This document shows, piece by piece, positions 1 through 50,080 of a DNA stretch of 50,080 nt. Made by a program: the position numbers and the translations under genes. The notes under the pieces were generated by a model, which had not been told where the DNA came from, did not search any database, and saw only the letters and a program-made list of their open reading frames with translations. The DNA is from a bacterium (GTDB taxonomy: Bacteria; Planctomycetota; JADGBV01), in NCBI GenBank assembly GCA_023261545.1, contig JAHFOS010000010.1, positions 1 to 50,080 of the forward strand. Reading direction: 5' to 3'. Every line of letters starts with the position of its first letter. The first letter of the stretch is position 1.

Positions 1-1185
1 CTTGGGCTCGAAGTTGACGATCAAAAAATCCGTGGCGAGATAGCCGCCGCGCAAGAATGCGGGCTCGATAGTGTCGTCATTGACTACCCTTGGTTCTCGA
101 CCTTCATGGGCGAAGTTGACCGTGTCAGATTCCCCGAAGGAATAGAGGGTACCGCCGCGGCAGCCAAAAAGGCGAAGATCGAACTGGGGCTGTGGATGAA
201 CCCGCTGGGCCTGGATGCGCACGATGTGCGGGCTAAACTCTGGGATGGCGCGGAGCGCCACGACTGCATGACGGAAAAAAACCCGTGGAATTGGATGGCG
301 CGCACCTCGGATTTCCAGCCTTGCGAAGCCTATGTTTCCGAAGGTGGCGTGCCGGGGTACTACGGAGTGGACCTGTGCAACCCGGAATACTTCAATTATC
401 TGCGCGACCGCATCCTGGGGTATGCCAGAAAGCTAGGTATCCGCAGGTACAAATTCGACCTCTATCAGCTCTCGGCCTATGACGCGCTGACGGGCGACGC
501 CCATCAGCATTATGAGGCGTACCGGAGGCTGCTCGACGCCTTGAAGGCCGGGGGGGTGGTCATCGAAATGGACGTCACCCGCAGCAATCGCCCCTGCTTC
601 GATTGCGGCCTGGATTACGGCAGGTTGTTCCTGGAGAATCGCGGGCGAAAAATTCCCGACTATCGTTATTACATGCCGTGGATCAGCCTGGCGAACCTAT
701 GGGACGCCGCGCGGCTGGTTCCCGCGCAACTGGTGCAGTTGGAGACTTTCCCGCAATACGAGGAGTTCCCTCTCGATTACACGCTGGCCACGACCTTCGT
801 GACCAATCCGCTCTTCTTCGGCAGCCTTGCGACCCTGAACCCGGCGCGCCGCACCTTGATGCGCGCTTTCATTGATGGGCACAGAGAATTGCGGGCGCGG
901 GTCCTGGATGGACTCATCGTCCCCGTCGGCGACCGGCCTGCGGAGCACGGCTGGAGCGGCTTTGCCAGCGTGCGTCCCGAGGGAACCGGGGGATATCTCG
1001 TCGCCTACCGCAATGGATCCAAGGCCCCCGCCGAGTACACCTTTGACCTGCGCGGCCTCGGTCTGGGCGGTCGTGCCACCGAGGCGACGGGCCGAACCGG
1101 AGTTTCACCGGCCAAGGGTGGCGTGCGGATACGCATTGACGAAGCCCTAGGCTGGCGAATCGCGGAGGTCGGGGCGGTTTCCTGA
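1..1185 (+). CDS. Clan GH-D glycoside hydrolase (GH36/alpha-galactosidase-like), 5' partial
   Basis: The reading frame is open from the first base to TGA at 1183-1185, so the N-terminus lies outside the window; 394 residues are visible. They look like the C-terminal half of a GH36-type TIM barrel followed by a small beta-sandwich. A 'GLWMNP' strand is followed by a 'YKFDLYQLS' segment whose Asp (codon 457-459) sits where GH36 enzymes have their KxD nucleophile. Further on, 'EMDVTRSNRPCF' is a plausible acid/base region. The last ~90 residues carry no catalytic motif and resemble the C-terminal beta domain. The likely role is hydrolysis of alpha-linked galactose or a related sugar. The fold class is fairly secure; substrate and exact GH family are not. 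The gene converges on czcA with only 15 bp between them. Confidence 0.6.
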   Translation, partial: LGLEVDDQKIRGEIAAAQECGLDSVVIDYPWFSTFMGEVDRVRFPEGIEGTAAAAKKAKIELGLWMNPLGLDAHDVRAKLWDGAERHDCMTEKNPWNWMARTSDFQPCEAYVSEGGVPGYYGVDLCNPEYFNYLRDRILGYARKLGIRRYKFDLYQLSAYDALTGDAHQHYEAYRRLLDALKAGGVVIEMDVTRSNRPCFDCGLDYGRLFLENRGRKIPDYRYYMPWISLANLWDAARLVPAQLVQLETFPQYEEFPLDYTLATTFVTNPLFFGSLATLNPARRTLMRAFIDGHRELRARVLDGLIVPVGDRPAEHGWSGFASVRPEGTGGYLVAYRNGSKAPAEYTFDLRGLGLGGRATEATGRTGVSPAKGGVRIRIDEALGWRIAEVGAVS

Positions 1186-1200
1186 TGCACCGGATGAAAG

Positions 1201-4200
1201 TCAAGTGACGATGGGGTGCTCCATGACCAAGTGCTCCTGGTCGTCACGGTCATCATCCATCGGTTCGTCGTGGCGGTGCCACAGCCGGTAGAGAGCCGGC
1301 AACACCACCAGGGTGAGGATAGTCGAGGAAATGATGCCGCCGATGACCACGGTGGCGAGGGGTTTCTGCACCTCTGCGCCCTTGCCGGTAGCCAAGGCCA
1401 TGGGCACATAGCCGAGCGCGCCAACCAGAGTGGTCATCAGCATGGGCCGCAGGCGGGTGAGCGAGCCTTCGAGGATGGCCACCTCCAAGGCTCCGCCCTG
1501 CTTGCGCAGGTGGTTGATGTGGCTGAGCACGACCAAGCCGTTGAGCACGGCTACACCCGACAGGGCGATGAAGCCCACCGCCGCCGAGATTGAAAAAGGC
1601 ATGCCTGTGATCATCAGGGCGGCCACGCCGCCGGTCAGGGCCAGCGGCACGCCGCTGAAGACCAGCAAGGCGTACTTCATGGAGTTGAAGGTGCTGAACA
1701 ACAGAAAGAAGATGAGCAGCAGCGCGCCGGGCACGATGATCGTCAGGCGGGCACGCGCATCCTTGAGGTTCTCGTAAGTACCGCCCCAGGCCAGCCAATT
1801 GCCGGCCTGCAGCTTCACCTCCTGGGCGACTCGCACCTGGGCTTCGGCCACAAAGCCGCCCAGGTCGCGGCCGCGCACGTTAGCCTGGACCACCACCCGT
1901 CGCTTGCCACCCTCGCGGCTGATCTGGTTGAGACCATCCTCAAAGCTCAGGTCCGCGATGGTGCCCAATGGCACGAAGCGCGGCTCGGGAATGCTGGGTT
2001 TGGCTAGGGCCAAGCCGCCGCCGGACCGCTGGTCCTCTTCGGGTGCGGCCTGCTCTGGCAATGGCACTGGCAATTGTTTCAGCCAGGAGGGATCGCTGCG
2101 CAGCTCTTCAGGCAGGCGCACCAGCAGAGGGAAGCGGCGGTCGCCCTCAAAAATGACGCCGACCTCGCGGCCACCGATGGCGGTGGTGATGATGTCCTGC
2201 ACGTCCGAGACGTTGAGGCCCAGGCGGGCGATCACGTCGCGCTTGACGCTGATCGCCAGCGACGGCAGGCCCTCCACCTGTTCCGCCTTCACATCGGCGG
2301 CGCCCGGTACCTTGGACAGGACAGCGGCGACGGCGTTGGCGGTGGGGATGAGGTCCTCGTAACGGTCGCCAAACACTTTGACCGCCACATCGGAGCGCAC
2401 GCCCGACACCAACTCGTTGAAGCGCATCTGGATGGGTTGCGTGAATTCCAGGTTGTTGCCGGGCACCTGGTCCGCGGCCTGCTGGATGCGGTTCTGGATG
2501 TCGAGCTTGCTGGCCCGGGGATCGGGCCACTGCGCCCGCGGTTTGAGCATGATGAAGGTGTCCGAGGCATTGGGTGGCATCGGGTCGTTGGCCATCTCCG
2601 CGGTGCCGGTCTTGCTGAACACGACCTGCACCTCTGGAACGGTGCGAACAGCTTTTTCGATCTGGAGCTGCATGGCCGCAGATTGGGTGATGCCGGTGGA
2701 GGGAATGCGAATGGCCTGCATGGCGATGTCGCCTTCGTCCAGATTGGGGACGAACTCGGTGCCGAGTCGGCTGAAGGCCCACACCGACAAGGCGAACACC
2801 GCCAGCGCCGCGCTGACCACGGCCCGGCGCCAGCGCAGCGCCCAGCGCAGGATTGGCTCGTAGGCACGCTTGGCGCTGCGGACGGTCCAATTGTCGCCTT
2901 CCTTCACCCGGCCGGTGCAGGCCAGAGCGACCAGGGCAGGCACGAAGGTCAACGATAGGAGGAGCGATCCCATCAAGGCGAAGATCACCGTCATGCCCAT
3001 GGGCATGAACATCTTGCCCTCGACACCGGTCAGCAGCACCACCGGCACGAACACGGTGATGATGATGGTCTGGCCTGACAATACCGGTTGCACCATCTCT
3101 TGGGCAGCGGTGAAGACTTCGTGCAGGCGCTCCTTCAGGTTCAACAGCCGGCCGAGCTGGTGCTGACGCTCCGCCAGGAAGCGCAAACAGTTCTCGACGA
3201 TGATAATGGCGGCATCAACGATGATGCCGAAGTCAATGGCACCGAGGCTCATCAGGTTGCCGCTGATGCCATAGCGCACCATGCCGATGACAGCCATGCA
3301 CATAGACAGCGGGATGACCAGGGCGGCGATGAGGGCGCCGCGCAGGTTGCCCAGCATCAGGAACAGCACCACGGTGACCAAGGCTGCACCCTCGACCAGG
3401 TTCTTGCGCACCGTGGCAATGGTCTCGTCCACCAGCGACTGGCGGTTGAGCACCTCCTCGACCACTACGTCAGGCGGCAGCGAAGCGGCCACCTGGGCCA
3501 GGCGTTCGCTGGCCGCGGCGGCGACCGTGCGCGAGTTGGCCCCCATCAGCATCTGAACGGTGCTGACCACCGACTCCTCGCCATCGCGGCTGGCCGCACC
3601 GGTGCGCAGTTCCTTGCCGATGGAAACCGTGGCCACCTCGTGGATGTGGATGGGTGTACCGCCGTGGTTGGCGACCACGATATTGCCGATGTCCTCCACC
3701 GTGCGCACGCGACCATCGGCGCGCACGACATAGCTCTCGCCGAAGCGTTCGATAAAGCGGCCACCAGCGCTCTGGTTGTTGGCCTCCAGCACCCCCACCA
3801 CATGGCGCAGATCGAGACCGTAAGAAGCGAGCTTGAAGGGATTTGGCGCGACCAGGTACTGCCGTTCATAGCCTCCAATGGTGTCAACACCGGCCACACC
3901 GCGCACACTGCGCAACTGGGGCGCGATGATCCAGTCATGCACCGTGCGCAGATAGGCCGCGAGCTCCACGGCGGTAGTCATCCTCTGGCCCTCCGGAGTA
4001 AGGTAGATGCCTTCGCTCTGCCAGCCGGGCTTGCCCGGTACAAGGGTGGCTCCATTCCCGCGCGGATGTTTAAAGGCGACGGTGGACATGAGCACCTCAC
4101 CCAAACCGGTGGAGATGGGCCCCATCACCGGCTCGGCACCCGCGGGCAGGCTCTCGCGCGCCTGGTCGAGGCGTTCCGCCACTTGCTGACGGGCGAAGTA

Positions 4201-4509
4201 AATGTCGGTGCCATCCTCGAAGACAACCACCACCTGCGAGAACCCGTTGCGCGACAACGAGCGGGTGCCCTGGAGGCCGGGGATCCCGGCCATGGCGGTT
4301 TCGATAGGCCACGACACCTGGCGTTCGACATCGAGCGGCGCCAAGGCCGGCACCTCGGTATTGACCTGCACCTGGACGTTGGTGATATCCGGGACGGCGT
4401 CAATCGGCAACTTGAGCAGCGACGCAACGCCGATGCCGCCCACCATCAAGGTGAGCAGGACCACCAGCAGGCGATGCTGGATTGTGAGGCGTAGAATGAG
4501 GTCGAACAT
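1201..4509 (-). CDS. czcA: CzcA-type heavy-metal efflux RND pump
   Basis: Inner-membrane proton-driven RND pump of the heavy-metal efflux (HME) class, 1102 aa, the usual length. The start chosen is the ATG at 4509 ('MFDLILRLTIQ'), a typical HME-RND N-terminus; an upstream extension to 4680 is possible but would run into czcB. Transmembrane helix 4 carries 'DFGIIVDAAIIIVEN' (residues 426-440), with D426, D432 and E439 matching the proton-relay pattern of the CzcA (Zn/Co/Cd) subgroup. Residues ~145-185 hold an insertion in the porter domain seen in some CzcA proteins. It is the last gene of a minus-strand operon, 64 bp after czcB, preceded by czcC and a small exported protein. The divalent-metal assignment rests on this motif and is not proven. 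Confidence 0.92.
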   Translation of the reverse strand: MFDLILRLTIQHRLLVVLLTLMVGGIGVASLLKLPIDAVPDITNVQVQVNTEVPALAPLDVERQVSWPIETAMAGIPGLQGTRSLSRNGFSQVVVVFEDGTDIYFARQQVAERLDQARESLPAGAEPVMGPISTGLGEVLMSTVAFKHPRGNGATLVPGKPGWQSEGIYLTPEGQRMTTAVELAAYLRTVHDWIIAPQLRSVRGVAGVDTIGGYERQYLVAPNPFKLASYGLDLRHVVGVLEANNQSAGGRFIERFGESYVVRADGRVRTVEDIGNIVVANHGGTPIHIHEVATVSIGKELRTGAASRDGEESVVSTVQMLMGANSRTVAAAASERLAQVAASLPPDVVVEEVLNRQSLVDETIATVRKNLVEGAALVTVVLFLMLGNLRGALIAALVIPLSMCMAVIGMVRYGISGNLMSLGAIDFGIIVDAAIIIVENCLRFLAERQHQLGRLLNLKERLHEVFTAAQEMVQPVLSGQTIIITVFVPVVLLTGVEGKMFMPMGMTVIFALMGSLLLSLTFVPALVALACTGRVKEGDNWTVRSAKRAYEPILRWALRWRRAVVSAALAVFALSVWAFSRLGTEFVPNLDEGDIAMQAIRIPSTGITQSAAMQLQIEKAVRTVPEVQVVFSKTGTAEMANDPMPPNASDTFIMLKPRAQWPDPRASKLDIQNRIQQAADQVPGNNLEFTQPIQMRFNELVSGVRSDVAVKVFGDRYEDLIPTANAVAAVLSKVPGAADVKAEQVEGLPSLAISVKRDVIARLGLNVSDVQDIITTAIGGREVGVIFEGDRRFPLLVRLPEELRSDPSWLKQLPVPLPEQAAPEEDQRSGGGLALAKPSIPEPRFVPLGTIADLSFEDGLNQISREGGKRRVVVQANVRGRDLGGFVAEAQVRVAQEVKLQAGNWLAWGGTYENLKDARARLTIIVPGALLLIFFLLFSTFNSMKYALLVFSGVPLALTGGVAALMITGMPFSISAAVGFIALSGVAVLNGLVVLSHINHLRKQGGALEVAILEGSLTRLRPMLMTTLVGALGYVPMALATGKGAEVQKPLATVVIGGIISSTILTLVVLPALYRLWHRHDEPMDDDRDDQEHLVMEHPIVT

Positions 4510-4573
4510 GGGTTTGCCTAGGGATTGGATTCTGGTCGGAAACGGATGGAATAGGATGCCTGGTTGGCCGGGT

Positions 4574-5809
4574 TCAGTCCTCGTGCGCCGCGCCTTCCTT
4601 GCCGAGATCGGCCTTGAGCAGGAAGGTGCCGTTGACCACCACGATATCACCGGCGATGAGGCCCGAGAGCACCGGCACATATCCGCCCTGCACCGGGCCG
4701 ACGTTCACCGGCCGCGGCCGGTACACCGCGCTGTCGCCCTGGCGGGTTTCAAGGAATACCACGCTCTTGCCCTCGAAGACCGTCAACGCCGATTCCGGAA
4801 CCGCCAGCACCGGCGCGGCGTTAGCAGCGTCGCCCGGGATGATCGCCGCCTGCACGTACATCCCGGGCCGCAGGGTGTGCGCGCCCTGCACGCGCACGCG
4901 GGCGCGGCTGGTGCGGGTGTGCGGGTCTATCTCCGGGGTCAAGTGGGTAATGACGCCGTGAGCCAGGCGCTCGCCGTTGAATCCGGTAAGCTCCACCGGG
5001 TTGCCGGTGTACACCCCTTTGAGGAGCGCCTCGGGGATCTGCACCACCACCCATAGGCGGAAGATGTCGGCCAGGGTGAAGAGCGGAACGCCCTCGGGTG
5101 TGACTTGTTGCCCCAACACCGCGCCACGGTCAACGATCGTGCCGGAGGCCGGGGCGCGTATCGTCAAGGTAACACTGGCCATACCGTCGGCGGCGAGCTT
5201 TTCCAGGTCGAGTCCTTTGCCGGCCAGCAGGCGCAGGGTATTGGCGGCAGCGACCACCTCAGCTTGGGCAGCTTTCATTGCGACCTGGGCTAGGCGCAGT
5301 TCGCTGGCGCGGCGGTCTTGCTCCGCCAAGCTCAGGCCATCACCGGTTTGTTGACCGCGATCCACGGAGCGTTGGGCCTGCTCCACGGCAAGTGCCGCGG
5401 TCATGGAGGCGGCACGTTTGAGAATGTAGGAGTTCTGGGCTTCGACAAAGACTGGGCTGGTGATCTCCGCCAGGATGTCACCAGCAGCGACCAGGGATCC
5501 CAGACCGACGGCCAGCCGGGTAACGCGACCAGCGGCCGGGGTCACCGCCAGGGCCTCGCCGTCCGGATCGTAGATGGCCCAACCCGGCGACAGGATGGGT
5601 TCGGCCACCACTTGGGCCTTGACCGCCTCGGTGGCGATGCCGAATCGGCCCAGGGCCGCTACCGGGAGGGTCACCGATTCGTCATGGGCTGCGGCTGCCG
5701 GTTTGGCGTCATGGTCGCCCCCAAGTTGATCCGCATTGTTCTCGGCGAGAAGCGGGCTGGCACTGGCTATAGCGAAGAAAATTGCGGCGGAAAGGGAGTG
5801 GTTTGTCAT
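4574..5809 (-). CDS. czcB: CzcB-type periplasmic adaptor (membrane fusion protein)
   Basis: Adaptor joining the CzcA pump to the outer-membrane channel, 411 aa. It has an N-terminal signal peptide ('AIFFAIASASPLLAE'), a short His/Asp-containing stretch, a split lipoyl domain (~80-125 and ~205-240) separated by an Ala/Gln-rich alpha-helical hairpin (~130-200), then beta-barrel and membrane-proximal domains ending near 'VVVNGTFLLKADLGKEGAAHED'. This is the normal single-module architecture, in contrast with the double adaptor at 12823-14703. The start ATG overlaps the stop of czcC in ATGA (5806-5809), indicating translational coupling. Confidence 0.9.
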   Translation of the reverse strand: MTNHSLSAAIFFAIASASPLLAENNADQLGGDHDAKPAAAAHDESVTLPVAALGRFGIATEAVKAQVVAEPILSPGWAIYDPDGEALAVTPAAGRVTRLAVGLGSLVAAGDILAEITSPVFVEAQNSYILKRAASMTAALAVEQAQRSVDRGQQTGDGLSLAEQDRRASELRLAQVAMKAAQAEVVAAANTLRLLAGKGLDLEKLAADGMASVTLTIRAPASGTIVDRGAVLGQQVTPEGVPLFTLADIFRLWVVVQIPEALLKGVYTGNPVELTGFNGERLAHGVITHLTPEIDPHTRTSRARVRVQGAHTLRPGMYVQAAIIPGDAANAAPVLAVPESALTVFEGKSVVFLETRQGDSAVYRPRPVNVGPVQGGYVPVLSGLIAGDIVVVNGTFLLKADLGKEGAAHED

Positions 5810-7158
5810 GGTTGTGAGTCCTTGGCGGGAACGTCGTTGGTGGAGGTAGGTTTGTTGAAGGTGCCCATGGCTTTGGCTAAGGTGATGCGCGCCTCAGCGG
5901 CGCTGCGTCGGGCCTCCAGCAGCGCCTCCTCAGCCGCCAAGGCGGCACGGCGGGCATCGAGCACCTCCAGAAGCGAGGATTCGCCAGCACGGAAGGCTTT
6001 CATGCGCAAGGTCAGGGCCTCATTGGCCGCGGGCACTACGGTGACACCAAGCCCCTCTGCGCGCAGGCGTTCGCGTTCGCAAGCTGACCAAGCGAAGCCC
6101 ACCTCGCGCTGGAGGGCGGCGAGCTCCCGTTTCCGCTCGGCGCTGATCCGGGATAGATCGGCCCGCGCGGCGGCGATACCGCCCTGGTTGCGATTCCAGA
6201 GCGGCAGTTCCACCCCAAGGGAAAGCCCATGGTTGTTCGTATCGCTCTCGCGGTCCGCGAAAGCTCCGACCGTCACATCGGGGTACCAAGTCTTCTCTTC
6301 GCGCAAGATATCCGCGCGCCGGGCTTTGGCCTGGGCGACCAGCACCGCCAAGCGGGGATGGACTGCGAGAGCCGCCGCGCGCGCGGCTTCGGCGGTCATG
6401 GATACCGGTTCCACCGTCAAAGCGTCGGCGACGGTGAAGCGGGCGGGCAGCCCTTCCCCACACCAGGCGCGCAGCGTCGCGCGCGCGGCTTCGGCTGCAC
6501 GTCGGGCGGCCTCCAGAGCCAACGTGGCGACGGCGGATTCGGAGCGCACCCGGGCCACGTCGCCCTGGTCGGTCTCCCCTGCAGTTAGGCGTTTCTCCAC
6601 GACGACTTGGATTTCGTTGGCCAGCGCGGCGGCGGCCTCGGCGCGCATCACCGCCGCGTCGGCTGCGGCGACTAAGAGTGCGGCGGAACGAACCTCCGCT
6701 TCCAAATCGAGCGCATCCACCGCCGCTTCCCGTTCCGCGACGCCCCGCTCCGACTCGGCGGCCTTAATGCGCGCTGATCGCTTGCCTGGCAACTCAAGAC
6801 GCTGGCGCACATCGAGGCCGTGGATCGTTTCACGCGCGCCGCCATCTCGGGCACGCGACCGGCCGCCGCTCATTTCCAATTCGGGATTGCTCCAGGCGCG
6901 GGCCCGTGTGACCTCGGCAGCCGCGACGGCCCGGTTGGCCTCCCACACCTCACGGTTGGGGTTGTGGGCCAAAGCCAGCCCGACCAAATGCTCAACGGGG
7001 ACAGTGGCTCCCTCGGCACCGATATGCGGATCACTCACGGATGCGGAAGACCCGGACGGAAATGCGGATTGAGAAGCGTCGGCCCACAGGGCCCGCGCAA
7101 GGATCAACGCTCCGATGCAAACGCGCAACAGATCTGAAAGCAATGGCAGCCGGATCAT
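5806..7158 (-). CDS. czcC: CzcC-type outer membrane efflux protein
   Basis: TolC-family outer-membrane factor for the czcCBA system, 450 aa from the ATG at 7158. A TTG at 7173 in the same frame would add five residues; neither has a strong Shine-Dalgarno. A signal peptide ('LLRVCIGALILARALWADA') is followed by two structural repeats of long Ala/Arg/Glu-rich helices, the two OEP domains. 'LALAHNPNREVWEANRAVAAAE' marks repeat one and 'AALAVHPRLAVLVAQAKARRAD' repeat two; 'GLSLGVELPLWNRNQG' is the conserved beta strand before the last helices. The stop overlaps the czcB start by 4 bp. The family is certain; the partner follows from gene order. Confidence 0.88.
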   Translation of the reverse strand: MIRLPLLSDLLRVCIGALILARALWADASQSAFPSGSSASVSDPHIGAEGATVPVEHLVGLALAHNPNREVWEANRAVAAAEVTRARAWSNPELEMSGGRSRARDGGARETIHGLDVRQRLELPGKRSARIKAAESERGVAEREAAVDALDLEAEVRSAALLVAAADAAVMRAEAAAALANEIQVVVEKRLTAGETDQGDVARVRSESAVATLALEAARRAAEAARATLRAWCGEGLPARFTVADALTVEPVSMTAEAARAAALAVHPRLAVLVAQAKARRADILREEKTWYPDVTVGAFADRESDTNNHGLSLGVELPLWNRNQGGIAAARADLSRISAERKRELAALQREVGFAWSACERERLRAEGLGVTVVPAANEALTLRMKAFRAGESSLLEVLDARRAALAAEEALLEARRSAAEARITLAKAMGTFNKPTSTNDVPAKDSQP

Positions 7159-7272
7159 GGCAAGAATTCCCAAGAGATGCCGCCCAAGTCCAGCACGCGG
7201 ATGGCGGCAAACGTCCGCGGCGGGGAATGATAAACTCCAGCGCGGCCTACGGGCCGCGCCGCGAACGCGCCT

Positions 7273-7683
7273 TCAGATCAGAAAGACGACGGATCGCAGA
7301 TGGGAAGGATAGGACCCGCCCCAGGGTCTCGCGATACAGGGGCTTCGTCTCTCCGGCTTGCAGACAGGAAGCGCGGCAAAGACCGGCGCTGGCGCCAGCA
7401 CGCAGGACATGAAAGCGGCGGAACCCCGCTTCGCCACCCTGGCTGGAGGCAAGGAGAAATCCGCGCAGGATGGCTCCGTCGTGGAAATCGCCTGAAGGAC
7501 GGACGACCCGCCATCCTTTCCCGCCCCATGGATTTCGCAACGACCTTGTGACGCCGGTTCCAGTGAAATTCCCGCCGCGCCTTCGAAACAGAGCACCCTG
7601 CCGCCATAGATCGGCAGGAACAAGAGCGGCAGGGCCAATGCGACGGCCAAGTTCCGCAGGCGATGGATCGGAGCAACCAACAT
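7273..7683 (-). CDS. Small exported protein of unknown function at head of czc genes
   Basis: 136 aa from the ATG at 7683. The N-terminus is a signal peptide or single membrane anchor ('NLAVALALPLLFLPIYGG'), followed by 'VLCFEGAAGISLEP', a spaced set of Cys residues ('GRCEIHG', 'PSCADFSLP') and a hydrophobic C-terminal 'LRSVVFLI'. I recall small proteins of this layout (VLCF, a central Cys/His segment with C-D-P-like spacing, terminal SVVLLI) upstream of Czc systems, but I have no named family. The frame is the only one with this signal-peptide design; the antisense and shifted frames look like shadows. It lies ~115 bp before czcC and ~90 bp after dmeF, on the same strand. A role in periplasmic metal binding is a guess. 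Confidence 0.55.
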   Translation of the reverse strand: MLVAPIHRLRNLAVALALPLLFLPIYGGRVLCFEGAAGISLEPASQGRCEIHGAGKDGGSSVLQAISTTEPSCADFSLPPARVAKRGSAAFMSCVLAPAPVFAALPVCKPERRSPCIARPWGGSYPSHLRSVVFLI

Positions 7684-7775
7684 GGCTTCGGGAGTATCCT
7701 TAGGCTTAAACGCGGTCAAGCGCCGTCCTGCTCGCCGCTTTGCTGACGCGCGTCCGTCTGCGCCTCTATCGTTGG

Positions 7776-8729
7776 TCAACCGGCGGCGTGGACGCCCGCC
7801 TGATCGCGGTCATGTTGTATTTCAATGGTGACGTGCACAAGCTCCTCGTGCTCGCGAAAAAATTCGCGGTAGGTGTCCAAAGGCTTGGGTTCTTTCGCCA
7901 CGATGGAGATAGCGGCCGAGAATTTTCCGATGCCCACTTGCCAGACATGGAGGTCGGCGACAAACGCATCGCCATCGCTCTCTACGGCGCGGCGAATTTC
8001 ATGCGGAAGGTCGGACGATTCCGGTGTGCGGTCCAACAGGATAGCGCTGGTATCCCGAAGCAGGCCATAAGACCAAACGACAATGACGGCACTGCCCACG
8101 AGACCCATCACCGGGTCGAGCCAGGACCAGCCCAAAAACTTGCCTCCGAGCAAGGCTACGATGGCCGTCACGGAAGTTAGCGCGTCGGCGAGGACGTGCA
8201 GATAGGCCGACCGCAGGTTGAGATCGTGGTGGTGATGATGGTGATGGTCGTCATGTTCAGCGCCATGCGCGTGATGGCCGTCGTTGAATAGCAGCGCGCA
8301 AATCAGGTTGACCAGCAGGCCGGCCACGGCCACCGCAATGGCCTCGTTGAAGTGGATCAGTGCCGGCCTGAAAATACCGCGCACCGACTCCCCCGCGACC
8401 AGCAGCGCGACCATAAACAAAATAATCGCGCTTGCGAACCCTCCCAAAACACCCATTTTTCCGAGACCGAAACTGTATCGGGGATCCTCGGCATGGCGCC
8501 GGCTGAAATAGTAGGCGAGCGCCGTAATGAAGAAGGCCGCGGCGTGCGTGCTCATATGCCAGCCATCCGCGAGCAGCGCCATCGAGTTGTAGGTGACGCC
8601 GGCCGCAATCTCTACGGCCATCATCACGGTTGTAATGCAGATAACTATACGGGTGCGGCGCTCACTGACGGAGGAGTCGGCGATATAGTTATGGGAGTGA
8701 CGCCAGCGTGCGAAATCGGCGGGAGGCAT
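7776..8729 (-). CDS. dmeF: CDF-family cation efflux protein, DmeF type
   Basis: Six-helix cation diffusion facilitator, 317 aa, exporting divalent metal from the cytoplasm by proton antiport. 'ALLADGWHMSTHA' (TM2) and 'HVLADALTSVTAI' (TM5) carry the His/Asp metal site, and the 'GWHMxTH' form is typical of the DmeF (Co/Ni) branch. Between TM4 and TM5 is a His-rich loop ('HHAHGAEHDDHHHHHHH') likely to bind metal. 'ERRTRIVICITTVMM' starts TM1. The C-terminal ~90 residues form the cytoplasmic ferredoxin-like dimer domain ('DLHVWQVG'). The ATG at 8729 has an AGGT-like Shine-Dalgarno. It stands between two RND operons on the same strand, so it is probably part of one metal resistance island. The Co/Ni preference is inferred from the motif. 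Confidence 0.88.
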   Translation of the reverse strand: MPPADFARWRHSHNYIADSSVSERRTRIVICITTVMMAVEIAAGVTYNSMALLADGWHMSTHAAAFFITALAYYFSRRHAEDPRYSFGLGKMGVLGGFASAIILFMVALLVAGESVRGIFRPALIHFNEAIAVAVAGLLVNLICALLFNDGHHAHGAEHDDHHHHHHHDLNLRSAYLHVLADALTSVTAIVALLGGKFLGWSWLDPVMGLVGSAVIVVWSYGLLRDTSAILLDRTPESSDLPHEIRRAVESDGDAFVADLHVWQVGIGKFSAAISIVAKEPKPLDTYREFFREHEELVHVTIEIQHDRDQAGVHAAG

Positions 8730-8794
8730 AGGGTTTACCTGGGTGAGAGAATTTGGAGTTTACTGAACGTCCTGTGAAAAACATCCTCTTGCAA

Positions 8795-8836
8795 AGCAAG
8801 GGACTGCCCCGCCTCGGGAGGAGACAGTCCCTTGCT
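8795..8836 (-). terminator. Hairpin between HMBD gene and dmeF
   Basis: A perfect 12-bp inverted repeat (8795-8806 with 8825-8836; arm AGCAAGGGACTG) around an 18-nt loop. It lies 49 bp after the stop of the HMBD gene and 65 bp before the dmeF start. On the minus strand a run of five T follows, but 10-15 nt after the stem rather than directly. It may be a leaky terminator or mRNA processing/stabilising element separating the large cus operon from dmeF. Function not certain. Confidence 0.5.
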
Positions 8837-8885
8837 GAGCGACGGTTTAAGGCAGAGGCCGGAGCGGGGCTCCCAGATCAGAAGC

Positions 8886-9530
8886 TCATTCGTGCTTGCG
8901 ATTAGCGTCGCCATGCTCCTTGTGATCATCCTCGGCTCCGAGAGTCCCCTTGGGATAGAGGCTGGCGATATAATGGAGCAGCTTGTCTAAACGCCCCTCC
9001 TGCTCCTCGGTGGCCTTTTGTTGGCCTGCGTCCCCGGACTCATCGAGCCCAGCTGCGATTCCAGCGGAGCGCTCGACAGCGCCGTCCAATTTTTTGCGAT
9101 CCTCCGCGGAAAGGGCCGAAGAAAGAGCGGGCATCTTTTTAAGCAAATCCCGGATGGCGAAGGCGAACTCATGCACCTTGGCCAGTTCTTTGTTCTCGAT
9201 AGCGTGGTCGAGAGCAGCATGTTGCTCCTGGACCATGGCCCAGGTCTTCTGGAGATCGGTGGTTGGAGCCTCCGCTGCTGCCTTGTGCTCTTCTTGATGC
9301 ACAGCGGTGAGAGCCATGCCGCAGGTTGGGCACTTTCCAGGCTGTTTCGCGTGCACCGAGCTGTGCATCGAACAGGTGTAGTCGGTGTCGGCGCTCTCGT
9401 CCTTTTTTGCGGCCTTCGCCTTGGACTCACCATGTTCTTCATCGCCATGGGCGAAGATGGCCCCGGTAGAAAGAAGCGCCATGAGCATGGGCAGCAGGGC
9501 GTGACGGAGGGAAATTATTTTGAAAGTCAT
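8886..9530 (-). CDS. Exported heavy-metal-binding-domain (HMBD) protein with helical C-terminal domain
   Basis: 214 aa from the ATG at 9530, chosen because AGGAG sits 5-6 nt upstream (9536-9540) and a signal peptide follows directly ('LLPMLMALLSTGAIFA'). A His/Glu-rich linker leads to the HMBD motif 'YTCSMHSSV...KCPTCGMAL', with C53, M55, H56, C67, C70 and M72 as likely soft-metal ligands. Residues ~85-200 are predicted amphipathic helices forming a bundle ('HAALDHAIENKELAKVHEFA'), similar in style to cytochrome b562-like or CpxP-like folds, though without a haem motif. It is the last gene of the cus-type operon, 34 bp after the RND pump. The likely role is a periplasmic metal chaperone; only the HMBD is a secure call. 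Confidence 0.75.
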   Translation of the reverse strand: MTFKIISLRHALLPMLMALLSTGAIFAHGDEEHGESKAKAAKKDESADTDYTCSMHSSVHAKQPGKCPTCGMALTAVHQEEHKAAAEAPTTDLQKTWAMVQEQHAALDHAIENKELAKVHEFAFAIRDLLKKMPALSSALSAEDRKKLDGAVERSAGIAAGLDESGDAGQQKATEEQEGRLDKLLHYIASLYPKGTLGAEDDHKEHGDANRKHE

Positions 9531-9564
9531 AAAAACTCCTTGGAAAAGGTGGAAAAAGAAACGC

Positions 9565-12500
9565 TCATGATCCGGTCGCGCCGTATGCGGCGAAGACGCG
9601 CGGCAGCTCTTCAGGGCATAGCTCGCGAAAAATGTGCTCCACCGCACGCCGGCCGAACAGCCAGAACATGGCCGGACGCAGCGCGATGTCCATCAGGGTG
9701 GAGCCGATGATGCCGGAAAAAACCACCACGGCCACGGGATGCAGGATCTCCTTGCCCGTCTCTCCGGCGGCGAGGATCAAGGGAATCAGGGAGAGCGACG
9801 CCGTGAGCGCGGTCATCAGCACCGGCACGATTCGCTCCAGGGCACCACGCACGATCATGCGCTGGTTCCAGGACTCGCCCTCGTGGCGCAGGAGGTGCAG
9901 GTAGTGCGAGATCATCATGATGCCGTTGCGCGAATCAATGCCGCACAGGGTGATGAAGGCCACCATGGAGGCGACGCTGACCACGCCGCCCGTGAGGTAG
10001 ATGCCGGCAATGGCGCCGACGAAGGAGAAGGGGATGCTCGCCAGGATCTGCACGACTAGGTTCGCGGATCGAAAGTGGCTGTACAGCGCGATGATGATGC
10101 CGGCCAAGCTGAACAGGCTCAGGAAAGCCAGGGTGCGCCGCGCCTGCTGCTGGCTCTCGTATTGGCCGCCGAAGGTGATAAAGGAACCCTCGGGCAACAC
10201 GACGTGCTGACCCAGACGCTGGCGGATGTCTTCAACAACACCGCCCAGATCCCGTCCGCTGGTGTTGCATTGGATGACGATGCGCCTTTTCGTGTCCTCG
10301 CGCAGGACCTGGTTCGGGCCTTGGCCGTCAATGACCTCGGCCACCGCGCGCAGGGGAATCAACCCATGGCCCGGCGTGTCAATGAGCGTCTCTCCGAGCG
10401 CGCCGGCATCACGTCGCGCCTCATCCGGCAAGCGCAGGACGATATCATAGCGGCGCTGCCCGTCCAAGATTTCTCCGACCCGGAGACCCTGCAGGGCTGT
10501 CTCCACGACCTCGGCCACCTCCCCGACGCGCAGGCCGTAGAGCTGGGCCTTACGGCGATCGATACGCACCAGAGTTTCCGGCACGAGGACCTGCTTCTCG
10601 ACATACAGGTCCACGATGCCCGGAACCTCACCCATGACGCGACGGATCTCATCCGCCTTAGCGCGCAAAACCTCTAGGTCATCCGCGAAGAGCTTGACGG
10701 CAATTTGCGCGCGCACTCCAGAGAGTAGGTGGTCGATGCGATGGCTGATGGGTTGACCGATGTTGACGACCAAGCCGGGGAGCATCCCCAGGCGCCCGCG
10801 AATGTCGGCGAGCACGGCTTCCCTGCTGCGCGCGGGAGCGCCTTGGCGGCTGGATCTGAAGAACCCTGTCAACCTGGAAAAGATTCCCTTCGCCTCCGGG
10901 ACATCGAGCTCGACTTCAATCTCCGTCGAATGCACTCCCTCGGCGTGATCGTCCTGCTCGGCACGCCCGACACGCCGGCCGGTCTGCCGTACCTCGGGAA
11001 CCTCGCGGATCAAGTCCTCGGCCAACCGACCGACGCGATCACTTTCCGCCAGGGCGGTGCCGGGCGGCAGCAGCAGATTGATGGTGACGCTGCCCTCGTT
11101 GAAGGGCGGCAGGAACTCGCTGCCGAAACGGGAGGCCGACCACAGGCTCAGCACGACCAGCGCCGGTCCCACGGCCAGGCTTGCTCCAGGATACCGCAGC
11201 GTCGTCCGCAACACCCAATGCTCATCGAGGTGCTTGATACAGCGCACCAGCCAGCCGTCACGCTCGTCGTCCATGAATTTTGCCCGGGGCAGCAAATAGG
11301 ACGCCAGCGCCGGTGTCAGCGTGAGCGCCACCACCAGCGAGGCCAGGATGGAAACCACATAAGCGACGCCGAGGGGCACGAAAATGCGCCCCTCGATGCC
11401 GCCCATGCTGAAGAGCGGGACAAAGACGAGGACGACGATGACGGTGGCAAAAACGATGGACCCGCGCACCTCGGAGGACGCTCTGAAAATCACCAGGGCG
11501 GCGCCCTGAAGGCCGTGGCTGGAAGGCGCGTCCGCCGCTCCCGATTCCGCTCTTTTCTTCCACTCCTTCAGTCGGCGGAAGACGTTCTCGATATCCACGA
11601 TGGCGTCATCCACCAGCTCGCCGATGGCGATGGCGAGTCCTCCCAGGGTCATGGTATTGATGGACATGCCGAAGAGGTGGAAAACAAAGGCCGTGATCAC
11701 CAGCGAGAGGGGAATGGCCGTCAAGGTGATGAGCGTGGTGCGGAAGTTGAGCAGGAACAGCAAGAGCACCAGCGCCACGAAGATGGCTCCGTCGCGCAAG
11801 GCCTCCAAGACGTTGTGGATGGCCGTGCGGATGAACTCGGACTGGCGGAAGATCTCCCGGTGAACGCGATAACCGGGTTTCAAGCCCTTCTCGATCCCGT
11901 CGAGCGCCAGGTTGATCTGCGCACTGAGCGCCACGGTGTCAGCGTCCGGCTGTTTCTGGATGCTCAGGATAACAGCGCGCCGTCCATTGGCGCCAGCCTC
12001 GCCGCGCTTGATGGGCGAACCCTCGCGAACCTCAGCGACGTGGGAGAGCAATACGGGAACCCCGCCGCGATCAACGATGACGGTTTGCTCCAGATCCTCG
12101 ATGGATTCCACCCGCGCGATATTGCGCACCATGGATTCCGCCGCCCCCTCGAAAACAAAGGCTCCACCTGTGTTGACGTTGGATTCTTTCAAGGCCGCCT
12201 CGACATCATGCAGGGTGAGGCCGAGCGCCTTCAGGCGCTCCTGCCGCACCAGCACCTGGAACTGGCGCACGTCCCCACCGATGACGGTGACCTGAGCTAT
12301 TCCAGCCACCGACAACAGCCGCGGCCGCACCGTCCAATCGGCCAGCGTGCGCAGATCCATGGACGTGAGGTTTTGATTCGCGTCCGCCGTGATGGCGATG
12401 AGCATGATTTCGCCCATGATGGACGAGATGGGACCCATGACGGGATTCACGCCAACTGGCAACTGTTCGCGCGCGCTGTTGAGTTTTTCCGAGACGATTT

Positions 12501-12822
12501 GCCGGGCCCTGTAGATGTCCATGTCCCAATCGAACTCGATGAAAACCAGCGCCAAGCCGACGGAAGAAACCGAGCGCACCCGGCGCACGCCGGTGGCTCC
12601 GTTCATCATAGTCTCGACGGGAAAGGCCACTTGGGTCTCCACCTCTTCCGGCGCCAGTCCTTCGGCCTCCAAGAAGATGGTCACCGTGGGCCGGTTCAGG
12701 TTCGGCAAAACATCCACCGGCAGTCTCGTGATGAGCACGGAGCCCCAGGCCAGGATCAGCGCCGCCGCCGCGACTACGATAAGGCGGTTGCGCAGCGAGA
12801 AGGCGATGATGGCGTCCAGCAT
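9565..12822 (-). CDS. Heavy-metal efflux RND pump (CzcA/CusA superfamily), second system
   Basis: Full-length HME-type RND pump, 1085 aa. Transmembrane helix 4 has 'AIGELVDDAIVDIEN' (399-413); D405/D406 replace the CzcA DFGIIVD form, placing it in a different HME branch from the 1201-4509 pump. N-terminal 'RLPVDVLPNLNRPTV' and 'GATGVRRVRSVSSVGLA' are standard HME-RND elements. The methionine triad of CusA is not evident, so the substrate is unknown. The start ATG directly abuts the stop of the tandem adaptor (TAGATG), so the two are surely co-translated. C-terminus is short and charged ('RELCPEELPRVFAAYGATGS'). Confidence 0.88.
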   Translation of the reverse strand: MLDAIIAFSLRNRLIVVAAAALILAWGSVLITRLPVDVLPNLNRPTVTIFLEAEGLAPEEVETQVAFPVETMMNGATGVRRVRSVSSVGLALVFIEFDWDMDIYRARQIVSEKLNSAREQLPVGVNPVMGPISSIMGEIMLIAITADANQNLTSMDLRTLADWTVRPRLLSVAGIAQVTVIGGDVRQFQVLVRQERLKALGLTLHDVEAALKESNVNTGGAFVFEGAAESMVRNIARVESIEDLEQTVIVDRGGVPVLLSHVAEVREGSPIKRGEAGANGRRAVILSIQKQPDADTVALSAQINLALDGIEKGLKPGYRVHREIFRQSEFIRTAIHNVLEALRDGAIFVALVLLLFLLNFRTTLITLTAIPLSLVITAFVFHLFGMSINTMTLGGLAIAIGELVDDAIVDIENVFRRLKEWKKRAESGAADAPSSHGLQGAALVIFRASSEVRGSIVFATVIVVLVFVPLFSMGGIEGRIFVPLGVAYVVSILASLVVALTLTPALASYLLPRAKFMDDERDGWLVRCIKHLDEHWVLRTTLRYPGASLAVGPALVVLSLWSASRFGSEFLPPFNEGSVTINLLLPPGTALAESDRVGRLAEDLIREVPEVRQTGRRVGRAEQDDHAEGVHSTEIEVELDVPEAKGIFSRLTGFFRSSRQGAPARSREAVLADIRGRLGMLPGLVVNIGQPISHRIDHLLSGVRAQIAVKLFADDLEVLRAKADEIRRVMGEVPGIVDLYVEKQVLVPETLVRIDRRKAQLYGLRVGEVAEVVETALQGLRVGEILDGQRRYDIVLRLPDEARRDAGALGETLIDTPGHGLIPLRAVAEVIDGQGPNQVLREDTKRRIVIQCNTSGRDLGGVVEDIRQRLGQHVVLPEGSFITFGGQYESQQQARRTLAFLSLFSLAGIIIALYSHFRSANLVVQILASIPFSFVGAIAGIYLTGGVVSVASMVAFITLCGIDSRNGIMMISHYLHLLRHEGESWNQRMIVRGALERIVPVLMTALTASLSLIPLILAAGETGKEILHPVAVVVFSGIIGSTLMDIALRPAMFWLFGRRAVEHIFRELCPEELPRVFAAYGATGS

Positions 12823-14703
12823 CTAGTTTTCCTTCTGCTGGGTGGGTGGCGCCACCGGGCTGCTCGAAGCATGGCGCAGCCGTTCAGCCCCCCGCGAGAC
12901 GACCGGATCGCCAGGAAAGACCCCGTCGCTGATGATGACGTGGCGGGCGTCACGAGCCCCCAGAGAAACGTGTTGACGCCGGAAGGCATTCCCGAATTTA
13001 ACGTACACGAAGGGACCGCGGTTCTCGTCGAGCACGGCGGACAGCGGAACGGCGAGGCCTTCCTCCCGTGGGCCGGTCACGATATGGACCTCCACCAGCA
13101 TGTGCGGCCGCAACAGGAGTTCATCCTGATGCAATGCGATCCATACGGGCAGGGTCCGCGTCGCTTCCTCCAGTTGAGCGCCAAAACTCAGCACGTGCCC
13201 CTGGAACTCCCGGCCCGGCCAAGCCTCGGAGCTGATCCGGGCCACTTGGCCCAGCTCAAGGGCACGCGACTCGCTCTCGTAAATACGGCAGCGCACCCGG
13301 ACGAACCTCAGGTCGGCTAGGGTGAACAGGTCGGTTTTTTCCCTGAACATGCGGCCGATGCGCGCCGCGCTATCCAGGACGGTGCCCTCCAGCGGAGCCA
13401 GAATGGCCACGGGCGCGGGTGAGGCGCCGATGAGCACGGGCTCAACGCGCGCGAGCATGGCGCCAGCGGCTACGGTTTCTCCGCCGAAAACAGCGAGCTC
13501 CCGCACGACCCCAGCCCCATTCGTGCCAACACGCGCCACATGCTCGGGATCGGTTTCGATCTCGCCGTAGCCGCGCACCAGCCGCTCGAGGCTCAGCAGT
13601 TCGGCCTCCGTGGTTTTAAGGCCCAAATGGGATTGGGCCGCCTCATCCAAGCGCACGTCCGCGCCGGTGGGATCGCCGGCCTGCGGCGCCGGGCTACCTT
13701 TTTGACTCGCTGCGCCTGGCGCGCGCATTTCGGATGGCGCTGGATGCACCTTGGCCGCGGCATACTGCAACTCCCAGGCTCCCTGAGTGACGACGCGCTC
13801 CCCCGCGGTGAGGCCGCCCTTTATTTCCACCTCTCCCTCATCGCTCACGCCGATGGCAACGGGCCGGCCCCTGAAGCGCCGGCCTTCCTGGACAAAGACG
13901 AAATAATTGCCCGCCCTGCCCAATAGCGCTTGGCGTGGAACCGCCAAATTCGCGTCGGTCGCCGTGATAATGCCGGCGCGCACGTGCATCCCTGGACGCA
14001 ACCCCTCGACCATGCCCTCGGGGCCCTCGGGTTGGATGATGACGGCGAGCCGGTGATCGGTGTCAAGCTGACCAGCCATTCGCAGGATCGAGCCGTTGCT
14101 ACTGTGGTCGGGAAAAGCATCGGCCTCTAACAGCGCCTTCATGCCCACGCGCAAGCGCCCGATATCTATTTCCTGCACCTGGCACTCCACCAACATGGCT
14201 TGCGGCTTCTGGATGAGAAAAAGCTCCTGCCCGGCCTCGACCCCTTGTCCGGGTTCGATCCAGCGCTCGCGGACGATGCCGTCCATCGTCGAGACAACGA
14301 CCAACGAAGGCGGCGGATCACCGGGCAGATCGCTCCGTAGAACGGCCAGCTCCTCGTCCCGTTTCACTAGGGCACCTTCCCGAACCCGCACCTCCGTGAT
14401 CCGGCCCGCCACCCTGGCACTGACGGTGATCTCGCCGGCGGGATCGCCAATTACTTGGCCGTAACTGATGAGCCTGGTCGCGAATTTCCGTTTTTCCGCC
14501 GCGCGGCTGGTGATGGCGAGCTTGGCGATAGTGCGCTCATCCAGCTCCACGGGTTCCAAGCCCACAGTACCCACGGCCGCCGCCCCATGATCGTGTCCCC
14601 CGTGACCCTCCACCACCTCAGGGAGGATCAGCAGAACAGCCAGCGTGGCGAACGCTCGCCAGGCTCTTTTCGGTGCGGCGGACCTATCCTGGCAACCCTT
14701 CAT
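12823..14703 (-). CDS. Tandem-fused double RND adaptor (two membrane fusion protein modules)
   Basis: 626 aa from the ATG at 14703, which overlaps the previous stop in ATGA; a longer reading from 14778 is open but lacks a signal peptide at its start. Signal peptide ('FATLAVLLILPEVVEG') and a His-rich stretch ('HGGHDHG') lead into two complete adaptor modules. Module 1 (~50-318) runs from 'LDERTIAKLAI' through lipoyl halves ('AGRITEVRVREGALVKRDEELAVL' region) to 'GGLTAGERVVTQG'. After a Pro/Ala linker, module 2 (~350-613) repeats the layout from 'LDEAAQSHLGL' to 'GVFPGDPVVSRGAERLRH'. In both, the lipoyl halves are joined by only ~10-15 residues, with no room for the alpha-helical hairpin that usually contacts TolC. 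Normal adaptors are ~350-450 aa with one module. Confidence 0.85.
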   Translation of the reverse strand: MKGCQDRSAAPKRAWRAFATLAVLLILPEVVEGHGGHDHGAAAVGTVGLEPVELDERTIAKLAITSRAAEKRKFATRLISYGQVIGDPAGEITVSARVAGRITEVRVREGALVKRDEELAVLRSDLPGDPPPSLVVVSTMDGIVRERWIEPGQGVEAGQELFLIQKPQAMLVECQVQEIDIGRLRVGMKALLEADAFPDHSSNGSILRMAGQLDTDHRLAVIIQPEGPEGMVEGLRPGMHVRAGIITATDANLAVPRQALLGRAGNYFVFVQEGRRFRGRPVAIGVSDEGEVEIKGGLTAGERVVTQGAWELQYAAAKVHPAPSEMRAPGAASQKGSPAPQAGDPTGADVRLDEAAQSHLGLKTTEAELLSLERLVRGYGEIETDPEHVARVGTNGAGVVRELAVFGGETVAAGAMLARVEPVLIGASPAPVAILAPLEGTVLDSAARIGRMFREKTDLFTLADLRFVRVRCRIYESESRALELGQVARISSEAWPGREFQGHVLSFGAQLEEATRTLPVWIALHQDELLLRPHMLVEVHIVTGPREEGLAVPLSAVLDENRGPFVYVKFGNAFRRQHVSLGARDARHVIISDGVFPGDPVVSRGAERLRHASSSPVAPPTQQKEN

Positions 14704-15983
14704 GGCGCGGGTTCCATGGCATGGGCGGCCGCGGCATCGGCGGCGGCGAGGCGCAATTCCAACAGCAACTCGATCCACGCGGATTTGAGATCCAGATGCT
14801 GCTGCCGCGCCTGGAGGATCTCTGTCATGCCGTTCAGTCCCTTCAGATAACCAGCGCGGGCGATCTCAATATTCTCCCGGGAACGTTCGAGGATCCCCGA
14901 GCGATAGCGGTCGAGTTGGGCGGCCGCGGCGCGCAGCCTTTGCAAGGCATCACGGCATTCGCCGCGCACGCGGACTTCCAGGGCCCGCAATTCCAGACCC
15001 GCCCGATCTTCGCGCAGGGCGGCCTCGCGGATGCGCCCGCGCGCCCGGTTGACGAGGGGCAAGGGCGCCGCGATCTTAAAGCCGTAAGTATCCTCCGTGC
15101 CGCCGAGGTCGGAACTTTTTTCGTAAGCGATCCCCACACCGACGTCCGCCCAACGCTCCTTCTCGGCCAAACTCCGTTCGAGCCGCGCCTGACGCACCCG
15201 CTCACGGGCGACCCGCACATCGGGACGGTGCTCCAGAGCGAAGGCCGTGGAATAGGCATCGTCGCCGGGAACGGCCATTTCCAAGTTTCCCATGGGCCGT
15301 CGCTCGACGTCTTCCGCTCCGATCAGGCGGTTGAACTCGATGCCCAAGGAGGCCCCTTGCGTCTCGATTTTGGCCTTCTTGCTTCGCGCGCGCTGCAATT
15401 CTATCGCGGCACTGTTGCGGTGGGCTTCCGAGACTTGCGCCTGACCCAGGGCCTTCTCCATCACCACGAGCAGTTCCTCCGCGGACGCGATCAGCTCGTC
15501 CTGCAAGGCCGCATCTTCCTGAAGCGCCAGCAGGCGCGCGAAAGCCGCGGCGATGCGCCGGGCCAATTCCCTCTCCGTGTCGCCAATCTCCCAGCGAGTC
15601 GCAGCGAGCTCCGCGCCAGCGACCTCACGCGCGGCCCGCAAGCGTCCCGAGAACGCGAAAGGTTGGATCAGATCCAGTTCCAGATTTTTGCGGCTTCCGG
15701 AGCCACCCAAGCTCTTCACTTCAAGCTCGGGGTTGCCGGGAATTCCCGCCTGAATCTCTCGCGCCTCGGCTTCGCCGATGCGCAACCGCACGGCTTTGAG
15801 GTCGGGGTTCTGGCGTAAAGCCGTGGCGACCGCCTCTGGCAGGGAGATGGGGATGGATCGCGCGGCCGGGCTGGGGACGCGGGTGTCAGCCACGGATTCG
15901 CCTGGATCAGCCACAACTCCGGCGAGGCCCATGATCACGCCCATGAGGACGGCGACGGCGCGGCGGTGCAAGGGCTTATTCAT
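14700..15983 (-). CDS. Outer membrane efflux protein (CzcC/TolC family), second system
   Basis: 427 aa outer-membrane factor. It has a signal peptide ('AVAVLMGVIMGLAGVVADP'), then 'ISLPEAVATALRQNPDLKAVRL' as the first OEP repeat and 'FALEHRPDVRVARERVRQAR' as the second, each leading into long helices. 'YGFKIAAPLPLVNRARGRI' is the conserved strand-helix junction and 'LKGLNGMTEILQARQQHLDL' the terminal helix pair. Its ATG (15983) overlaps the end of cusA by 8 bp, and its stop overlaps the start of the tandem adaptor by 4 bp. It presumably serves the tandem adaptor and the 9565-12822 pump. Confidence 0.87.
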   Translation of the reverse strand: MNKPLHRRAVAVLMGVIMGLAGVVADPGESVADTRVPSPAARSIPISLPEAVATALRQNPDLKAVRLRIGEAEAREIQAGIPGNPELEVKSLGGSGSRKNLELDLIQPFAFSGRLRAAREVAGAELAATRWEIGDTERELARRIAAAFARLLALQEDAALQDELIASAEELLVVMEKALGQAQVSEAHRNSAAIELQRARSKKAKIETQGASLGIEFNRLIGAEDVERRPMGNLEMAVPGDDAYSTAFALEHRPDVRVARERVRQARLERSLAEKERWADVGVGIAYEKSSDLGGTEDTYGFKIAAPLPLVNRARGRIREAALREDRAGLELRALEVRVRGECRDALQRLRAAAAQLDRYRSGILERSRENIEIARAGYLKGLNGMTEILQARQQHLDLKSAWIELLLELRLAAADAAAAHAMEPAP

Positions 15984-18900
15984 TCCGGTAAGCCCGCCCC
16001 TTCCAGAGCAGGAATATCGCCGGATAGACCAGCAGCTCCAGCAGGAATGAGGTGGCGAGCCCGCCCACCATGGGTGCGGCCAGGCGCTTCATGAGGTCGG
16101 CGCCGGTGCCGGTGCTCCAGAGCAGGGGCACCAGCCCCACGAAGGTGGTGAGCACCGTCATGAGCTTGGGGCGGATGCGCCGCGCCGCGCCCTCGACGAT
16201 GGCTGCGCGGAGATCCGCGGGGGTTTTGATGCGGCCTTCGGAACGCCAGCGCTCATAGGCGAGCTTGAGGTAGAGCAGCATCACCACGCCGGTTTCGGCG
16301 TCGAGTCCGGCCAGGGCGATCATGCCCACCCACACCGCGACGCTGATGTTGTAGTTCAGGCCGTAAAGCAGCCACACCGCCCCGATGAGCGAGAACGGCA
16401 CGGCCAGGAGCACAATGCAGGTTTCAGCCAGCGAGCGCGTATTGAGGTACAGCAGCAGGATGACGATGGCCAGCGTCACGGGCACCAGCAACAGCAGCCG
16501 TTCCCGGGCGCGCTCGTAGTGCTTGAACTGCCCGACCCAGGCGATGCGCACGCCCGGGGGAAGCTCCAGCGCGCTCGCCACCTTCTCGCGCGCCGCGTTC
16601 ACGTACTCGACCAGCGGAACGTCGCCGGGATCGATGAACACGAAGCCCACCAGTTTGCCGTCTTCGCTGCGCAGCATGTCGGGGCCGCGCGTGTGGCGGA
16701 TGGCGGCCACTTCGCCGAGCGGAAGCGCGTAGCCGCGCGGGGAGTCCACCAGCAGCGCGGCGAGGTCCTCGGGGTTTTCGCGGAAGTCGCGCGCATAGCG
16801 CACCTGCACGGGATAGCGCTCGCGGCCTTCCACGGTTTCGCTGATGTTCATGCCGCCCAGAGCTGTTTCCAGGGTCATGTTCACGTCCGCGATGTTGATG
16901 CCGTGGCGCGCGGCCTTGTCGCGGTCGGGCACGACGTCAATGTAGAAGCCGCCGGTGGAGCGCTCCGCGAAGGCGCTGCGCGTGCCGGGGATAGCGGCGA
17001 CGATGCGCTCGATGGCGATGGCCGCTTTTTCGATGGATTCCAGGTTGTCGCCGAAGACCTGGACTCCCAGCGGGCTGCGCACGCCGGTGGCCAGCATTTC
17101 GGTGCGCGTCTGCACGGGCATCCACCAGATGTTGGGCATGCCCGGCACGTCCAGGACGGCGTTCATCTCCTTGATGAGCCCGTCCCAGGTGAGGCCCGCG
17201 CGCCACTGTTCCTTCGGCTTCAGCACCACGGTGGTCTCCACCATGTTGAGCGGCGCCGGATCGGTGGGGCTTCCCGAGCGGCCTATTTTGCCAAAGACAG
17301 AGACGACCTCCGGGAACTCCTTGAGCTTGCGGTCCATGAGTTGCAGCGTCGCGCCGGCCTCGGTCATGGACATGCCCGGCGGCGCGGTGGGCATGTAGAG
17401 CAGGGAGCCCTCGTTCAGGGGCGGCATGAATTCGCTCTTCAGGGCGAAGAAGGCCGGAACCGTGGTGGCCATCAGCAGCACCGCCAGCGCGATGATGAGC
17501 CGCGGGTAGCGCAACACACCGCGCACCACCACGGAGTAGCCGCCGATGAGCCAGCGGTTCAGGGGATGGCGCTCCTCCTCGCGGACGCGCCCGCGCAGGA
17601 CGAGGGCGGCCAATGCCGGCGCCAGCGTGACCGCGAGGAAAGCCGCGGCGCCCATGGAGTAGGTCTTGGTGAAGGCCAGGGGCTTGAACAAGCGGCCCTC
17701 GGTGCCTTCAAGGGCGAAAACAGGCAGGAAGCCCACGGTGATCACCAGCAGCGAATAGAAGATGGCGGGCCCCACCTCCTGCATGGCCGCCACCAGCACC
17801 GCCGCGCGTTCGCCTGGACGGCCGTGCCGCTCCCAATCCTCGAGTTTGTTGTGGATGTTCTCGATGATGATGATGGAGGCATCCACCATGGCGCCGATGG
17901 CCACCGCGATGCCGCCCAGCGACATGATGTTGGCGGTGAGGTGCTGCTGCAGCATGGGGATGAAGGAAATAACTACCGCGGCCGGCAGCAGCAGGATGGG
18001 GATCAGCGCGCTCTTGAAGCTCATCAGGAAGAGGAAAATAACCACGCTCACCACCACCATCTCTTCGATGAGGGTGTGCTTCAGGGTGGCGATGGCGGCG
18101 CGGATGAGTTCGGAGCGGTCGTAGGTGACGCGGAGCTCCACGCCCGGTGGCAGACCCAACTTCACTTCCGTCAGGCGCTGCTTCACGGCGTCAATGATGT
18201 GCAGCGCGTTCTCGCCGTAGCGCATCACCACGATGCCGCCCACGGTCTCGCCTTCGCCGTCGAGTTCCGCCACACCGCGCCGCGACTCGGGACCCAGGCT
18301 CACCGCGGCCACGTCTTGAACGCGCACGGCGATACCGCCCGCGGCGCTTTTGACGGGAATGCTTTCGAGGTCCCGGGGCGACTGGATATAGCCGCGCCCG
18401 CGGATCATGTGCTCGTGGCCGGCGATTTCCAAGGTGTGGCCGCCGCTGTCGGCATTGGCCGCGCGCACGGCGTTCAGCACGTCTCCGAGCAGGACGCCAT
18501 GCGCCCTGAGCTTCAGGGGATCCACCTGCACCTGGTATTGTTTCACGAAGCCGCCCACCGCCGCGACCTCGGCCACGCCGGGCACGCTCTGGAGAGCGTA
18601 GCGCAGGTTCCAGTCCTGGAGGGCGCGCAACTGCCGCAGGTCCTGCCGGCCGCTCTTGTCCACCAGCGCGTACTGGAACACCCAGCCCACGCCGGTGGCG
18701 TCGGGACCGAGGACGGGGTTCACGCCCGCCGGCAGCCTGCCGCTGGCCGCGCTCAGGTACTCCAGCACGCGGCTGCGTGCCCAGTAGATGTCCGTCCCGT
18801 CCTCGAAAATAACGTACACCAGCGAGAGCCCGAAGAAGGACTGGCCGCGCACGTACTTGACCTTCGGAGCCGCGAGCAGGGAGGATGACAGGGGATAGGT

Positions 18901-19122
18901 GATCTGATCCTCGACGAGATCAGGGCTGCGTCCCGGCCAGTCCGCGGAGATGATGACCTGCACGTCGGAGAGGTCGGGAACGGCGTCCAGGGGCGATTGC
19001 ATCATGGAGTGCCAGCCCCAAGCCACCGCGCCAACGGCGACGGCGATGACCAGCCAGGGATTGGCCGCGCTGGCGGCGATGAGCCGCGCGACGAGGCCCG
19101 TTTTTTCTTCGGGTGGCGTCAT
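15976..19122 (-). CDS. cusA: CusA-type Cu(I)/Ag(I) efflux RND pump
   Basis: 1048 aa, close to E. coli CusA (1047). The three periplasmic methionines that bind Cu(I)/Ag(I) in CusA (M573, M623, M672) are matched by M577 ('SLLYMPTAPPG'), M627 ('APLNMVETT') and M676 ('TRTEMLATGVRSP'), all with the same +4 offset. Helix 4 contains 'GGIAVAIGAMVDASIIIIEN' (403-422), the CusA form of the proton-relay motif. This makes monovalent copper/silver the likely substrate. Start ATG overlaps the cusB stop (ATGA, 19119-19122), and its stop overlaps the next outer-membrane gene by 8 bp. Comparison with E. coli CusA is from memory. Confidence 0.95.
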   Translation of the reverse strand: MTPPEEKTGLVARLIAASAANPWLVIAVAVGAVAWGWHSMMQSPLDAVPDLSDVQVIISADWPGRSPDLVEDQITYPLSSSLLAAPKVKYVRGQSFFGLSLVYVIFEDGTDIYWARSRVLEYLSAASGRLPAGVNPVLGPDATGVGWVFQYALVDKSGRQDLRQLRALQDWNLRYALQSVPGVAEVAAVGGFVKQYQVQVDPLKLRAHGVLLGDVLNAVRAANADSGGHTLEIAGHEHMIRGRGYIQSPRDLESIPVKSAAGGIAVRVQDVAAVSLGPESRRGVAELDGEGETVGGIVVMRYGENALHIIDAVKQRLTEVKLGLPPGVELRVTYDRSELIRAAIATLKHTLIEEMVVVSVVIFLFLMSFKSALIPILLLPAAVVISFIPMLQQHLTANIMSLGGIAVAIGAMVDASIIIIENIHNKLEDWERHGRPGERAAVLVAAMQEVGPAIFYSLLVITVGFLPVFALEGTEGRLFKPLAFTKTYSMGAAAFLAVTLAPALAALVLRGRVREEERHPLNRWLIGGYSVVVRGVLRYPRLIIALAVLLMATTVPAFFALKSEFMPPLNEGSLLYMPTAPPGMSMTEAGATLQLMDRKLKEFPEVVSVFGKIGRSGSPTDPAPLNMVETTVVLKPKEQWRAGLTWDGLIKEMNAVLDVPGMPNIWWMPVQTRTEMLATGVRSPLGVQVFGDNLESIEKAAIAIERIVAAIPGTRSAFAERSTGGFYIDVVPDRDKAARHGINIADVNMTLETALGGMNISETVEGRERYPVQVRYARDFRENPEDLAALLVDSPRGYALPLGEVAAIRHTRGPDMLRSEDGKLVGFVFIDPGDVPLVEYVNAAREKVASALELPPGVRIAWVGQFKHYERARERLLLLVPVTLAIVILLLYLNTRSLAETCIVLLAVPFSLIGAVWLLYGLNYNISVAVWVGMIALAGLDAETGVVMLLYLKLAYERWRSEGRIKTPADLRAAIVEGAARRIRPKLMTVLTTFVGLVPLLWSTGTGADLMKRLAAPMVGGLATSFLLELLVYPAIFLLWKGRAYRNE

Positions 19123-20378
19123 TCCTCACCGCCCCAAACGGCGGCCGCGGAGCGCAGGCGGCTCTCGGCGGCCACCAGGAAGGTTCCTGACGCCACCACC
19201 TCCGCGCCTTCCTCCAGGCCTTCCAGCACCTCGTAGGATTCCCCGGCGCGCGCGCCCGTGCGGATGCGGCGGATCTGCAGGTGGCCCGCGTCCGCCTCCA
19301 CGAAGACCAGCCGGCTCGTTCCCGAGAAGATCACCGCGGCGGCGGGCACCAGCAGCTTGTCGCCGAGTTCCACCTTCCAGACGACCTCGGTGGTTTGGCC
19401 GGGGCGCAGGCGCGTTCCGGGGTTGTCGAGCACGATGCGCAGCGTGGCCGTGCGCGTCTCTTCGCGCACGGCGGGCAACACGGCAGCCACCTTGCCCGCC
19501 GCGGTCATTTCACCTTCCGGACCCTTCCAGCGCACCTCCACCGGCAGATCCGCGCGGGCGTAGGGCAACTCGGATTCATAGATCGCCGCCTCCACGAAAA
19601 CGCGATCCAGGGGCGCCAGGCGCAGGACGCGCTCGCCCATCATCAGGAAGCCGCCTTCCACGGCGTTCTTTTCAAGGATAAAGCCGTCCAGCGGGCTCAG
19701 GACCTTGGCGCGCCCGACGGCGTTGCCGCTCAGCGCCAGCTCCGTGATCTGCTCCTGGTCCATGCCCCAGAGTTCGAGGTTGCGCGTGGCGGCCGCCGCG
19801 AGCATTCCAGCGCGCGCACCCGATAAGCTGGCGCTCTTGGCTTGCCCCAAGGCCAAGAGGTACTCGTGCTGCACGCTGTAGAGATCGGGACTGTAGATCT
19901 CGAAAAGCGGCTCGCCGCGCTTCACGGCCGCGCCCGTCGCGGAGGCGTAGAGTTTCTCCACCCAGGCCCCCGAGCGCAGGCTGATGTCCCGCAGGCCGTT
20001 CTCATCGTAGGCCACCACTCCCGGCGAACGGAAATTGAGCCGCAACGGGCCGCGGGTCACTTCTTGCAGGCGTATTCCCACGAGTTTACGGCGCTCCGCG
20101 CTCATGGGAATGACACCCGTGTCAAGTTCCTTCTGATACACCGGGGTGAGGTCCATGCTGCAGATGGGGCATTTCCCCGGCTGCGTCGCGCGCACCGAGT
20201 TGTGCATGGAACAGGTGTAGTAGGCGATGGCGTTGGCGCCCTTATCCGCCGCCGCACGAGTTTTTTCTCCGGGTTCATGGCTATGGCCGGCGTGTTCATG
20301 ACCTTCCTGCGCGCCAGCCCGCGCGGGCACCAGGGCCACCGTGGCCGCAAGGAAAAGAATGAGGGATCGGTTATTCAT
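19119..20378 (-). CDS. cusB: CusB-type periplasmic adaptor with N-terminal HMBD domain
   Basis: 419 aa from the ATG at 20378. The start is chosen because a signal peptide follows directly ('SLILFLAATVALVPARAGA') and because it gives an 8-bp overlap with the upstream cusC-like gene. A His-rich linker ('GHEHAGHSHEPG') leads to an HMBD domain ('YYTCSMHNSV...KCPICSMDL', C56, M58, H59, C70, C73, M75), then the adaptor body: 'LRSGAWVEKLYASATGAAVKRGE', a short helical hairpin (~190-240), the second lipoyl half, and beta-barrel/membrane-proximal domains. The HMBD probably receives Cu(I)/Ag(I) in the periplasm and hands it to CusA, as CusB's N-terminus does in E. coli. It shares the HMBD with the 8886-9530 protein. 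Confidence 0.93.
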   Translation of the reverse strand: MNNRSLILFLAATVALVPARAGAQEGHEHAGHSHEPGEKTRAAADKGANAIAYYTCSMHNSVRATQPGKCPICSMDLTPVYQKELDTGVIPMSAERRKLVGIRLQEVTRGPLRLNFRSPGVVAYDENGLRDISLRSGAWVEKLYASATGAAVKRGEPLFEIYSPDLYSVQHEYLLALGQAKSASLSGARAGMLAAAATRNLELWGMDQEQITELALSGNAVGRAKVLSPLDGFILEKNAVEGGFLMMGERVLRLAPLDRVFVEAAIYESELPYARADLPVEVRWKGPEGEMTAAGKVAAVLPAVREETRTATLRIVLDNPGTRLRPGQTTEVVWKVELGDKLLVPAAAVIFSGTSRLVFVEADAGHLQIRRIRTGARAGESYEVLEGLEEGAEVVASGTFLVAAESRLRSAAAVWGGEE

Positions 20379-21753
20379 GGTCGGACTCCGGTGAAGGGGT
20401 GCTATCCAGTGGCACGGGAACGGTGGTGGCGCGGCCCGGCATGCGGCCGCGAGCCGCGTCGAGCCGGGCACGCGCTAGAACCTGCCCGGCCAGGGCCTCA
20501 TGGCGGCCGAATTCGGCTTCATGAAGGTGTCGCGCCGCCTCGATGACTTCGCGCAGCTCCGCGCGCCCGGCCTCGTAGTCGAGCCGCGCGGAATCCAGCC
20601 AATCGCGCGCGGTAGGCAGGATGTTGGTGGCATAGTTCGCCGCCACGTCGCAAGCACTGTGCAGGTCCGCGAGCGCGCGACGCACTTCGCCGGTAATGGC
20701 GGCCTCCGCCGCCGCCAGTTCGTAGTGCAGCAGTTGCGCCTCGTCGTTGGACTCGCGCACCATGGCGCTGCGCCTGGCGAAGCGCAGCGGCAGCGCCACG
20801 GAAACGCCGAGCGCGAAGCGCAGGTCCGCTTCCTCCATGAAGGTGCTCTGCTCCGCCATGAACATCAGGTCGGGAAAGCGTTCGCGCCGCGCGAGGTCCA
20901 CGCGGGTGAGCGCGGCGCCCCGGCGCGCGCGCAGGGCGGCGATTTCAGGCCGGGAGCGCAGCGCCTCCTTGACGGCCTCATCCTCATTTTCCGCGCCGGA
21001 AAGCAGCGGCAGTTCCGCCACGGGCGGGGGCAACTGCGGCAGGTTGGCGCCACCGCGCCGGTCGAGCAGGGCGTCCATGCGTGCCAACACCTCCGCTTGA
21101 CGCCCCGCGATTTTCAACATCCCATGGTGGGTGTGATGCAACTCGACCTCGGCCATGAGCGCCGGGCCGCGGCTGGCCTTGCCGGCCTGATGGCGGGCGA
21201 GCGCGCTGGCCTGCAGCGCCCGCAACAGCTCACCCTGTTTTTCCAACAGCTCTGCTTCGCGTGCCAGGCCGTAGTAGTCGGCATAAAGCTCGTAGGCCTC
21301 GGCGGCGATGGCGAGTTCTAGGGCACGGCGATCACCTCCGGCCGCCGCCGCCTCGAGCTCTGCCGCCCGTCCGCGCAGGCTCGTCCGTCCGGGAAAGGGG
21401 ATGGACTGCTCCAAGCGCAAGGACCAGCCCGTGCGCATTTCCGAAGACAGGCTTTGCGGGGCGAGGGCATAGGAAAGCACGGGATCCATCCAGGATCGTT
21501 CCTGCACCGCCCGTTCCCCGCGCGCCTGCTGGAAAGCCGCGGCGGCCTTGAGCCGCGGGCTGCGCGCGAGGGCCAGGGCCGCGAGATCGTCCGCATCGAG
21601 GACCGGGCCGCGCAAAGCGCGGTCGGTGTCCGAAGCGGGCGGCCGTGGATGGAGGATCGCGACCTCGATGGCGCGCGCTGGTCCTTCGGCCCATAAGCCG
21701 GACGCCAGACACGCGGCCAGACCGCTGGCCCATAGTTTTCGCAAAAAAGGCAT
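20371..21753 (-). CDS. CusC-like outer membrane efflux protein
   Basis: 460 aa TolC-family outer-membrane factor. ATG at 21753 has GGAG 6-7 nt upstream (CAGGAGCAGT before ATG). The signal peptide ends near 'ACLASGLWAEGPARA'. 'DLAALALARSPRLKAAAAFQQARGE' begins OEP repeat one and 'EALRSRPEIAALRARRGAAL' repeat two; 'WSLRLEQSIPFPGRTSLRG' and 'LGVSVALPLRFARRSAM' are the conserved strands. The sequence is less like the two other outer-membrane factors of this window than those are in layout, with a longer N-terminal extension. It is the second gene of the cus operon and feeds into cusB by an 8-bp overlap. Confidence 0.85.
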   Translation of the reverse strand: MPFLRKLWASGLAACLASGLWAEGPARAIEVAILHPRPPASDTDRALRGPVLDADDLAALALARSPRLKAAAAFQQARGERAVQERSWMDPVLSYALAPQSLSSEMRTGWSLRLEQSIPFPGRTSLRGRAAELEAAAAGGDRRALELAIAAEAYELYADYYGLAREAELLEKQGELLRALQASALARHQAGKASRGPALMAEVELHHTHHGMLKIAGRQAEVLARMDALLDRRGGANLPQLPPPVAELPLLSGAENEDEAVKEALRSRPEIAALRARRGAALTRVDLARRERFPDLMFMAEQSTFMEEADLRFALGVSVALPLRFARRSAMVRESNDEAQLLHYELAAAEAAITGEVRRALADLHSACDVAANYATNILPTARDWLDSARLDYEAGRAELREVIEAARHLHEAEFGRHEALAGQVLARARLDAARGRMPGRATTVPVPLDSTPSPESDHE

Positions 21754-21829
21754 ACTGCTCCTGTAGTGAGGGTCGAAAAAAATAAAAACTCATCCTCCGG
21801 ATCGCGGGAGATCCGGGGCGTGGGCCGCG

Positions 21830-22201
21830 TCAGTTTCGCAGGCGGTGGAGCAGGATGTAGATGGGCGCGGTCGCGGGATAGGCGAATTCGTCAACCTGGG
21901 AAACTCCGGCCGCTAGCGCGCGGGTCCCGTCGCTCATGGCAACGGTGACGGGACGAACCGGCGCGGCCAGCGATTTGGCAATTTCAAAGCCGCTGCCCTG
22001 TGAAGCCGGCAGGATGGGATCCGGACTTGGCGCGCGCGTGGGCGCCTGGCAATGGCAACACGGATCCTCGGGCGGCGCACAGTCCGTTGCACAGCAGCAA
22101 GCCGGCGCCTTGGCACCCGTCTCCGGCCTGTCCACAGGAACACCGGCCAGCAGCGGATGAGCCAACAACAGGAGAACGGCGAGGATTGAAGAAGGGCGCA
22201 T
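21830..22201 (-). CDS. Cys-rich exported small protein, first gene of cus operon
   Basis: 123 aa from the ATG at 22201. The N-terminal signal peptide is clear ('ILAVLLLLAHPLLAGV'). The mature N-terminus has a dense cysteine cluster, 'CCCATDCAPPEDPCCHC' (seven Cys, one His in 17 residues), followed by a Pro/Ala-rich tail without motifs ending 'IYILLHRLRN'. I do not recognise a named family. Cysteine clustering, export and position directly downstream of the promoter of a Cu/Ag efflux operon suggest periplasmic soft-metal binding. It precedes the cusC-like gene by 76 bp on the same strand. Confidence 0.65.
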   Translation of the reverse strand: MRPSSILAVLLLLAHPLLAGVPVDRPETGAKAPACCCATDCAPPEDPCCHCQAPTRAPSPDPILPASQGSGFEIAKSLAAPVRPVTVAMSDGTRALAAGVSQVDEFAYPATAPIYILLHRLRN

Positions 22202-22220
22202 GCGTGGATTCTGATAGTGG

Positions 22221-22248
22221 AGTTTAAGAAAAAAGCCGCCTTTGTCAA
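22221..22248 (-). promoter_or_regulatory. Sigma-70-type promoter of the cus operon
   Basis: On the minus strand TTGACA (22248-22243) is a perfect -35 box, followed after 16 bp by TAAACT (22226-22221), four of six matches to TATAAT. Transcription would start around 22214, leaving a short leader before the ATG at 22201. It is the only strong promoter-like sequence found upstream of the overlapping gene series 22201-8886. No clear dyad for a CueR/MerR-type regulator with a 19-bp spacer is visible. Confidence 0.55.
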
Positions 22249-22320
22249 GGATTACTTGCATTTTTCTCCGGAACTTGCGACCAACTCTTGAGGTCCAAGA
22301 TAACGCAAGAAAGGCCCAGC

Positions 22321-22596
22321 ATGAATCCCGCCGCCTCCTTCCTCACGGTTTTTTTCTCCATCCTGATGGCCGAACTCGGCGACAAGACCCAGTTTGCCAC
22401 CCTGGCCTTCTCGGCGGAGGGTAAAATTTCACGCCCCCTGGTCTTCCTCGCTTCCGCCTTGGCCTTGATTTGCGCCAGCGGCATTGGCGTCATGGCCGGC
22501 GCGCTCGTGTCGCGTTATCTCGATCCCCGCTGGATCGCGCGCGTCGCCGGCGCCGTCTTCATCGTCATCGGGGCCATCACCTTGCTGCGCGCCTGA
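22321..22596 (+). CDS. Half-size GDT1/UPF0016 (TMEM165) family membrane protein
   Basis: 91 aa, three predicted transmembrane helices. 'MAELGDKTQFATLAFSA' (16-32) contains the family signature E-x-G-D-K-T, which lines the cation path in Mn2+/Ca2+ exporters of this family (MneA, GDT1). Most members have two such repeats (~190 aa); this is a single repeat, so it would need to form a homodimer or pair with another half-protein. No second half gene lies next to it. A weak divergent promoter (TTGCGA at 22275-22280, AGATAA at 22298-22303) lies upstream. Substrate likely Mn2+ from family knowledge only. Confidence 0.8.
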   Translation: MNPAASFLTVFFSILMAELGDKTQFATLAFSAEGKISRPLVFLASALALICASGIGVMAGALVSRYLDPRWIARVAGAVFIVIGAITLLRA

Positions 22597-22633
22597 ACGG
22601 CCGCGTTGCTTGCGGTTTCTCCAAAAGACCGCC

Positions 22634-22648
22634 GCGCCGCTGAGGCGC
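22634..22648 (-). terminator. Weak hairpin between convergent genes
   Basis: GCGCC/GGCGC form a 5-bp stem with a 5-nt loop just after the stop of the YhcC-type gene on the minus strand; a TCTTTT run follows a few nt later. It could end transcription of that gene. The stem is short, so the call is tentative. Confidence 0.3.
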
Positions 22649-22650
22649 TC

Positions 22651-23613
22651 TCAGGTCCAGAGCACGGGAATGCCAACGTGCGCCTCCCGCGCTGCCGGAA
22701 CGCCCTCCGGGGCCGCCAACTCGCGGCGTAGGTCCGCGAGGAAATCCTGCTTGCCGTGACACCAGGGGTCAGAGAGCAAGACGCCCTCGGGAGCATCGGC
22801 CACCACGCGCTGCAGGAACTGGTCGGGGCGCAGGCGGCGGATGAAGCGCGCGGCGGCGCTGAGGTATTCCCGGCGCGAGGGGGGGCGCAATAAGCCGCGT
22901 CGAAACGGCTCCGCCATGGCGGTGCCCTTCATGATGTGCAGATTGTGCAGCTTCACCGACTGCACGGGCAGCGCGGCCATGAGATCGCCCATGCGCTCAG
23001 GGGCATCAGGGCCCTCACCGGGAAGTCCCAGGATAAGGTGTACGCACATCTCGAAGCCGCGACCGGCGGCGCGATCAACGGCGTCGAGGAACTGGGCGCG
23101 CGAGTGGCCGCGGCGCAGCGCATGCAGCACCTCGTCGCGGTCGCTCTGCAATCCTATCTCCACGGTGAGGAAGGTGCGCCGGGCGAGGCGCTCCAGTTCG
23201 TCGAGGACCCCGTCCTGCAGGCAGTCCGGCCGGGTGCCCAGGCTCGCGCCCAAGCACTCGGGATAGGCTAGGGGAACGGGATCGTAGATCTCCCGCAGGC
23301 GCTCCGGAGGCGCATAGGTATTGGAGTAGGCCTGGAAGTAGGCGATGAACCCGTCGGTCTTCCCGTAGCGCTGGCGCAGGCGCGCGCGGCCCGCGTCCCA
23401 CTGCCGGCGCAGATCCGCGCGCGACGAGGCCGCCGCGGGCACGAACCCGCGGTTGTTGCAATAACTGCAACCACCGCGAGAGAGGGTGCCGTCGAGGTTG
23501 GGACAAGTAAAGCCGGCATGCAGGCTGAGCTTGCGAATGGCGAGTCCTGGAAAACGACCGGCCAGGCGCTCGCGGAAGCTGGGGTAGCCCCAGGACCCCG
23601 CCGGCAGGCTCAT
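22651..23613 (-). CDS. YhcC-type radical SAM protein (TIGR01212 family)
   Basis: 320 aa. The iron-sulfur motif has the unusual spacing of this family: C37 ('GFTCPNLDG'), then 'GGCSYC' with C49 and C52, that is C-x11-C-x2-C instead of the usual CxxxCxxC. 'YFQAYSNTYAP', 'LTVEIGLQS' and 'VHLILGLPGE' are further family signatures around the SAM-binding barrel. Members are widespread; E. coli YhcC is the reference and I know no settled reaction, though similarity to Elp3 has suggested RNA modification. The start overlaps the stop of the 613-aa protein (ATGA at 23610-23613), so the two are translationally coupled. Confidence 0.88.
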   Translation of the reverse strand: MSLPAGSWGYPSFRERLAGRFPGLAIRKLSLHAGFTCPNLDGTLSRGGCSYCNNRGFVPAAASSRADLRRQWDAGRARLRQRYGKTDGFIAYFQAYSNTYAPPERLREIYDPVPLAYPECLGASLGTRPDCLQDGVLDELERLARRTFLTVEIGLQSDRDEVLHALRRGHSRAQFLDAVDRAAGRGFEMCVHLILGLPGEGPDAPERMGDLMAALPVQSVKLHNLHIMKGTAMAEPFRRGLLRPPSRREYLSAAARFIRRLRPDQFLQRVVADAPEGVLLSDPWCHGKQDFLADLRRELAAPEGVPAAREAHVGIPVLWT

Positions 23614-25451
23614 GCCCCGGCGGGGGAAGGTTGCGGGTTCATCCAGGGAACTTGCCGGCCCGCTTCTTCGAGAAGGTTCAGCAGCCGCTGCAATTCCGCG
23701 CGCATTCTTTCCAGGAAATCCGCGGTTTCCAGGCTCCAGTCTTTCATGGTTGCCTCGTAGCCGCGCGCGCCTTTGAGCAGGTTCTCGTAGAACTGGCGCA
23801 AGCGGCCTTTTTCGCGCTCTCCAGCCGCGGCGGCCTCTTGCGCCAGGTTCTTCCAGAAGTCAATGTAGATGCCGAACTCTTGCAGGAACATATGGGGCCG
23901 GTGCACGGCGCCCAGCAGGTCGCCGCGCCCGTAGATGTGATCCACCATCTCCTTGAGCGAGGCCAGCTTGTGGAAAAAGGCGATGTTGGGGCCGGGACAC
24001 ACGGCGGAATGGGCCTCGCCGCGCCGCGCGATGCCGTGCTTGATCAGCGCTCCGCCGCCGAGGTCGCGACAGATGCAGGATTTTTCCAGCACGCGCTCTT
24101 CGGCCCGGGATCGAACTTCGGGATCGAGACCCGCGGCGGCGAGCTCCGCAAGTTTGAGGCGCTGGTAGGCGCGTGAGGCCAGGCACAGGGGTTTCTTGGA
24201 AAACTCCGTGTTGGAGGCGAGGTGTCCGCGCGGGCATTCGCTGCCCGGATTTCCTTCGCTGATGCGGCGGCGACGTTCCTCCTCGCTCAAAGAGTTCCTC
24301 AGGTTATAGAAAGGCACGCCGAGCGGCGAGGCGCGGCTGAGATAGACGTCTTCTTCCCGGGCCGCGATGAGACGAACCAGGGTCTCATCGTCCACACTGG
24401 TAGCTTCGGGCACGAGCAGGAATGGCGTACCCCATCCCACCGCGTCCACGTTGTAGCGCTCGAGCAGGAAGCGGTGCTCCCCGGCGGTGGCCACGCCGCC
24501 TTGCACCGTGAGCCGCAGGGGAAGCGCCGGCGGTTCCGGCAAACCCCGGGCCCTCAGAGCCGTCAGCAGCAAAGAGCGCAATTCACCTCCGAGTTCCTCG
24601 CGCCGGTGCTGGAATTCATCGAGCACCGGGCCGAGCAACAACCCCTCGGTCGCGAAGGCGTGCCCGCCGCAATTCAGGCCTGATTCGATGCGGTACTCGG
24701 AGACCCACAGGCCCTTGCGCGCCAGCATGCGCCCCTGGACGTAGGCGGATCGGTAATCGCTCACCTTGAGGGTGATGCGTTTTCCAAGCGTCCCGTCCGC
24801 GGCGGGGAAAAAATCCGAACAGCTCTCCATGGAATCGAAAAGCCGGCCATTCAGGCCCGCCGAGAACACTATCGAGGAGCGCAGTTTGCTGAGCGCGAAA
24901 CCGCGCAGCGCCGCCACGGCATCCGATTGTCCGGGGGGCAGCTCCTGGTCCCCGCGCCAGCGCTGGCGGTCCAGCTTGGTCATGATATTGACATCAATAT
25001 TTCCCGGGCGCAGGCGGCGGCGCAGCTCAGGTTCGCGGCGGGTGCGCTCCTCGGGATCGCGAATAGCGATCATTTCTTTGTAGGCGGCGCGCAACGGACT
25101 CGCCTCGGGCAGCAACTCGAAATAACGGGCCAGATCGCCGCCGGGAACGAAAGGCGCGGCGGCGAGTTCTCGCATCTGATCCGCCACCTGGTCGTGCAAT
25201 AAGTTGAGGTAAAGGGTGATGCGCCGCGCCCGAGAATCCTCCGACCCCACGGGCACGGCCAGGTAATCAAGGCCGTAGAGGTGGCAGTAATAGCGGCGCA
25301 TACGCTCGATAATCTCGTCGTCCACCAGCGAGACCACCGACGAAATGCCGAAACGCGCCACCTTGAGCGGTGTGTCCAGGGTGAACCCGGTCCCCATCAC
25401 CGGGATATGGAAGGTGTGAGGCCAGGCCTCCAGCGCGGCGGCAGGGCTCAT
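23610..25451 (-). CDS. Unidentified 613-aa protein, possible TIM barrel, coupled to radical SAM gene
   Basis: I do not recognise a named family. The N-terminus ('HIPVMGTGFTLDTPLKVARF') and a later 'LTVQGGVATAGEHRFLLER' followed by 'VDAVGWGTPFLLVPEA' read like the strands and glycine-rich phosphate-binding turn of a flavin-type (2-nitropropane dioxygenase/GltS-like) TIM barrel. Many cysteines are spaced along it: 'MESCSDFF', 'LNCGGHAFATEG', 'GSECPRGHL', 'KKPLCLASRAY', 'EKSCICRDLGGG', 'HSAVCPGPN', enough for one or two iron-sulfur clusters. The C-terminal ~120 residues are helical. No signal peptide or membrane segment. ATG at 25451 has no obvious Shine-Dalgarno. It is coupled by ATGA to the YhcC-type gene. 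FMN or Fe-S binding is inference. Confidence 0.7.
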   Translation of the reverse strand: MSPAAALEAWPHTFHIPVMGTGFTLDTPLKVARFGISSVVSLVDDEIIERMRRYYCHLYGLDYLAVPVGSEDSRARRITLYLNLLHDQVADQMRELAAAPFVPGGDLARYFELLPEASPLRAAYKEMIAIRDPEERTRREPELRRRLRPGNIDVNIMTKLDRQRWRGDQELPPGQSDAVAALRGFALSKLRSSIVFSAGLNGRLFDSMESCSDFFPAADGTLGKRITLKVSDYRSAYVQGRMLARKGLWVSEYRIESGLNCGGHAFATEGLLLGPVLDEFQHRREELGGELRSLLLTALRARGLPEPPALPLRLTVQGGVATAGEHRFLLERYNVDAVGWGTPFLLVPEATSVDDETLVRLIAAREEDVYLSRASPLGVPFYNLRNSLSEEERRRRISEGNPGSECPRGHLASNTEFSKKPLCLASRAYQRLKLAELAAAGLDPEVRSRAEERVLEKSCICRDLGGGALIKHGIARRGEAHSAVCPGPNIAFFHKLASLKEMVDHIYGRGDLLGAVHRPHMFLQEFGIYIDFWKNLAQEAAAAGEREKGRLRQFYENLLKGARGYEATMKDWSLETADFLERMRAELQRLLNLLEEAGRQVPWMNPQPSPAGA

Positions 25452-25600
25452 GGTCGCAAGTGCGTCATTAACATTGGGAAGGCTTCACCCCCGGTTAAGC
25501 AATGACCGTGCCGTAAAGCGCAGGCTTTTTCAGGTTCGCACGGAAGTTGCTCAATCACGCCCTGACCCTTGGCCATAAGATCTGTTGGCGCGGGGGAGTC

Positions 25601-25629
25601 TTGCTTGCATTTCCAGGCCTTATTCTAAA
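25601..25629 (+). promoter_or_regulatory. Candidate promoter of the diheme cytochrome gene
   Basis: TTGCTT (25601-25606) and TCTAAA (25624-25629) with 17-bp spacing, each four of six to the sigma-70 consensus, in an AT-richer stretch 25 bp before the GTG start. Plausible but not strong. Confidence 0.35.
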
Positions 25630-25653
25630 ACAATAAATACCGAGGAGATTCTC

Positions 25654-26268
25654 GTGAAAAAATTTGCCTGCTTCGTGTTGATCCTGGTTTCCGCCACGTT
25701 TTCATGGGCGGAAGACGCCGAAAAGGGCAAGGCCCTCTACACCGTCTGCGCCACCTGCCACGGAGAAGACGGCGGGGGCAAGAAAGAGCTATCCGCGCCG
25801 CGTCTGGCCGGACAGGAGGATTGGTATCTGAAAGCTCAACTGCACAAATTCAAGGACGGGTTGCGCGGCTACGATCCCAAGGATACGGCGGGATTGCAGA
25901 TGCGGCCCATGGCCATGACGCTGGCGAACGACGAGGCCGTGGACAACGTGGTGGCCTACATCGCGGGACTGCAAGCGAAATCCCCTGCGGACAAGTTCGA
26001 AGGCGGGGATTCCGAGAAAGGCAAAGCGCTGTATCAGGTCTGCGCCGCCTGCCATGGCGACAAAGCCCAGGGAAAGAAGGAGCTCAATGCTCCGCGGCTT
26101 GAAATTCAAAATGGCTGGTACCTGTCCCATCAGCTCCAGGCCTTCAAGGACGGTCTGCGCGGCAAGGATCCCAAGGACGCGACGGGATCGCAGATGCGCC
26201 CCATGGCCATGACCCTGAGCGAGGACGGCGTGAAGGACGTCGTCGCCTACATCCTTACGCTTAAATAG
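25654..26268 (+). CDS. Periplasmic diheme cytochrome c (c4/c553-like tandem)
   Basis: 204 aa starting at GTG 25654, supported by GAGGAG at 25642-25647 and an immediate signal peptide ('KKFACFVLILVSATFSWA'). Two near-duplicate class I cytochrome domains follow: haem motifs CATCH (32-36) and CAACH (130-134), each with 'KDGLRG-DPKD' and a 'MRPMAMTL' segment providing the distal Met (around 86 and 184). The two halves are so alike that a recent internal duplication is likely. Probably a soluble electron carrier; its position before the cox operon makes it a candidate donor to the oxidase, whose CoxB lacks its own cytochrome domain. Confidence 0.9.
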   Translation: MKKFACFVLILVSATFSWAEDAEKGKALYTVCATCHGEDGGGKKELSAPRLAGQEDWYLKAQLHKFKDGLRGYDPKDTAGLQMRPMAMTLANDEAVDNVVAYIAGLQAKSPADKFEGGDSEKGKALYQVCAACHGDKAQGKKELNAPRLEIQNGWYLSHQLQAFKDGLRGKDPKDATGSQMRPMAMTLSEDGVKDVVAYILTLK

Positions 26269-26293
26269 CGAAAACGCCGCGCGCCGGCTGGGC

Positions 26294-26320
26294 CGATGCG
26301 CCGGTTGTTCCGGCGCATCG
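26294..26320 (+). terminator. Strong hairpin after the cytochrome gene
   Basis: Perfect 11-bp stem (26294-26304 with 26310-26320) around a 5-nt loop TTGTT, 26 bp after the cytochrome stop codon. There is no T-run, so it is not a canonical intrinsic terminator, but position and stability suggest 3'-end formation or mRNA protection. Confidence 0.5.
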
Positions 26321-26424
26321 CGGATGTTGCTGAAATCCGTTGGCACGGATGTCAAGGTCCTTGTCGTCGTCGTCAAGGCTTTTGACACCCGAGAAATTTT
26401 TTTCGTAACCGTGCAGTCCTAGAT

Positions 26425-26459
26425 CCCCTCTCCCTTTGGGAGAGGGCAGGGTGAGGGGG
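26425..26459 (+). repeat. REP-type palindromic repeat, copy 1
   Basis: A GC-rich palindromic core (CCCTCTCCC TTT GGGAGAGGG) followed by CAGGGTGAGGGG. This pattern is a known class of dispersed intergenic repeat in many bacteria. An inverted copy lies at 26524-26558; the two bracket a ~65-bp spacer, which has its own inverted repeats (TCGCATC...GATGCGA). Within the 375-bp gap between the cytochrome and the cox operon. Confidence 0.75.
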
Positions 26460-26523
26460 ATGCACCGCCAGCAAAATGCGCGTCACGCGTTATTTTCGCA
26501 TCTTGATTTTCACGATGCGAACA

Positions 26524-26558
26524 CCCCTCACCCCAACCCTCTCCCAATGGGAGAGGGG
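26524..26558 (-). repeat. REP-type palindromic repeat, copy 2 (inverted)
   Basis: Reverse complement of copy 1 with few differences: CCCCTCACCCC, then AACCCTCTCCC AAT GGGAGAGGG. Together with copy 1 it forms a REP doublet (REPIN-like) of ~135 bp. The remainder of the gap (26559-26643) carries a T-rich stretch (26581-26590) and the Shine-Dalgarno of the 40-aa peptide, nothing else recognisable. Confidence 0.75.
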
Positions 26559-26643
26559 GGAGCGAAGATGTCTGAGCGGTTGTTTTTTTTAATCCTGACA
26601 CTTGCCGCACATTGGCACGGCGATTTCTTGGCTTGAAGGAATC

Positions 26644-26766
26644 ATGGACGAAATCCCACAACACGGGAGAGGGCTGGCGGAAATCGTGGCGTTGAAGGCT
26701 TTCGCCATCACCCTGCTGGGCTGCGCGCTTTTCTCCTTCGCCGTATTGATCGGCGTGCTCCTTTGA
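26644..26766 (+). CDS. 40-aa single-span membrane peptide ahead of coxB
   Basis: Short frame ATG 26644 to TGA 26764-26766, with an AAGGA Shine-Dalgarno at 26634-26638 at good spacing. The peptide begins polar ('MDEIPQHGRGLAEIVALK') and ends as one hydrophobic helix ('FAITLLGCALFSFAVLIGVL'), N-in by charge. It lies 28 bp before the coxB start and in the same direction, as small oxidase accessory subunits often do. The sequence fits no family I know. Shine-Dalgarno, membrane-helix design and position support it being real. Confidence 0.55.
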   Translation: MDEIPQHGRGLAEIVALKAFAITLLGCALFSFAVLIGVLL

Positions 26767-26794
26767 TCCCAGCACCGCGACGGGGGACGTTGGC

Positions 26795-27499
26795 TTGATC
26801 GATCTGCTGCTCAAAAACGCGTCGCGCTCCGGCGTCGAGATCGATAAGCTCTTCGACCTCATCACGTTCCTGGTGGGATTCTGGTTCCTGCTGGCCGAAG
26901 CCGTGCTCTTCGGGCTGGTGTTCCGTTTCCATCGCAGCCGCAGTCCCCGCGCGCTCTACGTCAGCGGCGAAGAAAAACATCAGAAGCGCTGGATCGCGGT
27001 TCCCCACGTCCTGGTGCTGCTCTGCGACGTGGTGATCATCGCCGGCACCATGCTGGTGTGGTCCCATGTCAAACAGCAACTGCCGCCCGCGGACGCCGTG
27101 GTGCGCATCGGTTCACAGCAGTGGGCCTGGGTGTTCACGCTTCCCGGTCCGGACGGAGTTTTCGACACTCCGGACGACATCGCGCGGGTCAACGAATTGC
27201 ACGTGCGGTCCGGCGCGGTCTATCACTTCGAGCTGACCGCGCAGGACGTGATCCATTGTTTCTCCGTGCCCGCCTTCCGCCTCAAACAGGATGCCGTCCC
27301 TGGCCGGCTCATCAAGGGCTGGTTCGCGGCGCTGGAGCCCGGCCGTTACGACATCCAATGCGCGGAGATGTGCGGCATCGGCCACGGTCTCATGGCCGCG
27401 AGCCTGTACGTGGAGGAAAAGGAACAGCACGCGCGCTGGCTCCAGGAGAACGCCGCTCCGCCCCGCGAACTGGTAGCCTTCCGCTTCCCGAACCCATGA
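26795..27499 (+). CDS. coxB: Cytochrome c oxidase subunit II (CuA subunit)
   Basis: 234 aa. The start must be TTG 26795: an in-frame stop lies at 26747-26749 and no ATG or GTG occurs between; GGGGGA lies 7-10 nt upstream. Two N-terminal membrane helices ('FLVGFWFLLAEAVLFGLVF', 'VLVLLCDVVIIAGTMLVW') anchor a periplasmic cupredoxin domain. CuA ligands are complete: H154 ('DVIHCFSVP'), C189, E191, C193, H197, M200 ('CAEMCGIGHGLM'). Between strands is 'PGPDGVFDTPDDI', an acidic insertion that could bind a metal or shape the cytochrome docking face. No C-terminal cytochrome c, so this is not the fused caa3 form. The stop overlaps coxA (ATGA). Confidence 0.93.
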   Translation: MIDLLLKNASRSGVEIDKLFDLITFLVGFWFLLAEAVLFGLVFRFHRSRSPRALYVSGEEKHQKRWIAVPHVLVLLCDVVIIAGTMLVWSHVKQQLPPADAVVRIGSQQWAWVFTLPGPDGVFDTPDDIARVNELHVRSGAVYHFELTAQDVIHCFSVPAFRLKQDAVPGRLIKGWFAALEPGRYDIQCAEMCGIGHGLMAASLYVEEKEQHARWLQENAAPPRELVAFRFPNP

Positions 27500-29199
27500 A
27501 CGCGGTGACCCTCACTCCGCCCCCCGTGACCGCCCCCGCGCCCGTCCGGGGAAGCTTCTGGAGCCGCTACGTCTTTTCCACCGATCACAAGGTCATCGCG
27601 CTGCAATACCTGTTCACCGGTATGGCCATGGGCGTGCTGGGCGGGCTCATGGCCTATGTCTTTCGCATGCAGCTCGCCTATCCAGGGGAAAGCGTGCCGG
27701 GTTTCGGAGTCGTGAGCCCGGGGAAATACAACTCCCTGGTGACCCTCCACGGAACCATCATGATCTTTTGGATGGCCATGCCCATCCTCATCGCGGCGCT
27801 CGGCAATTACCTCATTCCCCTCATGATCGGCTGTGATGACATGGTGTTCCCGCGCCTGAATCGCCTCTCCTATCAGATCTTCCTGTTGAGCGCCGTAGTA
27901 CTGCTCGCCTCCCTCGCCGTGCCCGGCGGCGGCTTCGGCGGGGCGTGGACGGCCTACCCCCCGCTTTCCTCCAGAGGCATCTGGAACCACACGCCGCTCG
28001 GAGCGCCGCTGTGGCTGCTGGCCGTGGCCCTCGAAATCGTCGCCTTCCTCATGGGTGGCATCAATTTCATCACCACGCTCATGAACTCGCGCGCGCCGGG
28101 GATGAGGATGCACGACATCCCCATCGTGGTGTGGATGATCGTGGTGGCCAGCGTCCTGTTCATGGGCTCGGTGGGTCCGCTCGTCGCCGGCGCGGTGATG
28201 ATGCTGATGGACCAGGTCGCCGGCACCGCCTTTTTCGACCCCGCGCGCGGGGGCGACCCGCTGCTGTGGCAGCACCTGTTCTGGTTCTTCGGCCACCCCG
28301 AGGTTTACGTGGTGCTGCTGCCCGCGCTCGGCGTGGTGGCGGAAATCATCACGGTCTTTGCGCGCAAAAAGCTGTTTGGATACCGCACCATCCTCTACAC
28401 CACCTTCACCACGGCGGTGCTGAGCTTTTTCGTGTGGGCGCACCATCAGTTCGTGGCGGGCATTGATCCGCGCATGGCCCACATCTTCACCATCACCACG
28501 CTGCTGATCTCCGTGCCCATCGCCGAGATGATCTTCTCGTTCATCGCCACCCTCTACGGGGGATCCATCACGCTGGAGCTGCCCATGCTTTGGGCGCTCG
28601 GGTTCCTGGCCGATTTCCTGCTCGGTGGCGTCACCGGCATCTACCTCGGCTCCAGCGGCACGGACATCTACCTGCACGACACCTATTTCGTGCTGGCGCA
28701 CTTCCACTACACCTTCGTGCCCATCGCCGTGATCGCGGGTTTCGCAGCTGTCTATCACTGGTACCCAAAGATGTTCGGCCGGCACATGAACAAGACCCTG
28801 GGACACCTGCACTTCTGGGGCACGGTGCTGCCGTTCAACGGCATCTTCATCCCGCTCTTCCTCACGGGGCTGGCTGGCGATCACCGTCGCATCTACAGCT
28901 ATGCGCTGTTCAAAGAACTGGCGCGGCCGGAGCTGCAACAACTGCGCGTCTTCGCCACGATTTGCACGGTGATCATGCTGCTGTTCCAAACCCCTTTCTT
29001 CATCAACTTTTTTTACAGCATGTTCCGGGGCGCGAAGGCGGCGGATAACCCCTGGCGCGCCACCACTTTGGAATGGGCGACGGCGACCCCGCCGCCGCAC
29101 GGCAACTTTCCCCACGAAATCGCCGTGTACCGCGGACCCTATGAGTACAGCGTCCCCGGCCGTCCCGTGGATTTCTGGCCCCAACACGAGCCCGCATGA
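27496..29199 (+). CDS. coxA: Cytochrome c oxidase subunit I (haem-copper oxidase)
   Basis: 567 aa, twelve helices, catalytic subunit reducing O2 to water. Haem a ligands H85 ('TLHGTIM') and H404, haem a3 ligand H402 ('AHFHY'), CuB ligands H267 ('GHPEVY'), H316, H317 ('AHHQF'), and the cross-linked Y271 are all present. The D-channel is kept: D115 and N122 ('DDMVFPRLN'), and E269 at its end, as in A1-type oxidases. The K-channel is not: in 'SVPIAEMIFSFIATLYGG' (339-356) the residue equal to Paracoccus K354 is M345, the T351 position is I342, and a Glu (E344) precedes. A constant 9-residue offset to Paracoccus numbering at all sites supports this alignment, done from memory. ATG overlaps the coxB stop. 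Confidence 0.95.
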   Translation: MNAVTLTPPPVTAPAPVRGSFWSRYVFSTDHKVIALQYLFTGMAMGVLGGLMAYVFRMQLAYPGESVPGFGVVSPGKYNSLVTLHGTIMIFWMAMPILIAALGNYLIPLMIGCDDMVFPRLNRLSYQIFLLSAVVLLASLAVPGGGFGGAWTAYPPLSSRGIWNHTPLGAPLWLLAVALEIVAFLMGGINFITTLMNSRAPGMRMHDIPIVVWMIVVASVLFMGSVGPLVAGAVMMLMDQVAGTAFFDPARGGDPLLWQHLFWFFGHPEVYVVLLPALGVVAEIITVFARKKLFGYRTILYTTFTTAVLSFFVWAHHQFVAGIDPRMAHIFTITTLLISVPIAEMIFSFIATLYGGSITLELPMLWALGFLADFLLGGVTGIYLGSSGTDIYLHDTYFVLAHFHYTFVPIAVIAGFAAVYHWYPKMFGRHMNKTLGHLHFWGTVLPFNGIFIPLFLTGLAGDHRRIYSYALFKELARPELQQLRVFATICTVIMLLFQTPFFINFFYSMFRGAKAADNPWRATTLEWATATPPPHGNFPHEIAVYRGPYEYSVPGRPVDFWPQHEPA

Positions 29200-29792
29200 G
29201 CGTTCACGCCGCCACCCTGGACCACGAGTCGCTGGCCTGCCGCCGTTGCGCCAGCGGCATTCCCGCGGGGCGCCTGGCCCTGTGGTGGGTCGTCACGTCT
29301 GAAATCGTCATTTTTGGCGGCTTGCTCGCGAGCTACCTGCTCTTCCGCCTGCGCCACGTCTCATGGGGCGAAGAAGCCGCCCACACGAATACGTTGGCCG
29401 GCGCCACCAACACCCTGGTGCTGCTGACCTCCAGCCTGTTCGCGGTGCTGGCCCATCGCTGCGCCACCCAGGGAGATGGCCGCGGCGCCAGCCGCTTTCT
29501 GCGGTTCACCATCGCCTTGGGCGGGGTCTTCCTCATCGTGAAGGCCCTGGAATACACGGGCGAAATCCACCACGGCTACACCCTGCTGCGCGGTACTTTC
29601 TGGTCCTTTTACTATGTCGCCACCGGCCTGCACGCGCTGCACGTCGTCGCCGGGATGATCGCCATGGCCGTCGTTTCCGTTGGGGCAGGGCGCGGGCGCC
29701 AGCTCCAGCGCGTGGAGTTGGTGGGCATCTACTGGCATTTCGTGGACGTCGTGTGGATCTTCCTCTTTCCGCTGTTTTACATCGCCAAATAA
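29196..29792 (+). CDS. coxC: Cytochrome c oxidase subunit III
   Basis: 198 aa, five predicted helices, the short form of subunit III common in caa3-type and quinol oxidases. 'WWVVTSEIVIFGGLLASYLLF', 'ALEYTGEIHHGYT', 'TFWSFYYVATGLHALHVVAG' and 'IYWHFVDVVWIFLFPLFY' are the standard family signatures, including the conserved Glu and His pairs. ATG overlaps the coxA stop in ATGA. It stabilises subunit I and the D-channel entrance. Confidence 0.93.
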   Translation: MSVHAATLDHESLACRRCASGIPAGRLALWWVVTSEIVIFGGLLASYLLFRLRHVSWGEEAAHTNTLAGATNTLVLLTSSLFAVLAHRCATQGDGRGASRFLRFTIALGGVFLIVKALEYTGEIHHGYTLLRGTFWSFYYVATGLHALHVVAGMIAMAVVSVGAGRGRQLQRVELVGIYWHFVDVVWIFLFPLFYIAK

Positions 29793-29805
29793 GGAGCCGC
29801 TGATC

Positions 29806-30114
29806 ATGACGACCTTAACCCATCCGAAGTACGGAGCCATCTGGTTCACCTTGGTTGTCCTGCTGGGTATCAGTCTGCTGGGCCCGCTCACGGGAAGCAC
29901 CGCCTTCGTGCTGCTGCTGGCCTTCGGCATCGCGGTCGTCAAGGCGGGCATGGTGGCGGCCTGGTTTATGCATCTCGCCGTCGAGCGCCGGCTGATCTGG
30001 TTCCTGATGATCACGGCCTTGGCCCTGATGGCCGTGCTGTTTTTCGGGGTGGCCCCGGATGTGATGCGCGACCAGGGTCAAAACTGGGGCGCGCTCGCCG
30101 CCGGAAAAAACTAA
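29806..30114 (+). CDS. Cytochrome c oxidase subunit IV (caa3-type)
   Basis: 102 aa from the ATG at 29806, with AAGGAG at 29791-29796. Three helices; the central one contains 'VVKAGMVAAWFMHLAVERR', the typical 'KAxxVxxxFMHL' signature of prokaryotic subunit IV (COX4_pro). Small structural subunit of the oxidase. 14 bp after coxC. Confidence 0.85.
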   Translation: MTTLTHPKYGAIWFTLVVLLGISLLGPLTGSTAFVLLLAFGIAVVKAGMVAAWFMHLAVERRLIWFLMITALALMAVLFFGVAPDVMRDQGQNWGALAAGKN

Positions 30115-30124
30115 GGGCGGAAAT

Positions 30125-30673
30125 ATGGACGCTCCGGCCCTGTCGTTTCCAGCCACGGGTCGCTCACCCATCGCCAGCGCGCCCTTCGCCGCGCTGCTCG
30201 TCATCCTGGTGGAGGCCATGTTTTTCGCCGCGCTGCTGAGCGCGCTCGCCATATCCCGGGCCGGGGCGGGACTGACCGCGAAGCTCCCGGGCCCGATCCC
30301 GGCCCTGGTCGGCGCGCTGCTGCTCGCCTGCGGCAGCGTGCTGGTGGCCGGCGTGGGGACGGGAGATCCGCGCGCACGCGCGCTGAAATTCCGCTCCGCG
30401 GGCTGGATCGCCATCTTTTTTCTGGGCCTCCAGGCCTGGGATGGCCAACGCTGGTGGGCTCTGGGTTCCACGCCGTCCAATGAGACGGGTTTTTTCCTGC
30501 TCCTGGCCGGCGCGCACGCTCTGCATGTGGCGGTGGCTGGCGGACTGTCGCTCATGGCGGCCCGCCGCCTCGGCCACGGATCGTTCGGCGGCGAAGAAGC
30601 GGTCGCCCTCAGGATATTCTGGCATGGCGGCGCGGGCTTCTGGCCTTTCATCGCCATTTTTCTCCACCTCTAA
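30125..30673 (+). CDS. Subunit III-like haem-copper oxidase protein (second copy)
   Basis: 182 aa, about five helices, distantly like subunit III: 'FAALLVILVEAMFFAALLSALA' resembles the first helix with its Glu, 'TGFFLLLAGAHALHVAVAG' the LHxxHV helix, and 'RIFWHGGAGFWPFIAIFLHL' the C-terminal helix (here WH-G instead of YWHFVD). It diverges clearly from coxC, so it is a paralogue and not a recent duplicate. Located 11 bp after subunit IV in the same operon. It may be an accessory subunit; no catalytic role is expected. Confidence 0.75.
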   Translation: MDAPALSFPATGRSPIASAPFAALLVILVEAMFFAALLSALAISRAGAGLTAKLPGPIPALVGALLLACGSVLVAGVGTGDPRARALKFRSAGWIAIFFLGLQAWDGQRWWALGSTPSNETGFFLLLAGAHALHVAVAGGLSLMAARRLGHGSFGGEEAVALRIFWHGGAGFWPFIAIFLHL

Positions 30674-30675
30674 GC

Positions 30676-30936
30676 TTGCGAGCCTTGAAACCCTTCCTGC
30701 TCATGCTGTTGGCCTTGAGTTCAGCCCTGCCGCGGGTTTCGGCCTGCGCCGTATGCTTTTCCGCCAAAAGCGGAACCCTGGGAACCTACTATGTCAGCAC
30801 GCTGGTGATGTCGGCCCTGCCGCTGCTCATGAGTGGCGGATTTATTTTATGGCTGTGCCACCAGCCAAGGGGGGATTTAAAGCCGAACAGCGGAACGACG
30901 GGATCGGGCGGTTTTTCCGACCACCGTGATCCATGA
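30676..30936 (+). CDS. Small exported/membrane protein with CxxC, unknown function
   Basis: 86 aa; the frame has only TTG starts (30676 or 30685) near the preceding stop. A signal peptide ('PFLLMLLALSSALPRVSA') is followed directly by 'CAVCFSAKSG', then one membrane helix ('STLVMSALPLLMSGGFILWL') and a polar tail. The pattern of a 'CAVCF' motif right after the cleavage site, plus one C-terminal span, is one I associate with small proteins next to cox genes, but I cannot name a family. The CxxC could carry copper or a disulfide during CuA/CuB assembly (inference). Its end overlaps hemN in ATGA. Confidence 0.6.
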   Translation: MRALKPFLLMLLALSSALPRVSACAVCFSAKSGTLGTYYVSTLVMSALPLLMSGGFILWLCHQPRGDLKPNSGTTGSGGFSDHRDP

Positions 30937-32369
30937 GCGCCATGGCTACCTGTGACAGCTGCCTCACCGCGCGCGAGCGCGCGGCCTACGCCCGCTACGC
31001 GCGCTTGGCCCTGCCGCGCCACACCTCGTACCCCGCGGTGCCGTTCTGGTCCGACGCTTACAACTCCGAGGACTACGGCGCGGATCTTGAGGCCGGACGG
31101 CGGGCGCGGAAACCCCTGGGCCTTTACGTCCATGTGCCCTTCTGCGAGAAGCTCTGCTTCTACTGCGCCTGCACGCGCGAGATCGTTCCCAAGTCCGAAT
31201 TTTCCTCCACGGGGATCGCGGATTCATTTCTGGATGCCCTGGAAAGTGAAGCCCGGAGGCTGGCCGGCGACGCGGGCGGCGGAGATCGCTGGGTGCATCA
31301 GATCCATCTCGGCGGCGGCACACCCAGCTATCTCACCTGCCATCAGCTTGAACGCCTGGTGGGCATCCTCCAGCAAAATTTTCGCATCGCCCCGGACGGC
31401 GAGTTTTCCGTGGAGATCGATGCGCGCTCCGTCAGCCTGGAACAGCTTGCGACCCTGCGCGGACTCGGCTGCAACCGCGTGAGCCTGGGCATTCAAGACT
31501 TCGACCCCCGCGTGCAGCGCGCGGTGAATCGCCTCCAGTCATTTGAGGTTGTAAAGCGGGTGGTTGACGGGTGCCGCGCGCTGGGCATCGCTTCCCTGAA
31601 CTTCGACCTTATCTACGGTCTGCCATTCCAGACCCTGAACTCCATGGAGGACACCCTAGAAAAGACCCTGGCGCTCGGCCCGGACCGTGTCGCCTTCTAT
31701 CGCCTGGCCGTCATCCCCGAGATGTTTCGCTGGCAGAAGGTGTTCAAGCCGGCGGACCTCCCGAGCGGGGAGATCCCGCTCGAATTGATGCTGCTGGCCC
31801 TGCGGTGCTTCACTTCAGAGGGCTACGAGTTCATCGGCCTCGACCATTTCGCCCGGCCCAACGAGGCCCTGGCGCAAGCCCGCCAAGCGCGTGCCCTGAG
31901 GCGCAGCTTTCAGGGTATGACCACCGGCCGGGGCCTGGAGGTGCTGGGGATCGGCCCCTCGGCCATCAGCTTGCTGGGCAATTCCTACGCGCAGAACGCC
32001 AAGGACAGCGCCGAATGGCGGACGCGGGTGCGGCAAGGGTATGCCACCGTGCGCGGTTGGCGGCTCAGCGCTGAAGACCAGTTGCGCGGCGAGCTGCTGC
32101 AACGGTTGTACAGCTACGGCGAGGTGGACACGGAGGGTCTGGAGCGCGAATTCGGCGTGAGTTTCGCAACCCACTTCGCGGGCGAGCTCACCCGTTTGCG
32201 CCTGCTGGAGGAGGACGGCCTCATCGAGCACCGCGCGGGAAGCCTGGGTCTCAAGGGCCTGCTCGGGCGCCTGTTGGCGCGGGTTCCGGCGGCGGTTTTC
32301 GACGCCTATCTTCCTCCCGAGGCTTTCCATCAGGGCCTGTCCAGCCCTGAAGCCTCGCGCGTCGGATGA
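30933..32369 (+). CDS. hemN: Oxygen-independent coproporphyrinogen III dehydrogenase (HemN)
   Basis: 478 aa radical SAM enzyme converting coproporphyrinogen III to protoporphyrinogen IX in haem synthesis. 'YVHVPFCEKLCFYCAC' (65-80) is the HemN-type CxxxCxxCxC motif (C71, C75, C78, C80), with the fourth Cys that separates true HemN from HemW. 'LPRHTSYPAVPFW' near residue 27-39 and 'HLGGGTPSYL' are HemN signatures. The C-terminal HemN domain is present. Placement as the last gene of the oxidase operon (ATGA overlap) ties haem supply to the oxidase, useful at low oxygen when HemF cannot work. Confidence 0.93.
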   Translation: MSAMATCDSCLTARERAAYARYARLALPRHTSYPAVPFWSDAYNSEDYGADLEAGRRARKPLGLYVHVPFCEKLCFYCACTREIVPKSEFSSTGIADSFLDALESEARRLAGDAGGGDRWVHQIHLGGGTPSYLTCHQLERLVGILQQNFRIAPDGEFSVEIDARSVSLEQLATLRGLGCNRVSLGIQDFDPRVQRAVNRLQSFEVVKRVVDGCRALGIASLNFDLIYGLPFQTLNSMEDTLEKTLALGPDRVAFYRLAVIPEMFRWQKVFKPADLPSGEIPLELMLLALRCFTSEGYEFIGLDHFARPNEALAQARQARALRRSFQGMTTGRGLEVLGIGPSAISLLGNSYAQNAKDSAEWRTRVRQGYATVRGWRLSAEDQLRGELLQRLYSYGEVDTEGLEREFGVSFATHFAGELTRLRLLEEDGLIEHRAGSLGLKGLLGRLLARVPAAVFDAYLPPEAFHQGLSSPEASRVG

Positions 32370-32403
32370 AATTTTCGACCCATTTACTCTTCCTGAACCC
32401 TTC

Positions 32404-33363
32404 ATGAACGCGCCAACCGTTTCAGGCATTACCCAGCGCATTGACGCCATCACCGGGATCCCCGCCGCCTACCGCTGCGAGGCTCCGCCCTGCCCGCGCT
32501 CCGTCAAGATAGAACTCACGGCACGCTGTGACTTTGCCTGCTGGTTCTGCGCCAATCGCTACCGCCTGCGCGAGAAGGCGGATATGGAGTGGGAGCTCCT
32601 GGAGCGGCTGCTGCGCGAGATGCGGACCGCGGGCGTGGAGGAAATCGGGCTCTTCTATCTCGGCGAGAGTTTCCTCTATCCGCGCTTGCCCGACGCTGTG
32701 CGCCTCGCTAAACAGGAATGCGGGTATCCCTACGTCTTCCTCACCAGCAATGGCCGCCTGGCCACGGAGAAACGGCTGGAGGCCTGCTTCCGCGCCGGCC
32801 TTGATTCGCTAAAATTCTCCTTCAACTGGGCGGATGAGGAGCAGTGTCGCGCCATGACCAGCGTGGATGGCTTCAACAAGGTGGTGACCAACATCTTGGC
32901 CGCGCGGCGCGCGCGCGATCGTGTGGAGCGGGAAACCGGTCACCGCTGCGGTCTCTACGCCTCTTCGATCCTCTACGACGCGCAGCAACCCAAGAGGATG
33001 GAAGCCGCGCTCGACGCCATCCTGCCGCATGTGGACCAGCATTACTGGCTGCCGCTCTACGGTCAGGCGGGACTCACGGCCGGGGAGCGCGGCACCCGGC
33101 CCATGGCGGGCAATCCGGGGCGTCTCGGCGCGTTGCGCGAACCCCTGCCCTGCTGGGCGGTCTTCACCGAAGGGCATATCACCTACGACGGCATGCTCTC
33201 GGCCTGCTGTTTCGACCACGACGGGCGCTTCCACATGGCCGACCTTAAAAAGCAGCGCTTCCTGGAAGCCTGGCGGCACCAGAAATTCCGCGACCTGCGC
33301 CGGGCGCATCTGGCTAAGGACGTGTCAGGAACCGCCTGCAGCACCTGCATCGCGGGGAATTAA
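32404..33363 (+). CDS. Radical SAM protein with SPASM-type C-terminus
   Basis: 319 aa. The radical SAM cluster motif is 'CDFACWFC' (C42, C46, C49), with 'FYLGESFLYP' and 'FLTSNGRLAT' as the usual barrel elements. The C-terminal region has five further cysteines: C250 ('PCWAVF'), C268-C269 ('LSACCFD') and C312, C315 ('ACSTCIAGN'), the spacing of a SPASM/twitch domain binding one or two extra clusters. Such enzymes often modify peptides or proteins. ATG 32404 is 34 bp after hemN. The next frame encodes a possible 42-aa peptide and then a B12-type radical SAM enzyme. The substrate is unknown. Confidence 0.85.
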   Translation: MNAPTVSGITQRIDAITGIPAAYRCEAPPCPRSVKIELTARCDFACWFCANRYRLREKADMEWELLERLLREMRTAGVEEIGLFYLGESFLYPRLPDAVRLAKQECGYPYVFLTSNGRLATEKRLEACFRAGLDSLKFSFNWADEEQCRAMTSVDGFNKVVTNILAARRARDRVERETGHRCGLYASSILYDAQQPKRMEAALDAILPHVDQHYWLPLYGQAGLTAGERGTRPMAGNPGRLGALREPLPCWAVFTEGHITYDGMLSACCFDHDGRFHMADLKKQRFLEAWRHQKFRDLRRAHLAKDVSGTACSTCIAGN

Positions 33364-33375
33364 ACAGCCTCGGTT

Positions 33376-33504
33376 ATGGAAAAACTTCCCTTGCCAGACT
33401 TCCCCAGGGACATCACCCTGGGAATCTCCGAAGGGCACGGCCACCTCAAGCGCCCGAAGTGTCCGGCGCATGGCTCGCGGGCGCCGATGGACACACAGCG
33501 ATAG
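33376..33504 (+). CDS. Possible 42-aa peptide between two radical SAM genes
   Basis: Frame ATG 33376 to TAG 33502-33504, in the same frame as the SPASM gene but after its TAA stop. The peptide starts 'MEKLPLPDFPRDITLGISEG' and continues to a Lys/Arg-rich section with one Cys ('HGHLKRPKCPAHG') ending 'APMDTQR'. Its codons end mostly in G or C like the neighbouring genes. The stop lies inside the Shine-Dalgarno of the next gene (AGGAGG 33503-33508), so termination and reinitiation would be coupled. No Shine-Dalgarno precedes its own ATG, which weakens the call. A precursor peptide for the flanking enzymes is the attractive reading; it could be just a spacer. Confidence 0.3.
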   Translation: MEKLPLPDFPRDITLGISEGHGHLKRPKCPAHGSRAPMDTQR

Positions 33505-33516
33505 GAGGGATTTCAA

Positions 33517-35460
33517 ATGGATCCAGTGAAAAATGCGAATCAGGTCTTTGCTGATTACATTGGCACTATAAAGGAGAAGTTTCATCCTGCCAGAAAAATG
33601 GTACTGATTCAGTGTCCCACTTTTGGTTTTGAGTCCTTTAAATTGAAAACGGCTCAAGCTCGTGGATATTTTGCTTATCCTCCTAAAGGTTTGCAATCCC
33701 TGCTATTGGTTGCAGAGAAGTGTGGTGTTGATGCCACCATTTTGGACGCCAATTTTCAACTCTTGAGACGGCTTTCCACTATCAAAGAAGGAGAACCATT
33801 CGATCTTTGCCAACTTCTTCGGGATATTATTGATGAACACCTGGATGCCCATCCGGAAGCGTCGATTGTTGGCGTTGGACCGGGCGTCAATATCCCTAAT
33901 ATTTTTAAGACGAAAAACCATCCCTATTTAGAAACAATAAAATATCTGGCGGAAAAGAAAAAATATTTGGTTCTAACTGGCGGGGCGATTGCGACGGTGG
34001 AGCGTCGCAATCTTCTTAATCTTGAATTGGTCCAGTTCGTGTTTCGTGGCGAGGCGGAATGTAAGTTCAAATATTTTCTTGAGTCATTGTTCAATGGTGG
34101 ATCTGTTCAAGAAACTCCTGGGATTTTTTTTCAACACAAGGGTTCTGTGTACGAAACAACGGGAATTCCTGATATAGTGAACCCCGACATTGATTTTATT
34201 CCAAGTTATAAACAGATTCCTATTGAACAGTATTGCGAGGTGGGATGCGTCAGTCCTTTTTCAAGGATGTTGGGCAATCATAAAAAATATGCAACGGTTC
34301 AGTTGGTAAGAGGGTGTCGTGGGAGATGTACGTTTTGTGAGTTGAGAGATTTTCGAGGAGATAAAATCAATACGGCTGACGCTCAAACAAATCTTGCTGA
34401 AGTTGATTATCTAGTTCGACAAAGAGGAATTCGTCACATCGAATGGCTTGACGATGACTTTCTGGCCAGACGATCCGTTGCAGCGCGTGTTTTGAACGGA
34501 ATCGTTGATGCGGGTTACCCGGATTTTACTTGGGCGGAAAACGTCGGAATTATTACCGGATCTCTTGATCGGGAGATATTGAAACTGATGGTAAAGTCTG
34601 GATGTGTTGGCTTCCGCATTGGCATCGAAACGGGCAATCGTGAAGTCTTGAAAAAGTCAAAAAAACCAGCCTCTATGAGGAAATTTTTAGAGGTTGCTGA
34701 TCTGCTGAAGGAGTTCCCGTCTCTTTTTGTGGTCGGTCTTTATATGATGGGTTTCGAAAATGAAACCTATCGGCAAATCTATCATACAATTGGTCTTGCT
34801 AAACGAATGAATGTTTCGTGGTCAAGTATTTCTGTCCTTCAGGTTACAACGGAAACCAATTTGGAGAAAACACCGGGAATTATGGGCGAATGGAAAGATG
34901 ATCATCAGTATGATCTCGAAAAAACAACGGCCGAGAAATTGTCAAATCCGCTCGATTATTCTCCCTCATTTAGCAGAGCTCTTCATGAGGAAGAGGCGGT
35001 TAAAGCGGGAGTAATGTTCGGCGGGAGAGATCTTATGAACCTCCCCTTGGATCAAGTTCACTCACGCGATCTTTTACCTGAAATTTGGTTTGCTTTTAAC
35101 ATGATCATGAATTTCGTGGACAACAAGAACCTAAAAAATGGCGGAAATCCAAGTCACTTCATCCAGTGGGTCAAGGGTCTTCAAGAGAGCTACCCCGATC
35201 ATGCCTCCATGAGTCTCTTTCTTTTTCTGGGCCATACTATTATGGGCAAAGAAGCCATGGCGCGAGTACAGTTTGATCGAACCCTTGGTCTGTTAGAGAA
35301 GTCAAGTTATTGGAGAAAGCGATTTGAACAATATGATCTCCGCCGAATTGTAGAAAACCCACCTCGGTCTGAATCTGAAGTTCAGAAGGTTTTGGCGTCT
35401 ATTAAGGAGGGATATCATATGAATAACTGTGTTGTAGACAATGCGGAAATGGTGTCATAG
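33517..35460 (+). CDS. B12-binding-domain radical SAM protein (AT-rich, probably acquired)
   Basis: 647 aa, ATG with a perfect AGGAGG eight bases upstream. Residues ~27-200 form a B12-binding-like Rossmann domain ('MVLIQCPTFGFES', 'SIVGVGPGVNIPN', 'YLVLTGGAIATVE') without the DxHxxG base-off motif, as usual in this class. The radical SAM motif is 'RGCRGRCTFCELRDF' (C267, C271, C274), followed by 'IEWLDDDFLA', 'FRIGIETGNREVL' and 'LYMMGFENETY'. The C-terminal ~200 residues match nothing I know. Related enzymes methylate unactivated carbons or make other radical changes. Base composition and codons (many A/T-ending) differ sharply from all neighbours. An internal Shine-Dalgarno and ATG occurs 13 codons before the stop. 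Confidence 0.85.
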   Translation: MDPVKNANQVFADYIGTIKEKFHPARKMVLIQCPTFGFESFKLKTAQARGYFAYPPKGLQSLLLVAEKCGVDATILDANFQLLRRLSTIKEGEPFDLCQLLRDIIDEHLDAHPEASIVGVGPGVNIPNIFKTKNHPYLETIKYLAEKKKYLVLTGGAIATVERRNLLNLELVQFVFRGEAECKFKYFLESLFNGGSVQETPGIFFQHKGSVYETTGIPDIVNPDIDFIPSYKQIPIEQYCEVGCVSPFSRMLGNHKKYATVQLVRGCRGRCTFCELRDFRGDKINTADAQTNLAEVDYLVRQRGIRHIEWLDDDFLARRSVAARVLNGIVDAGYPDFTWAENVGIITGSLDREILKLMVKSGCVGFRIGIETGNREVLKKSKKPASMRKFLEVADLLKEFPSLFVVGLYMMGFENETYRQIYHTIGLAKRMNVSWSSISVLQVTTETNLEKTPGIMGEWKDDHQYDLEKTTAEKLSNPLDYSPSFSRALHEEEAVKAGVMFGGRDLMNLPLDQVHSRDLLPEIWFAFNMIMNFVDNKNLKNGGNPSHFIQWVKGLQESYPDHASMSLFLFLGHTIMGKEAMARVQFDRTLGLLEKSSYWRKRFEQYDLRRIVENPPRSESEVQKVLASIKEGYHMNNCVVDNAEMVS

Positions 35461-35668
35461 TTCAGCCGTTTCAAGGGATCGCAAATCCGAAATACTATTC
35501 TCCGCAAACCACCGTGGTGTGATTCAGTGGAACTTCGCGAGCCACTGGCCAGCGCGCTTGCGCTTCGTCGCGCTTCTCCAGAATTCGCAACGTCCGCTTT
35601 TAATTCCGGCGCCAATGCCTTGACCCTGCATTTTTGACGGCTGAAAAACCAAAACCTTCACGGGTCTT

Positions 35669-36283
35669 ATGTTGACCCCGCGCCTGCTCATCGCCTCCGG
35701 CAATCGCCACAAGGTGCGGGAGATCCGCGCGCTGCTGGAGGGGCTGCCGGCGGAGGTTCTGGGGTTGGAGGATCTGCCGTTTGTACCCGAGGAGCCCGAG
35801 GAGACGGGTGCGACCTTTACGGACAACGCGCTGCTCAAGGCGCGGTATTATTCCGGGTTTTTTGAGGGCTGCGTGCTGGCGGACGATTCCGGGCTCATCG
35901 TCCCCGCTTTGGGCGGCGCGCCTGGAGTGCTGAGCGCCCGCTACGCCGGGTCCGGGGCCGATGATGAGGCCAATCGCCGCAAGCTTCTGGAGAGTCTGCG
36001 AGCGAGCGGGTTCACGGAGCCCGCGGCGGACTTCGTCTGCGTGCTGTGCTTTGCTGCTCCAGGCCAGCCGCCGGCTTTTTTCCTGGGCCGTTGGCCGGGG
36101 CGCATCGCGTCCGCGGCTCGCGGAACGCGCGGCTTCGGCTATGATCCGCTCTTCATCCCAGAAGGTCATTCATGCACGGTGGCGGAACTCAGCCCGGAGG
36201 AAAAAAACCGCCTCAGCCATCGCGGTCAGGCCTTGGCAAAGTTCCGAGGACATTTTGCAAAGTTTTTAGGCCGAGATCCTTGA
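35669..36283 (+). CDS. rdgB: dITP/XTP pyrophosphatase (RdgB/HAM1)
   Basis: 204 aa. Removes non-canonical purine nucleoside triphosphates (dITP, XTP) by hydrolysis to the monophosphate and PPi. The family motifs are all there: 'ASGNRHKVREI' (9-19), 'TFTDNALLKARYY', 'VLADDSGL' with the catalytic Asp pair, 'GTRGFGYDPLF' and 'LSHRGQAL'. First gene of a tight run with the lytic transglycosylase (TTGA overlap) and dnaE. Returns to the high-GC composition of the region after the AT-rich gene. Confidence 0.95.
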   Translation: MLTPRLLIASGNRHKVREIRALLEGLPAEVLGLEDLPFVPEEPEETGATFTDNALLKARYYSGFFEGCVLADDSGLIVPALGGAPGVLSARYAGSGADDEANRRKLLESLRASGFTEPAADFVCVLCFAAPGQPPAFFLGRWPGRIASAARGTRGFGYDPLFIPEGHSCTVAELSPEEKNRLSHRGQALAKFRGHFAKFLGRDP

Positions 36284-37014
36284 AAGGGATGCTGTTCGCG
36301 GCCTTGGCCGGCCTGCTGCTCGCGGGCTGCGCGCCGGAACGCAATACGGACGACGGGCCGTACGAGTTTTCCACACGGTCTCGCGCCGTGTTGTCTGAGC
36401 CAATCCCCTCAGCCCGGCCCGCGCCAGTTCCGCCGCCGCCTCCTGCGCCAGAAAATCCGCCGCCGGCCCCGCCCCGGCAAAACCCCTGGCTCACGCGCAA
36501 CGCCCGGGTGGAGGAGTACATTGGCGTCTATCGCGCCAGCGGGTTGCCGCTGGTGCTCTGGGGTCGCGCGCAGGCCTACCTGCCCTACATCCGCGAAGTT
36601 TTTGACGCCCACGGGCTGCCGCGCGAACTCTGCCTGCTGCCGCTGGTGGAGTCCGGCTTCCGGCCAGACGCGCGCACCGCCCGGGCGTTGGGGATGTGGC
36701 AGTTGGTGGAGGTCACCGCCCGCGACATGGGGCTCGCCGTCGGCAGGGCGCGCGACGACCGCGCGGATTGGAAACGCAGCACCGTGGCGGCGGCGCGCTA
36801 CCTCCAGTTGCTGGGCCGAAAATTCGACGGCGACTGGGCGCTGGTCATCGCCGCCTACAACGCCGGGCCCGGCGAGATCCAGCGTGCCACGGAAGCGCAG
36901 GCCACCCGCGACTTCTGGCGGCTGTCGCTCAGGGCTGAGCCCATGAACTACGTGCCCCGCTTCCTGGCCATGCTGTGGGTGCTGCGCGAGGAATTGCCCC
37001 GCGGGCAGTCGTGA
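36280..37014 (+). CDS. Lipoprotein lytic transglycosylase (MltD-like SLT domain)
   Basis: 244 aa from TTG 36280, overlapping the rdgB stop as TTGA; ATG 36289 is an alternative. The start 'KGMLFAALAGLLLAGC' is a lipoprotein signal peptide with lipobox LAGC. A Pro-rich linker (~40-70) leads to a goose-type lysozyme/SLT domain: 'LPLVESGFRPDA' with catalytic E124, 'ALGMWQLVEVTARDMGL', and 'IAAYNAGPGEI'. It cleaves peptidoglycan glycan strands. The usual 'WQFMPATGR' segment is here 'WQLVEVTAR', a notable change near the glycan cleft. No LysM repeats, unlike E. coli MltD. Its end overlaps dnaE in GTGA. Confidence 0.85.
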   Translation: MKGMLFAALAGLLLAGCAPERNTDDGPYEFSTRSRAVLSEPIPSARPAPVPPPPPAPENPPPAPPRQNPWLTRNARVEEYIGVYRASGLPLVLWGRAQAYLPYIREVFDAHGLPRELCLLPLVESGFRPDARTARALGMWQLVEVTARDMGLAVGRARDDRADWKRSTVAAARYLQLLGRKFDGDWALVIAAYNAGPGEIQRATEAQATRDFWRLSLRAEPMNYVPRFLAMLWVLREELPRGQS

Positions 37015-40000
37015 GTTTCGCGCACCTCAACGTCCACAGCGACTACTCGGTCCTCCAAGGGTTCTGCCAGATCGGCAATCCCGTGGCGCGCATGTCCGAC
37101 CAGGGCAAGGACGCCCCGGGCAAGCTGCCGGCGCGCGCGCGGGAGCTCGGCTTGCCCGCCGTGGCGCTCACGGACAACGGCAACCTTTTTGGCGTGCTGG
37201 AGTTCTACAAGGAGTGCCGCAAGCTCAAAATCCAGCCCATCCTGGGGATGACCGCCTATATGGTCAGCGACAGGAAGCGCCATGAGCCCCAGGACGGCGT
37301 GAAATCGGGGAGGCGCCTGGTGCTCCTGGCCCGCGACCTGGAGGGCTACCGCAATCTGTGTTTCCTTTCGAGCGCCGGTTATCTGGAAGGATTCTATTCT
37401 CGCCCGCGCATTGACCGCGAAGTCCTGGCGCGCCATGGCCGGGGGCTCGTTATTCTGAGCGGTGGCCATGGCTCGGAGATCCACGATTATCTGCGCGTCG
37501 GTGATGAGACGCGCGCGCGGGAGGCCGTGGAGTTCTACCAGTCGCTGGTGGGCCGCGAGCACTATTTCATCGAGTTGCAGCGCACCGGGATTCCCGGGCT
37601 CAAGGAGACGGAGCCGGAAGCCGTGAAGCTGGCGCGTGCGACCGGCGCCCGGCTGGTGGCCACCAACGACGCCTATTATTTGCGGCAAAAGGACGAGCAG
37701 ATCCATGAGATCCTCAGGTGCGTGGGGTTTGGAAACAAGCTCAACGATGCCTCGCACAAGCGCTTCAGCACCAACGAGTTCTATCTGAAAAGTCCGGAAG
37801 AGATGGCGGCGCTTTTCGCCGATCTTCCCGAGTGCATCGAGAACACGCTGGTCATCGCCGCCGCCTGCCGCCTCGAGTTTCCCAAGGTGAGCTACCACCT
37901 GCCCGCCTTCAAGCCGCCCGCGGGCCGCACCATGGAGGAGGTTTTCGAGGAGCAGTGCCTGACGGGGCTCAAAGGCCGCTACGGGGAGCCGCTGCCCGCC
38001 GCGGTGCGGGAACGCTACGAGATGGAGAAGGGGGTGGTGCTGCGCACCGGTTTCACCAACTACTTCCTCATCGTGAGCGATTTCATCGCCTACGCGCGCA
38101 GTCGCGGCATCCCCGTGGGCCCGGGGCGCGGATCAGCGGCGGGCTCCATCGTCGCCTATGCCTTGGGCATCACCGACATTGATCCGCTGCGCTTCGGGCT
38201 GCTGTTCGAGCGCTTCTTGAACGAGGCGCGCATCAGCATGCCCGACATTGATATTGACTTCTGCCAGGAACGCCGCGGCGAGGTCATTGATTATGTCGTG
38301 AGCCTCTATGGCAAGGAGAACGTGGCCATGATCGCCACCTTCGGCACCATGAAGGCCAAGGCCGCGGTGCGCGACGTCGGGCGCGTGCTCGGCGTGGAGC
38401 TGGCCCAGGTGAACCGCATCTGCAAGATGATCCCCGAGGGTCCCAAGGTGACGCTGGAGGGGGCCTTGCGGGACAATCCCGACCTCGCCCGGCTCAAAGA
38501 GGAAGATCCCGAAGCGCGCCGGCTGCTCGAATCCGCCAGCGAAATAGAGGGCGCGATTCGCAATATCAGCACGCACGCCGCCGGGGTGGTGATCAGCGAC
38601 CGCGATCTGCGCGAATATCTGCCGCTTTACCAGGCCGACGACGGCACGGTTTCCACCCAATTCACCATGACTTCGGTGGAAGAGGATTGCGGGCTGCTCA
38701 AGATGGATTTTTTGGGATTGCAGAACCTCACGGTCATCGCCAGGGCGGTGAAGCTCATCAAGGCGACGCGCGGGATAGAGATCGAAATCCGCAAAGTTCC
38801 CCTGGACGAGCGAGCCGCCTATGAACTGCTCTCGCGCGGCGACACCATCGGGGTGTTCCAATTTGAGTCCGAGGGCATGCAGGCCTTGCTGCGCAGGGCC
38901 CATCCCGACAAGTTCGAGGATATCATCGCGCTGCTGGCCCTTTACCGGCCGGGGCCGCTGAACAGCGGCATGGACAAGGTTTTCGTCGAGTGCAAGCACG
39001 GCCGCCAGCCCATCGAGGTCCCCCATCCCAGTCTCGCGGAGGAACTCGCCGAGACCTACGGCGTCATCATCTACCAGGAACAGGTGATGCGCATCGCCAA
39101 CAAGCTGGCGGGTTTTTCGCTGAAAGAAGCTGACAGCCTGCGCAAAGCCATGGGCAAGAAGAAGCCCGAGGTCATGGCTAAATTCAAGACGCAGTTCCTC
39201 ACGGGGGCCGCCGAGCGCGCCATTCCCGAGGAGGCGGCGCGGCGCATCTGGGACCTCATGGAGAAGTTCGCCGAATACGGCTTCAACAAATCGCACTCGG
39301 CGGCCTACGCCTGCGTGAGCTACGCGACGGCCTACCTCAAGGCGCGCTATCCCGAGGAATTCATGGCCGCGCTCATGACTTGCGATGTAGGCGACAATGA
39401 CAAAGTGGCCTTCCTGCGGGCGGAATGCAAGCGCATGGGACTCGCCGTCCTGCCGCCGCATGTCAACGAGAGCGACTACGATTTTGGCGTCGTCAAGGGG
39501 CGCATCCGCTATGGGCTCGGCGGGGCCAAGCGCCTCGGCCGCCCGGCCGTGGAGGCGATCGCCGCGGCGCGCGCTGCTGGCGGCCCCTTCAAGAGTTTTC
39601 ACGACTTTTTGCGGCGCGTGGACCTCACCCACTGCGGCAAGGGCGCCATGGAGGCACTGGTGATGTGCGGTGCCTTCGACGACCTCGGCTTCAGCCGCCG
39701 CGCCATCTTCGAGGGCTTGACGGGTGCCATGCAGGACGCGCTCAGCCAGCGGCGCAACGAGGCCCAGGGCCAGCTCATGCTATTCGCCATGAACGACGCG
39801 GCCGGGAACCTGCCGGAGCTTCCCGAGTGGCCGGAACGCGAACGCCTCGCCAAGGAGAAGGAGGTCCTCGGCTTCTATGTGAGCTCGCACCCGCTCGTCG
39901 CCGCCGAGGCGACGCTTGGGCATTTCGCCACGCACGCGGTCTCCGAACTCGGACAGCTCGAAGACAACACGGAAGTCTGCCTGGGCGGGCTCGTGGCCCA

Positions 40001-40538
40001 CTGCCAGGTGAAGTTCTCGAAGAACAACCGCCGCTACATCCGTTTCCAGCTCGAGGATCTCTCGGGGGCCGTGGACGGGGTGTACTTCTGCCCCGAAGGC
40101 GAGGACCGCAGCGCGGCGCTCATCAAGGACGACGCGATCCTCTTCCTCGCCGGACGCGCGGGACGCGGGATGGATGACAAGCCCAGCCTGCGCGCGTTCC
40201 TGGCCGTGCCGTTCGCTGAGGCGGAGGTGGAGCTAGTCGGAGCCCTGGGCTTGCACCTCGAGCGCCGCGAGGCCGAGGAACCCTTCCTCAAGTCGCTCGG
40301 CCAGATTTTGCAGAAATACCGCGGTCCAATCCCCGTGTCCGTCTCGCTGCCGCACGAATCGGGCCGGCGCGTGCAGATGCAGCTCGGCGGGGAATTCTCC
40401 GTCGCGCCGTGCCGCGCGCTTTACGCCGAATTGGCCGCATTGCTGGGCCCGGAACGAGTGGAGATCCGCCGCGCCGCGCGCGTCCCGCAGCCGCCGCGTC
40501 GCCGGCAAGGACAGGAGACCTACGCCGAGAACTCGTGA
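37011..40538 (+). CDS. dnaE: DNA polymerase III subunit alpha
   Basis: 1175 aa replicative polymerase. GTG 37011 overlaps the previous stop (GTGA) and gives the standard start 'SFAHLNVHSDYS'. The catalytic Asp triad is D412, D414 ('MPDIDIDFC') and D566 ('KMDFLGLQN'). 'VGPGRGSAAGS', 'YRPGPLNSGM', 'YQEQVMRIA' and 'FNKSHSAAYA' are family landmarks, and an OB fold (~1000-1060, 'VCLGGLVAHCQVKFSKNN') with the C-terminal tau-binding part follows. The PHP domain has lost two metal ligands (Asn in 'HLNVH' and in 'LTDNGN' where active PHP sites have His), so it probably has no proofreading activity. The last 19 bp overlap the convergent pyrophosphorylase gene. Confidence 0.97.
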   Translation: MSFAHLNVHSDYSVLQGFCQIGNPVARMSDQGKDAPGKLPARARELGLPAVALTDNGNLFGVLEFYKECRKLKIQPILGMTAYMVSDRKRHEPQDGVKSGRRLVLLARDLEGYRNLCFLSSAGYLEGFYSRPRIDREVLARHGRGLVILSGGHGSEIHDYLRVGDETRAREAVEFYQSLVGREHYFIELQRTGIPGLKETEPEAVKLARATGARLVATNDAYYLRQKDEQIHEILRCVGFGNKLNDASHKRFSTNEFYLKSPEEMAALFADLPECIENTLVIAAACRLEFPKVSYHLPAFKPPAGRTMEEVFEEQCLTGLKGRYGEPLPAAVRERYEMEKGVVLRTGFTNYFLIVSDFIAYARSRGIPVGPGRGSAAGSIVAYALGITDIDPLRFGLLFERFLNEARISMPDIDIDFCQERRGEVIDYVVSLYGKENVAMIATFGTMKAKAAVRDVGRVLGVELAQVNRICKMIPEGPKVTLEGALRDNPDLARLKEEDPEARRLLESASEIEGAIRNISTHAAGVVISDRDLREYLPLYQADDGTVSTQFTMTSVEEDCGLLKMDFLGLQNLTVIARAVKLIKATRGIEIEIRKVPLDERAAYELLSRGDTIGVFQFESEGMQALLRRAHPDKFEDIIALLALYRPGPLNSGMDKVFVECKHGRQPIEVPHPSLAEELAETYGVIIYQEQVMRIANKLAGFSLKEADSLRKAMGKKKPEVMAKFKTQFLTGAAERAIPEEAARRIWDLMEKFAEYGFNKSHSAAYACVSYATAYLKARYPEEFMAALMTCDVGDNDKVAFLRAECKRMGLAVLPPHVNESDYDFGVVKGRIRYGLGGAKRLGRPAVEAIAAARAAGGPFKSFHDFLRRVDLTHCGKGAMEALVMCGAFDDLGFSRRAIFEGLTGAMQDALSQRRNEAQGQLMLFAMNDAAGNLPELPEWPERERLAKEKEVLGFYVSSHPLVAAEATLGHFATHAVSELGQLEDNTEVCLGGLVAHCQVKFSKNNRRYIRFQLEDLSGAVDGVYFCPEGEDRSAALIKDDAILFLAGRAGRGMDDKPSLRAFLAVPFAEAEVELVGALGLHLERREAEEPFLKSLGQILQKYRGPIPVSVSLPHESGRRVQMQLGGEFSVAPCRALYAELAALLGPERVEIRRAARVPQPPRRRQGQETYAENS

Positions 40539-42313
40539 AGGCCGGGGCGCGTCGCCTCGATGCGGCGCGAGGCTTTTTTGAGGATGCGGAAGCCGCGCAT
40601 GGCGATCTCCGTCGCGGCGGTTTCGCCGGGAGCGAGCGGCGCGATTTCGCTGCCCGCGTTGCGTATCGCGAGGTTGTGCAGGACCGCGCGAGCGCCTGAA
40701 ATAGCGCGCACTTCGAGGTCGCCGTCGAGGTCGAGGTTCTCGATCAGGATGTCCTCGCCCTCCACCACCAGGCTGGAACGCGTGCTCACGTTCCCCCCCA
40801 GCACCTTGCGCCGCAGTTCGCCGAGGGAGGGCGCGAAGGAGGGCGCGAGCACGGCGCGCGTGCCGGAGGGGATCGCGGCTTCAGCGGCGGGGATCGGGAC
40901 GGCGGGCGCGAAACGCATTCCCGCCTGTTCGAGCCGCCAGCGGTTCGCGGCGTAGAAATCGAACTCGGCGCTGGCCGCGCCTTCCGGGGGCAGCCCTTTG
41001 CGGGCGCGTCCGGCCGCTTCGTCGAAATTGTTTTTGACCGCGGAGAAGCATAAGGAGCGCTCAAAGAGCGTGAAGCCGGTGCGCGCCTCGGGCCCGAGCA
41101 GCAGGGGGTAATCCTGCATCATGCATTCCAGGCGCGCGGGACTCTTGAAGACTTCGCGGCGATCGTCGGCGTATTTGGGGTTCACGAATTCGGGGGTGGC
41201 TCCTCCGGAATGATCCAGGGTGCGCGCGTAGGGCTCCAGGGCGAAAAGCAGCGCGTTGATGTTGCCGGGGTAAGGGGAACGCCCGTCGCCGCCAGGTTCG
41301 TCGCCGCGCCCGGTGGCGGAGCGCAACAGGCCGTCGAGCTGGTTGTATTCCACGTTGATGAGCAGGCTGCGGCCATCGGGATGCTCCAGGCGCACCAGGG
41401 CTCCGGCGGCCTCGCCAGGACTGCGCGGGACGGCGATGGAGTTCACCTCGAGTTTTTCGCGCGCGCTCACTCCCAGCGCGGCGGGCAGCGCATTGAAGAC
41501 CAGGGCGTTGGTGTCCTGAAAAAAGAACAGCCAGCGCCGGCCCTCGGCAACCCAGCGGCGCGCCAGCCCGTGTTTGTGCAGCAGGGCATGCACGTCCCCG
41601 TGGCCGTGGGGTTTGGTGGCGATGTGGAAGGGATCCTTGGGGGAGGTGGCAAAGCGCGCCTGGTTGTCGAGGAGGCTGGGCACCTGCTCCTGTTTGAGGA
41701 GCGTGATCTGCCCTTCGGCCATGCCAAAATGGTTGTTTTCCTCAAGGAAATGGGCGGTGAGCGCGTGCGTGTCCTCCGAGGTCATGATGGCCAGCGGCAG
41801 CCGGCCCGCGCGCGCGCGCCGCTCCAGGGCGAGGATGAACTCGATGTAGTAGCACAGGTACGGCTTGCCCGTGGTGGTCTCCACTGGCAGGGCCACCTTG
41901 ATCCCGCGGTAGCCGAGGCGTTCGCCAAGGCCACCGGCCACGAGCACGAAGGCGAGGCGGCCAGCTTCGGCCATCCCGAGTTCCTCGGCGGCAAGGATTT
42001 CCGCGCCCCCGCTCCTCAGATCCACACCTGCGGGCACGCGCGTGAGGAAACCCTCGTAGGGATTGGAGCCCAGCCTGGAAGCCGCGAGCAGGCGGCGGGC
42101 GTTCCCGACGTAAGCGGCGAGCCCTTCGGGATAGCCTTCGTCGAGGGCGATGGCCTGTCGCAGCAGGCGGCGCTTGTCCGCGTCCGACTCGCCCGGAGCG
42201 GGCCAGGAACGGAAGAGGTGATCCTGGCCGATTTCGCAGAGCCGGCACGCCAGACGCCATTCTTTCTCTGAAAGAATAGCCTGATTGCGCGCGAGCTCGG
42301 ACGGGAGCGGCAT
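40520..42313 (-). CDS. UDP-sugar pyrophosphorylase, plant USP-like
   Basis: 597 aa. Makes UDP-sugars from UTP and sugar-1-phosphates (UDP-glucose, -galactose, -glucuronate, -xylose or -arabinose in plant USP, EC 2.7.7.64). 'VLVAGGLGERLGYRGIKVAL' (123-142) is the nucleotide-binding loop in the USP form. 'KPHGHGDVHALL', 'FFFQDTNALVFNA', 'NVEYNQLDGLL', 'PYPGNINALL', 'EFVNPKYADDR' and 'RLECMMQDYP' match, as I recall them, plant and protist USPs over the whole length, including the C-terminal left-handed beta-helix. Bacterial UGPases (GalU) are ~300 aa and unrelated in these motifs. It would feed polysaccharide synthesis or salvage of sugars released by the glycosidases nearby. Confidence 0.88.
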   Translation of the reverse strand: MPLPSELARNQAILSEKEWRLACRLCEIGQDHLFRSWPAPGESDADKRRLLRQAIALDEGYPEGLAAYVGNARRLLAASRLGSNPYEGFLTRVPAGVDLRSGGAEILAAEELGMAEAGRLAFVLVAGGLGERLGYRGIKVALPVETTTGKPYLCYYIEFILALERRARAGRLPLAIMTSEDTHALTAHFLEENNHFGMAEGQITLLKQEQVPSLLDNQARFATSPKDPFHIATKPHGHGDVHALLHKHGLARRWVAEGRRWLFFFQDTNALVFNALPAALGVSAREKLEVNSIAVPRSPGEAAGALVRLEHPDGRSLLINVEYNQLDGLLRSATGRGDEPGGDGRSPYPGNINALLFALEPYARTLDHSGGATPEFVNPKYADDRREVFKSPARLECMMQDYPLLLGPEARTGFTLFERSLCFSAVKNNFDEAAGRARKGLPPEGAASAEFDFYAANRWRLEQAGMRFAPAVPIPAAEAAIPSGTRAVLAPSFAPSLGELRRKVLGGNVSTRSSLVVEGEDILIENLDLDGDLEVRAISGARAVLHNLAIRNAGSEIAPLAPGETAATEIAMRGFRILKKASRRIEATRPGLHEFSA

Positions 42314-42338
42314 GGGAAGGGCGATTCTAGGCGGACTT

Positions 42339-42370
42339 GGCCTGGCGCCAAGGGGGAGGGGAGCCAGGCC
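42339..42370. other. Hairpin in the 318-bp gap upstream of the pyrophosphorylase
   Basis: Perfect 8-bp inverted repeat GGCCTGGC / GCCAGGCC with a 16-nt loop, 26 bp before the pyrophosphorylase start and thus in its leader. The rest of the gap 42314-42631 shows one AT-rich patch (42420-42440, AAATAAATTTTTAGG) where promoters for the two divergent genes would fit, and an open frame without coding character. Nothing else recognisable. Confidence 0.4.
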
Positions 42371-42631
42371 TAAGGACTGGGGTTGGGAGGAGCCTATACC
42401 GGCAGGCAGGCTTTCCTGATAAGAAATAAATTTTTAGGCATAAGCGGGTCCGCATTTCTCCACTACACAAAACTAACTCGAGTTTTTGAAACCGACAGGG
42501 CTACCTATCGTCGTTGCCACCCTGGCCATACGAAGATAATGGGGGCCGGAAGTGGACCGTCTGGGTTGGCGACCCAACAGGCTTCCGCTAAATGTCTCTG
42601 GGCCGCAACGCTTACAGGAACCTGCGTATCC

Positions 42632-43789
42632 GTGAACTGGAGTGAGGCCGCACCTGCGCCGGCTGTCGGCGTTTCCGCTCTAAGCCGGGGTCCGCGTTGC
42701 CATTTCTTCGGCTATTACGGGATGAACCCCTGGGATCGGGAAGGGCGGCGGCACCTGGCCCTGGAGACGGGGTTCGACGGCCGAGTCCCCGCGGCGTCGG
42801 ACGCGGCGCTGGTCGGTTACATCGCGAGCGGCGGCGCCTTCACGTCCGTCGCCGCCACTTCAGCCTTTAATTTCCAGCAGGGCAGCATGCTGCACTGGAT
42901 TGAGGCCGGCCACGGCGAGGAGATCCTCTTCAACACCTGGTCGGAGGGCCGCGCCGTTTCCTGCGCCGTGGATCCCGCCACGGGCCGGCGGCGCATGCTC
43001 CAGCGGGCCGTCGCCGGGATTTGTCCGGGCCGACCTCTGGCCGTGGGATTGGATTATGCCCGGATGTACCATTGCCGGCCGGTGGTCGGTTACGCCAATA
43101 CCGCGTCGGGCCCGTTGGAAGAGCGTCCGCGCAAGGATGGCTTGTACCTCACCGACCTGCGCAGCGGCGAGAGCCGCTTGCGGATCTCCATCGCCGCGGT
43201 TTTGCGTTCCAACCCCCGGGGGCCTGATCAGGGATTGGCCTGGCTGAACCACCCTGTTTTCAGCCCCGACGGCCGGCGCCTGCTTTTCATCTGCCGGGTC
43301 AAAACCGCCAGCGAACGGCTCGACTCGCTGTGGTGCATCGGGACGGACGCTGGGGAGCTCCGCTGCCTCATCGGCTACGGCCAGCGCGTCTCGCATTTCA
43401 ATTGGTTGGACGATCAAAAGTTCATCGTGTCGTCGGAAGCCAAGGGCGCAATGGGATTCAAGCTCGGGGACGCCAAGACCGGAGAACTCGTGCCTTTTTG
43501 CAGCGGACTTTTCCCCAGCGACGGGCATTGCGCCGTCTCGCCGGACGGGCGTTTTATCGCCGGGGACACCTACCACAGCCAGCGCAAAGACCGGCGGGCC
43601 TTCCTTTTTCTCTACGACCTGGTGCGGGGGAAATTGCGCATCCTGGGCAGTTTTCATGCCAATACCGCTTACGCCGGTGACGTCCGCTGCGATCTGCACC
43701 CGCGCTGGTCGCCCGACGGCCAGACCCTCACCTTCGATTCCGTCCATGAGGGCAGTCGCCAGATCTACCGCTTCATGGACAAGCTCTAA
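42632..43789 (+). CDS. Beta-propeller (TolB/oligogalacturonate-lyase-like) protein
   Basis: 385 aa from GTG 42632; the start is uncertain (an ATG at 42539 and a longer frame from 42383 exist, but codon use upstream looks non-coding). Repeating four-stranded blades are visible by their 'FSPDGRRLLFIC', 'VSPDGRFIAGDTY' and 'WSPDGQTLTFDS' signatures, typical of TolB/WD40-like propellers. Near the N-terminus, 'RCHFFGYYGMNPWDREGRRHLA' residues are of the type seen in a family found with polysaccharide-degrading genes. No signal peptide at the chosen start. Possible oligosaccharide binding or lyase function; the reaction is unknown. Ends 4 bp into the convergent gene. Confidence 0.7.
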   Translation: MNWSEAAPAPAVGVSALSRGPRCHFFGYYGMNPWDREGRRHLALETGFDGRVPAASDAALVGYIASGGAFTSVAATSAFNFQQGSMLHWIEAGHGEEILFNTWSEGRAVSCAVDPATGRRRMLQRAVAGICPGRPLAVGLDYARMYHCRPVVGYANTASGPLEERPRKDGLYLTDLRSGESRLRISIAAVLRSNPRGPDQGLAWLNHPVFSPDGRRLLFICRVKTASERLDSLWCIGTDAGELRCLIGYGQRVSHFNWLDDQKFIVSSEAKGAMGFKLGDAKTGELVPFCSGLFPSDGHCAVSPDGRFIAGDTYHSQRKDRRAFLFLYDLVRGKLRILGSFHANTAYAGDVRCDLHPRWSPDGQTLTFDSVHEGSRQIYRFMDKL

Positions 43790-45579
43790 TTGGCGACGTA
43801 GGGATAGGCCTGGAGGCGATGGGAAAGCCGCAATCCGGGTTCGATATCCCAGACGGCTTCGAGCTCATCCCCGCGAGTCTGGAGGCTTGGGCCTTGGGAT
43901 GCGTCCGTCTGCGACCCGCCGAGGAACTCCAGGCCCGCGGCGAGGATCAAGGGAGGACTGGCGGTCAATTGGAACGGGCGCCGGGCCCCCTGATAGCAGA
44001 TGGCATCCACGTAAGCGCACCCCTCCCCACTCCCCAGCTCCCAAGCCACGGGAGCATCGGCAAAACGACCGGGTAGCGTGTGGATGAACGTGGAGCGGTA
44101 GCCGTCGCTGAGGCGGAACACGCCGGGCCTCAAGCGGGAGCCCTGCGCGCCCGGGGCGGTGATTTCAAAGCGCACGCGCAGGTCCGCGATTTCAAAGGTA
44201 TTGTTGGCGGGCCGATCCAGCAGCCAATGCCAATCGCCCAAATCGGCGTAGAAACCGAACGCGGCCAGCAGGCGCGGGCCCTTCTGGACGCTGCTGATGC
44301 GCCCGGAAGTGATGTCGCGCCCGTTTTTGAGCATGCGCACGCGCAGCACGCCGACGACATGGCCGGAACCGCGCCAGTACCCCAGCACGGCGCGAGCTTG
44401 CGGGCGCAGCGAATCCTCGCTGGCCGAACCCAGGCACGCCTCCTCGATCATCCAGGTCGTCCCGTAAACGGAGGCCGCGCCAGCGGTCCTGCGGATCAGG
44501 AGCTGCCGACGCTCTTGCGCGCGCGCTTCTTGAAACGCGCAACGCATTTCCGCGGGACAGGGGATGGGCACCGCCGTCATGTTGAGGGGCCCGGTCCAGA
44601 CCCCGGGAGCGCAGCCCGGCGGCACGGGGATGGGTAGATCCAGGCGCAGGGAAAGTTCCCCGGCCGTGATATCGTCAATCCGATCGGCGTAGGCGCGCGC
44701 ATGGGGCCCGGCCCACTGGTGGGTTCCCACGTGCCAGTGGTCGGCGATGACCTGCCAGGCCACCCGGCGCAGCCGCTCAGCACCCACGCGAATCTCAGGG
44801 TCGCTCACGAGATGCAGCATGCGCTCGCATTCCTGGAGCGCTACCATGGTGTACGGCGGGCTGTTGTACTCGACGAAGGTGCCGTGGTAGTCAACATGGC
44901 GCAGGATGTTGGCGAGCCGCAGGCGCCCGTAGTCCAGCAGCTTTGCGTCTCCGAGGGCTTCACCCGCGGCCGCCGTGACGCCGGCGCCCATGATGGCGAT
45001 ATTGGTGTAGCCGGGCTGGATGTTGCGACGGAAGATGCCCCAGGCCGCGTGACCGATGGCCGCGGCGACTTCCCGAGCCAGGGAGGCATCGAGGCGGTCC
45101 CGATTTTCAAGCAGGAACTCCAGCAGGCGACCGGCACAAAAGTCAGCCCAGTTCACGTCCGGATTCTCCATCGCCGGGATGGGTTCCTCCAAAGCATAGG
45201 GCCATACGCCGTACCAGGGACCCGTCGGGTCCGTGGCCTGCAGGGGCAAAACGGATCTCACGATTCCTTCGGCACGGCGCAGCGAGGCGGGATCGGCTCT
45301 GCGCATCAAGAGGACGGCATATTCCAGCGAGGGCACCGTCGGGTGAACCCATGCGTCGGTTTCCAGACGGGTGTGGTACCCAGGGCTGGTAAAGCGAATC
45401 CCCAGGAGGCGGGTCTGCGCGTCGTAACGGCCATCGCAATCCGCCAGGTGCTTGAGGCGCAGCGGATCGAGTTGGGGCAGGGGGAGAGTCAAGGAGATGT
45501 GAGGATAATGTCGCTCAAAGGCCGGCCTTGCATGAAACCGCGCTGCGCAGCCCAGGATACGCGCGCCAACGCTGAACAC
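43786..45579 (-). CDS. Unidentified 597-aa protein, heparinase II/III-like layout
   Basis: 597 aa from GTG 45579, without clear Shine-Dalgarno, so the N-terminus is provisional. The first ~330 residues are helix-rich with Trp/Tyr/His-bearing loops ('QPGYTNIAIMGAGVTAAAGE', 'VDYHGTFVEYNSPPYTMVAL', 'WHVGTHQWAGPHARAY'), the style of an (alpha/alpha) toroid. The rest ('ADLGDWHWLLDRPANNTFE', 'LRVRFEITAPG') is beta-rich. This two-part layout is that of polysaccharide lyases such as heparinase II/III, and conserved Tyr/His in the loops could be catalytic, but I recognise no specific family. No signal peptide seen. Next to the propeller gene (convergent overlap), hinting at a shared polysaccharide substrate. 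Confidence 0.6.
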   Translation of the reverse strand: MFSVGARILGCAARFHARPAFERHYPHISLTLPLPQLDPLRLKHLADCDGRYDAQTRLLGIRFTSPGYHTRLETDAWVHPTVPSLEYAVLLMRRADPASLRRAEGIVRSVLPLQATDPTGPWYGVWPYALEEPIPAMENPDVNWADFCAGRLLEFLLENRDRLDASLAREVAAAIGHAAWGIFRRNIQPGYTNIAIMGAGVTAAAGEALGDAKLLDYGRLRLANILRHVDYHGTFVEYNSPPYTMVALQECERMLHLVSDPEIRVGAERLRRVAWQVIADHWHVGTHQWAGPHARAYADRIDDITAGELSLRLDLPIPVPPGCAPGVWTGPLNMTAVPIPCPAEMRCAFQEARAQERRQLLIRRTAGAASVYGTTWMIEEACLGSASEDSLRPQARAVLGYWRGSGHVVGVLRVRMLKNGRDITSGRISSVQKGPRLLAAFGFYADLGDWHWLLDRPANNTFEIADLRVRFEITAPGAQGSRLRPGVFRLSDGYRSTFIHTLPGRFADAPVAWELGSGEGCAYVDAICYQGARRPFQLTASPPLILAAGLEFLGGSQTDASQGPSLQTRGDELEAVWDIEPGLRLSHRLQAYPYVAN

Positions 45580-45605
45580 AAGAGAGGCTGATTCATGTCA
45601 AGGCT

Positions 45606-45635
45606 CGCGATCTGCCGCGCACGAGCAGCCGCGAA
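45606..45635. promoter_or_regulatory. Inverted repeat upstream of the sigma-54 promoter
   Basis: Imperfect dyad TCGCG-at-CTGC ... GCAG-c-CGCGA, spanning 30 bp and lying ~105-130 bp before the sigma-54 -24 box. That is the usual range for an enhancer-binding-protein site. It also sits just upstream of the divergent 597-aa gene. No known consensus is matched. Confidence 0.25.
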
Positions 45636-45736
45636 GATAATGCGCGTGACAAGCTTCCAAGGGGAATGGCGGGTCAATCCGACACACCCTGCGGCCTGGT
45701 TGCTCGGAAGGCCCTGAGTTTTCTGAGCTTACGCGA

Positions 45737-45752
45737 TGGCACGATGATTGCT
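45737..45752 (+). promoter_or_regulatory. Sigma-54 (RpoN) -24/-12 promoter of hsp20
   Basis: TGGCACGATGATTGCT fits the sigma-54 consensus TGGCACG-N4-TTGCW at every fixed position; GG is at 45738-45739 and GC at 45750-45751, the exact 12-bp step. Transcription would begin near 45763, giving a ~32-nt leader that holds the Shine-Dalgarno GGGAGG (45782-45787). Sigma-54 transcription needs an ATP-dependent activator; none is encoded in the window. Confidence 0.75.
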
Positions 45753-45794
45753 TTTTAGCTTTCATCAGCAACCTTTTTTTATGGGAGGTCCGAC

Positions 45795-46217
45795 ATGACC
45801 AGTCATCTGACATTGTTCAGCCCGTTGCGGGACGTGGTCCTGCGCGATTTTTTCGGCGAGGTTGCCTCCAGTGGGGAGTGGGCGCCGAAGATTGATTTCA
45901 GTGAGAACGATGCCCACTACCTCATCGAGGCGGATTTGCCCGGCCTCAAGAAGGAGGAAATCAAAGTCAGTTTCGAGGATGACGTGCTCACGCTCTCGGG
46001 CGAGAAGGCGCGGGAATCCGAGGAGAAGAACGTCAGCTTCCATCGCGTGGAGCGCACCTACGGGCGCTTTTCACGCAGCATCCAACTCGACAAGGATGTG
46101 GTGGCGGACGGCATTCAGGCGTCCTTCAAGGATGGCGTCCTCAAAATTGAGGTTCCCAAGGCCGTAAAAACTCAAGCACGGGAAATCGCCATCGGCGCGG
46201 GAAAGGAGGCGTCGTAA
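45795..46217 (+). CDS. Small heat shock protein, Hsp20 family
   Basis: 140 aa ATP-independent holdase. The alpha-crystallin domain covers ~28-125: 'PKIDFSENDAHYLIEADLPG' begins it, 'VLTLSGEKARESEEKNVSFHR' forms the dimerisation loop region, and 'ASFKDGVLKIEVPK' is the signature end. An 'EIAI' I-x-I motif near the C-terminus would mediate oligomer assembly. GGGAGG lies 7 nt before the ATG. Expression is probably sigma-54 driven (45737-45752); no CIRCE element (TTAGCACTC dyad) or sigma-32 box is seen. Confidence 0.93.
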   Translation: MTSHLTLFSPLRDVVLRDFFGEVASSGEWAPKIDFSENDAHYLIEADLPGLKKEEIKVSFEDDVLTLSGEKARESEEKNVSFHRVERTYGRFSRSIQLDKDVVADGIQASFKDGVLKIEVPKAVKTQAREIAIGAGKEAS

Positions 46218-46392
46218 GGCCATCCCATGCGTGACGGGGTGGCGTTTCGGTTTTCCAAATCAGGAGATCCGGGAGTCCGGTCAGCGGCCTCCCGGACCTT
46301 CCCTCTGGCGCAGGCTTGCCCCGGATCTTGTTTCGCTAAACTTGCGGCCGTTTCCTGTTGCCAATTTTCCCCCGGACAGAGGAGCGCGCCCC

Positions 46393-47037
46393 ATGAGCCG
46401 ATTTCTTTTTAAAAACGGCGAGACGGTCCTTTTTATCGGGGACAGCATCACGGACTGCGGAAGACGGGCGCAGTTTGCCCCGTTGGGTGACGGTTACGTC
46501 AAACTGGCCACCGATCTCATCACGGCGCGCTATCCCGAACGTGGCATCCGCTTCATCAACAAGGGCATCAGCGGCAACACCGTGCGCGATCTGTTCAACC
46601 GCTGGGAGGATGACGTCGTCCGGCAGCGCCCCGACTGGCTTTCCATCAAAATCGGCATCAACGACCTGCATCGCAACCTGTCCAAGACCCCGGATGCGGT
46701 GACGCCGCGGCAGTACGCGGAGCTGTACCGGGGCATCCTGGAGGCAGCGCGCAAGAAGACCCGCGCCAAGTTGATCCTCATCGATCCCTTCTATATCAGC
46801 CAGGACCGTGCGCCGGGAAGCTGGCGCCATTCGGTGCTGGAACTCCTGCCCAAGTACCTGGCCGTGGCGCACAAGCTGGCGCGTGAATTCCGGACGCTCC
46901 ACGTGCGCACCCACGAGGCCTACCAAAGGCACCTGCGCCACCGCGACGCCGACCAGTTTTGCCCGGAACCCGTGCACCCCAACGTGAGCGGCCACATCAT
47001 CATCGCCCACGAATTCCTGCGCGTCGTGGGATGGTGA
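46393..47037 (+). CDS. SGNH/GDSL-type hydrolase (esterase)
   Basis: 214 aa from ATG 46393, preceded by GAGGAG at 46379-46384; the frame is open further upstream but without coding character. Blocks: 'FIGDSITDC' (nucleophile S18), 'NKGISGNTV' (oxyanion Gly), 'KIGINDLHRN' (oxyanion Asn), and 'EPVHPNVSGH' with catalytic H195. The residue usually Asp in DxxH is Glu (E192) here. Such short SGNH enzymes often remove acetyl or other acyl groups from sugars, which would suit the adjacent rhamnosidase. No signal peptide. 48 bp before the GH78 gene, likely an operon. Confidence 0.88.
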   Translation: MSRFLFKNGETVLFIGDSITDCGRRAQFAPLGDGYVKLATDLITARYPERGIRFINKGISGNTVRDLFNRWEDDVVRQRPDWLSIKIGINDLHRNLSKTPDAVTPRQYAELYRGILEAARKKTRAKLILIDPFYISQDRAPGSWRHSVLELLPKYLAVAHKLAREFRTLHVRTHEAYQRHLRHRDADQFCPEPVHPNVSGHIIIAHEFLRVVGW

Positions 47038-47085
47038 TCCGTCCGGCGCGCCGTTTTTTTGGATTAAAAAACTCAGGGAGCCTGG

Positions 47086-49350
47086 ATGAGTCCGCGGCGT
47101 GACGATCTCGTGGGCGCGCATTGGATCGGGCGCGGGAAAGACACGCTGTTGGCGTGGAACTCAAAGTTTTCGCCGTCCCCGCTGCTGCGCTTGGAATTCA
47201 AGATCGCGGGCCGCGTGGCGCGCGCGCGCCTGCACGTCTGCGGCCTCGGTTATCACGAAGCCCGCATCAACGGCCAAAAAGTGGGGTCGGGGGTCCTCGA
47301 TCCCGTCGTCACGCATTACGACCGGCGCGTGCGCTATCTCACTCACGACGTCGGAGCCCTGCTGCGCCCCGGAGAAAACGCCCTGGGCGTCATTCTCGGC
47401 AACGGCTGGTACAACTGCGCCACCGAAGACGTGTGGCACTTCGACAAGGCGTCATGGCGCGATCTGCCCAAACTTGCGGCCAAGCTCGACATCGCCCTTG
47501 AAGACGGAATGGGGCTGACCTTCATCAGCGACAGCGCCTGGCGCACGAGCGAGGGGCCGCTGGTGCGCGATCAACTGCGCAACGGCGAGGAATACGACGC
47601 GCGGCGCGAGCAGACGGGATGGGATGGCCCCGGTTTCAACGCCGCGGGCTGGGAGCCGGCGCGGATTGTGCCGGGCCCCGGCGGAGTCCTGGAACCGCAA
47701 CTCGGCCCCTCCTGCCGGGTCGCCGAGACCTTGGCGGCGGTCACAACCACCCACCTGGGCGCGGCGGGGACGATCTTCGATTTCGGCCGCAATATCGCCG
47801 GCTGGGCGCGGCTGCGGGTCCAGGCCAAGGCTGGGACGGTTATCACCCTGCGCTACGCGGAGAAACGATTGCCCGCAGGCGGCATTGACCAAGGCAACAT
47901 CTCAGGCTTCATCAAATCCGGCGAGTGCCAGTGTGATCGCTACACCTGCAAGGGTGGCGGCGAAGAAATTTGGGAGCCGCGCTTCACCTACCATGGGTTT
48001 CAATACGTGCAGTTGAGCGGGCTGGAGGGACCGGCGCCTAGGGAAACGCTGGAAGCCCGCGTCGTGCGCAGCGATTTTGAGGGCGTCGGGTCCTTCCGCT
48101 GTTCGGACATGGCCTTGAATCGCCTCTACGAGCTCACGCGAGAAAGCTATCTCAGCAATTTCGTCGGCATCCCCACGGACTGCCCGCACCGCGAAAAGAA
48201 CGGCTGGACGGGCGATGCGCAACTGGCCGCCGAGTTCGGGCTCCTGAACTTCGACGCCTACGATGCCTACAGCCCATGGCTCGACAGCATGGCCGACGCG
48301 CAGCGCCCCAGCGGGCAATTCCCCGGCATCGTGCCGAGCACGGGCTGGGGCTACAACTGGGGCAGCGGGCCGGCCTGGGACGCGGCTTTCCTGGTTATTC
48401 CCTGGCTCGGCTATCTCTATGCGGGACGCCGGGACATGATCGAACGTCACTTCGATAATATGCGCCGCTATATGGATTTCTGCGCGAGCATGGCGCGGGA
48501 GCAATTGCTGGAGTTCGGACTCGGCGACTGGTGCCATCCCGACTCCGCCAGGATGGCGCCCGCCCGCCTCACCTCGACGGGCTACTACCACCGGTTCGCG
48601 ACGCTGATGGCGCGCTTCGCCGCGCTGCTCGGCCGTCGCGAGGACGCGACGGCTTATCAACGGCTCGCCGCCGCCATCAAGGCGGCTTTCAATCGCTCTT
48701 TCTACAAAGGCGAGGGAAACTACGCCGGCGGGGAGCTGACTTCTCTGGGCTGCGCCCTGTATTTCGGGCTCTGCGAGGAAGACCAGGTCAGCGCCGTGGC
48801 GCAAAGGTTGGCCGAGTCCGTCGCGTCAGGAGCCTACAAGGCCGACTTCGGCATCCTCGGCGCTCAGTTCGTGCCGCGCGCCCTCGCCCTGCACGGCCAC
48901 GCGGACACGGCCTACCGCCTGTTGACGCAGCGGGAATGCCCCGGCTGGCTGCACTGGCTCGACATGGGCGCCACCAGCCTGTGGGAGGACTGGAAGGGCG
49001 AGAACTCGCGCAACCACATCATGTTCGGGGACATCTCGGCCTGGATGGTGAACTTCCTGGCGGGAATCCAGCCCGACCCCGAAGCGCCGGGTTTCGCACG
49101 CGTTCGCTTTGTCCCGAACTTCGTGGCGGGCCTGGACGCGGCTCAAGCCGAACACCGCTCGGCCCAGGGTTGGATCCGCTCCGCCTGGCGGCGCGAAGCC
49201 GGAGGCGTGGAATTACGGCTTGAGATCCCCCAGGGCTGCACCGGTGCCTTGGAGCTTCCCGCCGGCTGGCAAGCCCAGGGAACCCCAGCGCGCCTGGCCC
49301 CGGGACGACACGAGTTGCTTCTTCGTCACGGGTCAAAGTTCGCGATGTGA
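47086..49350 (+). CDS. Alpha-L-rhamnosidase (GH78)
   Basis: 754 aa. Releases terminal alpha-L-rhamnose by inversion. The N-terminal lectin-like domain has 'RLHVCGLGYHEARINGQKVG' and 'GVILGNGWYN'; a central beta domain carries 'IFDFGRNIAGWARLRV' and 'FTYHGFQYVQLSGLEG'. In the (alpha/alpha)6 barrel, 'DCPHREKNGWTGDAQ' gives D365, E370 (general acid) and D377, with the same spacing as Bacillus RhaB D567/E572/D579. E634 in 'SLWEDWKG' is the likely general base. No signal peptide, so cytoplasmic and acting on imported oligosaccharides. Shine-Dalgarno AGGGAG lies upstream of the ATG. Confidence 0.94.
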   Translation: MSPRRDDLVGAHWIGRGKDTLLAWNSKFSPSPLLRLEFKIAGRVARARLHVCGLGYHEARINGQKVGSGVLDPVVTHYDRRVRYLTHDVGALLRPGENALGVILGNGWYNCATEDVWHFDKASWRDLPKLAAKLDIALEDGMGLTFISDSAWRTSEGPLVRDQLRNGEEYDARREQTGWDGPGFNAAGWEPARIVPGPGGVLEPQLGPSCRVAETLAAVTTTHLGAAGTIFDFGRNIAGWARLRVQAKAGTVITLRYAEKRLPAGGIDQGNISGFIKSGECQCDRYTCKGGGEEIWEPRFTYHGFQYVQLSGLEGPAPRETLEARVVRSDFEGVGSFRCSDMALNRLYELTRESYLSNFVGIPTDCPHREKNGWTGDAQLAAEFGLLNFDAYDAYSPWLDSMADAQRPSGQFPGIVPSTGWGYNWGSGPAWDAAFLVIPWLGYLYAGRRDMIERHFDNMRRYMDFCASMAREQLLEFGLGDWCHPDSARMAPARLTSTGYYHRFATLMARFAALLGRREDATAYQRLAAAIKAAFNRSFYKGEGNYAGGELTSLGCALYFGLCEEDQVSAVAQRLAESVASGAYKADFGILGAQFVPRALALHGHADTAYRLLTQRECPGWLHWLDMGATSLWEDWKGENSRNHIMFGDISAWMVNFLAGIQPDPEAPGFARVRFVPNFVAGLDAAQAEHRSAQGWIRSAWRREAGGVELRLEIPQGCTGALELPAGWQAQGTPARLAPGRHELLLRHGSKFAM

Positions 49351-49563
49351 CACAGGGCTACGCCCCTCATCCCCACGGAGACGCCTCGAGGCCGCCCGCT
49401 CCCTGGGCGGCAACTCTAGGATTCAAAGGTTGGAGAGCCGGGCCTCCTCAAAGCGGTGCCGCCGCCGGTTGCGAGGATCTGCCGGCCCTGAGAATGCCGC
49501 CGTGGGTGGAGTGGCCCGTGTGGGTGCTGAAGTTGGCCCAGCGGCAGCACGAAAGGAGCAGAC

Positions 49564-50080
49564 ATGGCTATTTTTGGACCCATCGAAGAGATCGCCCGGC
49601 TGGATTTCGGCTTTCCCAACGCCGCCAAGGGATTCCAGTATTTGCGGAGCGGACTGGATAACTTGATGGCCAGCAAGGAAAAGGAATATTTCGAAAAGGT
49701 GGAGATCGACGGCAACGACGTGTACGCCGTTGACCAAATCTACCCAACCAAGCCGCTCAAGCAGGCGAAGGTCGAGGCGCACCAGACCTACATTGATTTG
49801 CAGTATGTGGCCGAGGGCGAGGAGGTCGTGCTGCTGTTGCCGCTCGCCGGGCTGACGGTGGTGGAGCCCTACGACAAGGATCGCGACGTGGCCTTTTACG
49901 GGCCGGGGGAAGGCTCGACCCTGTTGTTGCGGCCGGGTCTCGTGGCTGTTTTTTTTCCCTGGGACGGCCATGCTCCGGGACTGCGCCACCGGCGCAAAAC
50001 GCTGGTGCGCAAGTCCGTCGTCAAGGTGCGCGTGCCGCGGCCGGCCAGCACCGCGCCGGAAGTCCCGCCGGGGGCGGAGC
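49564..50080 (+). CDS. YhcH/YjgK/YiaL (TabA) family protein, 3' partial
   Basis: 172 codons seen; the frame is open at the window edge, so the C-terminus is missing. AAAGGAG at 49552-49558 supports the ATG. Cupin-like fold with 'VEAHQTYIDLQYVAEGEEVV' holding the conserved E-x-H metal-binding region, 'YDKDRDVAFYGPGEG' and 'VAVFFPWDGHAPGL' with the second conserved His. Family members act on sugars (sialic-acid or gulonate/arabinose-related isomerases and anomerases) or affect biofilm (TabA). The visible part already equals the usual ~150-aa length, so a Pro-rich tail is an extension. It probably belongs to the sugar-use group begun at 46393. Confidence 0.85.
   Translation, partial: MAIFGPIEEIARLDFGFPNAAKGFQYLRSGLDNLMASKEKEYFEKVEIDGNDVYAVDQIYPTKPLKQAKVEAHQTYIDLQYVAEGEEVVLLLPLAGLTVVEPYDKDRDVAFYGPGEGSTLLLRPGLVAVFFPWDGHAPGLRHRRKTLVRKSVVKVRVPRPASTAPEVPPGAE

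Follow-up and report, generated by a model that had tools for sequence, protein, structure and literature searches.

RND pumps carry six periplasmic adaptors at two kinds of site, two per protomer, and these adaptors usually, but not necessarily (BesA is an exception), have a helical hairpin between the two halves of the lipoyl domain. The 50,080-nucleotide stretch of a Planctomycetota genome analysed here (contig JAHFOS010000010.1; hereafter the window) contains a gene, next to an RND pump, that appeared from its sequence to encode two adaptors in one chain, both lacking that hairpin. This raises the question of whether a single polypeptide could provide both adaptors of each pump protomer and, if so, how such a protein arose and how it would meet the outer-membrane channel.

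Two adaptor cores in one polypeptide

The adaptor gene encodes one polypeptide composed of two diverged, complete adaptor cores, neither of which has a hairpin (Table 1). The full protein matches the Pfam families HlyD_D23 (E = 6e-43) and HlyD_3 (E = 7e-27) and scores 209 bits against NCBIfam TIGR01730, for which the cut-off is 94.9, identifying it as an RND adaptor. The first-pass annotation of this DNA had proposed two full cores in tandem with diverged halves, and this is borne out by domain searches, self-comparison, and structural models. Specifically, the domain searches find two cores instead of one, each half exceeding the Pfam cut-offs when taken alone (HlyD_D23 60.7 bits and HlyD_3 58.8 bits for half 1; 91.4 and 40.7 bits, respectively, for half 2), and the two halves align with each other over 268 residues at 28.7% identity (E = 1e-23). 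Both cores are full length and retain the invariant glycines and prolines. The same annotation had noted a very short linker between the lipoyl halves of each core; indeed, in place of a hairpin, the lipoyl half-motifs lie only ~10 residues apart, within RSDLPGDPPPSLVVV in core 1 and EPVLIGASPAPVAIL in core 2. Outside the cores, a His-rich stretch, HGGHDHG, follows the predicted signal peptide and is unstructured in the AlphaFold2 model, while inspection of the signal region revealed no lipobox cysteine. The linker between the cores comprises 30 residues and is of low confidence in the model of half 2.

Table 1. Features of the two-core adaptor gene and of the surrounding efflux genes, in window coordinates
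Feature	Position	Strand	Basis or remark
Two-core periplasmic adaptor, 626 aa	12823..14703	-	ATG at 14703, stop at 12823; Pfam/NCBIfam
Predicted Sec-type signal peptide, residues 1-33	14605..14703	-	By eye from sequence
Adaptor core 1, residues 48-317	13753..14562	-	Pfam, AlphaFold2, fold match
Lipoyl-half join of core 1, RSDLPGDPPPSLVVV, residues 123-137	14293..14337	-	At usual hairpin site
Flexible inter-core linker, ~residues 318-347	13663..13752	-	Ala/Pro/Gly/Ser/Gln-rich
Adaptor core 2, ~residues 348-614	12862..13662	-	Pfam, AlphaFold2, fold match
Lipoyl-half join of core 2, EPVLIGASPAPVAIL, residues 421-435	13399..13443	-	
Outer-membrane channel, OEP/TolC family	14700..15983	-	Pfam OEP E = 5e-33
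RND pump, CusA/CzcA family	9565..12822	-	TIGR00914 779 bits, cut-off 701
Small exported protein with heavy-metal-binding HMBD domain	8886..9530	-	Pfam HMBD E = 1e-10; 3' of pump
Separate upstream set	21753-15976		
Pump of upstream set	15976-19122		CusA-type
Adaptor of upstream set	19119-20471		
Channel of upstream set	20371-21753		
Third channel-adaptor-RND set	7173-1201		
Cation diffusion facilitator	7776-8729		His-rich loop

Structures of the halves were predicted with AlphaFold2 from a small alignment of the window proteins and two fetched adaptors, each half being folded separately because a full-length alignment placed every single adaptor on half 2. The mean pLDDT was 78.6 for half 1 and 82.9 for half 2, with values of ~80-95 in the cores. 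In neither model are there hairpin helices, the cores being made of strands, which together with the ~10-residue joins upholds the earlier claim that both cores lack the hairpin. The top Foldseek matches in the PDB were BesA structures, 4kkt for half 1 (E = 2e-17) and 4kku for half 2 (E = 7e-17), and for both halves BesA ranked above CusB, ZneB, and the multidrug adaptors. The TM-scores were moderate (~0.5-0.6), as is expected for flexible multi-domain proteins in which the orientation of the domains is uncertain.

The adaptor is the middle gene of a tightly packed series in the order channel, adaptor, pump: its ATG overlaps the stop codon of the channel gene (CCATGA), and the ATG of the pump gene abuts its own TAG (TAGATG). 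It is the single adaptor gene adjoining this pump. The closest solved structure to the pump is CusA; its helix-4 region, GELVDDAIVDIEN, differs from that of CusA, GAMVDAAIVMIEN. The gene for the HMBD protein is preceded by a ribosome site, AAGGAG, and kin of this protein occur near several other two-core adaptor systems. Because the pump belongs to the CusA/CzcA family and the HMBD protein, other efflux sets, and a cation diffusion facilitator are nearby, its substrate is probably a metal. Positions 1201-21753 as a whole constitute a metal-efflux island, with three full channel-adaptor-RND sets, the cation diffusion facilitator, and the HMBD protein.

Hairpin-bearing relatives and the origin of the fusion

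Other two-core adaptors, for which the first-pass annotation had suggested a search, were found with a junction profile that runs from the last part of core 1 into the first part of core 2. Of the 391 further genomes of the phylum that were scanned, 10 contain near full-length matches (loci L068-L077); all 10 ORFs contain two strong adaptor cores, and each is followed by a gene whose product is a pump with a score of 980-1144 bits in comparison with the window pump. The 16S site matched by probe PLA46 is present in several member genomes, and SBP_bac_10 proteins occur in the window genome, in keeping with a probable assignment of the phylum to Planctomycetota. The profile is matched at E<=1e-16 by 77 of the 398 genomes sampled from one of the phylum's classes; this sample shares some genomes with the previous one, and only a subset of the 77 matches was examined individually. 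Among 20 regions fetched from this class (L181-L200), 15 have two strong cores and 18 have a related pump adjacent, the other two ending at contig ends. Hairpin-bearing two-core adaptors are widespread in this phylum and common in the one class, and wherever the neighbor is visible they adjoin one pump clade, of the CusA/CzcA type. Like the window adaptor, they have two cores per chain and stand beside a related CusA/CzcA-type pump. However, they are longer (~670-860 aa), bear hairpins of ~70 residues in both cores where these could be aligned, and have almost no inter-core linker, and their pumps form a clade of their own from which the window pump is excluded.

Several variants were seen among these and other loci. 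In a subgroup of the class regions (L188, L193-L196), the second core is only a partial or weak match, and three of these matches cover ~110 of 176 positions, which would fit loss or divergence of the membrane-proximal part of that core. At L185 (genome G691), the pump gene beside the two-core adaptor, at 6816-10241, is split into ORFs of 777 and 344 aa. An exported domain of ~200 aa accompanies related pumps, being a separate protein beside the adaptor in Hymenobacter and Variovorax (L149 2192-2806, L151 2189-2815) and fused to the adaptor N-terminus in Magnetospirillum and Haliscomenobacter (L150, L152). In Hymenobacter and Variovorax, the small gene that precedes the adaptor was considered as a split adaptor half; this was rejected, as its product reads as an exported, His-rich protein that shows no adaptor features.

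The trees bear on whether the window adaptor and its hairpin-bearing relatives share one fusion event. In the pump tree, the pumps of 27 two-core systems form one clade (SH-aLRT 99) and the window pump falls outside it; the AU test rejects a single group of all two-core pumps plus the window pump at p = 0.001 (0.0006 in a version with fewer rows). The sister of the window pump is that of genome G060, with 59% identity, and the G060 adaptor is a single-core, hairpin-less protein of 342 aa; the window genome's own class consists of two genomes. Given this placement of the window pump, outside the two-core clade and beside a pump whose one adaptor is hairpin-less, the best reading is that the window adaptor is most likely a second, independent fusion, formed from hairpin-less modules.

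Trees of the individual modules are consistent with several arrangements. In a first tree, the hairpin-bearing N modules form a clade that is placed with their C modules, as would be expected from one old duplication; a second tree, with more single adaptors, left this N-C join open. Topology tests returned p = 0.61 for the window halves as sisters, p = 0.56 for the window halves with the hairpin-less Legionella adaptors, and p = 0.30 for half 2 joined to the remaining C modules. Alternatively, the window adaptor may have come from the hairpin-bearing two-core lineage, both hairpins having been lost and the pump exchanged later, a history suggested by the shared two-core design, the gene order, and the related pump type and compatible with the module trees, in which a clade uniting every N and C module gave p = 0.38. 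We consider this unlikely, in view of the position of the window pump outside the two-core clade, the longer linker of the window adaptor, the near rejection (p = 0.058) of a tree that joins half 1 to the remaining N modules, and the fact that half 1 is nearest in sequence to a hairpin-less Legionella adaptor (34%). Taking the second fusion as the preferred reading, we tentatively suggest, with somewhat less than even confidence, that covalent pairing arose at least twice on one metal-type RND pump family, in an ancient and widespread duplication and, here, from hairpin-less modules, hard-wiring two non-equivalent sites and leaving the channel seal in the window system to the lipoyl domains only.

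A model for the assembled pump

The combined data probably indicate a covalently built-in adaptor pair that serves one heavy-metal-type RND tripartite pump, assembles in a 3:3:3 complex, docks through its lipoyl domains, and originated in an independent fusion of hairpin-less modules. In this model, three two-core chains would surround the trimeric pump, each of their six cores occupying one of the adaptor sites that six separate subunits normally take, giving a chain stoichiometry of 3:3:3 (pump : two-core adaptor : channel) instead of 3:6:3, and the linker would set which core takes which of the non-equivalent sites on each protomer. Of the built-in pair envisaged at the outset, the sequence and the models establish two diverged modules in one chain beside a pump and a channel. 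Three precedents lead us to infer that each protomer receives both of its adaptors from a single chain: TriA/TriB, AcrA tandem constructs, which are functional (PMC4446572, PMC13328181), and the fused TriA-TriB chain solved with its pump (PDB 6vej).

Docking to the outer-membrane channel without hairpins would plausibly be altered. The ring of lipoyl domains may itself contact the channel; for BesA, direct contact of this kind, without hairpins, was argued earlier (PMC3807786). An idea concerning the channel gate was rejected: TolC has an aspartate ring that is missing from BesC, and the window and Legionella channels have Gln at the second Asp position, but the channels of the hairpin-bearing systems vary there too, so this trait fails to distinguish the groups.

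It is also conceivable, if rather improbable, that the pump makes use of a single core and that the other is an accessory, such as one with a metal-binding or regulatory role, or a spacer; the divergence of the halves (28.7% identity) and the partial or weak second-core matches of the L188 and L193-L196 relatives would fit such a role, whereas both window cores are full length, score above the cut-offs of the family, and have all its invariant Gly and Pro residues. Another possibility, that the adaptor bridges two neighboring RND pumps with one core on each, is prompted by the second RND pump gene directly upstream of the channel gene, yet it is very improbable because the second pump comes with an adaptor and a channel of its own and most two-core relatives adjoin a single pump. 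Finally, although the host genome assembly is fragmented (288 contigs, 91% complete), an assembly or sequencing error that fused two adaptor genes, which the first-pass annotation had named as a possible objection, is exceedingly unlikely: a signal peptide is missing from half 2, base composition does not vary (GC3 0.752 and 0.751), the cores are joined by the 30-residue linker, there is no internal stop or sign of a frameshift, and many independent two-core homologs exist elsewhere.

Where adaptor subunits are identical, their roles at the two unlike sites are genetically indistinguishable. Two diverged cores in one natural chain label both sites, and each could therefore be mutated alone. 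In addition, the hairpin-less two-core form is a natural system in which to ask whether hairpins are required to open and seal the outer-membrane channel.

Comparison with known adaptor systems

In plasmids, the best matches over both halves were the same single adaptor hit twice (~800-1,100 bases), and the junction query gave no match; a scan of genome contigs yielded three single adaptors only, and the viral contigs scanned contained no relatives. In the literature searched, a scope that left most subscription papers outside, no report was found of natural two-core adaptors on RND pumps, nor any mention of the wider two-core family described above. Hairpin-less adaptors, two adaptors on one pump (TriA/TriB), and a fused adaptor on an ABC transporter (DSY0927) are already known; what appears new here, no report of it having been found, is the combination of a fused two-core adaptor, the lack of hairpins, and an RND pump.

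Hairpin-less adaptors are known from spirochaetes and have been remarked upon in Legionella (PMC3807786). BesA, from the Borrelia burgdorferi BesABC system (4kks/4kkt/4kku), has a hairpin-less core like both window halves, but only one per chain, and its pump exports drugs. The adaptors on Legionella plasmids (L. fallonii L037, L. adelaidensis L153) are likewise hairpin-less, share the gene order channel-adaptor-pump, have a similar short join (LIGNPPPS against LPGDPPPS), and are the closest in sequence to half 1; however, they have one core, and their pump is only 38% identical to the window pump. DSY0927 of Desulfitobacterium hafniense is a natural fusion of two different adaptors, the N-terminal half of which has no coiled coil (PMC4338810, PMC4446572). 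Unlike the window adaptor, it serves an ABC transporter in a Gram-positive bacterium, and its C-terminal half resembles ordinary RND adaptors. TriA and TriB of TriABC-OpmH are two different adaptors on one RND pump, and a fused form has been solved, but in nature they are encoded by two genes, have hairpins, and serve a triclosan pump, whereas the window adaptor is hairpin-less and encoded by one gene.
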